NCBI GenBank assembly: GCA_019459485.1
Contig: JAIBEZ010000035.1
Coordinates: 1 to 64,000, forward strand
Length of the DNA: 64,000 nucleotides
Direction: 5' to 3'
Origin: Prolixibacteraceae bacterium
GTDB lineage: Bacteria; Bacteroidota; Bacteroidia; Bacteroidales; Prolixibacteraceae
The position numbers were made by a program, and so were the translations under genes. Below are positions 1 to 64,000 of the stretch, piece by piece. The notes under the pieces are model-generated. The model was given only the letters and a program-made list of their open reading frames with translations, was not told the origin of the DNA and ran no database searches. The first letter of the stretch is position 1. Each line of letters begins with the position of its first letter.

Positions 1-1
1 G

Positions 2-1168
2 ATGATTCCCTATTATCAGGACAAACAATATTTCTCGAAAGGAACGGCAAAAGTGGGGCTGAAAGGCGAGAATATTTCGCCACTGGATTTCAATTACGAT
101 TTCGGTCTCAAATATCATTTTTTCAAAAGTAAAACCGGTCAGACAGAAAATCAAACAGTGTTGTCGGGAGATATGAGTAAAAAGTACGGTAAGACTTTTG
201 GCTTGCTGAATACTTCGTTAACTTATTACCTTGCTGATGGCGTAATGAATAATTTCTCAAACAGTATTGGACCCAAACAACAGATTCTCATCAGGGTTAA
301 TCCATCGGTAATGTGGAAAACCGGTGCTGCAAAACTTCAGGCCGGATTGAATTCAACCATTGTTTTTGACGATGATACCGATGCTTCTTTGCTGATATGG
401 CCAAAGGTGAAAGCCGAATGGTCGCCGGTACCGAATATTCTCACTTTGTTTGCCGGAGTTGACGGGCATTTGCAACACAATACCTATTCAAACATAGCAG
501 CCGAAAATCCTTATGTCGATCCGTTTCACGATGTTTTAAATACGAATTATAAGTACATCGTTTCAGGAGGTTTAAAAGGAAAACTCAGTCCAAAAACCAA
601 TTATGTTGCCGAAGCTTCGTATTCAAAAGTGAAGGATCAGCATTTTTATATGCTTTATGGTCAGGATGTGCTTAATCTTTCTCCGATCGGGCCAATTAGC
701 CTGAACAATACTTTTGACTGGGTTTATGATGATTTAAAAGTAGTGAAACTGTCGGCTGAAGTAATGCATTCTGTTTCTGAAAATTTTTCGCTTCGTCTTT
801 TGGGAAACTATTATTCGTATGAATTGGAAACGATTGATGAAGCCTGGCAAATGCCGGATTTCGATGTCACATTTTCAGGAATTTATAAACCAACAGACCA
901 GCTAAAATTTACCACTGACATTTTTGTGGTTGGAAAAAGGACAGCTCTTGTCAGAGAATCCCCGTCTTCGTTGTCTTCGACTGTACCATCGTTGATTGTT
1001 GAAATGGATCCGATTATCGACCTGAATGCAGGAGTAGAGTATCAATTCAACAACTCGCTAAACTTCTTTGTCAGGCTCAATAATTTTGGTTTTCAGAAGT
1101 ACGAACAATGGCTGGGTTACACCAATAAAAGTTTCAACTGGATGGCCGGAATCAGTTATACTTTCTGA
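2..1168 (+). CDS. Outer-membrane beta-barrel protein, C-terminal part (TonB-dependent-receptor-like), 5' truncated by window edge
   Basis: Alternating amphipathic strands, C-terminal ...SFNWMAGISYTF ending in aromatic residue; ORF open at left edge. Confidence 0.6.
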   Translation: MIPYYQDKQYFSKGTAKVGLKGENISPLDFNYDFGLKYHFFKSKTGQTENQTVLSGDMSKKYGKTFGLLNTSLTYYLADGVMNNFSNSIGPKQQILIRVNPSVMWKTGAAKLQAGLNSTIVFDDDTDASLLIWPKVKAEWSPVPNILTLFAGVDGHLQHNTYSNIAAENPYVDPFHDVLNTNYKYIVSGGLKGKLSPKTNYVAEASYSKVKDQHFYMLYGQDVLNLSPIGPISLNNTFDWVYDDLKVVKLSAEVMHSVSENFSLRLLGNYYSYELETIDEAWQMPDFDVTFSGIYKPTDQLKFTTDIFVVGKRTALVRESPSSLSSTVPSLIVEMDPIIDLNAGVEYQFNNSLNFFVRLNNFGFQKYEQWLGYTNKSFNWMAGISYTF

Positions 1169-1325
1169 CAGTAGGCCAATTTCACGATACTTTTTTTACT
1201 TCCTTTAATTTGATTCGAAGCCAATTGTAAATTGCTGTAAGTCAGAGCATAATTGGTTCATAAAATGTTAAAAAGTTTAACGTCTTGAAAGCCATTTTTA
1301 GCGTCGGTGGTAAGCGCATTTTTAC

Positions 1326-1333
1326 TATATTTG
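1326..1333 (+). promoter_or_regulatory. Putative Bacteroidota -7 element (TATATTTG) upstream of gyrB
   Basis: TAnnTTTG match; no convincing -33 TTTG at the canonical spacing. Confidence 0.4.
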
Positions 1334-1513
1334 CGACTTAGTATTTGAAGGTTTTATAACGTGAAGAATTTACCTGGAATCAATCGTCTTTTTTATTGCC
1401 AAATCCGGCAAATTTCAAAAAAAAGCAAAAAATTACTTGATTTTGTATGAAGGGTTTTAGCCTTTCAAAGAGGATTGTTTGGGTAAATTTTACAGAATAA
1501 TTAAAAATTTTGA

Positions 1514-3493
<1,980 letters not shown>

Positions 3494-3502
3494 ATAGATT
3501 TA

Positions 3503-3586
3503 CAATTTGTTTATTTACGATTTACTATTTAGGGTGCGGGAGTAGCCGAAAATAGTAAATCGTAAATGTTTTAACTGTAAATATTT
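3503..3586. repeat. 7-nt-period repeat arms forming an inverted repeat (18-bp perfect arms 3513-3530 / 3550-3567)
   Basis: ATTTACG ATTTACT ATTT ... AAAT AGTAAAT CGTAAAT around AGGGTGCGGGAGTAGCCGA. Confidence 0.85.
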
Positions 3587-3592
3587 CATGTG

Positions 3593-4174
3593 ATGAATAT
3601 TTGTGTTTTTTCCTCTTCCAGCAATGCCATTCCCGATGTTTATGTGAATGATGCCATTGATTTGGCGCGTTTGATTGGTCAGGCAAAATTCTGTTTGATC
3701 AACGGAGGCTCAAATGTAGGGCTAATGGATGTGGTTACACGTGAGGCTGGTATTTGCGGAGCTAAAACCATTGGTATTATTCCTGAAAAATTACGCGACT
3801 TTAACCTTGCATCAATTCATGCCCACGAAATAATTGTTTCGGGCGATATGATGGAGCGAAAAGCAAAGATGAGGGATATGTCGGATGCATTTATTGCATT
3901 GGCCGGTGGGTTTGGTACACTCGAAGAAATTCTGGAAGTTATTACATTGAAACAACTGGGCTATCACGATAAAGCCATTGTTTTTATCAATACCAATGGT
4001 TTCTACGACGATCTTTTCCGTCAGTTCGAAAAATCGTTTGAAGAAAAATTTGCCAAAGAAAATTACCGGAAACTTTATTTTATTGCCCAAAATTCAGCGG
4101 AAGCAATGAGCTATCTGTCGAAGTACCAGCCTGAAAAAACGGTTGACAAATGGTTTGTGGTTCCAACACGATAA
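3593..4174 (+). CDS. LOG family protein (TIGR00730-like Rossmann-fold nucleotide-binding)
   Basis: CVFSSSSNAIP, GGSNVGLMDVV, ALAGGFGTLEEILEVIT motifs (PGGxGTxxE variant). Confidence 0.88.
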   Translation: MNICVFSSSSNAIPDVYVNDAIDLARLIGQAKFCLINGGSNVGLMDVVTREAGICGAKTIGIIPEKLRDFNLASIHAHEIIVSGDMMERKAKMRDMSDAFIALAGGFGTLEEILEVITLKQLGYHDKAIVFINTNGFYDDLFRQFEKSFEEKFAKENYRKLYFIAQNSAEAMSYLSKYQPEKTVDKWFVVPTR

Positions 4175-4270
4175 GGTTGAGTCCGTTCCTGTAAGTCATC
4201 CGATGAATGCTTTTGTAAAGAGTCTAAATATTATAGATTGATAATCATCTAATTAAAAATTCATCTCTTT

Positions 4271-4296
4271 CTGAGACTGAAAACTGAGACTGAATA
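4271..4296. repeat. Short copy of dispersed CTGAGACTGAAnACT family
   Basis: CTGAGACTGAAAACTGAGACTGAATACT; same motif at 38304-38359 (reverse) and 50440-50555. Confidence 0.7.
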
Positions 4297-4297
4297 C

Positions 4298-6325
4298 TTA
4301 ATTCGTCTGAATGCTGAAATAAAACTTCGATCCTTTCCCCAACTCCGATTCAACTCCGATGTTGCCTCCTAAAAGTTCAATCAGGTTTTTCGAGATGGCA
4401 AGACCCAAACCTGTTCCTCCGAAATTCATTTTATGGCCTTGGTTGGCTTGAATAAACCGCTCAAAAATGGAAGATTGCTGATCTTCAGGAATTCCGATGC
4501 CGGTATCTGTAACACTGAAATGAACCCTGTCCCCGTGAATATTTACTTCAACCGAAACCGATCCCTCGTGTGTAAATTTGATGGCGTTCCCGATCAGGTT
4601 GTCCAGAATTTGGCGAAGTCTGCTTTCGTCGGTCAGGATTGATACTGAATGATTCTCCGATGTGATCATCCGGAACTGAATTTTTTTATCTCTTTTCAAG
4701 GCCAGCGTTTCAGTATAATGTTCATTTATTTCGGTCAGAAATTTATTCAGAAAAACAGGTCTCTTCCTTACAGAAATAAGGTTGGCTTCAATTTTGGAAA
4801 TATCAATGATATCATTGATCAGGTTCAGTAATATATCTCCATTTTTTTTTATTAGCGACACAAAAACGGCTCTGTCCGCTTCATCCTGTGATTCATCTTC
4901 GAGCAGCTCTGAGAAGCCAAGAATAGCATTCATCGGAGTCCTTATTTCGTGCGACATATTTGCCAGAAAAGCTGATTTCAGCCGATCCGATTCCATTGCC
5001 TTCTTTTGTTCCGCTATTAATTTATCCTGAATTTCTTCACGTAAAGCGATCATTTTATTCGCGGCGTCCCCGGCTTTTTTAAACTCATCGAAGTGAAAAT
5101 TACTGATATTTAACTTGTTGAAGCTATGCTGCGATTGGAAGAAGAAATTAAAAAATCGTTCGAAATCAGCTTTGTAACGTTTATTGAAATGGTAAATAAT
5201 TTTGGCCTCCAAAAACAGCAAACAAATGAAAATAAACACAATGATTATAATGCTTTTTTTCTGATCTTTTCGAAGTGAAGCTTGCTGATTTTTAATCGTA
5301 TTTTCAATTTCGTCCATATAAAAACCAGCTCCGACAATCCAGCCATAATCCTTAAAAAGCTCGACGTATGAACATTTTTCAGATAGGGTTATTTCATTTA
5401 TCTTATTCCATTCGTAATAAAAAAAACCACCATCAGTATTGGTTTTCAACAATTCAAGTTCTTTTTGAAAAATATTTTTTCTGTTGTCATCAGCGTTGTT
5501 AATTAGGTTTAGGCTGCCTTTATAGACTTTTCCGTCCATCACTATTGGAGTGCCGTTAATATCGTTTACGAATACATACCCACCGTGTTTGAACCTGACT
5601 GAACCAATCTTTTGGGCAATTTCATCCCTGAATTTTGGAAAAAAATCATCGACATATTGCTTTGATCCGAAATACCAGTTGTACTGACTGAATTTTTTTA
5701 CGAATGTTATTTTTTTATTGGGCGATGTTTCTGAATTTACTCCTGAGTCGATGTCGTAATCGAGAAAGCCTTCTGTGCTTTTTTTTAGCAGGTTAATCTC
5801 TTCAAGTATTACAGACGAACCATTTGCATCTTTAAATTTTCGTAAATCTTTACCGGTAAATTCGGGTTTCCGTGGGTAGTAAACTCCTGATCCATCCATG
5901 GTCGAAATAAAAACTTCTTCAAATTCCATGTTAAACTTAAGCGATGAGACAGTAGCAATTATCAGAGATTTAATTTCATCATCCGATTTGATGCCGGAGT
6001 ATTGCTTGTAGATCGATTCAGCAATGTTTATTGCCTGATAAACATTTGATTTAATTTTGCTGTTAATCCTTTGTTTAAAAGCGATGTTTTGAAGCCGGAT
6101 ATATTCCAGTTCATTTTTAACAATCTCCTGAATGTAAATTTTTTGGTCTTCAACATACTCCTTGCTTTTTTGTTCGCTAATCTTGCTAAAGAACAGTGTT
6201 TGCTGGATAATCAAAACGCCGCCGATTAATAAAGTTGTAGCTACTGTAATAATTACCAGCGACTGGCTCAGGTAAGTTGAAATATTTGAAGGGATGGCAA
6301 ATCTCTTGAAAAGTTTTCTAGACAT
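4298..6325 (-). CDS. Sensor histidine kinase with two extracellular Cache (sCache_2-like) modules
   Basis: Two TM segments flanking Cache-like repeats (YGWIVGAGFYMDEI); H-box FLANMSHEIRTPMNAILGFSELL; ATPase DTGIGIPEDQ, GTGLGLAISKNLIELLGG. Confidence 0.92.
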   Translation of the reverse strand: MSRKLFKRFAIPSNISTYLSQSLVIITVATTLLIGGVLIIQQTLFFSKISEQKSKEYVEDQKIYIQEIVKNELEYIRLQNIAFKQRINSKIKSNVYQAINIAESIYKQYSGIKSDDEIKSLIIATVSSLKFNMEFEEVFISTMDGSGVYYPRKPEFTGKDLRKFKDANGSSVILEEINLLKKSTEGFLDYDIDSGVNSETSPNKKITFVKKFSQYNWYFGSKQYVDDFFPKFRDEIAQKIGSVRFKHGGYVFVNDINGTPIVMDGKVYKGSLNLINNADDNRKNIFQKELELLKTNTDGGFFYYEWNKINEITLSEKCSYVELFKDYGWIVGAGFYMDEIENTIKNQQASLRKDQKKSIIIIVFIFICLLFLEAKIIYHFNKRYKADFERFFNFFFQSQHSFNKLNISNFHFDEFKKAGDAANKMIALREEIQDKLIAEQKKAMESDRLKSAFLANMSHEIRTPMNAILGFSELLEDESQDEADRAVFVSLIKKNGDILLNLINDIIDISKIEANLISVRKRPVFLNKFLTEINEHYTETLALKRDKKIQFRMITSENHSVSILTDESRLRQILDNLIGNAIKFTHEGSVSVEVNIHGDRVHFSVTDTGIGIPEDQQSSIFERFIQANQGHKMNFGGTGLGLAISKNLIELLGGNIGVESELGKGSKFYFSIQTN

Positions 6326-6706
6326 TGATTCTGTATTTTGATCTGGTTATGTGTGTTTTAACGACGTCGGACAAATATAACAGAATTGATTTTGTTAGAG
6401 GCATTATCAGTCAATTTATTGTCATGTATCGAAATTGAATAAGCACTTTTGCAGTATGGCAAAAAAACAGTAATTGACATCAAATTTTCAAAATTCAATG
6501 TCAAAATTTCAGTTGAAATGCTATTTCAATAGTGCGCTTATCTGCTGGTCTGAATTTTGAATAAATTGTACGTGTTTAAGTTGTTGTTAAAAACTGTTAA
6601 ACAACTTGAACGAATTGCAAATGTTAAAACAGTTGTGAATGTTATGCGTTATCTTTAAATTACGATTAAAAAACTTAGAAATTATTAACCAAAAAAGTAC
6701 AAGGCG

Positions 6707-8152
6707 ATGATAAATTTTAAAAAAGTATTATTTACGTTGTTGGTTGCATTGGTTGGCGGTTTTGTAGCGCTTTGGTCATATACACGTTTTTTTGAAGGAC
6801 CGAAAGTAGTGACTGTTCAGCAGGAACAACCAATGAGATATACCAATTTACCTGCAAACGATTCAGGAAATTTGCCTGATTTGACATTTTCAGCAGAAAA
6901 CTCAATTCATGGGGTAGTGCACATCAAAGTGATGCAAAAGGGTGGATATTACAGTTCAAATAATCTGCTCGATTATCTTTTTGGTGATGGTGGATATCGT
7001 CAGCAGCAAACGCCCAGGCAAGGTGCCGGTTCAGGTGTGATTATTTCTTCCGATGGTTTTATCGTTACCAATAATCATGTGATCGACAATGCCGATGAGA
7101 TTAGTGTGATATTGAATGACAAACGGGAATTTAAGGGCAAACTCATTGGTTCCGATCCATCGACCGATTTGGCCCTGGTTAAAATAGATGCCAGTAACAT
7201 GCCGGTTTTAAAATTCAGCAACTCTGACAATTTGAAACTTGGCGAATGGGTTTTGGCTGTAGGTAATCCGTTTAATCTGACTTCAACAGTCACTGCCGGG
7301 ATTGTTAGTGCAAAGGGGCGAGACATTGGGATTAGTCCCGATCAAATGCGTATTGAGTCATTTATTCAGACAGATGCAGCGGTAAATCCCGGAAATAGCG
7401 GAGGCGCTCTTGTAAACACCAGGGGCGAACTTGTAGGAATAAATACTGCAATTGCTTCACAAACCGGAAGTTTCACTGGATATTCCTTTGCGATTCCGTC
7501 GAATATCGTACAAAAAGTAGTTGCCGATTTAAAAGAGTACGGTGAAGTACAGCGGGCATTATTGAACGTTAGAATTCGGGATGTTGACGCTGACATCGCA
7601 AGATCAAACAATCTTGATAAAATTGAAGGAGTTTTTATTGCAGAAGTTCAGCCGGGAGGAGCTGCCGAATTAGCAGGGATAAAAGATAAAGACGTCATCG
7701 TCAGTGTGGATGGAGTAGCTATAAATTCAACTTCTGAACTTAATGAGCAAATAAGTAAACACCGTCCGGGAAATAAAGTTACAGTAGTCGTAAAAAGGGA
7801 TAACAAAAGGAAACCATTTAACGTAACGCTTCGTAACAAACACGGAGATACAGCGATTGTGAAAGCTGATGGACCCGACGATATTTTTGGAGCGAAATTT
7901 GTTGCAATTTCCGACCGCGATAAAGAAAAATTGGGAATTCGTACTGGGGTGAAAATCACTGAACTCGGAAATAGTAAATTCAAGGATGCAGGAATTAAAG
8001 AAGGATTTATTATTATTCAGGTTAACAAAACAGCTGTTTCGGATGTTGATGAATTTAAACGCATTATTAAAAATTCAAGGGGTGGAATATTAGTAGAAGG
8101 AATTTATCCAAATGGAGAGGTCGCTTATTATGTTTTTGGAATCAATTCGTAA
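6707..8152 (+). CDS. HtrA/DegQ-like trypsin-family serine protease with PDZ domains
   Basis: TNNHVI, DLALVKID, NPGNSGGALVNTRGELVGINTAI triad motifs; PDZ-like C-terminal repeats. Confidence 0.95.
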   Translation: MINFKKVLFTLLVALVGGFVALWSYTRFFEGPKVVTVQQEQPMRYTNLPANDSGNLPDLTFSAENSIHGVVHIKVMQKGGYYSSNNLLDYLFGDGGYRQQQTPRQGAGSGVIISSDGFIVTNNHVIDNADEISVILNDKREFKGKLIGSDPSTDLALVKIDASNMPVLKFSNSDNLKLGEWVLAVGNPFNLTSTVTAGIVSAKGRDIGISPDQMRIESFIQTDAAVNPGNSGGALVNTRGELVGINTAIASQTGSFTGYSFAIPSNIVQKVVADLKEYGEVQRALLNVRIRDVDADIARSNNLDKIEGVFIAEVQPGGAAELAGIKDKDVIVSVDGVAINSTSELNEQISKHRPGNKVTVVVKRDNKRKPFNVTLRNKHGDTAIVKADGPDDIFGAKFVAISDRDKEKLGIRTGVKITELGNSKFKDAGIKEGFIIIQVNKTAVSDVDEFKRIIKNSRGGILVEGIYPNGEVAYYVFGINS

Positions 8153-8231
8153 TAATTTCAAGGCAAAGGTTATGAAAATATCAAAATAACCCATAATAAA
8201 AATACCATTTGAATTATTGACCCTAAAAGCC

Positions 8232-8239
8232 TATATTTG
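8232..8239 (+). promoter_or_regulatory. rpoD promoter: -7 TATATTTG with TTTG 20 nt upstream
   Basis: TTTG (8208-8211) - N20 - TATATTTG, matching Bacteroidota TTTG-N19/20-TAnnTTTG. Confidence 0.7.
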
Positions 8240-8262
8240 CACGCTATTTTTTTGAAGGGTAT

Positions 8263-9123
8263 ATGAGACAATTAAAGATTACAAAATCGATTACCAACCG
8301 TGAGAGCGCTTCTTTAGACAAGTATTTACAAGAAATTGGAAAAGAAGAACTTATTACCGTTGAAGAGGAAGTGGAGTTGGCGCAGCGGATTAAGAAAGGT
8401 GATCAGGCCGCATTGGAGAAATTGACAAGAGCAAATTTGCGTTTCGTTGTTTCTGTAGCTAAACAGTACCAAAATCAGGGGTTAAGTTTGCCCGACCTTA
8501 TTAACGAAGGAAATTTGGGATTGATTAAAGCTGCTGAAAAGTTTGATGAAACCAGAGGTTTCAAGTTCATTTCATACGCAGTTTGGTGGATTCGTCAATC
8601 TATCCTGCAAGCATTGGCTGAGCAATCGAGAATTGTTCGTTTACCTTTGAATCAGGTTGGTTCTTTGAATAAAATCAACAAGGCATTTTCGAAATTCGAA
8701 CAGGAACACGAGCGTAAACCATCGCCCGAAGAACTTGCCGAATCGTTGGAATTACCGGCTGAAAAGGTTGCAGATACGCTTCGTGTTTCAGGACGTCACA
8801 TTTCGGTTGATGCCCCCTTTGTGGAAGGTGAGGACAACAGTCTTTTGGACGTTTTGATCAACAACGATTCGCCAAATGCCGACCGAGCCCTGATGATGGA
8901 ATCACTGGCCAAAGAAATTGAACGTGCACTTGCTACTTTAACTGAACGTGAAAGCGACATTATCCGGATGTTCTTCGGAATCGGTTGTCAGGAAATGACA
9001 CTCGAAGAAATTGGTGAACGTTTTGGCCTGACACGCGAACGTGTCCGTCAGATTAAAGAAAAAGCAATCCGCCGGCTTAGGCACACTTCAAGAAGTAAAT
9101 TATTGAAAACATACTTGGGATAA
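8263..9123 (+). CDS. rpoD: Primary RNA polymerase sigma factor (RpoD/SigA)
   Basis: Sigma70 region 2 ([55 protein letters not shown]) and region 4 ([25 protein letters not shown]). Confidence 0.97.
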
Positions 9124-9130
9124 AGCCCAT

Positions 9131-9159
9131 AAAAGAACCGCTCTCAAGGCGGTTCTTTT
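9131..9159 (+). terminator. rpoD intrinsic terminator
   Basis: AAAAGAACCGC-tctcaag-GCGGTTCTTTTA. Confidence 0.85.
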
Positions 9160-9211
9160 ATTTCTATCAATTCGGCTGCTGCTGTAGTGGCTTTGATAAA
9201 TAAATGTAAAA

Positions 9212-9365
9212 GAAAAAGCCGACCCACTGGCCGGCTTTTCATACCACAAACAAGATCAACCAATTGAGAAGGTTGATAAAAACATAGCTATTTGCATAGC
9301 TAATCACGCCTCTTTATAATTTTTGGTTACCCAACTATATTAACTTGCAAAGTGCTGCAAAGAAA
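9212..9365. ncRNA. Candidate structured intergenic RNA (several dyads plus terminator-like hairpin); strand not resolved
   Basis: Minus-strand dyads TTGG-GTAA-CCAA, AGCTAT-GCAA-ATAGCT, ATCAACC-N9-GGTTGAT, then GAAAAGCCGGCCAGTGGGTCGGCTTTTTC. Confidence 0.3.
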
Positions 9366-9459
9366 CTATATTTTTTATTGCTTTTTTGCCGCACAATATT
9401 TTTTGTGAAAATATTAGTGTTTTTTTGACATTTTTTAACGTACAGATTTTTTTTGAAGT

Positions 9460-10560
9460 TTATTTCTTCAGTTTGATCACTTCGCTGCCTGCCAATAAAA
9501 ATGCCCCTGTGCCATAAACTTCCCAGCTTTCAGCTGTGAAATTCTTTTTCGGATCGGCTCCAATTGGCTGGCACCAGCCTACGTGTCCATCGGGTTGAAT
9601 CAATGTATTCATGCCTTTCCATGCTTTTTGAACAACCGGAAGATATTTGTCTTTGCTCAACAATCCGTTGTTGATTCCCCATGCCAGCGCATAAGTATAA
9701 AATCCGGAACCACTGGCTTCTCCACCAGGATAGGATTCAGGATCGAGTAAACTGGCTCTCCAAAGTCCGTCTTCCTGCTGAAGGGTGACAATTTTTTCAG
9801 CCATTTCCTTGTACAATTTCTCATAAAACGGACGTTCAGTGTAGTCTTTTGGTAGTTCGCTTAAAACCAGCACCAAGCCGCCCATTACCCAACCGTTTCC
9901 TCTTGACCAGAATATTTTTTTTCCATTGGCTTCACGGCGATCCGATGCATCACCTTTAATAACGTAGCCCAAATCTCTGGCAAACAAATGTTCTTCTTTA
10001 TCATAGAGCAAATCGTAGCATTCATGGAAAAGCTTATCGCTATATTCCATATATTTTTTGTCGCCCGTAATCATTGAGAGCTTAACCATTGCCGGTGGAG
10101 CCATAAACAACGCATCGCACCACCACCATGTAATTTGCTGAATTCCTTTGGTCTGATAGGGAGTTACCAGGAACTTATCCATTTGTTCTGTAAACGGTGC
10201 AATCATTTTCTGATCCTTTTTGATCCGGTAAACATCCAGATAGGTCTGGCAAATGGCATGATCATCGGCATGTTCTAATCTTGGACCCGGTTTCCATTCG
10301 TTTTTGTCTCCCATTTCAATCATGGCATTCAGCAGATTTTTGTCTTTTGTAGTTTCGTATGCAGCTGAAATGCCTGCATAGAATGCGCCATTCGTCCAGT
10401 CCCATAACTTGTGTTTTGGATTGGCTAACTGCCACATGGCGGCAGTGGTCATAGCCTTTTTAATTTCTTTAGGCTTAAAACTTTTGTCTTTTTGATTTTT
10501 TGAAAATACGGTCATGCCAACAAGCATGATTACAAGAAGAAAAGAAAGTGGTTTTGTCAT
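9460..10560 (-). CDS. Glycoside hydrolase family 88/105-like (unsaturated rhamnogalacturonyl hydrolase-like), secreted
   Basis: Signal peptide MTKPLSFLLVIMLVGMTVFS; WDWTNGAFYAG, ADDHAICQTYLD, WWWCDALFMAPPA, FWSRGNGWVMGGL, EASGSGFYTYALAWGINNG. Confidence 0.9.
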   Translation of the reverse strand: MTKPLSFLLVIMLVGMTVFSKNQKDKSFKPKEIKKAMTTAAMWQLANPKHKLWDWTNGAFYAGISAAYETTKDKNLLNAMIEMGDKNEWKPGPRLEHADDHAICQTYLDVYRIKKDQKMIAPFTEQMDKFLVTPYQTKGIQQITWWWCDALFMAPPAMVKLSMITGDKKYMEYSDKLFHECYDLLYDKEEHLFARDLGYVIKGDASDRREANGKKIFWSRGNGWVMGGLVLVLSELPKDYTERPFYEKLYKEMAEKIVTLQQEDGLWRASLLDPESYPGGEASGSGFYTYALAWGINNGLLSKDKYLPVVQKAWKGMNTLIQPDGHVGWCQPIGADPKKNFTAESWEVYGTGAFLLAGSEVIKLKK

Positions 10561-10705
10561 TTCAGTAGATTTTAGTTTAGTTTTGCAATCGATTGTACAA
10601 ACATACACAATCCTTTCAAATTTCAAAACGGGTTATTTATAAACATTCAGACAGAGTTTTTAATATTACCAAAACGTAAATTCAATAAATCTGTAATTTA
10701 AAGAC

Positions 10706-10736
10706 TTGTTTTAGTTTCAATTTATAACTATAATTG
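10706..10736 (+). promoter_or_regulatory. Putative his operon promoter (TTG-N20-TATAATTG)
   Basis: One mismatch to TAnnTTTG, correct spacing to TTG; ~20 nt upstream of the leader peptide. Confidence 0.45.
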
Positions 10737-10754
10737 CACCTCAGAAAAGTAACA

Positions 10755-10817
10755 ATGAACAACACAATTACGCATTACGGCCATCATCATGTGATTCTAT
10801 CAGCAGGTAGGCAGTAA
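10755..10817 (+). CDS. his leader peptide MNNTITHYGHHHVILSAGRQ
   Basis: 20-codon ORF with H-Y-G-H-H-H cluster directly upstream of a terminator and hisG. Confidence 0.8.
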   Translation: MNNTITHYGHHHVILSAGRQ

Positions 10818-10853
10818 TTGTTTTGATGTTTTTTAAAATATTAACCCAATAAG

Positions 10854-10883
10854 AAGGCTTACCACTATGGTAGGCCTTTTTTA
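10854..10883 (+). terminator. his operon attenuator terminator
   Basis: AAGGCTTACC-actat-GGTAGGCCTT followed by TTTT, 19 nt before hisG ATG. Confidence 0.85.
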
Positions 10884-10901
10884 TTTAAACAGAAATCGAA
10901 G

Positions 10902-11762
10902 ATGGAAGGACTTTTAAAAATTGCCATTCAAACCAAAGGCCGGTTAAATGAAGATTCGTTGAAACTGATCGACGAAGCTGGAATAAAGCTTCCTTTGAGT
11001 AGCCGAAAACTTATTTCGATCGCTTCCAATTTTCCGATGGAAGCTTTGTTTCTGCGCGATGACGATATTCCTCAGGCTGTAGCCATGGGTGTTGCCGACA
11101 TTGGAGTTGTTGGCGAAAACGAAATGCTCGAAAAGAAGGAAAATGTTGTTGTTGCCAAACGTCTTGGTTTTAGTAAATGCAGGCTTTCTTTGGCCATCCC
11201 GAAAGATCATGAATACACTGGAATTGAATATTTTAACGGAAAGAAAATTGCAACTTCCTATCCTGAAATTCTGAAAGATTATTTCAGGACAAATAATATA
11301 AATGCTGAAATTCATGTAATTAACGGATCTGTTGAGATTGCCCCCGGAATTGGATTGGCAGATGCTATTTTCGACATTGTCAGTTCCGGCAGTACTTTGG
11401 TAAGCAACCGGCTGAAAGAAGTTGAAGTTGTGGTGAAGTCAGAAGCTGTTTTGGTTGCGAATCCGAATCTTTCAGAAACGAAAAAAGCGATCCTGGATGA
11501 ATTGATTTTCCGAATGGAATCGGTTCAGCGTGCCGAAAAGAAAAAATACATTTTGCTGAATGCCCCCAACGATAAATTGGCTGAAATTGAATCCTATCTT
11601 CCCGGTATGAAAAGTCCGACCGTGATGCCATTGGCTGAGGAAGGCTGGAGTTCGGTGCATTCTGTGATTGAAGAAAAAGACTTCTGGGAAATTATCGGAA
11701 AGTTGAAAGCTGCCGGTGCCCAGGGAATTCTGGTTATTCCGATTGAAAAAATGATTTTATAA
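10902..11762 (+). CDS. hisG: ATP phosphoribosyltransferase
   Basis: LKIAIQTKGRLNEDSLKLIDEAG; GVADIGVVGENEM; long form with C-terminal regulatory domain. Confidence 0.96.
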   Translation: MEGLLKIAIQTKGRLNEDSLKLIDEAGIKLPLSSRKLISIASNFPMEALFLRDDDIPQAVAMGVADIGVVGENEMLEKKENVVVAKRLGFSKCRLSLAIPKDHEYTGIEYFNGKKIATSYPEILKDYFRTNNINAEIHVINGSVEIAPGIGLADAIFDIVSSGSTLVSNRLKEVEVVVKSEAVLVANPNLSETKKAILDELIFRMESVQRAEKKKYILLNAPNDKLAEIESYLPGMKSPTVMPLAEEGWSSVHSVIEEKDFWEIIGKLKAAGAQGILVIPIEKMIL

Positions 11763-11770
11763 TTGAAAAA

Positions 11771-13057
11771 ATGAAAACCTATCAAAATCCACCGAAAAAT
11801 AAATGGGACGAATTGCTTAAACGTCCATCGTTTAGTGTTGGTGAACTTCGGGATCAGGTTCAGGTAATATTAACCGAAATCAGAATCGATGGAATTGATG
11901 CGATACGGAAATACACCGAAAAATTTGACGGCGTTTTTATTGAAAACTTAACCGTGACCGCTGAAGAAATATCGGAAGCATCCGGTTTGGTTGACAACGC
12001 GCTCAAAGATGCAATTACAATAGCAGCTGCAAATGTCCGGAAATTCCACGAATCCCAGATTCCTGTATCCAAACGGATCGAAACAACTTCCGGAGTAACC
12101 TGCTGGCAGAAAGCCGTGGCGATTGATAAAGTTGGTTTGTACATTCCCGGAGGATCCGCTCCGCTCTTTTCAACGGTTTTGATGCTTGCCATCCCGGCGG
12201 TTATTGCCGGTTGCAAGGAAATCGTGTTGTGCACTCCACCCGGCAAAGACGGAAAAATTAATCCAGCGATATTGTTTGCCGCTCAACTGGTTGGAGTTTC
12301 CAAAATATATAAATTGGGAGGTATTCAGGCAATTGGCGCCATGGCTTACGGAGTGGATTGTGTGCCAAAAGTGTATAAGATTTTTGGTCCGGGGAATCAG
12401 TATGTGATGGCTGCCAAGCAATTGGTAAGTATCAGCGATGTGGCGATCGATATGCCTGCAGGCCCTTCGGAAGTCGCCATAATGGCGGATACGACCGCAA
12501 ATCCTGCATTCATTGCTGCCGACTTGCTTTCGCAGGCTGAGCATGGCCCAGATAGCCAGGTCGTACTGGTAACAAACGATGCATCTCTGATTGAAAAAGT
12601 GGTTCAGGAATTGGCTGCTCAATTGACTGAGTTGCCCCGTAAGGCAATTGCCGAAAAAGCTTTGGCAAACAGTCAGGCAATTGTGCTGGAAAATGTGGCG
12701 GAAATGATTGAACTAATCAATGGTTATGCTCCTGAACATTTGATTGTTGCGATGGGAAATTACACAGAAGTGGCTGAAAAAATTACCAATGCAGGATCGG
12801 TATTTTTGGGGAATTACACTCCGGAAAGTGCAGGAGATTATGCCTCAGGAACCAATCATACCTTGCCGACCAATGGCTGGGCACGATCGTTCAGCGGTGT
12901 AAATATCGATAGTTTTATGAAGAAAATTACCTTTCAGGAAATTACGCCGGAAGGTATCCTGAATTTAGGTCCGACAATTGAAACAATGGCTGCGGCGGAA
13001 CTTCTGGATGCGCATAAGAATGCCGTAACACTGAGGTTGAAGGAGTTGAAAAAATAA
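11771..13057 (+). CDS. hisD: Histidinol dehydrogenase
   Basis: VGLYIPGGSAPLFSTVLMLAIPA, DMPAGPSEV, LLSQAEHGPDSQVVLVT, GNYTPESAGDYASGTNHTLPT. Confidence 0.97.
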   Translation: MKTYQNPPKNKWDELLKRPSFSVGELRDQVQVILTEIRIDGIDAIRKYTEKFDGVFIENLTVTAEEISEASGLVDNALKDAITIAAANVRKFHESQIPVSKRIETTSGVTCWQKAVAIDKVGLYIPGGSAPLFSTVLMLAIPAVIAGCKEIVLCTPPGKDGKINPAILFAAQLVGVSKIYKLGGIQAIGAMAYGVDCVPKVYKIFGPGNQYVMAAKQLVSISDVAIDMPAGPSEVAIMADTTANPAFIAADLLSQAEHGPDSQVVLVTNDASLIEKVVQELAAQLTELPRKAIAEKALANSQAIVLENVAEMIELINGYAPEHLIVAMGNYTEVAEKITNAGSVFLGNYTPESAGDYASGTNHTLPTNGWARSFSGVNIDSFMKKITFQEITPEGILNLGPTIETMAAAELLDAHKNAVTLRLKELKK

Positions 13058-13061
13058 CAAT

Positions 13062-13126
13062 AACCACATAGACACATAGAACACATTAGGAAATTAAAAC
13101 TATGTGACCTATGTGCCTATGCGGTT
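13062..13126. repeat. Imperfect inverted repeat in hisD-hisC gap (CACATAG family)
   Basis: AACCACATAGACACATAGAACACAT ... ACTATGTGACCTATGTGCCTATGCGGTT. Confidence 0.8.
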
Positions 13127-13139
13127 CAAAAATATAAGT

Positions 13140-14171
13140 ATGAACTTAGACAAATTACTTCGAAACAATATAAAGGCTTTGAAACCTTATTCTTCGGCCC
13201 GAGACGAATTTTCGGGTGAGGCGGAGGTTTTTTTGGATGCCAACGAAAATCCATTCAATAAACCATACAACCGGTATCCAGATCCTATGCAATGGGCTGT
13301 TAAAGAGAAAATTGCAACCATAAAAAATATTGCTGTTGAAAAAATATTTTTGGGAAATGGAAGCGATGAACCGATCGACATTGTTTTTCGTGCATTTTGT
13401 GAGCCGGGAGTTGACAATGTGGTTTCCATCGATCCGAGCTACGGAATGTATCAGGTTGCGGCCGACATTAACAATGTTGAATTGCGGAAGGTGAAACTGA
13501 AAGACGACTTTGGTTTCAGCGCTCAGAAATTGCTGGATGCAGCCAATATTTACACCAAGGCTATTTTTATTTGTTCGCCCAACAATCCTACCGCCAACCT
13601 TTTGGACAAAGGTGAGATTGTGAAACTCTTGACCGGATTCGATGGCTTGGTGGTTGTTGATGAAGCATATATTGATTTTTCACCTGAAAGCAGTTTGCTT
13701 CCGGAGCTTGACGAATTCGAAAACCTGATTGTTTTGCAGACTTTATCGAAAGCCTGGGGTATGGCTGGAATTCGCCTGGGAATGGCTTTTGCCCATCCTG
13801 AAATTATCCTCATTTTCAACAAAATAAAATATCCGTATAACATCAATATGCTGACGCAGAAAAAGGCGATTGAGTTGTTGGATCATCTTCAGGAAAAAGA
13901 AGAATGGGTGAAAACAATTATTGCTGAACGGGATAAAATGGTTCGGAAGTTATTCAAACTATCTTTTGTTCAGGTTGTTTATCCTTCGGATGCCAATTTT
14001 TTATTGGTGAAGATGCACGATGCACGGGGCATTTACGAGCATCTGACCGATCAGAAAATCATTGTCCGCGACCGCTCAAAAATTACCCTTTGCGACGATT
14101 GTTTGAGAATTACAATTGGCTCGCCAAAAGAGAATAAGAAGTTGAGAAGGGCGCTAAAGTCCCTGATATAG
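13140..14171 (+). CDS. hisC: Histidinol-phosphate aminotransferase
   Basis: [54 protein letters not shown]. Confidence 0.96.
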
Positions 14172-14180
14172 AATTATAAA

Positions 14181-14340
14181 GAATATCGAAGTGGCGCCCG
14201 TTCTACATTCCTTATTTCTTGTTCGATATTCTATATTTAAAAAAAAATGAAAAAATAAGAAACGCCGAATAAGAAATAAGGAATATCGAAATGCCGCCCG
14301 TTCGACATTTCTTGTTTTTTGATCGCTATTCGCTATTTAA
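14181..14340. repeat. Two palindromic 7-nt-period units (14181-14231; 14254-14340) upstream of the first four-helix-bundle gene
   Basis: AAATAAG AAACGCC GAATAAG AAATAAG GAATATC GAAATGC CGCCCG TTCGACA TTTCTTG TTTTTTG ATCGCTA TTCGCTA TTT. Confidence 0.85.
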
Positions 14341-14350
14341 AATTTCAAAA

Positions 14351-14710
14351 ATGGAAGAAAGACGATTTGATTTAGAAGATCGATTAATTGATTTTGCATT
14401 ACGAGTTGATGAAATTGTTGAATCTTTGCCAAGCACAAAACTGGCTAATCATATAGGCAATCAATTAATTCGTTGTGGAACTGCTCCTGCACTAAACTAT
14501 GGAGAAGCACAATCAGCCGAATCAACTGCCGATTTCATTCATAAATTGAAAATTATTTTAAAGGAATTACGTGAAAGTCGAATTTGTCTGAAAATCATTC
14601 AGAAAAAGCCGCTATTAAATCTGGAAAGATTGGTTGCCATTATTCAGGAAAATAATGAACTTATTGCGATATTTTTGAAAAGTATAGAAACTGCAAAAAA
14701 GAAAAAATAA
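14351..14710 (+). CDS. Four-helix-bundle protein (23S rRNA IVS / S23-like family)
   Basis: FDLEDRLIDFALRVDEIVESLP...ALNYGEAQSAESTADFIHKLKIILKELRES; shares ALNYGEAQSAES with 18253-18627. Confidence 0.88.
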   Translation: MEERRFDLEDRLIDFALRVDEIVESLPSTKLANHIGNQLIRCGTAPALNYGEAQSAESTADFIHKLKIILKELRESRICLKIIQKKPLLNLERLVAIIQENNELIAIFLKSIETAKKKK

Positions 14711-14791
14711 GAAACACCGAATGAGAAATAAGGAACATCGAAGTGCCGCCCGTTCGACATTTCTTATTTCTTGTTCTTTATTCGATATTTA
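14704..14791. repeat. Second copy of the ~87-bp 7-nt-period unit, downstream of the first four-helix-bundle gene
   Basis: Direct near-copy of 14254-14340 at offset ~452 bp. Confidence 0.88.
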
Positions 14792-14799
14792 TAAAACAC

Positions 14800-15921
14800 A
14801 TGAAAAAGGCTTTATTTATTGACCGTGACGGAACGCTGATTATCGAACCAGCAGACGAGCAGATTGATTCGCTCGAAAAGTTGGAGTATTTGCCAAAGGT
14901 CTTCAGGAACATGCATTTTATTGCCAAAAACCTGTCGTACGAACTGGTGATTGTAACCAATCAGGATGGTTTGGGAACTGCCAGTTATCCTGAAGAAACT
15001 TTTTGGCCGGCGCACAACAAAATGCTGAAGGCTTTTGAAAACGAAGGTGTTGTATTCCATGATATTTTGATCGATCGTCATTTTCCGCACGATAACGCGC
15101 CAACCCGCAAGCCTGGAGTTGGCATGATGGGAAAATACATGGATGGCAGTTACGATCTGGCAAACAGTTATGTAATCGGCGATCGGCTGACGGATATCCA
15201 ACTTGCCAAAAACCTTGGTGCAAAAGGAATCCTGATCAACGATGGATCGTTGGAAAACGAACTTCAGGAAAAAGGATTGGCAGAATTTTGTGCCCTGATT
15301 ACCAGCGATTGGGATGAGATTTATGCAAAAGTGGCTGCTCCGGAACGCACAAGTGTGGTGAAACGCGATACCAAAGAAACTAAAATCACGGTTGAACTGA
15401 ATCTGGACGGAACCGGTAAAGGAAACATTCATACCGGTCTGGGATTTTTCGATCACATGCTCGATCAGATTGCCCGTCATTCAGGAGTTAATCTGACCAT
15501 TCAAGTTGACGGAGACCTTGAAGTGGACGAACACCACACCATCGAAGATACAGGCCTCGCGTTGGGTGAAGCTTTCAAACTTGCGTTGGGCGACAAGCGT
15601 GGTGTGGAACGATACGGCTACTGTTTGCCAATGGACGATTGTCTGGCGCAGGTAGCCATCGACTTTGGCGGCCGTCCGTGGATTGTTTGGAAGGCCGACT
15701 TCCTGCGTGAAAAAGTGGGCGACATGCCAACCGAAATGTTTTTTCATTTCTTCAAGTCATTTTCAGATACTTCGCTGTCAAACCTGAACATTCAGGCGGA
15801 AGGCACAAACGAACACCATAAAATAGAAGGCATATTTAAAGCTCTGGCCCGCGCCATAAAAATGGCCATCCGGAAAGATGTGTTTAATTTTGAACTTCCA
15901 ACCACTAAAGGAACCCTATAA
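14800..15921 (+). CDS. hisB: Bifunctional histidinol-phosphatase / imidazoleglycerol-phosphate dehydratase
   Basis: HAD N-terminus [48 protein letters not shown]. Confidence 0.96.
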
Positions 15922-15922
15922 A

Positions 15923-16807
15923 ATGAAAAGTATCAAACCCCTAAGAGAAAAGAAAAATACAGCAATTTTGCTGATTCACTGCCCTGATCGACAGGGAATT
16001 CTGGCAACTGTTACCGAATTCCTGAACAAAAACAACGGGAATATCATTTACCTCGACCAATATGTTGACCGTGCAGAAATGATTTTCTACATGCGGGTTG
16101 AATGGGAATTGCATGGTTTTGCCATTCCTGAAGATAAAATCAATGAATATTTCTCTACTCTGATTGCCGATAAGCTCGAAATGAATTATTCGCTTCATTT
16201 TTCGAAGCAGATTCCGCGTATGGCCATTTTTGTATCAAAGATGTCACATTGTCTGTTCGATATGCTTTCGCGTTACACTGCGGGCGAATGGGATGTTGAA
16301 ATACCGGTGATTATCAGTAACCACATGGATTTGGCACCTGTTGCACAGCGTTTCGACATTGAATTTGCCTTCGTGCCGGTTACCGCCGAAACCAAAGCAG
16401 AACAGGAAGCGCTTGAAGTTGAATTGTTGGAAAAACACAAGGTCGATTTTATTGTGCTTGCCCGTTACATGCAGGTACTTTCTCCTGAATTTGTTGCGAA
16501 GTTTCCGAACCGGATCATCAATATTCACCATTCGTTTTTGCCTGCATTTGCCGGAGCAAAACCTTATCATGCAGCCTATGAACGCGGTGTGAAAATTATC
16601 GGTGCAACCAGTCATTATGTGACCAGCGATCTGGATGGTGGCCCAATTATCGAACAGGATGTAACCCGTTGCAACCATACTGATACCGTTGAGCGTTTGG
16701 TACGTAAAGGCCGCGATCTGGAAAAGATAGTACTTTCACATGCCGTTTTTAAACATTTGCAGCGCAAAGTGCTGGTTTATAAGAATAAAACGGTGGTGTT
16801 TAACTAG
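15923..16807 (+). CDS. purU: Formyltetrahydrofolate deformylase
   Basis: N-terminal ACT-like LIHCPDRQGILATVTEFL; formyltransferase-like NIHHSFLPAFAGAKPYHAAYERGVKIIGATSHYVT. Confidence 0.95.
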   Translation: MKSIKPLREKKNTAILLIHCPDRQGILATVTEFLNKNNGNIIYLDQYVDRAEMIFYMRVEWELHGFAIPEDKINEYFSTLIADKLEMNYSLHFSKQIPRMAIFVSKMSHCLFDMLSRYTAGEWDVEIPVIISNHMDLAPVAQRFDIEFAFVPVTAETKAEQEALEVELLEKHKVDFIVLARYMQVLSPEFVAKFPNRIINIHHSFLPAFAGAKPYHAAYERGVKIIGATSHYVTSDLDGGPIIEQDVTRCNHTDTVERLVRKGRDLEKIVLSHAVFKHLQRKVLVYKNKTVVFN

Positions 16808-16808
16808 T

Positions 16809-16886
16809 TTCAGGTTCCAAGTTTCAAGTTTCAAGTTGGGGTGCAACTTTGGATATTGAATATTGATTATTGAGCATTGGATATTT
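16809..16886. repeat. Two adjacent 7-nt-period arrays (CAAGTTT and GAATATT families)
   Basis: CAGGTTC CAAGTTT CAAGTTT CAAGTTG ; GGATATT GAATATT GATTATT GAGCATT GGATATT. Confidence 0.85.
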
Positions 16887-16908
16887 TTTCATTTTAAATT
16901 TTTTAGCG

Positions 16909-17439
16909 ATGAGATATTTAACTTTCTTTCTATTTCTGCTTTCTATTTCTGCTCAGTCTCAAAACCCTTTAAAAGAAATTCCGGCAGATTACGGATACAT
17001 CGTAAAAATAGGGCAACAAGTTCCTGATTTCGATTTGACCACAACCGACGGGAAAACTACCAGTATCGCCGATTTGAAAGGCAAAGTGGTGATGCTGCAA
17101 TTTACTGCGAGTTGGTGTGGTGTGTGCCGGAAAGAAATGCCGCACATTGAGGCTGATATCTGGAAAAAATACAAAAACAATCCGAATTTTGCCTTGTATG
17201 GAATTGATTTGGACGAACCAAAAGACATTGTCGAAAAATTTGCGAAACAAATTCCGGTAACTTATCCACTGGCGCTTGACCCGAAAGGCAGTATTTTTTA
17301 TCAATTTGCCGAAAAAGGCGCAGGTGTAACACGAAACGTTATTATTGACAAAACTGGCAAAATTGTTTTTATGACAAGACTTTACAAAAAGGAAGAATTT
17401 CAGGAAATGAAAAAAGCGATTGCCGATTTGCTGAAATAG
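16909..17439 (+). CDS. Secreted thioredoxin-like/TlpA family redoxin
   Basis: Signal peptide; FTASWCGVCRKEMPHIE active site (WCGVC). Confidence 0.9.
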   Translation: MRYLTFFLFLLSISAQSQNPLKEIPADYGYIVKIGQQVPDFDLTTTDGKTTSIADLKGKVVMLQFTASWCGVCRKEMPHIEADIWKKYKNNPNFALYGIDLDEPKDIVEKFAKQIPVTYPLALDPKGSIFYQFAEKGAGVTRNVIIDKTGKIVFMTRLYKKEEFQEMKKAIADLLK

Positions 17440-17447
17440 AAAGTTAG

Positions 17448-17519
17448 TAGCGCGTAGCAGAATCGAACTGCCATCTCCGGATTGAGAAACCGGTTTCCTA
17501 ACCGTTAGAAGAACGCGCC
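17448..17519 (-). tRNA. tRNA-Glu (anticodon CTC)
   Basis: Minus-strand cloverleaf: 7-bp acceptor GGCGCGT/ACGCGCT, D-arm with U11-A24 and U13-G22, anticodon loop TTCTCAA (31-39 mismatch), 4-nt variable loop, T-arm GGCAG-TTCGATT-CTGCT. Confidence 0.9.
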
Positions 17520-17603
17520 GGGATTTTATAAACACAGAATAAAATTACAATAACTTAGCTTTCGTTGTCATCGAAAAGTTTAGAAAAATTAAGATTATCA
17601 AGA

Positions 17604-18203
17604 ATGAATATCGTAATCATTAAATATAATGCGGGGAATATTGAATCGGTCAACAATGCACTACAGCGCTTGGGAGTGAATGCCGAAATTACCGGAGACC
17701 ATGAAAAAATCAGGGCAGCGGATAAAGTGATTTTTCCCGGAGTGGGAGAGGCCAGTACCACCATGGCTTTCCTGAAAAAAGAAGGGCTGGATCAACTCAT
17801 TCCAGAGTTAAAACAACCGGTTTTGGGAATTTGCCTCGGTTTGCAGCTTATGTGCAGCCATTCCGAAGAAAATGATACTCTGTGTTTGGGCATTTTTGAT
17901 GAACAAGTCAAAAGATTCATTCCTGAACCAGGAAAGGAATATATTACCAAAGTTCCGCACATGGGCTGGAACAGCATTGGCCAGTTGAAAAGCGGAATTT
18001 TCGATCTGTCGCTCGACCAGCAATATGTGTATTTTGTGCATTCGTATCATGCCGCGGTGGGCGAACATACAGCCGCCGTGTGCAATTACATCAATCCTTT
18101 CAGCGCGGCTTTGCACCGCGACAACTTTTACGCCACCCAGTTTCATCCTGAAAAAAGCGGAACTGTTGGCGCGAGAATATTAGAGAATTTTTTGAAGTTG
18201 TGA
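17604..18203 (+). CDS. hisH: Imidazole glycerol phosphate synthase, glutaminase subunit
   Basis: PVLGICLGLQLMCSHSEE; VYFVHSYHA; YATQFHPEKSG. Confidence 0.96.
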   Translation: MNIVIIKYNAGNIESVNNALQRLGVNAEITGDHEKIRAADKVIFPGVGEASTTMAFLKKEGLDQLIPELKQPVLGICLGLQLMCSHSEENDTLCLGIFDEQVKRFIPEPGKEYITKVPHMGWNSIGQLKSGIFDLSLDQQYVYFVHSYHAAVGEHTAAVCNYINPFSAALHRDNFYATQFHPEKSGTVGARILENFLKL

Positions 18204-18207
18204 AATT

Positions 18208-18249
18208 GATTAACGATTGAAGATTAACGATCAACGATTTTAGATTTTA
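18208..18249. repeat. Six 7-nt repeats upstream of the second four-helix-bundle gene
   Basis: GATTAAC GATTGAA GATTAAC GATCAAC GATTTTA GATTTTA. Confidence 0.9.
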
Positions 18250-18252
18250 ATT

Positions 18253-18627
18253 ATGACACCACGTGAATTAGAAGATAGGCTCATTGTTTTTGCAGTAAAT
18301 ATTATCCGATTGTCGGATGGGATTAAACCATCAATTGGAGGGAAAAATCTGGCAGAACAAATTGTTCGATCCAGTTCATCAACAGCCTTGAATTATGGAG
18401 AAGCACAAAGTGCCGAATCTGGAAGAGATTTTGTCCATAAACTTGGTATTTGCCTCAAAGAGATGCGTGAAACATTTATTAATCTTCGGATTATTGATGG
18501 TGCAAAACTTCATGGGGATCATCAATTGATAAACCAGTTGAAATCGGAGTGTAATGAGCTTATCTCAATTTTTGTTAAAAGTATTGAAACTAGCAAGCGA
18601 AAGCAAGGTACCTTACCGCCCAAATAA
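18253..18627 (+). CDS. Four-helix-bundle protein (23S rRNA IVS / S23-like family), second copy
   Basis: RELEDRLIVFAVNIIRLSDGI...STALNYGEAQSAESGRDFVHKLGICLKEMRET. Confidence 0.88.
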   Translation: MTPRELEDRLIVFAVNIIRLSDGIKPSIGGKNLAEQIVRSSSSTALNYGEAQSAESGRDFVHKLGICLKEMRETFINLRIIDGAKLHGDHQLINQLKSECNELISIFVKSIETSKRKQGTLPPK

Positions 18628-18630
18628 TTC

Positions 18631-18744
18631 GTTAATCCTCAATCGTTAGTCTCTAATCGTTAATCTTTTTTTTCTCATGATCAACATCCAACCGCTTTTT
18701 CATAATATCGTTAATCTTCAATCGTTAATCTCTAATCGTTAATC
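18631..18744. repeat. Two copies of five 7-nt repeats, inverted relative to 18208-18249
   Basis: 18631-18665 GTTAATC CTCAATC GTTAGTC TCTAATC GTTAATC; 18710-18744 GTTAATC TTCAATC GTTAATC TCTAATC GTTAATC. Confidence 0.9.
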
Positions 18745-18747
18745 AAA

Positions 18748-19479
18748 ATGATCACTATTATTCCCGCAATAGACCTTATCGACGCCAAATGTGTTCGTCT
18801 TTCGCAAGGCGACTACAACCAGAAAACAGTGTATAACGAGAATCCGCTCGAAGTGGCCAAAATGTTCGAAGACGCCGGAATCACCCGTTTGCATTTGGTT
18901 GATTTGGATGGCGCCAAAGCCAAACACATTGTCAACCACAAAGTATTGGAATTGATTGCCTCAAAAACCAAATTGGTGATCGACTTTGGAGGCGGCCTGA
19001 AATCGGACGAAGACTTGCGCGTTGCTTTTGAAAGTGGTGCACAAATGGTTACCGGAGGAAGCATTGCCGTGAAAGACCGCGACACTTTCCTGCATTGGAT
19101 CGAAACATATGGCTCTGAAAAAATCATTCTTGGTGCCGATGCCAAAGACAAAATGATTGCTGTGAGCGGCTGGCAGGAAGTTTCAGAACTTTCCATTCTC
19201 GATTTTATTGAAAGCTATACCAGCAAAGGCATCCGGCAGGTAATTTCTACGGACATTGCCCGCGATGGAATGTTAACCGGTCCGAGCATCGATTTATACA
19301 AAGAAATCATGTCTCAGTTCCCTGAACTCGGACTGATTGCCAGTGGCGGCATTGCCACCATGAAAGACATTTACGAACTCGACGAAATGGGCATTCCAGG
19401 TGTTATTACCGGAAAAGCGATTTATGAAGGAAGAATTAGTATGGAAGAAATCAAACTATATAATCTTAATAATTTATAA
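18748..19479 (+). CDS. hisA: Phosphoribosylformimino-5-aminoimidazole carboxamide ribotide isomerase
   Basis: [42 protein letters not shown]. Confidence 0.96.
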
Positions 19480-19483
19480 TTTA

Positions 19484-19537
19484 AAATATAACTTTCATGG
19501 GTTATATTTGTGTAATTAACCAATATGAGTTATATTT
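19484..19537 (+). promoter_or_regulatory. Putative promoter/operator of the satD-like gene
   Basis: Dyad AAATATAAC (19484-19492)/GTTATATTT (19501-19509); direct repeat ATGrGTTATATTTG; TTTG (19507-19510)-N19-TATATTTG (19530-19537). Confidence 0.5.
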
Positions 19538-19542
19538 GAGCC

Positions 19543-20178
19543 ATGAAACTAAATGAAGAAATAGCGGTACTTACTTGCGATATCATTGATTCGTCGCTGT
19601 TATCATCTGATGGATTAAAAAATTATCAACAGATTATAGAATCTTTGGGAGATGGGAAGGTTCTAATACATCCTCGATTTTACAGAGGCGATAGTTTTCA
19701 ATTGGCAACAAAACCGGCTGAAGCACTTGAAATTGCTGTCAGGATTCGCATTGAAATGAAACGGCTCCACGAACAAAATGACGTACGTGTTTCAGTAGGA
19801 ATTGGAAAGGTTTCAACTTTAAATGAAAATGTCTTGTTTTCGACAGGTCCAGCGTTTGAAATTTCCGGCAAAAATCTCGATCAATTGAAGGAAAAAAAAT
19901 TGAACCTATTGATTCAGACTGAAAATACGCTACTGAATGACGAACTGGAAACGTATTGTTATTTCGCCGACGTAATTATTAACGGCTTTACGAAAATCCA
20001 ATCCAACATTATCTATTATAAAATGCAGGGATTGGATCAGGCTGGAATTGCAAATATTATAGCTGTTAGTCAGCCAGCTGTAAGCAAATCGCTTAAAACA
20101 GCCAATTGGCAAACCATTGAAAGATTTATGAAGCGATATAAAACCCTGATTAGTCAAAATTATGGATCCAATGATTAG
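19543..20178 (+). CDS. SatD-family protein with C-terminal HTH
   Basis: EIAVLTCDIIDSSLL; HTH-like GLDQAGIANIIAVSQPAVSKSLKTANW. Confidence 0.75.
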   Translation: MKLNEEIAVLTCDIIDSSLLSSDGLKNYQQIIESLGDGKVLIHPRFYRGDSFQLATKPAEALEIAVRIRIEMKRLHEQNDVRVSVGIGKVSTLNENVLFSTGPAFEISGKNLDQLKEKKLNLLIQTENTLLNDELETYCYFADVIINGFTKIQSNIIYYKMQGLDQAGIANIIAVSQPAVSKSLKTANWQTIERFMKRYKTLISQNYGSND

Positions 20179-20854
20179 CTTATTTTTTCCAATGCTTGCA
20201 GGTCATTTGGTGGCCGATTTTTGGTTGCAACCGTCAAGTTGGGTTTCGCATAAAAAAGAAAATGGCTGGAAATCGAAAAAATTGATCCTTCATACAATAA
20301 TTGCATCTGTTCTTCCGGTTGTATTCACTTTACAATTATCACTTTGGTGGTTTGTGCCGGTTATCTTTTTGACTCATTACCTGATTGATGTTGTAAAATC
20401 GAAAGTAAAACAAACCATGTGGTTTTTTTTAGCCGATCAGTTGTTGCACATTGGCATACTTTGGATATTGGCTACATTCTTCACCGAAATTACCATTCCT
20501 AAAAGTTTTATTCACTTCTGGATTTATGCATGCGGGTTTATCTTGATAACCAATCCATTGGGAATTTTGACCGGAATGTTTTTAAAATCAGTCACTAAGG
20601 CAGAAAGTAACACTGTCCAATTGAACGCCTCTGCATGGATTGGAATATTTGAACGGATACTCATCGTAATATTTGTAACCACCGGACAAATTCAGGCAAT
20701 CGGATTTTTGGTGGCCGCCAAATCGGTTTTCCGCTTTAGCGAAATACAACAGGAAGGAAATCAAAAAGCCGAGTACTTTTTGTTGGGAACACTGGTGTCA
20801 TTTACGGTGGCGATTGTTGTTGGATTGGGGATAAAATTATTGATGACAAACTGA
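20162..20854 (+). CDS. DUF3307-like membrane protein overlapping the satD-like gene
   Basis: LAGHLVADFWLQPSSWVSHKKENG, FLTHYLIDVVKSK, ADQLLHI motifs; multiple TMs. Confidence 0.8.
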   Translation: MDPMISLFFPMLAGHLVADFWLQPSSWVSHKKENGWKSKKLILHTIIASVLPVVFTLQLSLWWFVPVIFLTHYLIDVVKSKVKQTMWFFLADQLLHIGILWILATFFTEITIPKSFIHFWIYACGFILITNPLGILTGMFLKSVTKAESNTVQLNASAWIGIFERILIVIFVTTGQIQAIGFLVAAKSVFRFSEIQQEGNQKAEYFLLGTLVSFTVAIVVGLGIKLLMTN

Positions 20855-20871
20855 TGTTGAATCTTGTGATC

Positions 20872-20909
20872 TTAACTTTGAACTTTAAACTCGGAACTTT
20901 AAACTGATT
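20872..20909. repeat. 7-nt-period array (AACTTTR family)
   Basis: AACTTTG AACTTTA AACTCGG AACTTTA AACTGAT. Confidence 0.8.
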
Positions 20910-20911
20910 GT

Positions 20912-21664
20912 ATGCTTGCAAAACGAATTATACCATGCCTTGATATTAAAGACGGTCAGACCGTGAAAGGCATCAATTTTATCAATATTAAGAGCGTTGG
21001 CGACCCGGTTGAACTGGGCGCATTGTATGCTGAACAGGGTGCCGACGAATTGGTTTTCCTCGATATTACTGCCACGCACGAAGGCCGCAAAACCTTTGTT
21101 GAACTGGTGAAACGCATCGCCCGTGAAATCAATATTCCGTTTACTGTTGGTGGCGGAATCAGCGAGTTGAAAGATGCAGATGCGCTGTTGAGTGCCGGTG
21201 CCGATAAAATCAGCATCAACTCATCAGCAGTTCGCAACCCGAAACTAATCGACGATCTGGCTTTGAACTTTGGAAGCCAATTTGTGGTTTTGGCCATCGA
21301 TGCGCGCGGCGAAAACGATTACTGGACGGTGACGGTGAATGGTGGTCGCATTCCGACAGAGAAAGAGCTTTTTTCATGGGCGAAAGAAGGCGAGAGCCGC
21401 GGTGCCGGAGAAATTTTGTTTACATCGATGAACCACGACGGAACCAAAGCCGGTTTTGCAAATAAGGAACTGGCTAAAATGTCGGATATGTTGCGCATTC
21501 CTATCATCGCTTCCGGAGGCGCCGGAAACATGGATCACTTTGTGGATGTGTTTACCGAAGGAAAAGCCGACGCCGGATTGGCTGCCAGCATTTTCCATTA
21601 CAAGGAAATTGCGATACCCGATTTGAAAGCATATCTTCGGGCCAAAAATATTCCCATCCGATAA
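20912..21664 (+). CDS. hisF: Imidazole glycerol phosphate synthase, cyclase subunit
   Basis: [48 protein letters not shown]. Confidence 0.97.
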
Positions 21665-21678
21665 TTACTCCATACCCA

Positions 21679-22839
21679 ATGAAAAGAGTCGTTTTCTTTC
21701 TTGTGTTTTTTGTTTCGGCAGCAACTTTCGCTCAAAATAATATTGACAAAGAACTATTAACTCAAATTCCAAACTGTGAAAATGTTGCTTTCAATTCTTC
21801 AAGAATGATTGAACGTTTTTTTGGATTGAAAAATTATGATTCGATTGCTGTTGTTTCCAATCGGTGGGAAGATTTTTGCGGAACAACAGAACCTTTGTTT
21901 CGCTTAAAAGTTTTGAATCAGATTCAAGGCAGAACATTTAGCGATATTTGGATGGATAAGGAGTTTCTCATGAATTTTATATTTCTTTATCTGGATCGCC
22001 TTGATTACGCTAAAGAATCCAATGCAAAACAAGTTTATGAGCGTTATAAAATTCCATTCGGATATATTTCGTTGAATTCACCTTTCGATGATTTGACGGT
22101 AGTTTGGGCAAATTCACTATTGGAGAAGGCTGACTTGTTGCCAGTTGAAAGAGCATTTTGCCTGCTATATTCAAATCAAACAGATGCTTTCTGGCAAATG
22201 TTAAAAGATCAAAAAGTTTCAGATGCGAAACTTCAGGAGGTTTATAACGAGCAGCTCCGAAAAACAAAAAAAATGGTTGAAGGAAATCTAGGAATTCTGT
22301 CTGGTATTTTCTTACCTCAATCCAACCTGAATGAATTCATTGGAATAAAGCCAATTTTTGGATTTCAGGTAGGTGCTAAAATTAATAAAGTTCAGTACGA
22401 CCTGACGCTTGCATTTCGACCTGGAAAACCTGCGAATCCTTACAACGTGGTTTTTAAAGATGAAATTGTTGAAACCAATTATCAGTTTGGCGGTTATGTT
22501 GGTTTGGATGGAGCGTATGAATTAACAAACAATTATAAAAAAGAATTGGATCTGCTTGGAGGAATCGGAGCAGAAATTATGGACGCCATTGAAGGCGATC
22601 CTGAAATAGAAAACGATAGTAAAACGCTCGCAAGTTTAAATCTTAACCTTGGTTTAGGATATAGAATCTATTCAAAAAGAATGAGTTTTGTTGGATTGCA
22701 AACCAAGTATAATTTCGTGAATTTAAATAATGAGAAGGGCACCAGTCTGAAAGGTAACTACATATCTCTGGTTCTCACCTATAATTATTTTGGAAATATC
22801 CAGAAAAATTCAATATTGAAAAGACTTAAAATAAAATAG
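21679..22839 (+). CDS. Predicted secreted/outer-membrane protein of unknown function
   Basis: Signal peptide MKRVVFFLVFFVSAATFAQ; C-terminal beta-barrel-like strands. Confidence 0.6.
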   Translation: MKRVVFFLVFFVSAATFAQNNIDKELLTQIPNCENVAFNSSRMIERFFGLKNYDSIAVVSNRWEDFCGTTEPLFRLKVLNQIQGRTFSDIWMDKEFLMNFIFLYLDRLDYAKESNAKQVYERYKIPFGYISLNSPFDDLTVVWANSLLEKADLLPVERAFCLLYSNQTDAFWQMLKDQKVSDAKLQEVYNEQLRKTKKMVEGNLGILSGIFLPQSNLNEFIGIKPIFGFQVGAKINKVQYDLTLAFRPGKPANPYNVVFKDEIVETNYQFGGYVGLDGAYELTNNYKKELDLLGGIGAEIMDAIEGDPEIENDSKTLASLNLNLGLGYRIYSKRMSFVGLQTKYNFVNLNNEKGTSLKGNYISLVLTYNYFGNIQKNSILKRLKIK

Positions 22840-22841
22840 AT

Positions 22842-23450
22842 ATGGAAAATACAAAATTAGATTACACCAAGCTTGGCAACGGACTCATTCCGGCCATTAT
22901 TCAGGATAATACTACCAATGTTGTATTGATGTTGGGATTCATGAACGAAGAAGCGGTTGCAAAAACCGAAGAAACCGGTCAGGTTACTTTTTTTAGCCGT
23001 ACCAAAAACCGGCTGTGGACCAAAGGTGAAGAATCGGGCAATTTCCTGAATGTCGTTTCCATCGCTCCCGATTGCGACAACGATACGCTTTTGATCAAGG
23101 TAAATCCGGTTGGCCCGGTTTGCCACACCGGCGACGATACTTGCTGGGGTGAAGAAAATGAGGAAAGCGATCTTCAGTTCCTGGAATATTTGCAGGATTT
23201 TATCGATCAGCGCAAACAGGAAATGCCTGAAGGTTCGTACACCACTTCGCTGTTTCAAAAAGGAACCCGCACAATTGCCCAGAAAGTGGGAGAGGAGGCG
23301 GTTGAAACCATTATCGGTGCAATGGCCGACGACGATGAGAATTTTCTATATGAAGGCGCCGATTTGTTGTACCACCTAATCGTTCTGTTGTCGCACAAAG
23401 GTTACCGCATTGAAGATTTAGCCAGAGAATTGAAGAAGCGACACAAATAA
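22842..23450 (+). CDS. hisIE: Bifunctional phosphoribosyl-AMP cyclohydrolase / phosphoribosyl-ATP pyrophosphatase
   Basis: FFSRTKNRLWTKGEESGN, VGPVCHTGDDTCWGE; KVGEEAVETIIGAM...LYHLIVLL. Confidence 0.96.
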   Translation: MENTKLDYTKLGNGLIPAIIQDNTTNVVLMLGFMNEEAVAKTEETGQVTFFSRTKNRLWTKGEESGNFLNVVSIAPDCDNDTLLIKVNPVGPVCHTGDDTCWGEENEESDLQFLEYLQDFIDQRKQEMPEGSYTTSLFQKGTRTIAQKVGEEAVETIIGAMADDDENFLYEGADLLYHLIVLLSHKGYRIEDLARELKKRHK

Positions 23451-23486
23451 TCGCTGTTTTGATTGTATAATATGATCCATATAAAG

Positions 23487-23517
23487 CGGAGTATTCTGTA
23501 AATAGAGTCCTCCGTTT
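23487..23517 (+). terminator. Possible his operon terminator (imperfect stem)
   Basis: AAAGCGGAGTATTCT-gtaa-ATAGAGTCCTCCGTTTT. Confidence 0.45.
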
Positions 23518-23640
23518 TGCATTTTAATGTGCCTAAATTGTTAAAAGATCAGCATTTACAAAAACTTAATAGCTCACTTACCGTAAAACCAATTTCGATT
23601 GGATTATTAGGCTATCTTTGCGCCTTCATTTTTGAACCCT

Positions 23641-25446
23641 ATGCAGAAGATTAGAAACATTGCGATTATTGCCCACGTTGACCACGGTAAAACGACATTG
23701 GTTGACAAGATGATTTACTATTGTAACATCATGAAAGAACACGAGAAGATGCAGGAGCTGATTCTCGACAGCAACGATTTGGAACGTGAAAGAGGTATTA
23801 CCATTCTGGCAAAGAATGTATCGGTTATTTATAACGACATTAAAATCAATATAATAGATACTCCCGGTCACGCCGATTTTGGTGGTGAAGTTGAACGTGT
23901 ACTGAACATGGCTGACGGTGTTTTATTGTTGGTGGATGCTTTTGAAGGCACCATGCCACAAACACGTTTCGTATTGTCAAAAGCACTGGCATTGGGCTTG
24001 AAACCCATTGTTGTGGTAAACAAAGTTGACAAACCAAACTGTCGTCCGGAAGAAGTTCACGAGCAGGTTTTCGACCTGATGTACAGCCTGAACGCAACCG
24101 AAGAACAATTAAATTTCCCTACAATTTACGGATCGGCCAAACAAGGTTGGATGTCGGATGACTGGAAAGTTCCTACTGACAATATCGAAGCATTGCTGAA
24201 ATCGATCGTAAAGTACATTCCTGGTCCGGTTCCAAATCCGGGCACTCCGCAGGTTTTGATTACTTCACTTGATTATTCATCCTATGTTGGCCGTATTGCA
24301 ATTGGCCGTATCCACCGGGGCGAAATCAGCGAAGGAATGAACGTTTCGCTTGTAAAACGCGATGGTTCAGTAAAACGCACGAAAATTAAAGAACTGCATA
24401 CGTTTACAGGTCTTGGACGCCAGAAAGTTGAAAGTATGGTTTCCGGAGATATTTGCGCCATGGTTGGAATTGATGGTTTCGACATTGGCGATACCGTTTG
24501 CGATTGGGAAAATCCTGAACCGCTTGATCCGATTGCGGTGGATGAGCCAACCATGAGTATGACATTCATGATTAACAACTCGCCATTCTACGGAAAAGAG
24601 GGGAAATATGTGACTTCGCGCCACTTGAAAGACCGTCTGGAAAAGGAACTGGAGAAGAACCTTGCTTTGCGGGTACTTCCAACTGATTCAGCCGATTCTT
24701 ACACTGTTTATGGACGTGGGGTACTGCATTTATCGGTGCTGATTGAAACCATGCGTCGCGAAGGATACGAGCTTCAGGTTGGACAACCTCAGGTTTTGTT
24801 TAAAGAAATTGATGGTGAGAAATGTGAACCAATCGAAGAATTGCACGTGGATGTACCTGAAGAATATTCAGGGAAAGTGGTTGAAATGGCCTCGCAGCGT
24901 AAAGGCGAAATGCAAATAATGGAGCGAAAAGGCGATCGCATTCACCTCGAATTCATTATTCCGTCACGCGGAATTATCGGCATGCGTACCAATATGTTGA
25001 CTGCCACCGCCGGAGAAGCGGTTATGAACCACCGTTTTATTGAATATCAGCCGTATAAGGGAGCAATCGACATTAGGAATAACGGATCGCTGGTTGCCCT
25101 TGAAACCGGAACCGCATTTGCTTATTCGATCAGTAAACTTGCTGACCGGGGATCATTCTTTATCGATCCGCAACAGGAAATTTATGAAGGACAAGTGATT
25201 GGCGAAAATAACCGTGCTGATGATTTAACAATCAATGTAACCAAGCCAAAAAAATTGACCAACATGCGGGCCTCTGGTACCGACGAAAAAATGAGGTTGA
25301 TTACTCCCATTCGATTTAGTTTGGAAGAGGCTTTGGAATATATAAAAGAAGATGAGTTGGTTGAGGTAACGCCTTTGTCAATCCGGATGCGTAAGATCTT
25401 CCTGAAAGAGCACGAACGAAAAAGATTGGCTAAAAACAGTCAATAG
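23641..25446 (+). CDS. typA: Ribosome-associated translational GTPase TypA/BipA
   Basis: [61 protein letters not shown]. Confidence 0.97.
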
Positions 25447-25474
25447 TAAGTTTGCACATCCAAATACAATATAG

Positions 25475-25510
25475 AAACCCTGATCGGAATAAATCCTGAT
25501 CAGGGTTTTT
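25475..25510 (+). terminator. typA intrinsic terminator
   Basis: AAACCCTGATC ... GATCAGGGTTTTT. Confidence 0.85.
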
Positions 25511-25654
25511 CTTTGAGGTGTGAGGACCCATTTTATTTCTTGATTTTTCCTGAATGAGTATTGCTCTATAACACAAACAGTGGCGTTAAATAACATGCTT
25601 TTTTTAGTTAAAATGTTGTACTTTTTGCAGAACCAATAATTAAAACCTTTCATT

Positions 25655-26356
25655 ATGAATGTCATATCCACTTGCCTTACGGGAACTGCAACTATTCTGT
25701 CTTGCAGAAAGATTGCACAGTCATTTAGTGAAAATATCTACGAACTCTCTTCTATCAGGCACAATTGGTCGCCTGAATATGCCGCTAATCTGAAGGAAAG
25801 AATTGACACGATTATGCACCAGTATTTTACAGAAGAATCGCTTTCAGAACACCTCGAAAAACATGGTCAGCTTTACGAATTAATGGTTGCCGCTTTAAAA
25901 GACGTTACCGTATTTCGTGCCGAATTGAAAGTTGATTTCAGTTACGACAAACCATTTCTGAAGGAGACTTTTGAGAAATTGGGATACGTTGATTATTACA
26001 GCGACGCAAAAAACGGCGATCATTTTAGTCTGTACAAAATGATGTCAACATTCAAACGCAACATGGACAGCGAATTACAGCAAGTGATTTTGGCGAGGGG
26101 AATCGATAAGCATTTGCTGACCCGGTTACTTACATACCGAGAAAAGCTGGCTGAATTAAGGAACTGTTTTGATATTTTACATGGCAAAGACGAATTGGGT
26201 GCCGAATTGAAACGGGAAATCAATGCCATTTATTCTGAAGTGAAAGACATCTGCCGCATAGCGACCGCTTATTACGAATTTGACCCTGTTCAACGTGACA
26301 GGTTCTGCTTCTACAAGGTCATGATCGGCCTTCGAAAATCGATGCTGGTAAACTGA
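25655..26356 (+). CDS. Hypothetical helical protein
   Basis: Intact 233-aa ORF followed by a terminator; family not recognised. Confidence 0.6.
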   Translation: MNVISTCLTGTATILSCRKIAQSFSENIYELSSIRHNWSPEYAANLKERIDTIMHQYFTEESLSEHLEKHGQLYELMVAALKDVTVFRAELKVDFSYDKPFLKETFEKLGYVDYYSDAKNGDHFSLYKMMSTFKRNMDSELQQVILARGIDKHLLTRLLTYREKLAELRNCFDILHGKDELGAELKREINAIYSEVKDICRIATAYYEFDPVQRDRFCFYKVMIGLRKSMLVN

Positions 26357-26363
26357 TCAAAAA

Positions 26364-26396
26364 AAATCCGGAGTTTTAAAACCTCCGGATTTTTTT
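26364..26396. terminator. Bidirectional intrinsic terminator
   Basis: AAATCCGGAG-ttttaaaac-CTCCGGATTTTTTT between convergent genes. Confidence 0.85.
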
Positions 26397-26417
26397 GTCA
26401 ATATAATTTTGTGTGAT

Positions 26418-26999
26418 TTATTCCTGATCGTCAGTTTCTTCCAATTCGGTTTCTTCGTCTTCCTCGTCATCTGCCGAGTAAACAACATCCAAATCTTCAT
26501 CTTCAAAAACAGGTTTTTTTGTAACCTCTTTCAACGGTTTCAGGTTTGAAGGGATTTTTGCATTCACTTTGTCTTCAAAATAAGGGAAAACATCAATGAT
26601 ATTGCATATTGCCAGTGAAGTTGTTTGATATGGAACCAGAACGTAAGCCAGTCCTTCTTCGAGGCGTTGGAGAGCCTGTTTCAGATCGTCGGCAGCAACC
26701 AGAAAATAGTTGTTTATTTTCTTCTCTTTTCCGGCTTTTTCGTCGATGGTTACAATACCAATTCTTGCCTTGTACCACCATTCGCCGTTTTCGTGCGGAT
26801 ATATTTCAACGATATTCGATTTTTTGATATTGTCAACCATAAATTCACCACGAACCATGGTTTCCATTTGCTGAATGATGCGTGTTTCGGCATCTGTAAA
26901 CGATACGGCATCTACCAGATATACCTCGCTCACTTTGCGTTCGCGGCCGTCATCGTCAATTTTTACGTATTTTACTTTACACTCGAACCAGGTTTGCAT
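26418..26999 (-). CDS. DUF4494-family protein
   Basis: MQTWFECKVKYVKIDDDGRERKVSEVYLVDAVSFTDAETRI; acidic tail. Confidence 0.85.
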   Translation of the reverse strand: MQTWFECKVKYVKIDDDGRERKVSEVYLVDAVSFTDAETRIIQQMETMVRGEFMVDNIKKSNIVEIYPHENGEWWYKARIGIVTIDEKAGKEKKINNYFLVAADDLKQALQRLEEGLAYVLVPYQTTSLAICNIIDVFPYFEDKVNAKIPSNLKPLKEVTKKPVFEDEDLDVVYSADDEEDEETELEETDDQE

Positions 27000-27251
27000 A
27001 CTTTATTTTTTTTGATCTGCAAAGATATTTTCTCTCTCCGGATATCCTTCGGAAAACGGAAATAGTTTTAAACAATTTACAGATTGTACCAAAAAGAAGG
27101 GGCTCTTTGTACTAAGGCAAACAGCCTACTATTCCCAGTTTTTATTATATGGTTCTACATGAAATATATTATTTAAAAAATATAAAACATGATTGTATTA
27201 TGATTTAAAATTCAGTATTTTTAAACACTAAACAACTTAAAAGTTCAAACC

Positions 27252-27788
27252 ATGAAAAAATTAAGCTTTAGAAGAATCATTCGTTTAGTCTTTGCTCTTT
27301 CAGTGGTATTATCTTTTGGCTCAACCTGTGCAGATAATGAAGAACCTACACCAGACTATGCAGGAAAATGGGAAACTGAAAAACCATATCCATCTACAAG
27401 TGGATTTGTTAAAGTTTTTTACTATTTGGAACTTTCAAATAGCGAATTTACAGAGACCTTTGTAAAGCCCACACTAGACGCTACTGTTACTCCAACTCAA
27501 GTGAAAATTGAAGGATTAGTTTCAATAACTGGAAATATTTTGGAATTAACACCGAATAAACTAAGCTTTTCATACTATAACAGGTCCACATCAACTGCTG
27601 CAGAACCTCATGAAAGCTATTCCAACGAAGATCAAAATTTTGATCTTCGACTTGACGGTTTGATATCACCAACTAGTAACCATAAAATGGAATACGACAT
27701 TACTGATGGGAAGCTATATCTTAAAATAGACTATAACAAGGATGGCCTTTATTCAGAAAGCGAAAAATCAGTTTACACAAAGCAGTAA
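27252..27788 (+). CDS. Predicted secreted protein/lipoprotein, unknown function
   Basis: N-terminal signal with FGSTCADNEEP; no recognised domain. Confidence 0.55.
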   Translation: MKKLSFRRIIRLVFALSVVLSFGSTCADNEEPTPDYAGKWETEKPYPSTSGFVKVFYYLELSNSEFTETFVKPTLDATVTPTQVKIEGLVSITGNILELTPNKLSFSYYNRSTSTAAEPHESYSNEDQNFDLRLDGLISPTSNHKMEYDITDGKLYLKIDYNKDGLYSESEKSVYTKQ

Positions 27789-27810
27789 GAATTCTCATTA
27801 GTAGCCACAA

Positions 27811-27855
27811 AAAAGCCGCTCCCTTCGCGGAAAGCGGCTTTGGTATTTTTGTTTC
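27811..27855 (+). terminator. Intrinsic terminator-like hairpin
   Basis: AAAGCCGCT-cccttcgcgga-AAGCGGCTTT, T-rich tail. Confidence 0.65.
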
Positions 27856-27937
27856 AAACCAGACGGTTTCGAAAACCTAGGCAGGCGATTCCGATGTTTT
27901 GGCACAGCTCAACAACCTCCTTATTTTAGTTAGAAAG

Positions 27938-29209
27938 ATGAATACATTACTGAAAAATGCAATTATCGTTATAGCTGTTTCAATAGGATTTAGTAGTTGT
28001 TCAACATTGAATTTCAATAACTTGAAATACGATAATAATTTAGAACTCTATAAATACCCAATTTTCCAAAACACCTCAATATTTGTTCGTAATGAAAATG
28101 ATCGTTTAATCGACAAAAATAATATCGATAGTTTTTATGTAGAACTGGAAAAGAATGAATTTAAATATTCATTTAAAGAAAGTCTTGAGAATGACAAATA
28201 TTTAAAATTTACTGATTTAAAAGTTGCAAAACTTTATGCTGAAATTAACCAACATATCGAATCAAAAGAGTTTAATTCTGCATTGTCAAAGCTCAACCAA
28301 TTAGAAGCTGTCTATCCAGCCATTGTGAAATTTAGTGACGTTCATTTTCTTAGAGCGATAACATACGGGCAAACAGACAGTTTAGACAAGGCAAAAGAAA
28401 GTTATGCTGATTTCTTAAATTACTCTTCCGGCAAGTATTCTGCAAGATTCAGAGGAAATCGTGATTTAGATTTAAATGATAGTATTTGGGGATTACAGAG
28501 AAAATATGCCAGGGAAAAATTGTTCGATTTCACTACGAATAATTATTCACTATTCCTTTCAGATATGAAGCCAAAATATCATTACAATAGCTTTCAGCCA
28601 GGGTTTCTTTTAAATCCCGAGGACTATTCCAGAGGTGTAAAGTGGGTTACAATGTTGGTATTTGGCATGGATTATTCAAATAGATTTGGGTTAGGATATC
28701 AAGTGAATAGAAAGTTAAAAAGCAATCTGGATCTGAATTTGTGGGCAATGGCATCGGGAAACACAACAGGCTTAGGAGGTGGAGTTCCGATTCAGGTTTA
28801 TAAATCCCCGGATGATAGATTTGGAATAAAATTAAGTCCGTTTGCAAGTTTTTCTTATACTGATAGCATTACGGTTGATGATACAAACTATCGGATACGG
28901 CAGGTTCTTGTCAATTTTGGTGCTAAGCTCTCCGGTGGATATTATCTGTTACCAAATTTAGCTTTTGGCGCATATTACAAGTATAATTTTCACAATACCA
29001 ATAATCCGATTCTTACAAAAAATCACAATATCAACCTGTGGTGGCACAACGAATTGGACCTAAGTTTATATTATGACATTTCGAAAGGACTAAGTTTTAA
29101 AGCTGGACTTTATAATGGTGATGTAGTCAGTGGTCTGTTTTGGTCTGGATGGGAAATAGGTTATAATATTACAAATCAAAGTTTTATCGTAAGAATTGAG
29201 ATGTATTAA
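27938..29209 (+). CDS. Lipoprotein with TPR-like N-terminal part and beta-barrel-like C-terminal part
   Basis: Lipobox GFSSCSTL; helical repeat region then alternating strands. Confidence 0.5.
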   Translation: MNTLLKNAIIVIAVSIGFSSCSTLNFNNLKYDNNLELYKYPIFQNTSIFVRNENDRLIDKNNIDSFYVELEKNEFKYSFKESLENDKYLKFTDLKVAKLYAEINQHIESKEFNSALSKLNQLEAVYPAIVKFSDVHFLRAITYGQTDSLDKAKESYADFLNYSSGKYSARFRGNRDLDLNDSIWGLQRKYAREKLFDFTTNNYSLFLSDMKPKYHYNSFQPGFLLNPEDYSRGVKWVTMLVFGMDYSNRFGLGYQVNRKLKSNLDLNLWAMASGNTTGLGGGVPIQVYKSPDDRFGIKLSPFASFSYTDSITVDDTNYRIRQVLVNFGAKLSGGYYLLPNLAFGAYYKYNFHNTNNPILTKNHNINLWWHNELDLSLYYDISKGLSFKAGLYNGDVVSGLFWSGWEIGYNITNQSFIVRIEMY

Positions 29210-29318
29210 AAGGCTTATTTTAGAAACGCAATCAGGGGTTGACAGAGTAAAGTTCATCGGGAAACTCGCGTCTTGCTTATATTTGAGAGACATTGGGGCA
29301 ATTAAAAACCAGACTGCA

Positions 29319-30017
29319 ATGAGATTAACAATATTGATCGTTATAAGTTTAGTAACACAGTTGATTTATGGTCAAGAGAAATCTGACTTGATAGGGTTAA
29401 GGTTAAAACTTCATCCATTTATGTTGCTAAATCCTGATAAGCCATACATTCAAGGTAGTACTGAAATAATAGTGAAAAATAAAATTGGATTAGAAATTGG
29501 ATTTGGCAAAAGATACATTGATGATTGGTTACTTGATGGAATATTGACTGATAAAGAGCCTGATTCAGCAGTAGTGGATTTTAAAGGGACAAGTTTTATG
29601 GGTGAAATTAAATACTATGGATTAATCTCAAAGATCTCGACGAATTATTCTGATTATATTGGTATTACATATCGTTGGGTTGATGATTTGAGAAACAAGA
29701 GACTTGAATACTACCCATACGATAGAGGAAATACAATAAATTTAGGAAACGACTTGATTGAAGAGAATTGCGCAATTCAGAGAGGACTTAATATACTGGC
29801 AATTAAATATGGCGGAATATTAGAATATAATAAATTTGGATTTGAAGGATTTATTGAATTGGGAATAAAACATAAACATCAGTACTATATTGCAAATGAA
29901 TTATATGAGGCAGGGTATGATGCTTTTTCTGATTTTCACAATCCAACTCCTAAGCCGATGAATAGATATAGACCGCATTTAGGAATAGGGTTTCGAATAA
30001 GCTATAAAATACTATAA
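29319..30017 (+). CDS. Predicted outer-membrane/secreted protein, unknown
   Basis: Signal peptide MRLTILIVISLVTQLIYGQ; barrel-like strands. Confidence 0.5.
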   Translation: MRLTILIVISLVTQLIYGQEKSDLIGLRLKLHPFMLLNPDKPYIQGSTEIIVKNKIGLEIGFGKRYIDDWLLDGILTDKEPDSAVVDFKGTSFMGEIKYYGLISKISTNYSDYIGITYRWVDDLRNKRLEYYPYDRGNTINLGNDLIEENCAIQRGLNILAIKYGGILEYNKFGFEGFIELGIKHKHQYYIANELYEAGYDAFSDFHNPTPKPMNRYRPHLGIGFRISYKIL

Positions 30018-30103
30018 TTAACAGCTGCTTGCACCCTGATGACAAAATGGATAGAAAATAAATGTTGATATTTAAAACAATACAGAAACTAAAAAACACA
30101 ACT

Positions 30104-30658
30104 ATGAAAAGCATTAATTACTTAGGAATCATTATTCTCACTTTGACTTTGGCGTGTGAGGATACGAACAGCAACATTGACTCGAAGGTGGAAATAGGAA
30201 AAATTCAAGACAATGTTCTAATTAAAAAGTTTGATCTTCCCAAATTGGTAACAAGCTCAAATCCTGATTCTATTGACGTGGATGGAGACTTAAAGTATGA
30301 CTTCACTTTTACGAAAACGGCAGTACCTCTGAAGACTGGATATGGTCTTGCTACTCAAATTAGCAAAAAATCAGGAACGCAAATAGCTCTTTCGGTGATT
30401 AACAATTATCCAGACACTTTGTCCTATTCAGCAATTGTCGATGATCAGGCCAATTGGTCAGATGACAAAAATGATAAACTTGTATTACAGGGATATAGCT
30501 GTCCTCAGACACAGACGTATTGCGTTTTGTCCGGAAATTTCATAAAATCTAAAGATCAATATCTGGGTTTTAAAATTTCGAAACGATATGGATGGATCAA
30601 ATTAGTAAACGAAGAGTCTGGTGACTTGAAGATAGCAGAATTTGCAATTAGCAAGTAA
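30104..30658 (+). CDS. Predicted lipoprotein, unknown
   Basis: MKSINYLGIIILTLTLACEDTNS lipobox. Confidence 0.5.
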   Translation: MKSINYLGIIILTLTLACEDTNSNIDSKVEIGKIQDNVLIKKFDLPKLVTSSNPDSIDVDGDLKYDFTFTKTAVPLKTGYGLATQISKKSGTQIALSVINNYPDTLSYSAIVDDQANWSDDKNDKLVLQGYSCPQTQTYCVLSGNFIKSKDQYLGFKISKRYGWIKLVNEESGDLKIAEFAISK

Positions 30659-30696
30659 AAAACACCCTAATAATTTGAAAAAGAACCTGATATATA

Positions 30697-30798
30697 TTGA
30701 CAATCTCTTTATTGTTTACGTCTTGTGCAACAATATTGAATTGCAATTGGGTTAATTCAACAAACAAAAAAGTTTGCAACATTATAAAAGACTCATGA
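30697..30798 (+). CDS. Possible 33-aa lipoprotein or decayed lipoprotein start (TTG start), overlapping the next ORF
   Basis: (M)TISLLFTSCATILNCNWVNSTNKKVCNIIKDS; its TGA overlaps the ATG at 30795 (ATGA). Confidence 0.25.
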   Translation: MTISLLFTSCATILNCNWVNSTNKKVCNIIKDS

Positions 30799-31376
30799 TC
30801 GTGAAAAGAATTGCAGCGATAATTGGATTATATTTTGTCCTCTTTGTAATGAATATCAGTTGCCGCCGTGAACACTTCCTGATAACCGGTATTCGATTTG
30901 AAAGCGCAACATTGGATAAAGAGAAAGCTGAAATGAGATTTAACGACTATGTCCCAACAAGTGTTTTTACAAAGGACATCGTATTTGTCATTTCATATGA
31001 AACCGTATTTGTTGCGCTTAATTCTTTCAATTTGAATTCTAATTGCCACGCATTAACTCTCGGCAAAATAATGGACAATAAACTATTAGATGAAACATTT
31101 TCAATCAGCCTTGACCATCCATTTATATACAATTCTGATACTGTCAAGACAAATCAAAATATCTTGGAGAATGCCAGTATAAAAAAGGAGATTGAAATTT
31201 TCGAGAGTAACCAAGCATTTCACAATTCAGGCGCTGACAAAGTATTTTCTTTTAGTGATTATTTTATGAAAAATGCAAAATTTGACACAATAAGCTATAA
31301 TGTTGCATTTTACTGCAAGACATCTGACAACATAGAGTTTAACGAGCAAATAAGTGTAAAATTCAGAATAGAATAA
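30795..31376 (+). CDS. Predicted membrane-anchored/lipoprotein, unknown
   Basis: MIVKRIAAIIGLYFVLFVMNISCRRE signal. Confidence 0.5.
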   Translation: MIVKRIAAIIGLYFVLFVMNISCRREHFLITGIRFESATLDKEKAEMRFNDYVPTSVFTKDIVFVISYETVFVALNSFNLNSNCHALTLGKIMDNKLLDETFSISLDHPFIYNSDTVKTNQNILENASIKKEIEIFESNQAFHNSGADKVFSFSDYFMKNAKFDTISYNVAFYCKTSDNIEFNEQISVKFRIE

Positions 31377-31426
31377 AATGTAATAATCTCCAGCACAGTA
31401 TGTAATGGAAAGATGAAAAACAACAA

Positions 31427-31708
31427 ATGAAATACTATCTACTATTTGGACTGTTGACTGTTTACTTCATTTGGACATTGAGGTATGCAATAAAATTCAA
31501 TAGGACTGATGCGTTTTTTAACAAACGACAAAAACTTATTCATAATGTTTTAATTTGGTTATTTCCGTTCATTTGGATAATGATTCTTGAGACGATATCA
31601 AAACCGACACCTGGGACAGCGAATAATAAAAAAGCAAAAGACAAGGGAAACTTTTATGAAAGTGAAATTGGAATTTGGGGCGACGGACCAGCATCAAATG
31701 CAGGTTAA
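31427..31708 (+). CDS. Small membrane protein, unknown
   Basis: Two TM helices in 93 aa. Confidence 0.45.
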   Translation: MKYYLLFGLLTVYFIWTLRYAIKFNRTDAFFNKRQKLIHNVLIWLFPFIWIMILETISKPTPGTANNKKAKDKGNFYESEIGIWGDGPASNAG

Positions 31709-31730
31709 GTTGGAGTTCGTTGAAACAAAA

Positions 31731-31759
31731 AAGGGAAACAGTCTGATTGTTTCCCTTTT
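31731..31759. terminator. Bidirectional intrinsic terminator
   Basis: AAGGGAAACA-gtctgat-TGTTTCCCTTTT between convergent genes. Confidence 0.85.
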
Positions 31760-31778
31760 CAATTGTGCCGCTGAAGTT

Positions 31779-32966
31779 TTATCCCAACAGTTTGTCTGCC
31801 ATCGCATTTGCCAATTCAATACATTGAGCGAATTTTTCCTGTTTCAGCGCGCCTTTTTCCTCAACGGGCTGATAAACCAGTTCCCATTTGATGTTTTCAG
31901 CAAATTTCTGAAGATTTTTTACGCCGCCGCCATTCCAGCCAAACGAACCGAAAATTCCGAGCAGGTGGTTTTTAATCCCCATGTGCTCAATTTTGGTTAC
32001 CAAACTTTCTACTGAAGGAAATAATTCGTTGTTGTACGCAGCACTTCCGATAATGAATGCCTTGTATTTAAAAATGTCGCTGATGATGTAGGAAGGATGG
32101 GTTTTTGAAGCATCGTAAACCCGAATGTTTTTTATACCGCGAACGGCAAGCTGTCTGGCAATCACATCGGCCATTTTAGCTGTGTTTCCGTACATCGAAC
32201 CGTAAACAATTACAGCGCCGGTTTCGGTAGTGTAGGTACTCCATTGCTGGTAACGATCCAGAATATAGGAGAGGTTGCTTCGCCAAACAGGTCCGTGCGT
32301 TGCTGCCAGCATTTTTACATCTATACTTTCGATTTTCTTCAATGCCCGTTGGGTATGCGGACAATACTTCCCAACAATGTTGGTATAATACCGCATCAAT
32401 TCTTCTTCATACATCAAGAGGTTAAGTTCATCGTCGAAAATTCCGCCGTCAAGTGTGCCGAAACTCCCAAAAGCATCACCTGTAAAAAGGATTTTGCTGG
32501 TCATTTCGTAACTCACCATGGTTTCCGGCCAGTGAACCATCGGAATGGTGGCAAATCTCAACTGGTGCTTTCCAAGTGGCAATTCCGAATCATCATACAC
32601 TTCAAGCGTGTTTACTGTTACCATATAATAATTGGCAACCATGTCGAACGTTTTTTTATTGCCAACAAGCGTAATGTTCGGATATTTGGCCACCACTGCT
32701 TTCAATGCTCCTGAATGATCTGGTTCCATGTGGTTGATCACCAGATAATCGACCGGTCGTCCGTCGGTAAGAACTTCGATTTGTTCGAGGTAATCTTCGA
32801 CAAAAGAATGCTCAACCGTGTCGATCAGCGCAATTTTTTCATCAACTATTAAGTATGAATTATAGGATACTCCGTTTGGAATGGGCCATAAATTTTCGAA
32901 CAGATGCGTTCTTCTGTCGTTGAACCCGAGGTAATAAATATCTTCAGCTAAATTTACCTGATGCAT
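31779..32966 (-). CDS. FprA-family flavodiiron protein
   Basis: HMEPDHSGALKAV metallo-beta-lactamase-like diiron motif; flavodoxin VIVYGSMYGNTAKMADVI. Confidence 0.93.
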   Translation of the reverse strand: MHQVNLAEDIYYLGFNDRRTHLFENLWPIPNGVSYNSYLIVDEKIALIDTVEHSFVEDYLEQIEVLTDGRPVDYLVINHMEPDHSGALKAVVAKYPNITLVGNKKTFDMVANYYMVTVNTLEVYDDSELPLGKHQLRFATIPMVHWPETMVSYEMTSKILFTGDAFGSFGTLDGGIFDDELNLLMYEEELMRYYTNIVGKYCPHTQRALKKIESIDVKMLAATHGPVWRSNLSYILDRYQQWSTYTTETGAVIVYGSMYGNTAKMADVIARQLAVRGIKNIRVYDASKTHPSYIISDIFKYKAFIIGSAAYNNELFPSVESLVTKIEHMGIKNHLLGIFGSFGWNGGGVKNLQKFAENIKWELVYQPVEEKGALKQEKFAQCIELANAMADKLLG

Positions 32967-33102
32967 ATAGAAATGTTTTGATATCGTGTTTAATAGGCTA
33001 CGAAAATAAGCAAATTAAGGCAAACCATGCAGCGCTTCATTTCTTTCATTCTGAATTTAAGATAAAGGTCATAAAAACAGGATATGACATTTTAAGCGGG
33101 AT

Positions 33103-33133
33103 TTTGCGTTTCCCTTTTCCCTTTGTACTTTTG
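33103..33133 (+). promoter_or_regulatory. mltG promoter, full Bacteroidota consensus
   Basis: TTTG (33103-33106)-N19-TACTTTTG (33126-33133). Confidence 0.75.
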
Positions 33134-33191
33134 CCCCGAATTCAGGTACTTCAATTGAAATAACTATTTTTATCGAAAAAACCGGATTAAT

Positions 33192-34253
33192 ATGGATTTA
33201 ATCAATAAATGCAGGATTATGTTGTTTCCCAGATTGAATAAATGGTTCGTTATTGTTTTTATTATTGCAATTGCAGGAGGCGGATTTCGCGGGTTTCAGT
33301 TGTATCGTTACATTTTTCATGCGAATATCCAAACACCCGGGAGTATCATCATTCCAATTGATGCAACTTATGAGCAGGTTATAGATAGCTTGAAAAAGCA
33401 CAGGATTATTGCCAATTACAAGGCTTTTAACTGGGTGGCCAAGCAGAAAAAGTATGCAGCATCAATTAAGCCGGGTAAATATTTACTCGATAAAGGTTTG
33501 AATACAAATGAGATTTTGAATATGCTGAAATCAGGAAACCAGATACCGGTGCAGGTCACTTTTAATAACCTTCGGTTCCTGGAGGAGTTGGCAGGTGCGG
33601 TTTCTAAATACATCGAACCCGATTCGGCTGAGTTGATTGGGAAGTTTAACGATCCGGCCATTCATGAGAAATACGGATTCAATAAAAATACTTTTCATTG
33701 CATGTTTATCCCCAATACTTACGAGTTTTACTGGACTGCCACAGCCGATCAGTTTATGGAGCGGATGTCGATGGAATACAAACGCTTTTGGACAGAGGAA
33801 AGGATCCAGAAAGCCAACGATATGGGATTAACACGTGAGGAAGTTATGACCATTGCATCAATTGTTCAGGAAGAAACCAACAGAAGAGACGAAAAACCAA
33901 TTGTTGCAGGCCTGTACCTGAACCGTATCAAACGTGGAATTCCTTTGCAGGCTGATCCAACGGTTAAATTTGCATTGGGTAACTTCCGTATTAAACGTGT
34001 TCTGCATAGTCATCTTGAGGTTGATTCGCCCTACAACACATATAGAAATCCAGGTTTACCACCGGGACCTATCAATTTTCCTGAATCGGGGAGTATTGAT
34101 GCAGTGCTAAATGCGGCAGAGACACCCTACATTTATATGTGTGCACGCGAAGATTTTTCGGGGTATCATAATTTCTCGAAAACACTGGCAGGTCACAACG
34201 AAAATGCGCGGAAATACAAGGCAGCGCTCGATTCGTTAAAGATTTTTGAATAG
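33192..34253 (+). CDS. mltG: Endolytic transglycosylase MltG (YceG-like)
   Basis: ASIVQEETNRRDEKPIVAGLYLNRIKRGIPLQADPTVKFALG; SPYNTYRNPGLPPGPI. Confidence 0.95.
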   Translation: MDLINKCRIMLFPRLNKWFVIVFIIAIAGGGFRGFQLYRYIFHANIQTPGSIIIPIDATYEQVIDSLKKHRIIANYKAFNWVAKQKKYAASIKPGKYLLDKGLNTNEILNMLKSGNQIPVQVTFNNLRFLEELAGAVSKYIEPDSAELIGKFNDPAIHEKYGFNKNTFHCMFIPNTYEFYWTATADQFMERMSMEYKRFWTEERIQKANDMGLTREEVMTIASIVQEETNRRDEKPIVAGLYLNRIKRGIPLQADPTVKFALGNFRIKRVLHSHLEVDSPYNTYRNPGLPPGPINFPESGSIDAVLNAAETPYIYMCAREDFSGYHNFSKTLAGHNENARKYKAALDSLKIFE

Positions 34254-34264
34254 TACAGACATAA

Positions 34265-34314
34265 AAAAAGCTACCGGAAAGCAGATTGTTATATCTGTCT
34301 TCCGGTAGCTTTTT
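34265..34314. terminator. Bidirectional intrinsic terminator
   Basis: AAAAAGCTACCGGAA ... TTCCGGTAGCTTTTT. Confidence 0.9.
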
Positions 34315-34333
34315 ATGTATTTCAGGGAAACCT

Positions 34334-35488
34334 CTATTCAAAAATATCTCTCACTTTTTCGAAGAAATTACGGTCCTGCTGATCCGGACCATCAATAAAG
34401 TTGGTCGAAGTTTGAAGTTTTTCGAGTAATTTGCGTTCTTCTGAATTTACCTTTTTCGGTATCCAAACATGAACGCGAACCAGCAAATCGCCTTTTCCGT
34501 AGCCATTTACATCGGGTAAGCCTTTTCCACGCAAGCGAAGTATTTTCTCGGGTTGCGTACCTGCTTCAATTTTAACTTTCACCTTGCTGTCAACAGTTGG
34601 AATCTCTTTGGTTGCTCCCAAAGTAATTTCAGGGAAAGTCACATAAAGGTCATAAATCAGGTTGTTTCCGTCCCTGAGCAGATCAGGATGTTCGTCTTCA
34701 TGAATTACAACAAAAAGATCGCCGTTTACGCCGCTACGCCGTCCGGCATTTCCTTTTCCTGAAACATTTAGCTGCATGCCTTCGCCAACGCCTGCCGGAA
34801 TTCTTATTGAAATGACTTCCTCATCGCGAACAACTCCTTCGCCCTGACAATGCACACATTTATTGGTGATGATTTGTCCTTCGCCATTGCAGGTTGGACA
34901 AGCTGAAGTGGTTTGCATTTGCCCAAGCAGTGTATTCTGAATACGGGTTACATGTCCGCTACCTTTACAGGTTGAACAATTTGAATACGAAGATCCGCCC
35001 TGTGCTCCGGTTCCGCTGCAATGCGTACATGGCACATATTTTTTTACCTTGATTTTTTTCTCAACGCCATTTAAAACCTCGCCTAAATTCAGTGTGACTT
35101 TTACCCGAAGATCAGAGCCGCGATGCTGGCGCGGGCCACGACTGCGCGAACCGCCTCCGAAACCGCTAAATCCGCCTCCGAATCCACCACCGCCAAAAAC
35201 ATCGCCAAACATCGAGAAAATATCGTCCATCGACATGTCGTGTCCGCCAAATCCCTGATTGTTGCCAACTCCTTTGTGTCCGTACTGATCGTACCGCTGA
35301 CGTTTTTCCGGATTGCTTAATATCTCGTAAGCTTCGGCAGCTTCTTTGAATTTCTCTTCGGCTTCTTTATTTCCCGGGTTTTTGTCAGGATGAAACTGAA
35401 TGGCTTTTTGTCGGTATGCCTTCTTTATTTCGTCAGCTGTTGCTGTTTTACTGACACCCAGAATTTCGTAAAAATCGCGTTTTGTCAT
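34334..35488 (-). CDS. dnaJ: Chaperone DnaJ
   Basis: J-domain with HPD; G/F region; four CxxCxGxG zinc motifs. Confidence 0.97.
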
Positions 35489-35509
35489 TTTAAATCAAAT
35501 ATATCAGGC

Positions 35510-36097
35510 TTATTCGCCAATAACTACTTTAGAGAAACGTATCACTTTGTCGTTCAGGAAATAACCTTTTTGAATCACATCCACAATCTTCCCTTTTAAT
35601 TCTTCCGTCGGTGCGGGTATTTTTGTGATCGCTTCGTGCAAATCAGTATCGAAATTCTGCTCTTTTGCCTCAATTTCTTTTACTCCGTTTTGTTTCAGAA
35701 ATTCCTGGAATTTATTGTATATAAGTTGTACACCTTCTTTGATGTGACTGTTTTTTTCTTCCAGATTTACTGTCTGTATAGCACGGTCGAAATCGTCAAT
35801 AACAGGCAATATGCTGATTAAGAGACTTTCGCTGGCTGTTTTCAATAATTCCATGCGCTCTTTTAATGTGCGTTTCCGGTAATTATCAAACTCTGCCTGT
35901 AAGCGGATGTGCCTGTCTTTCAACTCAAGTAATTCCAATTCGGTTTTTTCGAGTTGTTCTTCAGCCTTGGAATGTTTGTGTGCTTTCTCTTTTTTTGTTT
36001 CTTTTTTTTCTTCTTGTGCCGGTTCTTCCTGCTGTTCAATTAAATCCTGCGTTTCGTTTTCAAGTTCTGCGTTAACTTTGTCTTTATCTTCTGTCAT
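35510..36097 (-). CDS. grpE: Nucleotide exchange factor GrpE
   Basis: RLQAEFDNYRKRTLKE; adjacent to dnaJ. Confidence 0.94.
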   Translation of the reverse strand: MTEDKDKVNAELENETQDLIEQQEEPAQEEKKETKKEKAHKHSKAEEQLEKTELELLELKDRHIRLQAEFDNYRKRTLKERMELLKTASESLLISILPVIDDFDRAIQTVNLEEKNSHIKEGVQLIYNKFQEFLKQNGVKEIEAKEQNFDTDLHEAITKIPAPTEELKGKIVDVIQKGYFLNDKVIRFSKVVIGE

Positions 36098-36212
36098 TGT
36101 AACTGAATTTTAAAATTTAGTTTTTCGAATTGCAAATATACTGCCATTGGGTTACAATTGCCAATTTGGCATCTTAAATAATTGATAACTGACAACCTTG
36201 AAGGTACAAAGT

Positions 36213-36250
36213 AAAAAAGGGCAGTCCGAATAATACGGATTGCCCTTTTT
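36213..36250. terminator. Intrinsic terminator
   Basis: AAAAAGGGCAgTCCGaataataCGGAtTGCCCTTTTT. Confidence 0.85.
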
Positions 36251-36271
36251 ACTATTACAGGAATGATGTTT

Positions 36272-36823
36272 CTATTTCAGTAAAGCTGCAATTGCTTGAG
36301 CGAGTGCCGGGCCACGTAAGTTTTTACCAACGATGATGCCGTCGCCGTCAATCAAAAAACTGGCTGGAATTCCGCGAACACCGTAAACTGCGGCATATTT
36401 TGAGTTCCATCCCTGAAGATCGCTTACATGGTTTTCCCAAATGAGCTTATCGGCATTGATGGCAGTTTGCCATGCCGATTTATCTTTGTCGAGCGAAACG
36501 CTGTAAACAGTGAATCCTTTGCCATTCTTGAAGTTCGAGTCTTTGAATTTTTCGTAGGTCGCTACCACGTTGGGGTTTTCATGCCGGCAAGGACCACACC
36601 ATGCTGCCCAAAAATCTATCAGTACCAATTTGCCTTTTAATGATGACAATTTTATTTCCTTTCCATCAGGATTTTTTTCGCTGATCTCAGGCGCTTTGTT
36701 CCCAATGTTCAATCCGATGGTTGCCTCTTTTGTTTGGGTTGATCCGTTGCCCGGACTGGCTGCGTTTGTGATGGTTGCCAGAGTGAAAATCATGGCAAAA
36801 ACAAGTGTTAATTTCATTTTCAT
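36272..36823 (-). CDS. TlpA-like thiol-disulfide oxidoreductase
   Basis: IDFWAAWCGPCRHENPNVV. Confidence 0.92.
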   Translation of the reverse strand: MKMKLTLVFAMIFTLATITNAASPGNGSTQTKEATIGLNIGNKAPEISEKNPDGKEIKLSSLKGKLVLIDFWAAWCGPCRHENPNVVATYEKFKDSNFKNGKGFTVYSVSLDKDKSAWQTAINADKLIWENHVSDLQGWNSKYAAVYGVRGIPASFLIDGDGIIVGKNLRGPALAQAIAALLK

Positions 36824-36987
36824 ATTGTATTTATTTCTAAGTAAATTTTTAATTGTGAATTACAAAAGTAACAAATCAACAATACGGTGGTTAAATCAGA
36901 AGTTTCTGTTTGAAAACTTTAACAAAACCGGAAATATTATCATTATCATATTTCATTTCTGAACAGACAAAAACTTCCTGATTTAAA

Positions 36988-38295
36988 TTATTCGGTTCGG
37001 GTAATTCTTGCACCAATGGCATTTAAGCGGTCGTCAATATTTTCATAACCACGATCGATTTGCTCAATGTTGGAGATTTTACTGGTTCCCTGAGCCGATA
37101 AAGCGGCAATCAGCAAAGCAACTCCCGCCCTGATATCCGGCGAAGTCATGTTGGTGGCCCTGAGCATATATTTGTGGTCGAGGCCTATTACTGTTGCACG
37201 GTGCGGATCACAGAGAATAATCTGGGCTCCCATGTCAATCAGTTTATCGACAAAAAATAATCGGCTTTCGAACATTTTCTGGTGGATAAGTACGCTTCCC
37301 TTGGCCTGCGTGGCAATCACAAGGAAAATACTGAGCAAATCAGGAGTCAGCCCTGGCCATGGCGCATCGGCAATGTTCATGATCGAACCATCGATAAATG
37401 TTTCAATCTCGTAATGTTCCTGAGCGGGAATGTATAAATCGTCGTCGCGCTCTTCCACGTAAATTCCCATCCGTTTAAATTGTTCAGGAATGATGCCCAA
37501 ATGCTGAATTCCTGCATTTCTGATGGTAATTTCAGAATTGGTCATTGCGGCAAGACCGATGAAACTGCCCACTTCAATCATGTCGGGAAGTATCTGGTGC
37601 GAGCATCCGGTTAAAGAACCAACTCCTTTTATTGTGAGCAGGTTTGAGCCGGTTCCTTCAATATTGGCGCCCATAGAAACGAGCATTTTGCAAAGTTGCT
37701 GAATGTATGGTTCGCAGGCGGCGTTATAAATGGTGGTGGTTCCTTCTGCCATCGAAGCTGCCATCACAATGTTGGCGGTTCCGGTAACCGAAGCTTCGTC
37801 GAGCAGCATGTAACTGCCTTTCAGTTTGGTTGCCTGAACACTGTAGAAATGCTGATCGGGATTGTAGGTGAATGTTGCGCCAAGTTTCTGAAGTCCGGTG
37901 AAATGAGTATCCAGCCGTCGTCTGCCGATTTTGTCGCCGCCCGGTTGTGGAATGTAACCAATTCCGAAACGTGTCAAAAGTGGTCCCAGAATCATGATCG
38001 AGCCACGGAGACTTGCGGCTTTGCGGGCAAAAAGTTCGGTTTTCAGGTAATCAAGTTTTATCTGATCTGCCTGAAATGTGTAATTTCCTTTGCTTACGCG
38101 TTCCGTTTTTACTCCCAGCTCGGTGAGGATTTCTATCAGCCTGATGACATCCTGTATTTCAGGAATATTTGAAATTTGAACTTTGGAGGACGTTAACAGG
38201 ACTGCACAAATTACCTGAAGCGCTTCGTTTTTTGCCCCCTGTGGGAACAAATCGCCGCTTAACTGTTTGCCACCTTCGATTTTAAAAGTTGCCAT
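36988..38295 (-). CDS. murA: UDP-N-acetylglucosamine 1-carboxyvinyltransferase
   Basis: FKIEGGKQLSGDLFPQGAKNEALQ; ARKAASLRGSIMILGPLL; GYENIDDRLNAIGA. Confidence 0.95.
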   Translation of the reverse strand: MATFKIEGGKQLSGDLFPQGAKNEALQVICAVLLTSSKVQISNIPEIQDVIRLIEILTELGVKTERVSKGNYTFQADQIKLDYLKTELFARKAASLRGSIMILGPLLTRFGIGYIPQPGGDKIGRRRLDTHFTGLQKLGATFTYNPDQHFYSVQATKLKGSYMLLDEASVTGTANIVMAASMAEGTTTIYNAACEPYIQQLCKMLVSMGANIEGTGSNLLTIKGVGSLTGCSHQILPDMIEVGSFIGLAAMTNSEITIRNAGIQHLGIIPEQFKRMGIYVEERDDDLYIPAQEHYEIETFIDGSIMNIADAPWPGLTPDLLSIFLVIATQAKGSVLIHQKMFESRLFFVDKLIDMGAQIILCDPHRATVIGLDHKYMLRATNMTSPDIRAGVALLIAALSAQGTSKISNIEQIDRGYENIDDRLNAIGARITRTE

Positions 38296-38303
38296 TAAAA
38301 AAA

Positions 38304-38391
38304 GTCTCAGTATTCAGTCTCAGTATTCAGTCTCAGTGTTCAGTCTCAGTATTCAGTTGGCTTACTCCATGCTCCGTGCTCCATGCCCTAC
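38304..38391. repeat. 6+7-nt alternating array and adjacent 7-nt array
   Basis: (AGTCTCAGTRTTC)x4 then ACTCCAT GCTCCGT GCTCCAT GCCCTAC. Confidence 0.85.
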
Positions 38392-39023
38392 CGTTGCTGT
38401 TTGCTTCGGTCATCAGGTTTCTGAAATTTTCGTCTCTGAAGATTTTCCGGCACAGGGCTTTTTTTCTTGCTCCTGAATAAGATATCTTTGGTTTCGGCGA
38501 GTTGCATGTCGGAACATTGAATTTTACCTTTGGTCATTTCTTCAATATCCATTAATATTTTGTCGTCGGTTACCGAATCCTTGTTCCACATGATATAACT
38601 TTTTTTCATGTGGTTGGCAATCAATTTGATTAAGAGTTCACGGTCTTTCTCATCTTCATAAACAGCAGCCTTTTCAAGCAGTATTTCGATGGTTTTTCCG
38701 TAATGACGGTATTTAATCTTATTATTACTATACGGAATTCTTTCCGGAGGACTATTGAAAAATTCGGGTGCCGGCGGGGTATAAGGATAGTCGATGTCCA
38801 ATGTAAAATTAGACATGATTGCCAGATGGTCCCAAAGCTTGTGTTTAAAATCGTTGATGTCCCGAAGGTACGGATACATTGTTCCCATTATGTCTATAAT
38901 GGTTCTTGCTGCCCTGTTTCTCTCATCTCGGTCTTCAATGGTCATGATGTGGTTGACCATGTTTTGTAAGTTTCTGCCATACTCAGGCAAGGGCAACTTA
39001 CTGCGATCAGAATTGTAATCCAT
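38388..39023 (-). CDS. DUF4290-family protein
   Basis: MDYNSDRSKLPLPEYGRNLQNMVNHIMTIEDRDERNRAARTIIDIMG. Confidence 0.88.
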   Translation of the reverse strand: MDYNSDRSKLPLPEYGRNLQNMVNHIMTIEDRDERNRAARTIIDIMGTMYPYLRDINDFKHKLWDHLAIMSNFTLDIDYPYTPPAPEFFNSPPERIPYSNNKIKYRHYGKTIEILLEKAAVYEDEKDRELLIKLIANHMKKSYIMWNKDSVTDDKILMDIEEMTKGKIQCSDMQLAETKDILFRSKKKSPVPENLQRRKFQKPDDRSKQQR

Positions 39024-39185
39024 GTAAATAAATAAAGTTTTTCTTAAAAATCAGGCTGTTATCTCAAATGGGTAATTGGTACAGATAATCAGGATGAAGA
39101 TGAATCTTGTGCAAATAAAAGCAAAAAAGTTTTGATGACAAAAAAAAGGATCAAAAACTGTTTGAGTTGATTTCACTCTGCAAAA

Positions 39186-41582
39186 CTAACTAATTATCCG
39201 CAATTTAGCGAATTTTAATAAAAGTTGTTTTTTTCCGGCGTTCTGAAAAAACACTGTCGCCTTCATATCCGGCATATTTCCTTCCATTTGCAACACTTTT
39301 CCCCGCCCGAAACGTTGATGTTCAACCAACATTCCCGCCTGAATTTCCTCCGGATTGCTGAAGTCGAACGCATCGGTTTCCTTTTTTGCTTCACGCAATT
39401 TGTTCAACTTTTGGAACATATCAGGCTGATTGGGCGAAATGGTTTTAAATCCCGGAATCTGGGCATTTTGCGGACGTGGTTTGGGCGCTGAAAATGGCAA
39501 ATTAGAACTGTCGGAATAGAAATTCGGGTCTTTCTCAACCGGCATATCCAGGTACTGCGGATCAATTTCGTCGATAAACCGGCTTTTATTGCAGAACTCA
39601 GGTTTCCCCCATTTGTAGCGCTGACGGGCAAAGCTGATATAGGCGTGCTGCTCGGCGCGGGTAAGGGCAACATAAAACAAACGCCGTTCCTCTTCGAAAT
39701 CCTCCAGCGTTTTTTGCCCCATTTGGCTCGATGGGAAAAGGTTTTCTTCCACACCAACAATAAATACATTTTTAAATTCGAGCCCTTTGGCCGAGTGGAT
39801 GGTCATCATCGTTACACGGTCGTTGTCTTATTGCTTTTAGGAATCCTGATCGGTCAGCAAAGCAACATCTTCCATGTAATTGTTTAGCTGCATGGGTGTT
39901 CCTTCTTCTTTTGCTGAAATTGAAAACTCCTGAATACCGTTCAGCAGTTCCTGAATATTTTCGTACCGGCTGACACCTTCCGGAGTTTGATCCTGGTACA
40001 GATCTTTCATGATTTCGGTTCCGGTGGCAATTTCGGTGGCCAGCTCGAAAGCGCTGAGCAGTTCCAGTTTTTCCCTGAAAACTTCGATGAGCCGCGTAAA
40101 TTCATGAATTTTTGCTGCAGTTCCTTTGTTGAATTCACCTAAAAGCAATGGTATGTTGGTGGCGAATTCCCAGATGCAAATGTTGTTTTCGGAGGCAAAT
40201 TGTTCAAGTTTGGTAAGGCTGGTCTGCCCGATTCCGCGCGCCGGATAGTTGATGACCCGCTTAAATGCTTCGTTGTCTTTCGGGTTAATTACCATTCTGA
40301 AATAGGCGAGCAAATCCTTAATTTCTTTTCGCTGGTAAAAGGAGAGGCCACCATATATCCGGTAAGGAATATTCCGTTTCCGGAGCGCTTCCTCAAAAAT
40401 ACGCGACTGGGCGTTGGTGCGGTACAAAATGGCGTAATCCGAAAACATAAAATGCTCGCGCATCCGGGTGTCAATAATTTCGTTCGAAACCAGGTAGCCT
40501 TCTTCGTTGTCGGTAATGGCGCTCATTACTTTTATCAACGTACCAACTTCTTTTTCGGAAAATACATTTTTCCTGATTTGCCTTTTGTTTTTGGCAATGA
40601 TGCTGTTTGCTGCGTCCACAATGGTTTGCGTTGACCGGTAATTCTGTTCGAGCTTAAAAACTTTGTGATCGGGATAATCTTTCTGAAAATTCAGGATATT
40701 TTCGATGCGTGCCCCGCGAAACGAATAAATACTCTGGGCATCGTCGCCAACCACGCAAATGTTGTTGTGTTTGGCGGCCAGTTTTTTAATGATCATGTAT
40801 TGGGAATGGTTCGTATCCTGGTACTCGTCAACCAGAATATAACTGAAAATTCGTTGGTATTTGTCCAGAATTTCGGGATGGTTCCTGAACAGCACATTCG
40901 TTTTCATCAGCAAATCATCAAAATCCATGGCTCCGGCCAGAAAGCACCGTTTGGTGTATTCCTTATAAATTGTGGTGATGTAGGGCATTTTTATGCTTTG
41001 GTCGTATTCTACAGTTTCGGGCAATGTGGCGTACATTTCAGAAGAAACAAGGTTGTTTTTTGCTGCAGAAATACGACCTGCAACCACATTGGTTTTATAG
41101 GTTTTGTCGTCGAGTTTTAAATCTTTGATGATACTCTTTATCAGACTTTTCGAGTCAGAAGAATCGTAAATTGTAAAATTTGACGGGTATCCCAAAGTTT
41201 CGGATTCGGTTCTTAAAATACGCGCAAAAATGGCGTGGAACGTTCCCATCCAGAGGTAACGTGCAGTATTCGGGCCAACCATTTCCGAGATACGGCTTTT
41301 CATTTCTTTGGCGGCCTTGTTGGTAAAAGTAAGCGCCAAAACCGATCCGGGCTTTACCCCATTCTTTAATAAATGTGTAATCCGGTATGTTAAAACCCTT
41401 GTCTTTCCCGATCCTGCTCCTGCAATGATCAGTGATGCGCCGTTGATGTTTTCAACCGCAAGCCGCTGAGGCTCATTCAATCCTTCTAAATAATTCTGCA
41501 CTTTTTCCTGTTCTAAAATGGAGTTCAAAAGTAAAACTGTTTTCTGGTTTATAAGGGCGGCAAGGTAAGTAGTTTTCAACAA
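39186..41582 (-). pseudogene. UvrD/PcrA-like superfamily-1 helicase with two in-frame TAA codons (39837-39839 and 39828-39830); N part 39837-41582, C part 39186-39809
   Basis: N part: GASLIIAGAGSGKTRVLTYRI, DEYQDTNHSQY, GDDAQSIYSFRGA. C part, same frame: DNDRVTMMTIHSAKGLEFKNVFIVGVEENLFP, RRLFYVALTRAEQ. May be a true pseudogene, a split gene or a sequence error. Confidence 0.75.
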
Positions 41583-41731
41583 TAATTGTTTAGCGGAACT
41601 ATCCTTTGCTTCTTTCGGACAGTTGATAACTGATTAACTGAAATTATCAATTTGGAAATTTTGTCGTACACGCACAAAAGATAAATCAATTTTTAGCGTT
41701 AATATTGTGAATTCTTAAAAGAAAAAGTAGA

Positions 41732-43063
41732 ATGAACATTCAAAGTAGAGTTGCTGCATTCATTGTTTTGATCGTTTTTGCCCTTGTTCCAACCATGGCT
41801 TTTCCCCAGATCACTTCTGTTGCCAATGAAGTTGTGCCAACAGAATATTCAAGTGGAAGTCAGGATAATGTTCATGTTTTTTGTGGTGAGAAAGGAGATT
41901 TGAATGCTTCGTTGATTGCCACTTCTCCAAACAATGAAACGGCCAGCTTTGAGTGGCTGAAATACAATGAGGCGACCCGTAATTTTGATCCATTCCTGAA
42001 TGATCAATCCGGAAATACGACCTCAACAATTTCTGATTTGGCGGATGGATGTTACCGGGTAAATATTACCGGCACTTCCGGAGTTACAACATATACTGCC
42101 TGGGCTTTTAATAATTACATTGAAGCGACGGCTGAAATTCCGGAGTCGGATTGTATTAAATTTATTCTAAAAGGAACTTTAATATCTCCAGCAACATTTA
42201 CATATATTGATCTGCCAACCAGCCAGCCCAAACTATTGAATAAGGAGATTGAAGTTGAATGGTTGGAAAATGGCAGTGCGGTTGTTAGCCGGATTCTTAC
42301 CTCTGAAATATTCGACCCGCCTACGAGTAATACCAATTATTTATTGTCGGTAACCGACCGCTTTGATTGTGTTGCCAGAATTAATATAGAGTATATTTCA
42401 ATTGTCACCAAGGCATCATTTGAGGCAACAAAACCTGAACGTAAAAGTGATTCGAGATTTGACGAGGCGCCATTGAGGGTTACTTTCAACAATACTTCGG
42501 AAAACGGCGATGCGGGAAAATTCGAATGGTTTATTTTCAGGGACCTTGATGAAATTAAAAGAGAATCGGCAGCGAATGGGGGTATTGTAAAGGACAGTAT
42601 TCTGATTAAAATTTTCACTGACAGTCCCGAATATACTTTTGAAAACTCCGGAAAATACATGGTCAAACTGGTATCAAAAAAAATATCTGAGTTTCATACC
42701 TGCACCGATACCTTTTACATGAGTGATTATATTGTTGCCGATACTGCGTTTATTGAAGCTCCCAATGTATTTACCCCGGGAAATGATGGTGTGAATGATA
42801 AGTTTGTAATTCGTTTTTTCTCGATGAAAACGGTTAAAATTTCAATTTTTAACCGTTGGGGAAAAGTGCTGCATGTTTGGGAGAGCAACAATGTTCAGGG
42901 ATTTAGTCCGACAATTGATTCAACTCCTCAGGCTGTTTGGGATGGTAAAGTTGGAGGCAAAATAGCTACCCCCGGCGTTTATTATTATGTAGTTGAAGGT
43001 ACAGGGCGAGATGGTGACAGAAAGCGAACTAGCGGATTTTTTCATTTGTTCAGGGGGAAATAG
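41732..43063 (+). CDS. Secreted protein with gliding-motility-associated (type-B, CHU_C-like) T9SS C-terminal domain
   Basis: PNVFTPGNDGVNDKFVI...ISIFNRWGKVLHVWESN...WDGKVGGKIATPGVYYYVVEG. Confidence 0.9.
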   Translation: MNIQSRVAAFIVLIVFALVPTMAFPQITSVANEVVPTEYSSGSQDNVHVFCGEKGDLNASLIATSPNNETASFEWLKYNEATRNFDPFLNDQSGNTTSTISDLADGCYRVNITGTSGVTTYTAWAFNNYIEATAEIPESDCIKFILKGTLISPATFTYIDLPTSQPKLLNKEIEVEWLENGSAVVSRILTSEIFDPPTSNTNYLLSVTDRFDCVARINIEYISIVTKASFEATKPERKSDSRFDEAPLRVTFNNTSENGDAGKFEWFIFRDLDEIKRESAANGGIVKDSILIKIFTDSPEYTFENSGKYMVKLVSKKISEFHTCTDTFYMSDYIVADTAFIEAPNVFTPGNDGVNDKFVIRFFSMKTVKISIFNRWGKVLHVWESNNVQGFSPTIDSTPQAVWDGKVGGKIATPGVYYYVVEGTGRDGDRKRTSGFFHLFRGK

Positions 43064-43201
43064 AAGTAAAGGGTAGATTCAATACTGGATTCATTGCCGG
43101 GCAAATTATTCGCCGGAATGGTAAATTAAAACCCGAACCATTCAATAATTTATTCAAAAACAAGGGTGTAAATTAAGTTCGTTTAGGTTCAACAATACAT
43201 C

Positions 43202-43369
43202 GATCAGTTAAACAACCGCATTTTTTAGGTGTTTTGATTGATTGATCAGTTAAACAACCGCATTTTTTAGGTCTTTTGATTCATCGACCAGTTAAACAAC
43301 CGCATTTTTTAGGTCTTTTATATCATCGATTGGCTATACAACCTAAAATATCCTATAAAATACCTAAAC
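43202..43369. repeat. 42-bp tandem repeat, three near-identical units plus one diverged
   Basis: Units at 43202, 43244, 43286, (43328): GAYCAGTTAAACAACCGCATTTTTTAGGTSTTTT...; CAGTTAAACAACCGCATTTTTTAGGT invariant in three. Confidence 0.92.
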
Positions 43370-43409
43370 AACGCTCTTCGTCAGGTAAACAAAGTTTCGT
43401 CACAGAGCA

Positions 43410-43450
43410 AAAAAGCAAAGGCCATATCCCGTATAAAGAAGAATATGGCC
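43410..43450 (-). terminator. Intrinsic terminator for 43479-43958
   Basis: Minus strand GGCCATAT...ATATGGCC-TTTGCTTTTTT. Confidence 0.7.
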
Positions 43451-43478
43451 TAAAAAAGTAACTTGTTTTCCTGTATTA

Positions 43479-43958
43479 TTATGCCTCTGTTTCTGTTTTT
43501 CCTGAGGCAGCACGTAGGAAAAACTGTTTCATATCGTTATAAACAGTTACTGCATTGCTTACTTTTTCGCTGGCGCTGTAACGCACCGAGCGGTAAAATG
43601 CCAGTACATCCTGGTAGTTGTCGTAATCGAGCATGATTTTCATGTCAGTAAGCTTACGGAGCACATCTTCTGCCAGCATAATCATTTCTTCAGTCCCGAT
43701 GCGGGCCTGATAGTCGCGTTCAAACTCTTCCCGGTCGATAAACGAAGGTACCAGCTCGGGGAATTGCCCCATATAGGTGCGGCCTTTGTTGATTTTTAAT
43801 TTGTTTTGCTCGGACACAGAGCCATAGGTACGGCGGTCGTCGTTCGACAAAACCGGAGATTTGGGAGTAATAATTTCTAGCAAGGTTCTCAATGCCTGAT
43901 TGGCAATCTCTTTTTCTTCTGCAGTAAAAACTACCTGAATTAAATCGTCGTTGATCAT
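43479..43958 (-). CDS. Hypothetical protein
   Basis: Intact 159-aa ORF with downstream terminator. Confidence 0.6.
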   Translation of the reverse strand: MINDDLIQVVFTAEEKEIANQALRTLLEIITPKSPVLSNDDRRTYGSVSEQNKLKINKGRTYMGQFPELVPSFIDREEFERDYQARIGTEEMIMLAEDVLRKLTDMKIMLDYDNYQDVLAFYRSVRYSASEKVSNAVTVYNDMKQFFLRAASGKTETEA

Positions 43959-44231
43959 TGGTTTTTGATTTAAAGGTTTAACTATTGTAATTACCAGTTA
44001 ATTCCGGAAAACCCTAAAAGGTAACCCAGTTTTTTCCTTTTTAACATTTCTTTTTATCGAGGGTTCATGATTCGTTATCAGTTTTATTTATAACGCCTTA
44101 TGAAATGTCAGGCCGTGTATAGTCGGAGCAGAAAATTCAAGCAATCTTTTTCGATGCAATTTGCTTCTTTTAGAAATGAAATAATGTAGTTTTGAGCAAT
44201 CATTTGACAATTTCAACTATAATTTTAAAAA

Positions 44232-45101
44232 GTGAAAAATAGAATCAAAGGCATTTTAAAGAACTACTTTCTTATACTAAAAATCAGGAATCGATTTTAT
44301 CCATCAACACAAATTGCCCAGCGGCAACTCTTTCATTATTATCAGGATTGTGAGAGAAATAATACTCTTCCGAAGTTACGGGATACAGGTTTCCGGGTTT
44401 TCTCGCAATTTGAAGAAGATGGCATATTGTTGTTCATCTTTTCTGTTATTGGGATGGATAACAAGACGTTTGTTGAAATTGGCTCCGATGATGGGATAAA
44501 CAGCAATAGTGCAAACCTTGTATTTAATTTTGGCTGGCACGGACTTTTTATTGATGGCAACAAACACAGCATAGAACGTGGCCGGAAATTTTACGGAAAA
44601 TACCCGCATCCATGGGCTTATTCTCCAAAATTTGCGTGTGATTTAGTAAAGCGTGAAAACATCAATCAGATTATTCAAAAGGCTGGTTTTTCGGGAGAAA
44701 TTGGATTGCTTTCAATTGATATTGATGGGAATGACTACTGGGTATGGGATGCGCTTGATGTGATTCAGCCTCAGGTGGTGATTATTGAAACTCACAATGA
44801 ATTTGGATTTGAAGATATTGTTGTTCCGTACGACCCCAATTATTTTTATCCGGGGAAGCACCCGGTTTATCATGGTGCTTCTCCAATTGCAATGACCAAA
44901 CTTGCAAAACAAAAGGGTTACAGGTTGGTAGGAGCAAATGAACTGGGATTCAATTTCATTTTCGTTAAAAACGGAATTGCTGAGGAATTTATTCCAGAGG
45001 TTAGTGTTGAATCTGTATTGCAACATCGATCCGTTGCTGAAGGAATGACTAAGTTTGAAGAAATAAAAAATTGGGAATACGAACGGAATAGGATAGAATA
45101 G
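44232..45101 (+). CDS. FkbM-like/SAM-dependent methyltransferase-like protein
   Basis: FSQFEEDGILLFIFSVIG...TFVEIGSDDGINSNSANL; LLSIDIDGNDYWVWDAL. Confidence 0.65.
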   Translation: MKNRIKGILKNYFLILKIRNRFYPSTQIAQRQLFHYYQDCERNNTLPKLRDTGFRVFSQFEEDGILLFIFSVIGMDNKTFVEIGSDDGINSNSANLVFNFGWHGLFIDGNKHSIERGRKFYGKYPHPWAYSPKFACDLVKRENINQIIQKAGFSGEIGLLSIDIDGNDYWVWDALDVIQPQVVIIETHNEFGFEDIVVPYDPNYFYPGKHPVYHGASPIAMTKLAKQKGYRLVGANELGFNFIFVKNGIAEEFIPEVSVESVLQHRSVAEGMTKFEEIKNWEYERNRIE

Positions 45102-45117
45102 GAACGCAATAACTGAA

Positions 45118-45147
45118 AAACCCGGTGGCATTCACGGGTTTTTCAGT
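45118..45147 (+). terminator. Intrinsic terminator
   Basis: AAAAACCCGgtggcattcaCGGGTTTTTC. Confidence 0.75.
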
Positions 45148-45162
45148 TTTGGCGCGCCAAAT

Positions 45163-45348
45163 TTATACCGAGGGAATATCAAGTTGTTTGCATATGTTTT
45201 TACACAACCGGTTATCAATTTCTTTATGCCTTACAACGGCTGATTGCTTCAAATTTGCTTTGTTTACCCAAATTGAATGATTCCCACCTTCTCGCAATAA
45301 CTTACAGCCATGTTCAGTCAGGTGCTTTTCAAAATCCTTCAGTTTCAT
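45163..45348 (-). CDS. hicA: HicA-family mRNA interferase toxin
   Basis: LTEHGCKLLREGGNHSIWVNK dsRBD-like with catalytic His; ORF overlaps hicB by 4 nt. Confidence 0.92.
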   Translation of the reverse strand: MKLKDFEKHLTEHGCKLLREGGNHSIWVNKANLKQSAVVRHKEIDNRLCKNICKQLDIPSV

Positions 45349-45572
45349 TGCGAAAAAATCAATCTTCGTTTTACAATTTTCCGTTTGGAATAATCCTTTT
45401 CAACCTGTTCTTTTTGCACTTCCAGAAAAAGTGTCAGTGCATCTTTCAGGTTCTCTTTTAATTCGTCGAGCGTTTTACCTTGAGACATAACTGGGGGATA
45501 TTCTTGTATTTGGCCTATATAAAAACCATCTTCACCTTTTTCTACCAATATGGTTAAATCCATCCGTTTCAT
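45345..45572 (-). CDS. hicB: HicB-family antitoxin
   Basis: LTILVEKGEDGFYIGQIQEYPPVMSQGKTLDELKENLKDALTLFLE. Confidence 0.88.
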   Translation of the reverse strand: MKRMDLTILVEKGEDGFYIGQIQEYPPVMSQGKTLDELKENLKDALTLFLEVQKEQVEKDYSKRKIVKRRLIFSQ

Positions 45573-45630
45573 ATAACACTGATTAAAATTGAATTGTAAA
45601 GGTATGAATTTCCCAATAATTGTACACAAT

Positions 45631-45660
45631 GAAAAACCCGGGTGATCTTCCCGGGTTTTC
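45631..45660 (-). terminator. Intrinsic terminator downstream of the EF-G paralog
   Basis: Minus strand GAAAACCCGGG...CCCGGGTTTTTC. Confidence 0.75.
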
Positions 45661-45673
45661 TTATTTTTTTAAG

Positions 45674-45708
45674 TATTGAGCGGGTGACTTAAAGTCACCC
45701 GCTCAATA
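45674..45708. repeat. Perfect 17-bp-arm palindrome with 1-nt centre
   Basis: TATTGAGCGGGTGACTT-a-AAGTCACCCGCTCAATA. Confidence 0.95.
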
Positions 45709-45720
45709 TACAACAAGTTT

Positions 45721-47877
45721 TTATTCGTCTTTCTCTTCAGCGGCATAAGCTGCCAAAAGTTCTTCCTGAACTTCCTGCGGCACTTTTTCGTAAGCGGCAA
45801 ATTTCATGTTGAAAACACCACGTCCACCGGTTAGCGAACTCAACGAAGTAGAGTATTTGTTCATTTCTTTCAGCGGAACGCGTGCGGTGATTTTTTCATA
45901 ACCTTTTTCGCTGCCCATTCCCATTATCAATGCGCGGCGGCCCTGCAGATCACTCATTACATCGCCCATTCGTTCGCCTTGCACCCAAACATCCAGATCG
46001 TAAATAGGCTCCAGAATTTTTGGTCCTGCATTTTTAAACGCGGTACTGAATGCATTTCGTCCAGCCAAACGGAAGGAGATTTCGTTTGAGTCAACCGGGT
46101 GCATTTTCCCGTCGTAAATGTAAACGCGAATGTCGCGGGCATACGAACCGGTAAGCGGTCCTTCTTCCATTTTCTCCATGATGCCTTTCAGGATGGCAGG
46201 CAAAAACCTTGTGTCGATTGAACCTCCGACAATACAATTGTGGAAAACCAGTTTCCCGCCCCATGGAAGTGGAGTTTCCTGTGTATCGCGAACCGAAATT
46301 TTCATTTCCTTTCCGCCATAAATAAACATGTTTTTTGGTGCGCTTCCTTCTTCAAAAGGTTCAATAATCATATGAACTTCGCCAAACTGACCTGAACCTC
46401 CCGATTGTTTTTTGTGACGGTAATCGGCCTGCGCAAACTTGGTAATTGTTTCGCGGTAAGGAATTTTCGGCGATTTAAATTCGATGTTTATTTTGTGGGT
46501 ATGGTCGAAGTACCATTTTAAGGTATTCAGGTGGTATTCACCCATTCCTTCAACGATCAGTTGTTTTAATTCTTTTGAATATTTTACAAGATAAGTTGGA
46601 TCCTCTTCTTTTACTTTGTGCAGAATTTCACCCACTTTTTCATCATCAGTTTCCGACAACGCTTTTATTGCTATCCTGTATTTTGGATCAGGAAATACAA
46701 TCGGGGCAAATTTCAGGTCCATTTCTTTTTCACAAAGCGTTTGGTTGAATTTGGTGTCTTTTAGTTTTACGGTGCAGCCAATATCGCCGGCTACCAATTC
46801 TGTGACGGCGGTGCGGTTTTTTCCGGCAGTTACAAACAATTGCGAAAGCCTTTCTTTTCCGTTGTTAAAAGTGTTGTATAAATCTTTTCCTTCGGTTACT
46901 TTTCCCGACATTACTTTAAAATACGTTACCTCGCCAACATGTGGTTCCAGCGCAGTTTTAAAAACGAACAGTGAAGTCGGGCTGTTTTCGTTCAATACGG
47001 GTGCTTTCCCCTGAATGACTTCACGCATTGGAACCTGACTTGGTGACGGAGCGATGTTGCAAACAAATTCAAGCAAGCGTCCAACGCCCATATTCCGTTT
47101 GGCCGAAACGCAGAAAACAGGGAATAAATCGCGTTTGGTCATCCCGATCCTAATCCCCCTGCGCATGTCTTCTTCCGAGAGCGAACCCTGCTCAAAATAC
47201 AGTTCCATCAATGATTCTTCATTTTCAGCAGCCATTTCAGCCAGGTCGTTGTGCAATTTATCGGCGCGTTCTTTTTCCGAATCAGGAATTTCAAGTACTT
47301 CCGGTTTTCCTCCATCGGGTCCGTATTTGTACAATTTCATTTTTAACACGTCAACAATCGAGTTGAACCCTATGCCAGTTTCAACGGGATATTGCACGAT
47401 GGTTACTTTGTTGCCGAATTTGTTTTTTAGATTGTCGACGTCCTGATCGTAGTTGGCATTTTCGTTGTCCAGGTGATTCAGAACAAAAATCAGTTTGTTA
47501 TTGGCTGCTTCGGCATGGCGAAAGGCCGATTCTGTTCCGGCGCCAATTCCGGTTGAAGCATCAATGACCATCAGGGCAAGGGGTGCAACCTGAAGAGAAG
47601 AAACTACGCCACCGCAAAAATCATCCATCCCGGGAGTGTCGAGGATGTTTATTTTTTTGCCGTTGACTTCGACGTACATGAGCGATGAAAATACAGAGTT
47701 GCCGTATTCCTGCTCAATCAGATGGTAGTCGGATACAGTATTTTTACTTCCGACATCCCCTCTGCGGTTGATTACTCCACCCTCGAATAGCATAGCTTCT
47801 GCGAGGGTGGTTTTCCCACTGCCAGCATTACCAATCAGTGTAATGTTGCGAACTTCATCTGTTTTATAGACTTTCAT
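45721..47877 (-). CDS. EF-G paralog (EF-G2-like), degenerate GTPase motifs
   Basis: LIGNAGSGKTTLAEAMLF, DTPGMDDFCGG (Met for His), NHLD instead of NKxD; EF-G domain architecture; 718 aa. Confidence 0.9.
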   Translation of the reverse strand: MKVYKTDEVRNITLIGNAGSGKTTLAEAMLFEGGVINRRGDVGSKNTVSDYHLIEQEYGNSVFSSLMYVEVNGKKINILDTPGMDDFCGGVVSSLQVAPLALMVIDASTGIGAGTESAFRHAEAANNKLIFVLNHLDNENANYDQDVDNLKNKFGNKVTIVQYPVETGIGFNSIVDVLKMKLYKYGPDGGKPEVLEIPDSEKERADKLHNDLAEMAAENEESLMELYFEQGSLSEEDMRRGIRIGMTKRDLFPVFCVSAKRNMGVGRLLEFVCNIAPSPSQVPMREVIQGKAPVLNENSPTSLFVFKTALEPHVGEVTYFKVMSGKVTEGKDLYNTFNNGKERLSQLFVTAGKNRTAVTELVAGDIGCTVKLKDTKFNQTLCEKEMDLKFAPIVFPDPKYRIAIKALSETDDEKVGEILHKVKEEDPTYLVKYSKELKQLIVEGMGEYHLNTLKWYFDHTHKINIEFKSPKIPYRETITKFAQADYRHKKQSGGSGQFGEVHMIIEPFEEGSAPKNMFIYGGKEMKISVRDTQETPLPWGGKLVFHNCIVGGSIDTRFLPAILKGIMEKMEEGPLTGSYARDIRVYIYDGKMHPVDSNEISFRLAGRNAFSTAFKNAGPKILEPIYDLDVWVQGERMGDVMSDLQGRRALIMGMGSEKGYEKITARVPLKEMNKYSTSLSSLTGGRGVFNMKFAAYEKVPQEVQEELLAAYAAEEKDE

Positions 47878-48215
47878 AATTAGATAGTTATATTGGTTTT
47901 TTAATCATTCAATATCGACATCAACATACTTTTATCAACAGAGCCGACCAAAATTAGTAATAATTAATTAACAACCAAGATAGAGTTGGTTAACCTGAAA
48001 ATGCTATAAAAACAGATGTTGTAAGCGATTATTAAAGGTTAAGAAAATCAGGGAATTGTGTTTTTTAAGTATTATTAACTTATGGTTGTAAATGTCTCAA
48101 TAATAGATTTATAGTTTCCCGATATGTTGTTTAATACTTTTTGCGACAATAAATTCTAATTGAAATTAGAAAGTTATTATAAAACCACTATTTTTAGAGC
48201 ATCATTGAATACTTT

Positions 48216-50402
48216 ATGGCTAAATTCCCTTTCTTCCAACAATATGATGCAATGGATTGCGGGCCTTCGTGTTTACGCATGATTGCCGCATTCTATGGAA
48301 AGACCTACTCATTACAAAAACTTCGTAATCTGTCCCACATTTCCCGTGAGGGAGTTTCGCTGCTTGGGCTGAGCGAAGCTGCCGACGCCATCGGCTTTCG
48401 TACCATTGGCGCCCGGATTACCATCGAACAGTTATTGGAAGTACCAAAACCATGTGTGGTTCATTGGGATCAGGCTCATTTTGTAGTGGTTTATAAATAC
48501 CGGAAAGGGATAATTTACGTTGCAGATCCCGGTTTTGGGCTGGTGGAGTATTCTGAAACCGAATTTAAAAAACATTGGCTGGCCACCGTCCGGCAAGGTG
48601 AGCAAAAGGGAATTTGCCTGATGTTTGATCCAACGCCTGCTTTTTTTGACCTCGAAGGCGAAGAATCTAAACGAAGTGATTTTCGTTTTCTGCTGAAATA
48701 TCTGAAGCCTCACCGGAAACTGATCATTCAGCTGGTTCTTGGCTTTCTGGCAGGAAGTCTGCTGCAACTTATTTTTCCGTTCCTGACCCAAAGTATTGTT
48801 GATGTCGGTATCAATACACAAGATATCAATTTCATATATCTGATACTTGCTGCCCAGATGATGCTTTTCATGAGCCGGATGACCGTCGATTTTATCAGGT
48901 CGTGGATTCTGCTCCACATCAGCACACGTATTAATATAAGTATCATTTCTGATTTCCTGATCAAGCTGATGAAGTTGCCGATTGGTTTCTTCGATACCAA
49001 AATGATTGGCGATTTGCTCCAACGCATTGGCGACCACCGCCGCATCGAACGATTTCTGACTTCGCAATCGCTCAATGTCGTGTTTTCAGTATTTAATATT
49101 GTGATATTTAGTATTGTGCTGGCGTTTTACAGCTGGCTGATCTTTTTTGTGTTTCTGTTTGGTTCAGCATTGTATATAGGTTGGATTTTTTTGTTCCTGA
49201 AAAAAAGGCGTGTACTCGATTTCAAACGGTTTGCCCAGTTGGCCGACAACCAGAGTAAATTGATTCAGCTCATCAACGGGATGCAGGAGATCAAGCTGAA
49301 TAATTACGAACGGCAGAAACGGTGGGAGTGGGAGCGTATTCAGGCAAGGTTGTTTAAAGTGAACATCGGAAGTCTTTCATTGCAGCAATACCAGCAGGCC
49401 GGATCGGTTTTTATCAACGAAACCAAAAACATTTTCATTACGGTTCTTGCGGCCACTGCGGTGGTTCATGGCGAAATGACTTTGGGTATGATGCTGGCCG
49501 TACAATATATAATAGGACAGATGAACAGCCCGCTCGATCAGATGATCGAATTTATGCAGGTTTCGCAGGATGCGAAAATCAGTTTGGAAAGATTGAGCGA
49601 AATTCACGATAACAAAGATGAAGAGCAGGTCCAGGAAGGAAAACTGGATTCATTGCCGTCATTAGCTGACATTAAGATTTCTGATTTGATATTTCAATAC
49701 GAAGGGCCGCATTCGCCCAAAGTGCTCGATAATCTCACTCTCACCATTCCGCACGGAAAAGTAACCGCCATTGTCGGCACCAGCGGAAGTGGAAAAACGA
49801 CATTGGTAAAACTGTTGCTTGGGTTTTATCCTCCGGTGTCCGGATCGGTAAAAGTGGGAGAAAGCGATTTGGCGAATTACCGGCAATCATGGTGGCGAAG
49901 CAAGTGCGGCGCAGTGATGCAGGATGGGTTTATTTTTTCGGATACGATTGCAACCAACATTGCCATTGGTGACGAAGAAATCAACAAGGATCGCCTGAAT
50001 TATGCTGTGCGAATGGCGAACATTAAAGAATTTATTGAGGGATTGCCTTTGAGCTACAATACAAAAATTGGTCCTGAAGGAGTTGGACTTAGTCAGGGGC
50101 AGAAACAACGTATATTAATAGCCCGGGCCATTTATAAAAATCCTGAATTTATTTTCTTCGACGAGGCGACCAATGCTTTGGATGCGAACAACGAAAAGGT
50201 GATTCTGGAAAACCTGAATGAATTTTTTACCGGAAAAACAGTGATTGTGGTAGCACACCGTTTAAGTACGGTAAAAAATGCAGATCAAATCATTGTTCTT
50301 GAAAAAGGAAAAATTGTGGAGATTGGTAATCACGAAGAATTGACAGCCAGGAGAGGCGCTTATTACGAACTGGTAAAAAATCAGTTGGAATTGGGAAACT
50401 GA
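48216..50402 (+). CDS. Peptidase-C39-domain ABC exporter (peptide cleavage/export, PCAT-like)
   Basis: FFQQYDAMDCGPSCLRMIAAFYGK (C39 Cys), HFVVVYKYRKG, VADPG; ABC TM domain; Walker A GTSGSGKTTL; signature LSQGQKQRI. Confidence 0.95.
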   Translation: MAKFPFFQQYDAMDCGPSCLRMIAAFYGKTYSLQKLRNLSHISREGVSLLGLSEAADAIGFRTIGARITIEQLLEVPKPCVVHWDQAHFVVVYKYRKGIIYVADPGFGLVEYSETEFKKHWLATVRQGEQKGICLMFDPTPAFFDLEGEESKRSDFRFLLKYLKPHRKLIIQLVLGFLAGSLLQLIFPFLTQSIVDVGINTQDINFIYLILAAQMMLFMSRMTVDFIRSWILLHISTRINISIISDFLIKLMKLPIGFFDTKMIGDLLQRIGDHRRIERFLTSQSLNVVFSVFNIVIFSIVLAFYSWLIFFVFLFGSALYIGWIFLFLKKRRVLDFKRFAQLADNQSKLIQLINGMQEIKLNNYERQKRWEWERIQARLFKVNIGSLSLQQYQQAGSVFINETKNIFITVLAATAVVHGEMTLGMMLAVQYIIGQMNSPLDQMIEFMQVSQDAKISLERLSEIHDNKDEEQVQEGKLDSLPSLADIKISDLIFQYEGPHSPKVLDNLTLTIPHGKVTAIVGTSGSGKTTLVKLLLGFYPPVSGSVKVGESDLANYRQSWWRSKCGAVMQDGFIFSDTIATNIAIGDEEINKDRLNYAVRMANIKEFIEGLPLSYNTKIGPEGVGLSQGQKQRILIARAIYKNPEFIFFDEATNALDANNEKVILENLNEFFTGKTVIVVAHRLSTVKNADQIIVLEKGKIVEIGNHEELTARRGAYYELVKNQLELGN

Positions 50403-50555
50403 TAGTTGCCAGTGGTCAGTCGCAGTTTGCAGTAACCCCTGCTGAACACTGAGACTGAACACTAAATAAGATGGAAATTGGGAAACTGATAATTTGCAGT
50501 GGTCAGTTGCAGTTGGCAGTAACCCCAATTGAACACTGAGACTGAACACTGAGAC
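50386..50555. repeat. ~87-bp tandem duplication including the last exporter codons and 7-nt-period arrays
   Basis: TTGGGAAACTGATAGTTGCCAGTGGTCAGTCGCAGT... repeated 87 bp later as TTGGGAAACTGATAATTTGCAGTGGTCAGTTGCAGT... Confidence 0.88.
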
Positions 50556-50563
50556 TTTTTGTA

Positions 50564-51877
50564 ATGGGAAAAGAGAAAATTGACATAGAACTGAGAAGCG
50601 ACGAATTTCAGGAAATCGTGCAGCAATCGCCCCGATGGATGATTCGCTCCGGCATTTCCCTGATATTTGGGATTCTGATACTATTGCTTGCCGGTAGTTA
50701 TTTTTTCCGTTATCCTGATGTGATCAATACGAATATCGTCGTTCTGTCGGAAAATCCGCCTGCATACCTGGCTGCCCGGACCACCGCCCGCATCGACTCG
50801 CTGATGGCTGTTGATCAGCAATTGGTTTCCCAAAATCAGATCATTGCCATTCTGGAAAATACAGCCGATTTTGAAGATGCGATGACACTTAAAGAACAGC
50901 TTCTGCAATTGGAATCTTTTATGCTCACATTTGACACCTTGTCAGCAATTACTCCTGATTTTGGTCTGCAATTGGGTGATATTCAATCGGATTATTCGAG
51001 TTTCGTACGAATGTACAACGATTACTTTTCATTTCTTAGGCTAAAACTTCATCCTAAAAAGATCAGATCACTGAAGCAACAGGTAGCAATGAACCGGATT
51101 TTTTACGATCGCCTGTGGGCGCAAAAGCAGGACATGGAAGCTGATTTGCGCATTGTGAACAGCCAATTCAGGCGCGATTCCTTGTTGCAGATTAAAGGTG
51201 TGCTTTCTGATCTGGATTTGGAGAAATCGAAAGGATTGCTTTTGCAAAAGAAATTTAATGCCAATGGAGCCCGCACAAAACTTGCGGAAACTCAAAGCTC
51301 CATTATTAAGCTTGAACAGGATGTTGTGGATGCTGAGATGGAATTTGCCGATCAGAAAAAGAAAGCGCAAAACTCCCTGATCGAAGCCATGAATGTTTTG
51401 AAAAGCCGTCTAGCATATTGGGAACAGGCATTCATCATCCGAAGCCCGATTGCCGGGAAAGTGAGTTTTACCAATTTCTACAATAAAAATCAGCAGGTAA
51501 AAAAAGACGAAATCGTTTTTGCGGTTATTCCTGAAATTCAATCGCAGATAATCGGTCGTATCAGTTTGCCCTTAAAAGGCGCAGGAAAAGTTGCTGCCGG
51601 ACAAAAAGTAAATATCCGGTTCGATAATTTTCCATACATGGAATACGGTTTTCTGAGAGGTACAATTAAAAGTATATCGTTGATGCCCAACAACGAAAAT
51701 TATGTGGTGGAAGTTCAGCTTCCACAGGATATGAAGACCAATTACAATGTTCAGTTAAAGTTCAGTCAGGAAATGAAAGGTTCGGCTGAAATTATTACCG
51801 AGGATTTGCGGCTTATACAGCGGTTTTTCAATCCAGTCAGATCAGTGCTGAAACACCGTGTTTCTACTTCAGATTAA
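50564..51877 (+). CDS. HlyD-family membrane fusion protein
   Basis: Single N-terminal TM, coiled-coil centre, RSPIAGKVSFTNFYNKNQQVKKDEIVFAVIPE lipoyl-like motif. Confidence 0.92.
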   Translation: MGKEKIDIELRSDEFQEIVQQSPRWMIRSGISLIFGILILLLAGSYFFRYPDVINTNIVVLSENPPAYLAARTTARIDSLMAVDQQLVSQNQIIAILENTADFEDAMTLKEQLLQLESFMLTFDTLSAITPDFGLQLGDIQSDYSSFVRMYNDYFSFLRLKLHPKKIRSLKQQVAMNRIFYDRLWAQKQDMEADLRIVNSQFRRDSLLQIKGVLSDLDLEKSKGLLLQKKFNANGARTKLAETQSSIIKLEQDVVDAEMEFADQKKKAQNSLIEAMNVLKSRLAYWEQAFIIRSPIAGKVSFTNFYNKNQQVKKDEIVFAVIPEIQSQIIGRISLPLKGAGKVAAGQKVNIRFDNFPYMEYGFLRGTIKSISLMPNNENYVVEVQLPQDMKTNYNVQLKFSQEMKGSAEIITEDLRLIQRFFNPVRSVLKHRVSTSD

Positions 51878-51948
51878 AGCCAATTTTTACCCTTCCGGTT
51901 TATTATTTCTTAACAATCGAAAAAAGTTCATTTATTTTTCAGGTTTTA

Positions 51949-51979
51949 TTGTGTTTTCTATTGGTAATTAGTACTTTTG
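51949..51979 (+). promoter_or_regulatory. str operon promoter P1
   Basis: TTG-N20-TACTTTTG (51972-51979). Confidence 0.7.
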
Positions 51980-52023
51980 CAAGCCGTTTTAAGGGAAAAA
52001 ACCAGACAACGGATTGTAAAGAC

Positions 52024-52053
52024 TTGGAATTCTGCGGAATTGCAATACCTTTG
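52024..52053 (+). promoter_or_regulatory. str operon promoter P2
   Basis: TTG (52024-52026)-N19-TACCTTTG (52046-52053). Confidence 0.7.
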
Positions 52054-52099
52054 CAGACCAAATTTTTGCGTAAGTTTTATTAAAATTAAGAGTAGCTAT

Positions 52100-52480
52100 A
52101 TGCCAACGATTCAGCAATTAGTTCGTAAAGGAAGACAAAGTAATGCGGAGAAAAGTAAATCTCCGGCATTGGATTCTTGCCCACAGAGAAGAGGAGTATG
52201 TGTTCGTGTTTATACCACCACTCCTAAAAAACCAAACTCAGCAATGCGTAAGGTAGCCAGGGTTAGGTTAACCAATGGCAAAGAAGTAAACGCTTACATT
52301 CCCGGAGAAGGACACAATCTTCAGGAACACTCTATTGTATTGGTACGCGGAGGTAGGGTAAAAGACCTTCCGGGAGTTCGTTACCATTTAATTCGTGGTG
52401 CTCTGGATACAGCCGGTGTTGAAGGCCGTACTCAAAGACGGTCGAAATACGGTACGAAGAGACCAAAAGTGAAAAAGTAA
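52100..52480 (+). CDS. rpsL: 30S ribosomal protein S12
   Basis: [13 protein letters not shown]...[31 protein letters not shown]. Confidence 0.98.
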
Positions 52481-52604
52481 TTTTTCAGTAATTTTTTATT
52501 AATTGACGTTCTAGCTTAGTGGTTTGAGTTGAGTAAAGAGGCCTGAGAGCCGATTGAAGCCCACAAATCGACAGCGAATTTAAGTAACACTAAAGCATTT
52601 TATA

Positions 52605-53081
52605 ATGAGAAAATCGAAACCAAAGAAGCGGATCATTCTGCCTGATCCAAAGTTCAACGACGTTCTGGTTACCCGTTTCGTAAACGACTTAATGTACGAC
52701 GGAAAGAAATCAATCGCCTATCAAATCTTCTACGATGCGATGGACATTGTTGGCACGAAAATGAAGGACTCTGAAGTTAGTCCACTGGATGTTTTCAAAA
52801 AAGCCCTCGAAAAAATTACCCCACACGTTGAAGTAAAAAGCAGACGAGTTGGTGGAGCAAATTTCCAGGTTCCTATGGAAATCCGCCCTGAAAGAAAAAC
52901 TTCAATCTCAGTAAAAAACCTTATTTTATATTCACGCAAGCGTTCAGGCCGTTCAATGGCTGATAAACTTGCTGCTGAAATCGTTGCTGCGTACAACGAA
53001 GAAGGTGGTGCATTCAAAAAGAAGGAAGATACCCACCGTATGGCCGAAGCAAACCGTGCTTTCGCCCATTTCCGCTTTTAG
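52605..53081 (+). CDS. rpsG: 30S ribosomal protein S7
   Basis: [27 protein letters not shown]. Confidence 0.98.
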
Positions 53082-53108
53082 TTTTTTAAGAATAGATATT
53101 GGTACAAA

Positions 53109-55217
53109 ATGGCTAAGGATTTAAGATATACAAGAAACATTGGCATCATGGCACACATCGATGCCGGCAAAACGACCACCTCGGAGCGTATCCTGTTTTA
53201 TACAGGTATCACTCACAGAATTGGCGAAGTGCACGATGGTGCCGCCACAATGGACTGGATGGAACAGGAGCAGGAACGTGGTATTACAATTACCTCCGCT
53301 GCAACTACAACATTCTGGACATACGAAGATATTGAGCATAAAATTAACATCATCGATACACCGGGACACGTTGACTTTACTGTTGAGGTAGAACGCTCAT
53401 TGCGTGTTCTCGACGGTGCTGTTGCACTTTTCTGCGCTGTTGGAGGTGTTGAGGCCCAATCGGAAACGGTTTGGCGTCAGGCTGAAAAATATGGCGTTCC
53501 ACGTATCGGTTTCGTTAATAAAATGGACCGTTCGGGCGCCGATTTCTACAATGTGGTTTCTGAAGTAAGAGAAAAATTGGGCGCAAACCCAATTCCGATT
53601 ACTATTCCAATCGGCGCTGAAGAGAAATTTGAGGGAGTGGTTGATTTGATTGAAATGAAAGCCATTCGCTGGAAAGACGACGCAACATTGGGAACTACCT
53701 ATTATATGGAAGAAATTCCTGCTGATATGGTTGAAATCTCAAACGAAAACCGTGCAAAACTAGTTGAAGCAGTTGCTGAATTTGACGATGAACTTCTGGA
53801 AAAATTCTTCGAAGATCCGGAATCAATTACTGTTGAACAGATGTTGACTGTTATCCGTAAGGCTACCATCAGCGGCGCAATCATTCCAATGATGTGCGGT
53901 TCAGCATTTAAAAACAAAGGTGTTCAGCGTTTGCTCGATGCCGTTTGTTCATTCCTTCCAAGCCCGCTTGACAAAGGTGATATTGTAGGAATTGAATACA
54001 ACGATACAGAAGAAGTTATTCGTCATGCTGATGTTAACGAGCCGCTTGCTGCACTTGCATTCAAAATTGCAACCGATCCTTATGTTGGACGTTTGTGTTT
54101 CATTCGTGTTTATTCAGGAAAAATTACCGCCGGCGATACTGTGTTCAATTCAAGAACCGGTAAGAAAGAACGTATTTCCCGAATTTACCAGATGCACTCA
54201 AACAAACAAAATGCGATTGATGTGATTGAAGCTGGTGATATTTGTGCTGCCGTTGGATTCAAAGATATCCGCACAGGCGATACCTTATCTGATCTTAATC
54301 ACCCAATTGTTCTCGAAAGCATGGACTTTCCTGAACCGGTTATCGGGATTGCCATTGAGCCTAAAACTCAGAAGGATCTTGACAAATTGAACATGGGTTT
54401 ATATAAACTTGCTGAAGAAGATCCAACTTTTAAAGTAAATACTGATCCTGATTCAGGACAGACTGTTATCCGTGGAATGGGTGAACTTCACCTTGAAATC
54501 ATTGTTGACCGTCTTCGCCGCGAATTCAAGGTTGAATGTAACCAGGGAGCTCCCCAGGTTGCCTATAAAGAATGCATCACCAAATCGGTTGAACTTCGCG
54601 AAGTATTCAAGAAACAATCCGGAGGTCGTGGTAAATTCGCTGACATCAGTGTTCGTGTTGAACCTGCTGATGAAGGCAAACTTGGACTTCAGTTCATTGA
54701 TGCAGTAAAAGGTGGTAATATTCCACGCGAATACATTCCTTCAGTACAAAAAGGTTTTGAATCTGCTTTGCTGAACGGACCGTTGGCCGGTTTCAATATC
54801 GACAGCTTAAAAGTTACATTGCTTGATGGAAGTTTCCACGCAGTTGACTCCGATCAGCTTTCATTTGAAATCTGCGCACGCCAGGCATTTAAAAATGCTG
54901 CCGGAAAAGCAGGTCCACGTTTGCTCGAACCTATCATGAAATGCGAAATTGTTACTCCTGAAGAATACATGGGTGACATCATCGGTGACTTAAACCGTCG
55001 TCGCGGACAAATCGAAGGTATGGAAGAAAAAGCAGGTGCCCGTGTAATTAAAGCATTGGTTCCACTCTCTGAATTATTCGGATATGTAACTACACTCCGG
55101 ACATTGTCTTCAGGCCGTGCAACATCATCGATGGAATTCGCCAAATATGTTGAGTTACCAAAATTACTCGCGGTTAAAGTTCTCGACGATTTAAAAGGAA
55201 GAACAGACTTATTATAA
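53109..55217 (+). CDS. fusA: Elongation factor G (canonical)
   Basis: [55 protein letters not shown]. Confidence 0.98.
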
Positions 55218-55244
55218 TTATAAACTGTATTATTATTTCTCATT

Positions 55245-55550
55245 ATGAGTCAAAAGATCAGAATTAAGCTGAAATCGTATGATCACAACTTAGTTGACAA
55301 GTCGGCTGAAAAGATCGTAAAAACAGTAAAGACTACAGGTGCAGTAGTAAGCGGACCAATTCCGCTTCCAACTCACAAACGTATTTTCACTGTATTGCGT
55401 TCGACCTTTGTTAATAAAAAATCAAGGGAACAATTCGAGCTGTCATCTTACAAACGTTTGATCGACATTTACAGTTCAACAGCAAAAACAATCGACGCCT
55501 TAATGAAGCTTGAATTACCAAGTGGTGTTGAAGTAGAAATCAAAGTTTGA
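55245..55550 (+). CDS. rpsJ: 30S ribosomal protein S10
   Basis: [23 protein letters not shown]. Confidence 0.98.
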
Positions 55551-55571
55551 TAACCTGTAAAAAACAAAAAA

Positions 55572-56189
55572 ATGGCAGGATTAATCGGTAAAAAAATCGG
55601 AATGACTTCCGTATTCAGTGTTGAGGGGAAAAACATCCCATGCACTGTAATCCAGGCCGGACCTTGTGTGGTTACACAAGTGAAATCGGTGGAAACTGAC
55701 GGCTATGTAGCTGTTCAGTTGGGGTATGATGACAAAAAGGAAAAGCATACCAACAAATGTGAATTGGGTCATTTCAAAAAGGCTGGAACAGAACCAAAAC
55801 GCAGACTTGTAGAGTTTAAAGAACTTGAAGGTGAGTACAAAACTGGTGACATCGTCGGTGTTGATTCATTCAACGAAGAAGGTTGGGTTGATGTTCAGGG
55901 AGTAACCAAAGGTAAAGGTTTCCAGGGTGTTGTAAAACGTCATGGATTTGCCGGGGTTGGCGATGCCACACATGGTCAGCACAACCGCCTCAGAGCTCCT
56001 GGTTCTGTGGGTGCATCTTCTTATCCTTCACGTGTATTCCCCGGAATGCGCATGGCTGGTCGCGATGGCAATGACAACGTAACGATTCAGAACCTGAAAG
56101 TTTTGAAAGTAATTCCGGAGTCAAATTTATTGATAGTTAAAGGATCAATTCCTGGTGCTAAAGGTTCATACGTAATTATTTATCAGTAA
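55572..56189 (+). CDS. rplC: 50S ribosomal protein L3
   Basis: [25 protein letters not shown]. Confidence 0.98.
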
Positions 56190-56818
56190 TGGAAATAAAA
56201 GTAATAAATACAGCAGGACAGGAAACCGGAAGAACTGTTACTTTAGACGAGCAAATTTTCGGTATTGAGCCCAATGACCACGCCATTTATTTGGATGTGA
56301 AACAAATCCTGGCCAATAAAAGACAAGGAACCCACAGTTCGAAAGAACGTGCTGATATTTCTGGTAGTACCAGAAAGCTGAAAAAACAAAAGGGAACCGG
56401 TACAGCCAGAGCAGGTAGTGTAAAATCACCTGTATTCCGCGGTGGAGGCCGTGTATTCGGACCACGTCCGAGAAGCTATGATTTCAAATTGAACAAGAAG
56501 GTGAAAGCCCTTGCGCGCAAATCAGCTTTAAGCTACAAAGCCCTTGAGGAATCTATTCTGGTAGTTGAGGATTTCAGTTTTGAAACTCCAAAAACACGCG
56601 AAATGGTACAAATCAGTAATAATCTGAAAATTAATGATAATAAGTCCCTTTTCGTACTCGCAGAAGAAAATAAAAATATATATTTGTCCTCCAGAAATTT
56701 AGAGCGCATTTCTGTTACAACTGCCTCAGAATTAAATACATATCAAATTCTGAACGCAAAAAAAGTAATCGTTTTGGAAAGTTCTATTAGTAAGATTGAA
56801 GAATTGTTTAAGATTTAA
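56189..56818 (+). CDS. rplD: 50S ribosomal protein L4
   Basis: [51 protein letters not shown]. Confidence 0.98.
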
Positions 56819-56829
56819 AAGGCTTGAAA

Positions 56830-57120
56830 ATGGAAATTTTAATTAAACCGATCGTTACCGAGAAAATGACAGGTCAGGCCGAAGGTCTTAACCGCTACGG
56901 CTTTATCGTCAATCGGAGCGCCAATAAATTGCAAATTCGAAAAGCCATTGAAGGTTTATACAATGTTTCAGTGGAATCAGTAAACACATTGATTAACGGT
57001 GGTAAACGTAAATCACGTTTTACCAAAGCCGGTGTAATCTCTGGAAGTACTGGAATGAGCAAAAAAGCTATTGTAACAATAGCAAAAGGTCAGAGTATTG
57101 ATTTTTACAGTAATATATAA
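56830..57120 (+). CDS. rplW: 50S ribosomal protein L23
   Basis: ILIKPIVTEKMTGQAE...YGFIVNRSANKLQIRKAIE. Confidence 0.97.
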   Translation: MEILIKPIVTEKMTGQAEGLNRYGFIVNRSANKLQIRKAIEGLYNVSVESVNTLINGGKRKSRFTKAGVISGSTGMSKKAIVTIAKGQSIDFYSNI

Positions 57121-57126
57121 TAGAAA

Positions 57127-57951
57127 ATGGCAGTAAGAAAATTAAATCCAGTTACTCCGGGTCAAAGGCACAAGATTATCGGTGCGTTTGATACTATTAC
57201 TGCATCTACACCTGAGAAGTCATTGTTGAAGCCTATGACGAGATCTGGCGGTCGTAACAGCCAGGGTCGCATGACAATGAGGTATATAGGTGGTGGCCAC
57301 AAACGCAAATACCGTTTTATCGACTTTAAAAGAGATAAAGATGGCATTGCCGCTGTTGTAGATTCTATTCAGTATGATCCAAACCGTACCTCTCGTATCG
57401 CATTGTTGGTTTATCCCGACGGTGAGAAAAGGTATATGCTTGCTCCCAACGGATTAAAAGTTGGTCAGAAAGTTGAGACGGGTACAGGTGTGGCACCTGA
57501 AATAGGGAATACATTACCACTATCAGATATTCCTCTTGGAACATTGGTTCACAACATTGAGCTTCATCCCAGTCAGGGAGGTGTGATGGCTCGTAGTGCC
57601 GGAACGTACGCTCAGTTAACTTCGAGAGAAGGAAAGTATGCTATCGTGAAATTGCCTTCAGGCGAATCCAGAATGGTGCTTGTAACTTGTCGTGCTACAG
57701 TAGGTATCGTTGGTAATACCGAACACAACCTTGAAAGATCGGGTAAAGCAGGTCGTTCAAGATGGTTAGGTAGAAGACCTCGTGTAAGAGGTGTAGCTAT
57801 GAACCCGGTCGATCACCCGATGGGTGGTGGCGAAGGTCGTTCTTCAGGTGGACATCCACGTTCACGCAAAGGCTTGTTGGCAAAAGGCTTCAAGACCCGT
57901 TCACTGAAGAAAGCTTCTAACAGGTATATTGTAGAAAAACGCAAGAAATAA
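57127..57951 (+). CDS. rplB: 50S ribosomal protein L2
   Basis: [39 protein letters not shown]. Confidence 0.98.
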
Positions 57952-57967
57952 TTAAAAGGAGAACAAT

Positions 57968-58234
57968 ATGAGTCGTTCATTAAAAAAAGGGCCTTTTATC
58001 GATTTCAAACTGGAACGTAAAGTTTTAGTTCTGAATGAAACCAACAAAAAGTCTGTTATCAAGACTTGGGCCAGAGCATCAGTAATTTCTCCTGACTTTG
58101 TAGGGCATACCATCGCAGTTCACAACGGAAATAAATTCATTCCCGTTTATGTAACTGAAAACATGGTGGGTCATAAATTTGGTGAATTTGCACCTACAAG
58201 AACCTTCAGGGGTCATTCCAAAGGTAAAAAATAA
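57968..58234 (+). CDS. rpsS: 30S ribosomal protein S19
   Basis: [34 protein letters not shown]. Confidence 0.98.
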
Positions 58235-58258
58235 GGCTAAGATTTAAAGAAATTCACG

Positions 58259-58672
58259 ATGGGTGCTAGAAAAAGAAATAGTGCAAACGAACTAAAGGAA
58301 GCTAAGAAACAGCTGTATTTCGCTGTTTTGAAGAATTGTCCTACTTCACCGCGAAAAATGAGGCTTGTTGCCGATATGGTACGCGGAATGGAAGTGAACA
58401 GAGCTCTTGATGTACTTAAGTTTTCCTCCAAGGAATCTTCGCGCAGACTAGAAAAATTAGTCATGTCGGCCATTGCAAACTGGCAGGCAAAAAACGAAGG
58501 AAGCCGCTTGGAAGAAAGCAATTTGTATGTGAAAAATATTTCTGTTGATTCAGGAAGAATACTTAAAAGACTGCGCCCTGCACCACAGGGACGTGCACAC
58601 AGGATCAAAAAAAGATCCAATCATGTGACTGTTAGTCTTGATAGTTTAACCATAGTTAAAGAAACTGAATAA
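58259..58672 (+). CDS. rplV: 50S ribosomal protein L22
   Basis: [28 protein letters not shown]. Confidence 0.97.
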
Positions 58673-58682
58673 ATAATAATAC

Positions 58683-59399
58683 ATGGGACAAAAAGTTAAT
58701 CCAATCGCTAATCGTTTAGGGATCATCAAAGGATGGGATTCCAATTGGTTCGGTGGAAACAACTATGGTGATAAGCTCGTGGAAGACTTCAAAATCAGGG
58801 AATACCTGAATGCCCGTCTGGCAAAAGCAAGTATTTCCAAGATTATCATTGAACGTACACTTAAACTTATTACCATCACTGTTCACACCTCAAGACCCGG
58901 TATTATTATTGGCAAAGGTGGTCAGGAAGTTGATAAGCTGAAAGAAGAGTTGAAAAAGATCACCAACAAAGAAGTTCAGATCAATATTTTTGAAATTAAA
59001 CGTCCGGAACTGGATGCCCAGATTGTAGCCGTTAACATTGCACGTCAGATTGAAGGTAAAATTGCCTACCGTCGTGCAACCAAAATGGCTATTGCTTCAA
59101 CCATGAGAATGGGAGCACAAGGGATCAAGATTCAGGTATCAGGCCGTTTGAACGGCGCCGAAATGGCACGTTCAGAAATGTACAAAGATGGTCGTACTCC
59201 TTTGCATACTCTGAGAGCTGATATAGATTATGCGCTTGCAGAAGCCCTTACCAAAACCGGCTTGCTCGGTGTAAAGGTTTGGATCTGTAAAGGCGAAATT
59301 TATGGAAAGCGTGACCTTTCACCAAACCTTGGCCAGAAACCTGGTCGTCCGGCAGTTGGTGCACCAAAAGGGAACGGATTTAAGAAAAGAAAAAAATAA
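58683..59399 (+). CDS. rpsC: 30S ribosomal protein S3
   Basis: [38 protein letters not shown]. Confidence 0.98.
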
Positions 59400-59427
59400 A
59401 GTGTAAACCTTTCAGAAGTAAAGAAGG

Positions 59428-59862
59428 ATGTTACAACCGAAAAAGACAAAATTCAGAAGAGTACAAAAGGGAAAAATGAAAGGACTGGCCCAAAGGGGTA
59501 ACCAGTTGGCATTTGGATCTTTCGGTATAAAATCGTTGGAAGAGACTTGGTTAACCGGGCGCCAGATTGAGGCTGCCAGGGTTGCGGTAACCCGTCACAT
59601 GCAACGTCAGGGTCAAATTTGGATCCGGATTTTTCCCGACAAACCGATTACTAAAAAACCCGCTGAGGTACGTATGGGTAAAGGTAAAGGTGCCCCGGAA
59701 GCATTTGTTGCTCCGATCACACCAGGTAGAATATTGATTGAAGCAGATGGAGTTCCCTATGAGGTTGCAAAGGAAGCACTTCGTTTAGCTGCACAAAAAC
59801 TACCGGTTACTACTAAGTTTATTGTAAGACGTGATTATGTCGAAACTGAAATCGCAGAATAA
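59428..59862 (+). CDS. rplP: 50S ribosomal protein L16
   Basis: [30 protein letters not shown]. Confidence 0.98.
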
Positions 59863-60068
59863 TGAAAACATCAGAAATTAAAGAGTTATCAAACGCGGAG
59901 GTCGTGGAAAGAATCCAGACCGATCAGGATTCCTTATTACGTATGAAAATGAACCATGCAATTTCTCCACTCGATAATCCACAGGTAATCGTGGGTGTGA
60001 GAAGGAATATTGCACGACTAAAAACCATTCTACGTCAAAGGGAAATTAACGCAAAACAGAGTTCGTAA
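59862..60068 (+). CDS. rpmC: 50S ribosomal protein L29
   Basis: [29 protein letters not shown]. Confidence 0.96.
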
Positions 60069-60325
60069 TGGAATCAAGAAATCTAAGGAAGGAGCGTGTT
60101 GGAGTTGTTGTGAGTAACAAAATGGAATGCACAATCGTTGTTGCCGAAAAGCGCAAGGAAAAACATCCCATTTATGGAAAATTCGTCAACAAAACTTCAA
60201 AGTTTTACGCCCACGATGAAAAGAACAGCTGTAACATTGGCGATACTGTAAAGATCATGGAAACACGTCCGATCAGTAAGCAAAAATGTTGGAGATTAGT
60301 GGAAATCATAGAAAGAGCTAAGTAA
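60068..60325 (+). CDS. rpsQ: 30S ribosomal protein S17
   Basis: [33 protein letters not shown]. Confidence 0.97.
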
Positions 60326-60327
60326 TC

Positions 60328-60693
60328 ATGATACAACAAGAATCAAGATGTACCGTTGCCGATAATAGTGGAGCAAAAGAAGTGCTTTGTATTCGTGTAT
60401 TAGGCGGAACAAGAAAGCGCTATGCATCATTAGGCGATACCATTGTAGTTACAGTAAAAAGTGCTATAGCAGGTAGTGAAATGAAAAAAGGTGCCGTATC
60501 AAAAGCCATCATTGTTCGTACCACGAAAGAGGTTCGACGCCAGGACGGAACTTACATCCGTTTTGACGACAACGCTGTCGTTTTACTGAACAACAATGCT
60601 GAAATGCGCGGAACCCGTATATTTGGGCCCGTAGCAAGAGAACTTCGTGATAAAAATATGAAGATCATTTCACTTGCTCCTGAAGTACTTTAA
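60328..60693 (+). CDS. rplN: 50S ribosomal protein L14
   Basis: [27 protein letters not shown]. Confidence 0.98.
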
Positions 60694-60710
60694 TGTATAA
60701 AATCAGAACA

Positions 60711-61034
60711 ATGCAGAGAAAATTACACATTAAAAAAAGCGACACTGTATTTGTAACGACCGGCAATTACAAAGGCAAGGAAGGCAAAGTGCTCGAAGTA
60801 ATAAGAGCTACAGGTAAAGCTATTGTAGAAGGTGTTAACATGGTAAAGAAACATACCAAACCCAACGCAGCACATCCGCAGGGTGGTATTATCGAAAAGG
60901 AAGCACCAATTCATATTTCTAACCTCATGATCAAGGATCCAAAAACAGGAAAACCTACCCGTGTTGGAAGAAAGCTGAATGATAAAGGTAAATTAGTTCG
61001 TTATTCTAAAAAATCAGGAGAGGAGATTAAGTAA
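60711..61034 (+). CDS. rplX: 50S ribosomal protein L24
   Basis: [27 protein letters not shown]; start 60693 also possible. Confidence 0.96.
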
Positions 61035-61591
61035 TGGCTTACGTACCAACACTTAAGAAAAAATACTTGGACGAAGTGATTCCTGCGTTAGTGAAGGATT
61101 TTTCCTACACCAATACAATGCAGGCGCCAAGGTTAGAGAAAATTGTCATCAATCAGGGAGTTGGAGCTGCTATTGCAGATAAAAAGTTAATCGAAGTCGC
61201 AACAGACGAGATTACAACTATCGCAGGTCAGAAGGCAGTCCAAACCAAATCAAAAAGAGACATCTCTAATTTCAAACTAAGGAAGAAAATGCCGATCGGC
61301 GTACGTGTTACACTTCGCAAAGATCGCATGTATGAATTCCTTGATCGTCTAATCAGTGTGTCTCTTCCCCGTATTCGCGATTTCAAAGGAATCGAAAGCA
61401 AAATGGATGGCCAAGGAAATTACACCCTTGGAATTCCTGAGCAAATCATTTTTCCTGAAATTGTAATGGACAAAGTTACCCGGATCAACGGTATGAATAT
61501 TACTTTCGTAACGACTGCCGATTCAGATGAAGAAGGCTATGCTTTGCTGAAAGAGTTAGGTTTACCTTTTAAAAATGCTAAAAAGAATTAA
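61034..61591 (+). CDS. rplE: 50S ribosomal protein L5
   Basis: [39 protein letters not shown]. Confidence 0.98.
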
Positions 61592-61594
61592 GAT

Positions 61595-61864
61595 ATGGCT
61601 AAGGAATCAATGAAAGCCCGGGAAGTAAAAAGGGCAAAACTTGTTGAAAAATATGCCGCAAAAAGGGCCATTCTTAAGGCTGAAGGTGATTCAGCTGGTC
61701 TTCAAAAGCTGCCTAAAAACTCTTCCCGTGTTCGGATGCACAACAGGTGCAAATTAACCGGGCGCCCGAAAGGGTATATGCGTCAATTCGGTATCAGTAG
61801 GATCAATTTCAGAGAAATGGCTTCTTCTGGTTTAATTCCGGGTGTTAAAAAAGCAAGTTGGTAA
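61595..61864 (+). CDS. rpsN: 30S ribosomal protein S14 (zinc-free type)
   Basis: [30 protein letters not shown]; no CxxC pairs. Confidence 0.97.
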
Positions 61865-61881
61865 TTTATAATTAAGAAGTA

Positions 61882-62289
61882 ATGAGCAAAATTACAGATC
61901 CAATAGCAGATTATCTGACACGAATCAGAAATGCCCAAAAGGCAAAACATCGTGTGGTCGATATTCCTGCATCCAATATCAAGAAAGAAATTACCAAAAT
62001 TTTGAAAGATAAAGGATATATCCTCAACTATAAGTTTGAAGACGAAATCAACTTTCAGGGCAACATTAAAATTGCCTTGAAATATCATCCTGAATCTCAC
62101 ATTCCTGCGATCAAAGCAATCAGAAGAATCAGTAAACCTGGTTTGAGGAAATATTGTCATACCGACAGTATTCCACGAGTGCTCAACGGTTTGGGAATTG
62201 CAGTAATTTCGACCTCCAAAGGCGTAATTACCGACAAAGAAGCTCGGGAATTAGGTGTTGGCGGTGAGGTTTTATGTTACGTTTATTAA
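61882..62289 (+). CDS. rpsH: 30S ribosomal protein S8
   Basis: [44 protein letters not shown]. Confidence 0.98.
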
Positions 62290-62292
62290 TCT

Positions 62293-62299
62293 AAGGAGG
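62293..62299 (+). promoter_or_regulatory. Strong Shine-Dalgarno (AAGGAGG) upstream of rplF
   Basis: AAGGAGG with 10-nt spacer to ATG at 62310. Confidence 0.8.
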
Positions 62300-62309
62300 A
62301 ATAATAACA

Positions 62310-62867
62310 ATGTCAAGGATAGGTAAACTTCCCATAGAAATACCGGCTGGAGTAAAATTTTCTGTAAGCGATTCAAATCTGGTTACAGTAAAAGGTCCGC
62401 TGGGCGAACTAACACAACAAGTAGATCCTGATATTTCATTTGAATTGGAAGGAAGCACTCTTACAGTAAATCGTCCTTCAGATGAGAAAAAACACCGCGC
62501 CATTCATGGCTTATACCGTTCACTTATTAACAACATGGTGGAAGGTGTATCAAAAGGCTTCGAAATAAAACTCGAGCTTGTGGGTGTTGGATATCGTGCT
62601 GAAAACGATGGTCAGGTACTCGATTTGGTTTTAGGTTATTCACACCATACCTACTTACAACTTCCTTCAGAAGTTTCGGTAGAGGCAAAAAGTGATAAAC
62701 GCAGTAACCCGATTGTAACGCTGAAAAGCTGTGATAAACAACTTATCGGGCATATTGCTGCTAAAATCAGATCCTTCAGAAAACCTGAGCCTTACAAAGG
62801 AAAAGGTGTTAAGTTTGTTGGTGAAATTATTAGGCGCAAGGCCGGAAAATCAGCTGGTGCTAAATAA
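62310..62867 (+). CDS. rplF: 50S ribosomal protein L6
   Basis: MSRIGKLPIEIPAGV; RKPEPYKGKGVKFVGEIIRRKAGKSAGAK. Confidence 0.98.
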   Translation: MSRIGKLPIEIPAGVKFSVSDSNLVTVKGPLGELTQQVDPDISFELEGSTLTVNRPSDEKKHRAIHGLYRSLINNMVEGVSKGFEIKLELVGVGYRAENDGQVLDLVLGYSHHTYLQLPSEVSVEAKSDKRSNPIVTLKSCDKQLIGHIAAKIRSFRKPEPYKGKGVKFVGEIIRRKAGKSAGAK

Positions 62868-62882
62868 TAAAAATTAAAAACC

Positions 62883-63239
62883 ATGGCTTTAACGAAGCAA
62901 GAAAGAAGATATAGAATTAAGAAGAGAATCCGGAAAATCGTTTCCGGAACTGCCGAAAGACCACGTTTGAATGTATTCAGAAGCAACAAGCAGATTTATG
63001 CCCAGTTGATTGATGATTTAAATGGAAAAACGTTGGTGGCGGTTTCCTCACTTAATAAAGATTTCGTAGGTACCGAGGGTACCAAAATCGAAATGGCTGC
63101 GATAATTGGTAAAGCAATTGCTGAAAAGGCTATAGCTGCCGGAATCTCCGCTGTTGTATTTGATCGTAATGGTTATTTGTATCACGGTAGAGTTAAACAA
63201 TTAGCTGATGCTGCCCGTGAAGGTGGCCTTAAATTTTAA
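62883..63239 (+). CDS. rplR: 50S ribosomal protein L18
   Basis: [48 protein letters not shown]. Confidence 0.98.
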
Positions 63240-63244
63240 TAGTT

Positions 63245-63760
63245 ATGTCAGGAGATATCAGAAAAGTAAAAACCAGTGATCTGGAACTGAAGGATCGGTT
63301 GGTAGCTATTAACCGCGTTACAAAAGTAACCAAAGGGGGTCGTACATTTAGCTTCTCAGCAATTGTAGTAGTAGGCAACGAAGACGGTATCGTAGGCTGG
63401 GGCCTCGGTAAAGCCAGCGAAGTTACCACTGCAATTTCAAAAGGTGTTGATGCAGCAAAGAAAAACCTTGTAAAAGTTCCGATTCACAAAGGAACAATTC
63501 CTCACGAACAGGAAGCTAAATTTGGTGGCGCCCGCGTATTTTTAAAACCGGCAACATCAGGAACCGGGGTTAAGGCCGGAGGTGCTATGCGTTCTGTATT
63601 GGAAAGTGTTGGAATTCACAATATCCTTGCAAAATCAAAAGGATCTTCGAACCCGCACAATCTTGTAAAGGCAACTATGGCCGCACTTCTCGAATTGAGA
63701 GATGCACACACGGTAGCCGATCAACGCGGTGTAACATTGGATAAAGTATTTAATGGATAA
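63245..63760 (+). CDS. rpsE: 30S ribosomal protein S5
   Basis: [43 protein letters not shown]. Confidence 0.98.
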
Positions 63761-63766
63761 GGAGTT

Positions 63767-63946
63767 ATGGCTAAGATAAAAATTACACAGGTAAGAAGTA
63801 AAATTGGTTCCGACTGGACGCAGGTAGCAACACTTACAGCGTTGGGAATCAAAAAACTTAATCGTGCAGTAATACACGAAGTAACTCCACAGATTATCGG
63901 GATGGTCAACAAAGTGAAGCATCTTGTTAAAGTTGAAGAAGTTTAA
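63767..63946 (+). CDS. rpmD: 50S ribosomal protein L30
   Basis: MAKIKITQVRSKIGSDWTQVATLTALGIKKLNRAVIHEVTPQIIGMVNKVKHLVKVEEV. Confidence 0.97.
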   Translation: MAKIKITQVRSKIGSDWTQVATLTALGIKKLNRAVIHEVTPQIIGMVNKVKHLVKVEEV

Positions 63947-63966
63947 ACTTATTAAGATCAAGAAAT

Positions 63967-64000
63967 ATGGATTTAAGTAATCTTAAACCTGCGGAAGGTT
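63967..64000 (+). CDS. rplO: 50S ribosomal protein L15, 5' end only
   Basis: MDLSNLKPAEG... start, canonical spc position after rpmD; truncated by window edge. Confidence 0.85.
   Translation, partial: MDLSNLKPAEG

What the first reader, a model, noticed from the sequence alone, without database searches (positions are those of the whole stretch)
18208..18744. Second four-helix-bundle cassette (hisH-hisA) with a different but architecturally identical repeat family
Seen: gene 18253-18627 has six perfect-phase heptamers upstream (GATTAAC GATTGAA GATTAAC GATCAAC GATTTTA GATTTTA) and two five-heptamer arrays downstream in the opposite orientation (18631-18665, 18710-18744). The 24-nt stretch GATTAACGATTGAAGATTAACGAT pairs with the terminal array with two mismatches. 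The cassette is 537 bp; the hisC-hisB one is ~538 bp, yet the repeat sequences are unrelated and the proteins share ALNYGEAQSAES. Inference: each protein may recognise its own cognate heptamer, analogous to RAYT/REP pairing but without a transposase motif. This is the best candidate for an undescribed system in the window.
Basis: partly seen in the sequence, partly recalled or inferred. Interest (0 to 1): 0.82.

Follow-up and report, generated by a model that had tools for sequence, protein, structure and literature searches.

The report
Heptamer-bounded mobile gene cassette in operons
A tiny, previously unnamed mobile element (one small helical-protein gene between mirrored arrays of 7-letter repeats) has slipped between two histidine genes here, and the same kind of element sits inside operons of many bacterial phyla, which would explain the puzzling 7-letter repeats long known from cyanobacteria and other bacteria.

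Summary
Gene 18253-18627 is a PF05635/TIGR02436 four-helix-bundle protein bounded by inverted heptamer arrays. A 24-bp arm (18208-18231) is the exact complement of 18707-18730. It is not a local curiosity. Within the genus the hisH-hisA junction is empty (2-5 bp), holds this cassette, or holds other four-helix genes with other arrays. Of 144 four-helix genes, 58% exceed the 99th percentile of 309 control genes for matching inverted flanks (p=2e-46). The pattern recurs in Chloroflexi, Ignavibacteria, Planctomycetes, Proteobacteria, CPR and Cyanobacteria, where the arrays are STRR-like heptamers. Near-identical ~530-bp copies sit at different junctions, with homology ending at the arrays. In Nostocales plasmids, 98%-identical empty sites show clean 414-428-bp insertions flanked by a 5-bp duplication (GTAAT; a second case, TTCTA, by eye). 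Arrays track protein clade at unrelated junctions, and solo arrays match cassette arrays. The unit is best read as a mobile element, related by protein family and stem architecture to 23S rRNA intervening sequences but inserted in operons. How it moves, and what the protein binds, is not shown. No paper found here links this family to heptamer repeats.

The parts
18208..18249 (+). Left terminal array: six heptamers, GATTAAC type
   Evidence: Sequence; TRF row 18208-18239; period-7 scan
18253..18627 (+). Four-helix-bundle protein gene (PF05635 / TIGR02436), 124 aa; dN/dS 0.04-0.06 against orthologues
   Evidence: (pLDDT 96.5)
18631..18665 (-). Right proximal array, five heptamers in inverted orientation
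   Evidence: TRF 18629-18665
18666..18673 (+). T8 run after the proximal array
   Evidence: role unknown
18710..18744 (-). Right terminal array, five heptamers, ending 3 nt before the hisA ATG
   Evidence: TRF 18707-18744
18208..18231 (+). Left arm of a perfect 24-bp stem
   Evidence: Exact reverse complement of 18707-18730; closing stem in RNA fold
18707..18730 (+). Right arm of the 24-bp stem
17604..18203 (+). hisH, left neighbour (target gene)
   Evidence: empty hisH-hisA junctions of 2-5 bp in six congeners
18748..19479 (+). hisA, right neighbour
14351..14710 (+). Sibling four-helix gene between hisC and hisB (46% identical), with different repeats
14711..14799 (+). Downstream copy of the sibling's repeat (other copies ~14178-14245 and ~14258-14345)

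Best explanation
18208-18744 is one copy of a family of small mobile elements (about 410-560 bp). Each consists of a single PF05635 four-helix-bundle gene between inverted arrays of about four to six heptamers. The array sequence is specific to the element lineage and is carried along when the unit moves. The element lands at or near the stop codon of an upstream gene, usually between co-oriented operon genes and in sense orientation, so it is probably co-transcribed; the two arrays can then pair and close the gene in an RNA stem, as in 23S rRNA intervening sequences. Shown: unit boundaries, empty sites, a 5-bp target duplication in one insertion, cognate arrays, clade/array covariation, purifying selection. 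Inferred: the protein is a nucleic-acid-binding (probably pentameric, Avd-like) ring that recognises its own arrays as RNA or DNA and serves element persistence or mobility. Not shown: the enzyme that moves it. Solo arrays are most likely deletion footprints or non-autonomous copies.
For: Site polymorphism at hisH-hisA within one genus: empty, this cassette, or different four-helix genes with different arrays. Matching inverted flanks: 58% of 144 four-helix genes above the 99th percentile of 309 controls; lag-7 autocorrelation 0.43-0.45 against 0.30-0.31. Same pattern in 80 loci of many phyla (51% cognate against 3% non-cognate) and in cyanobacterial plasmids. Near-identical units at different junctions, two in one genome (93%, 88%), homology ending at the arrays. 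Empty sites at 98% identity with GTAAT duplicated; a second case with TTCTA read by eye. Array/protein covariation. Orientation: 53/67 non-redundant cassettes between co-oriented genes in sense, 35% expected, p=3e-13. dN/dS 0.03-0.11, also between copies at different sites. RNA stem z -3.8. Fold: 2RLD, 2GSC, and DGR Avd 4DWL/8UB7.
Against: No catalytic domain in the element and no mobilising enzyme identified: RVT_1 is absent from 7 of 23 congeners, including a single-contig genome with 12 four-helix matches, and Y1 transposase genes have other flanks. The exact 5-bp duplication rests on one insertion seen in two records; the second (TTCTA) needs a 1-nt offset that my script did not call, and other pairs were too diverged. 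The window's own copy shows no target duplication. About a third of four-helix genes lack a clear cognate array, and some carry direct rather than inverted repeats. Binding is untested.
Confidence: 0.74

Rival explanations
1. A host regulatory cassette: the protein binds heptamer arrays in operon mRNA and tunes translation or processing of the downstream gene (TRAP- or CsrA-like), kept for host benefit.
For: Arrays lie within a few nt of the next start codon; insertion sites are tightly coupled pairs such as carA/carB, mutA/mutB, hisH/hisA, cysD/cysN; sense orientation bias; purifying selection. The literature proposed translational regulation for TAACTGA repeats (PMC4679880).
Against: The same operons exist without it in close relatives (empty sites); the same junction holds unrelated versions; host genes are functionally unrelated.
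Confidence: 0.14
2. Retro-mobility: the cassette RNA, bound by the Avd-like protein, is reverse-transcribed by an RT acting in trans.
For: Avd-like fold (including DGR RNP 8UB7); RNA stem; sense-orientation bias in operons.
Against: 7 of 23 congeners lack any RVT_1; the window's genome has only a frame-broken one. A 5-bp duplication fits DNA-level staggered cuts equally well.
Confidence: 0.1
3. REP/RAYT-like: Y1 transposases mobilise the arrays and the four-helix gene is cargo.
For: PF01797 is present in all 23 congeners; solo arrays are scattered like REPs.
Against: None of the six Y1_Tnp loci inspected has heptamer arrays; several have TCCCGTACGGGA-type palindromes instead. Arrays differ by four-helix clade.
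Confidence: 0.04
4. Arrays are ordinary slippage repeats or G-quadruplex elements and the four-helix genes are incidental.
For: Heptamers are over-represented SSRs in many bacteria (reviewed in PMC4679880 and PMC4692102).
Against: Inverted matching arrays flank four-helix genes and not control genes and move with them; GATTAAC arrays have no G-tracts for G-quadruplexes.
Confidence: 0.02

Closest known systems
23S rRNA intervening sequences (IVS) with S23p/IVP ORF, e.g. Coxiella burnetii (PMC4990558)
   Same: Same protein family (PF05635), similar size (428-444 nt), ORF enclosed by complementary ends that form an RNA stem, sporadic distribution
   Different: IVS sits in rRNA and is excised by RNase III; this sits between operon genes, its ends are tandem heptamer arrays, and it occurs in many copies
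Cyanobacterial STRR and G-rich heptamer repeats (GGGNATC / GGGGAYT in Xanthomonas and Nostoc, PMC4692102)
   Same: Heptamers between co-oriented ORFs, coding strand just after a stop and non-coding strand just before a start, some as inverted pairs
   Different: That paper does not mention the protein family and reports no general association with mobile elements; here arrays are the ends of a four-helix element
TAACTGA heptamer repeats of Beggiatoaceae (PMC4679880)
   Same: Intergenic heptamer arrays directly upstream of start codons, shared with Cyanobacteria and Bacteroidetes, 'no mechanism is evident'
   Different: Association with a four-helix gene not tested here
RAYT/REP and other MITE-type elements
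   Same: Gene plus terminal repeats, with solo repeats dispersed in the genome
   Different: No Y1 transposase; array sequence varies between lineages while the period stays near 7
Avd of diversity-generating retroelements
   Same: Same fold (4DWL, 8UB7)
   Different: No RT, template or variable repeat next to the cassette
Foldback elements of eukaryotes (from own knowledge)
   Same: Terminal inverted repeats made of internal tandem repeats
   Different: Unrelated proteins and hosts

Membership tests
PF05635 / TIGR02436 four-helix bundle (IVP, S23p) | Profile match above curated cut-off and four-helix fold | tested here: met
   40.5 bits against 33.8 and 71.4 against 24; AlphaFold pLDDT 96.5, four helices; 2RLD TM 0.81
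23S rRNA IVS | Located inside an rRNA gene | tested here: not met
   Between hisH and hisA
23S rRNA IVS | Ends complementary, forming a closing stem | tested here: met
   24-bp perfect stem
23S rRNA IVS | Excised from the transcript by RNase III | not testable with these tools
   Needs RNA mapping
RAYT/REP | Y1 (HUH) transposase encoded | tested here: not met
   Only PF05635 found by Pfam in the ORF; Y1_Tnp genes in the genus have other flanks
RAYT/REP | Dispersed solo copies of the terminal repeat | tested here: met
   8 of 15 solo arrays beat all phase-permuted nulls; alr junction
Transposable element (general) | Defined unit at several sites with empty sites and target duplication | tested here: met
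   duplication shown exactly in one insertion (GTAAT), not in the window's own copy
Diversity-generating retroelement | RT plus template/variable repeats | tested here: not met
   No adjacent RT; own genome has only a frame-broken RT elsewhere
Cyanobacterial STRR heptamers | Tandem heptamers, intergenic, hairpin-forming | tested here: met
   TAGGGAG, GGGAACA, GGGTGTA arrays flank four-helix genes on Nostoc and Calothrix plasmids

The most novel reading that the evidence does not exclude
A categorically new class of bacterial mobile element whose only protein is a pentameric four-helix ring that reads an array of about five heptamers, one per subunit (like TRAP with its triplets), and is moved by an unknown route. 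The orphan heptamer repeats of bacteria (STRR, GGGAATC, perhaps TAACTGA) would be its ends and footprints. Support so far: median array length 4.9-5.0 units (threshold-biased) and unit length 7 or its double in most arrays; PDB entries 2RLD and 2GSC hold five chains each.
Probability: 0.35. Interest if true: 0.93.

Novelty: new variant of a known kind. Interest (0 to 1): 0.82.

Why it matters
It joins two orphan observations, the functionless 'S23/23S rRNA IVP' protein family and the unexplained over-abundance of heptamer repeats in bacterial intergenic DNA, into one testable mobile element found in many phyla. It predicts where the arrays come from, why they lie just after stops and just before starts, and that apparent operon or CRISPR 'partners' of this family (PMC10910872 lists a CRISPR-linked one) may be passengers. 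It may also offer a simple protein-repeat recognition code to decipher.

Tried and rejected
The first cognate/non-cognate control was diluted by many members of one clade and was replaced by a between-clade, non-redundant control. An early reading of minus-strand loci gave false gaps, corrected. RT and Y1 transposase as movers: tested, not supported. Phage origin: no match in 50,697 phage records. Defence-system and PHROG profiles: no meaningful hit. Further empty/occupied pairs gave no clean duplication. A Gammaproteobacteria survey to reach Xanthomonas (XCC0516 next to GGGAATC?) could not be started. Paper searches found no paper linking this protein family with heptamer arrays.

Full report
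1. What is in the window. The gene at 18253-18627 is a 124-aa member of PF05635 (23S_rRNA_IVP, 40.5 bits against a cut-off of 33.8) and TIGR02436 (four helix bundle protein). AlphaFold gives four helices (mean pLDDT 96.5). Solved relatives by sequence are 2RLD (BT_0352) and 2GSC (XCC0516), each deposited with five chains. By fold the list continues with Avd of a diversity-generating retroelement, 4DWL, and the DGR ribonucleoprotein 8UB7. Six heptamers precede the gene (18208-18249) and two five-heptamer arrays follow it on the other strand (18631-18665, 18710-18744). The first 24 nt of the left array are the exact complement of 18707-18730, and this pairing closes the predicted RNA structure of the whole cassette (MFE z -3.8, no shuffle as good). 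One named contig, titled Prolixibacteraceae (L230), has the same flanks as congener G022, so the organism is probably of that family (inference).

2. The site is polymorphic. Aligning hisH and hisA across relatives shows a 2-5 bp gap in six congeners (G003, G012, G013, G015, G016, G019); the GATTAAC cassette in G000, G009, G017, G018, G021, G022; and different PF05635 genes with different arrays in G011 (CAAAGTACC), G004 and G024 (AGTTCCTTAG with CAGGAACT) and G005. Four more relatives (G007, G020, G025, G036) carry ORF-less CCTCCCC inverted elements, a different kind of repeat. So one operon junction has been hit several times independently.

3. The association is general and specific. For 144 four-helix genes from the family, the best inverted match between 100 nt upstream and 130 nt downstream has median 13.75 against 8 for 309 control genes; 58% exceed the control 99th percentile (Mann-Whitney p=2e-46). 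These 144 are not independent, so the test was repeated with one cassette per clade and junction (68): cognate arrays match in 65% against 1.0% for mismatched clades (p=1e-31). Lag-7 autocorrelation is 0.43-0.45 in the flanks against 0.30-0.31 in controls. In 80 named loci from genome contigs, including Chloroflexi, Ignavibacteria, Desulfobacteraceae, Phycisphaerales and CPR, 51% match against 3% (p=1e-30). On plasmids, mostly cyanobacterial, 12 of 20 match at that level against 6% of mismatched pairs; examples are TAGGGAG in Nostoc edaphicum, GGGAACA in Nostoc C052 and GGGTGTA in Calothrix. Across 332 flanks the best unit length is 7 in 109 and 14 in 39 of 180 scoring arrays, with 8 in 23 and 9 or 13 in the rest; shuffled flanks give none.

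4. It moves as a unit. Near-identical copies sit at unrelated junctions: L150/L153 93% over 533 bp, and L149/L150, both in genome G009, 88% over 532 bp. The alignment shows homology beginning and ending in the arrays. Clade members with GATTAAC arrays occur at hisH/hisA, carA/carB, argG/argC and an ABC ATPase/permease pair. In Nostocales plasmids the element is missing from relatives with 98% identical flanks. The empty site reads AAAAAGTAATTAACAAAT; the occupied one AAAAA-GTAAT-AAATCAG...TTCTTCTTT-GTAAT-TAACAAAT, a 5-bp duplication around the upstream stop codon, computed for two records that share the insertion. Two paralogous plasmids of Nostoc ATCC 53789 have cassettes in neighbouring junctions of the same operon, each empty where the other is filled; one again shows a 5-bp repeat (TTCTA) if a 1-nt difference next to it is allowed. 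I read that second case by eye and the script did not call it.

5. Arrays and proteins go together. At different junctions, array similarity falls from 62% of pairs (protein identity >=70%) to 0.3% (<35%). Solo arrays without a gene, including 16804-16881, 20872-20905 and 38303-38357 in the window, match cassette arrays better than all 40 phase-permuted versions in 8 of 15 cases. At one junction (after a gene whose C-terminus reads like alanine racemase; by eye) the full cassette is present in G009, while seven congeners keep only solo arrays of the same family after the same stop codon and four have none. Whether solo arrays are footprints or landing sites cannot be told from this.

6. Position and selection. 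Among 67 non-redundant cassettes 53 lie between two genes of the same orientation as themselves (35% expected; p=3e-13). dN/dS is 0.03-0.11, also between copies at different sites, so the protein is under purifying selection.

7. What moves it is unknown. Seven of 23 congeners have no RVT_1 domain, including the single-contig G011 with 12 four-helix matches; the window's own genome has only a frame-broken RT. Y1 transposases exist in all 23, but none of the six loci inspected is flanked by heptamer arrays. No phage record matched.

8. Relation to the known. Protein family, size and stem-enclosed ORF match the intervening sequence of Coxiella 23S rRNA, 428-444 nt and cut by RNase III (PMC4990558), but the rRNA location is not met, so I do not file it as an IVS; it looks like an operon-dwelling relative. 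Rehm et al. (PMC4692102) described heptamers in Xanthomonas and Nostoc lying between aligned ORFs, coding strand after stops and non-coding strand before starts, and reported no general link to mobile elements. That geometry is what paired cassette ends would give. MacGregor (PMC4679880) described TAACTGA arrays with no evident mechanism of transfer. None of the papers found here makes the link to the four-helix family; most subscription literature could not be searched.

9. Verdict. Observation confirmed with two corrections; interpretation partly supported. Most likely a mobile element; mover and binding activity remain open.

Noticed in passing
window 13062-13120: ORF-less inverted CACATAG heptamer arrays between hisD and hisC, a MITE-like hairpin; no cassette with this heptamer was found.
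   Followed up: partly
window 16804-16885, 20872-20905, 38303-38357: Solo heptamer/13-mer arrays whose families match arrays of four-helix cassettes in relatives.
   Followed up: yes
L017, L027, L031, L035 (hisH-hisA gap): ORF-less CCTCCCC...GGGGAGG inverted elements of 112-211 bp occupy the same hisH-hisA junction in four relatives.
   Followed up: no
L292, L296, L301: Four-helix cassettes inside CRISPR operons (cas6/cas4, cas10/cmr3), with relatives lacking them; a published CRISPR-linked IVP could be a passenger insertion.
   Followed up: partly
L034 (hisH-hisA gap of G006): A 1428-bp insert, apparently coding, occupies the same junction.
   Followed up: no
window 17447-17519, minus strand: tRNA-Glu (CTC) between a thioredoxin-like gene and hisH, antisense to the his genes.
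   Followed up: no
L317 (Nostoc C052 pC052_E) 660-791: A decayed remnant of the cassette (arrays plus a truncated four-helix gene) at the site that is full in Trichormus and empty in Nostoc linckia.
   Followed up: partly
G000:C3:59915-60534 (L283, L284): Frame-broken reverse transcriptase, the only RVT_1 match in the window's genome.
   Followed up: no
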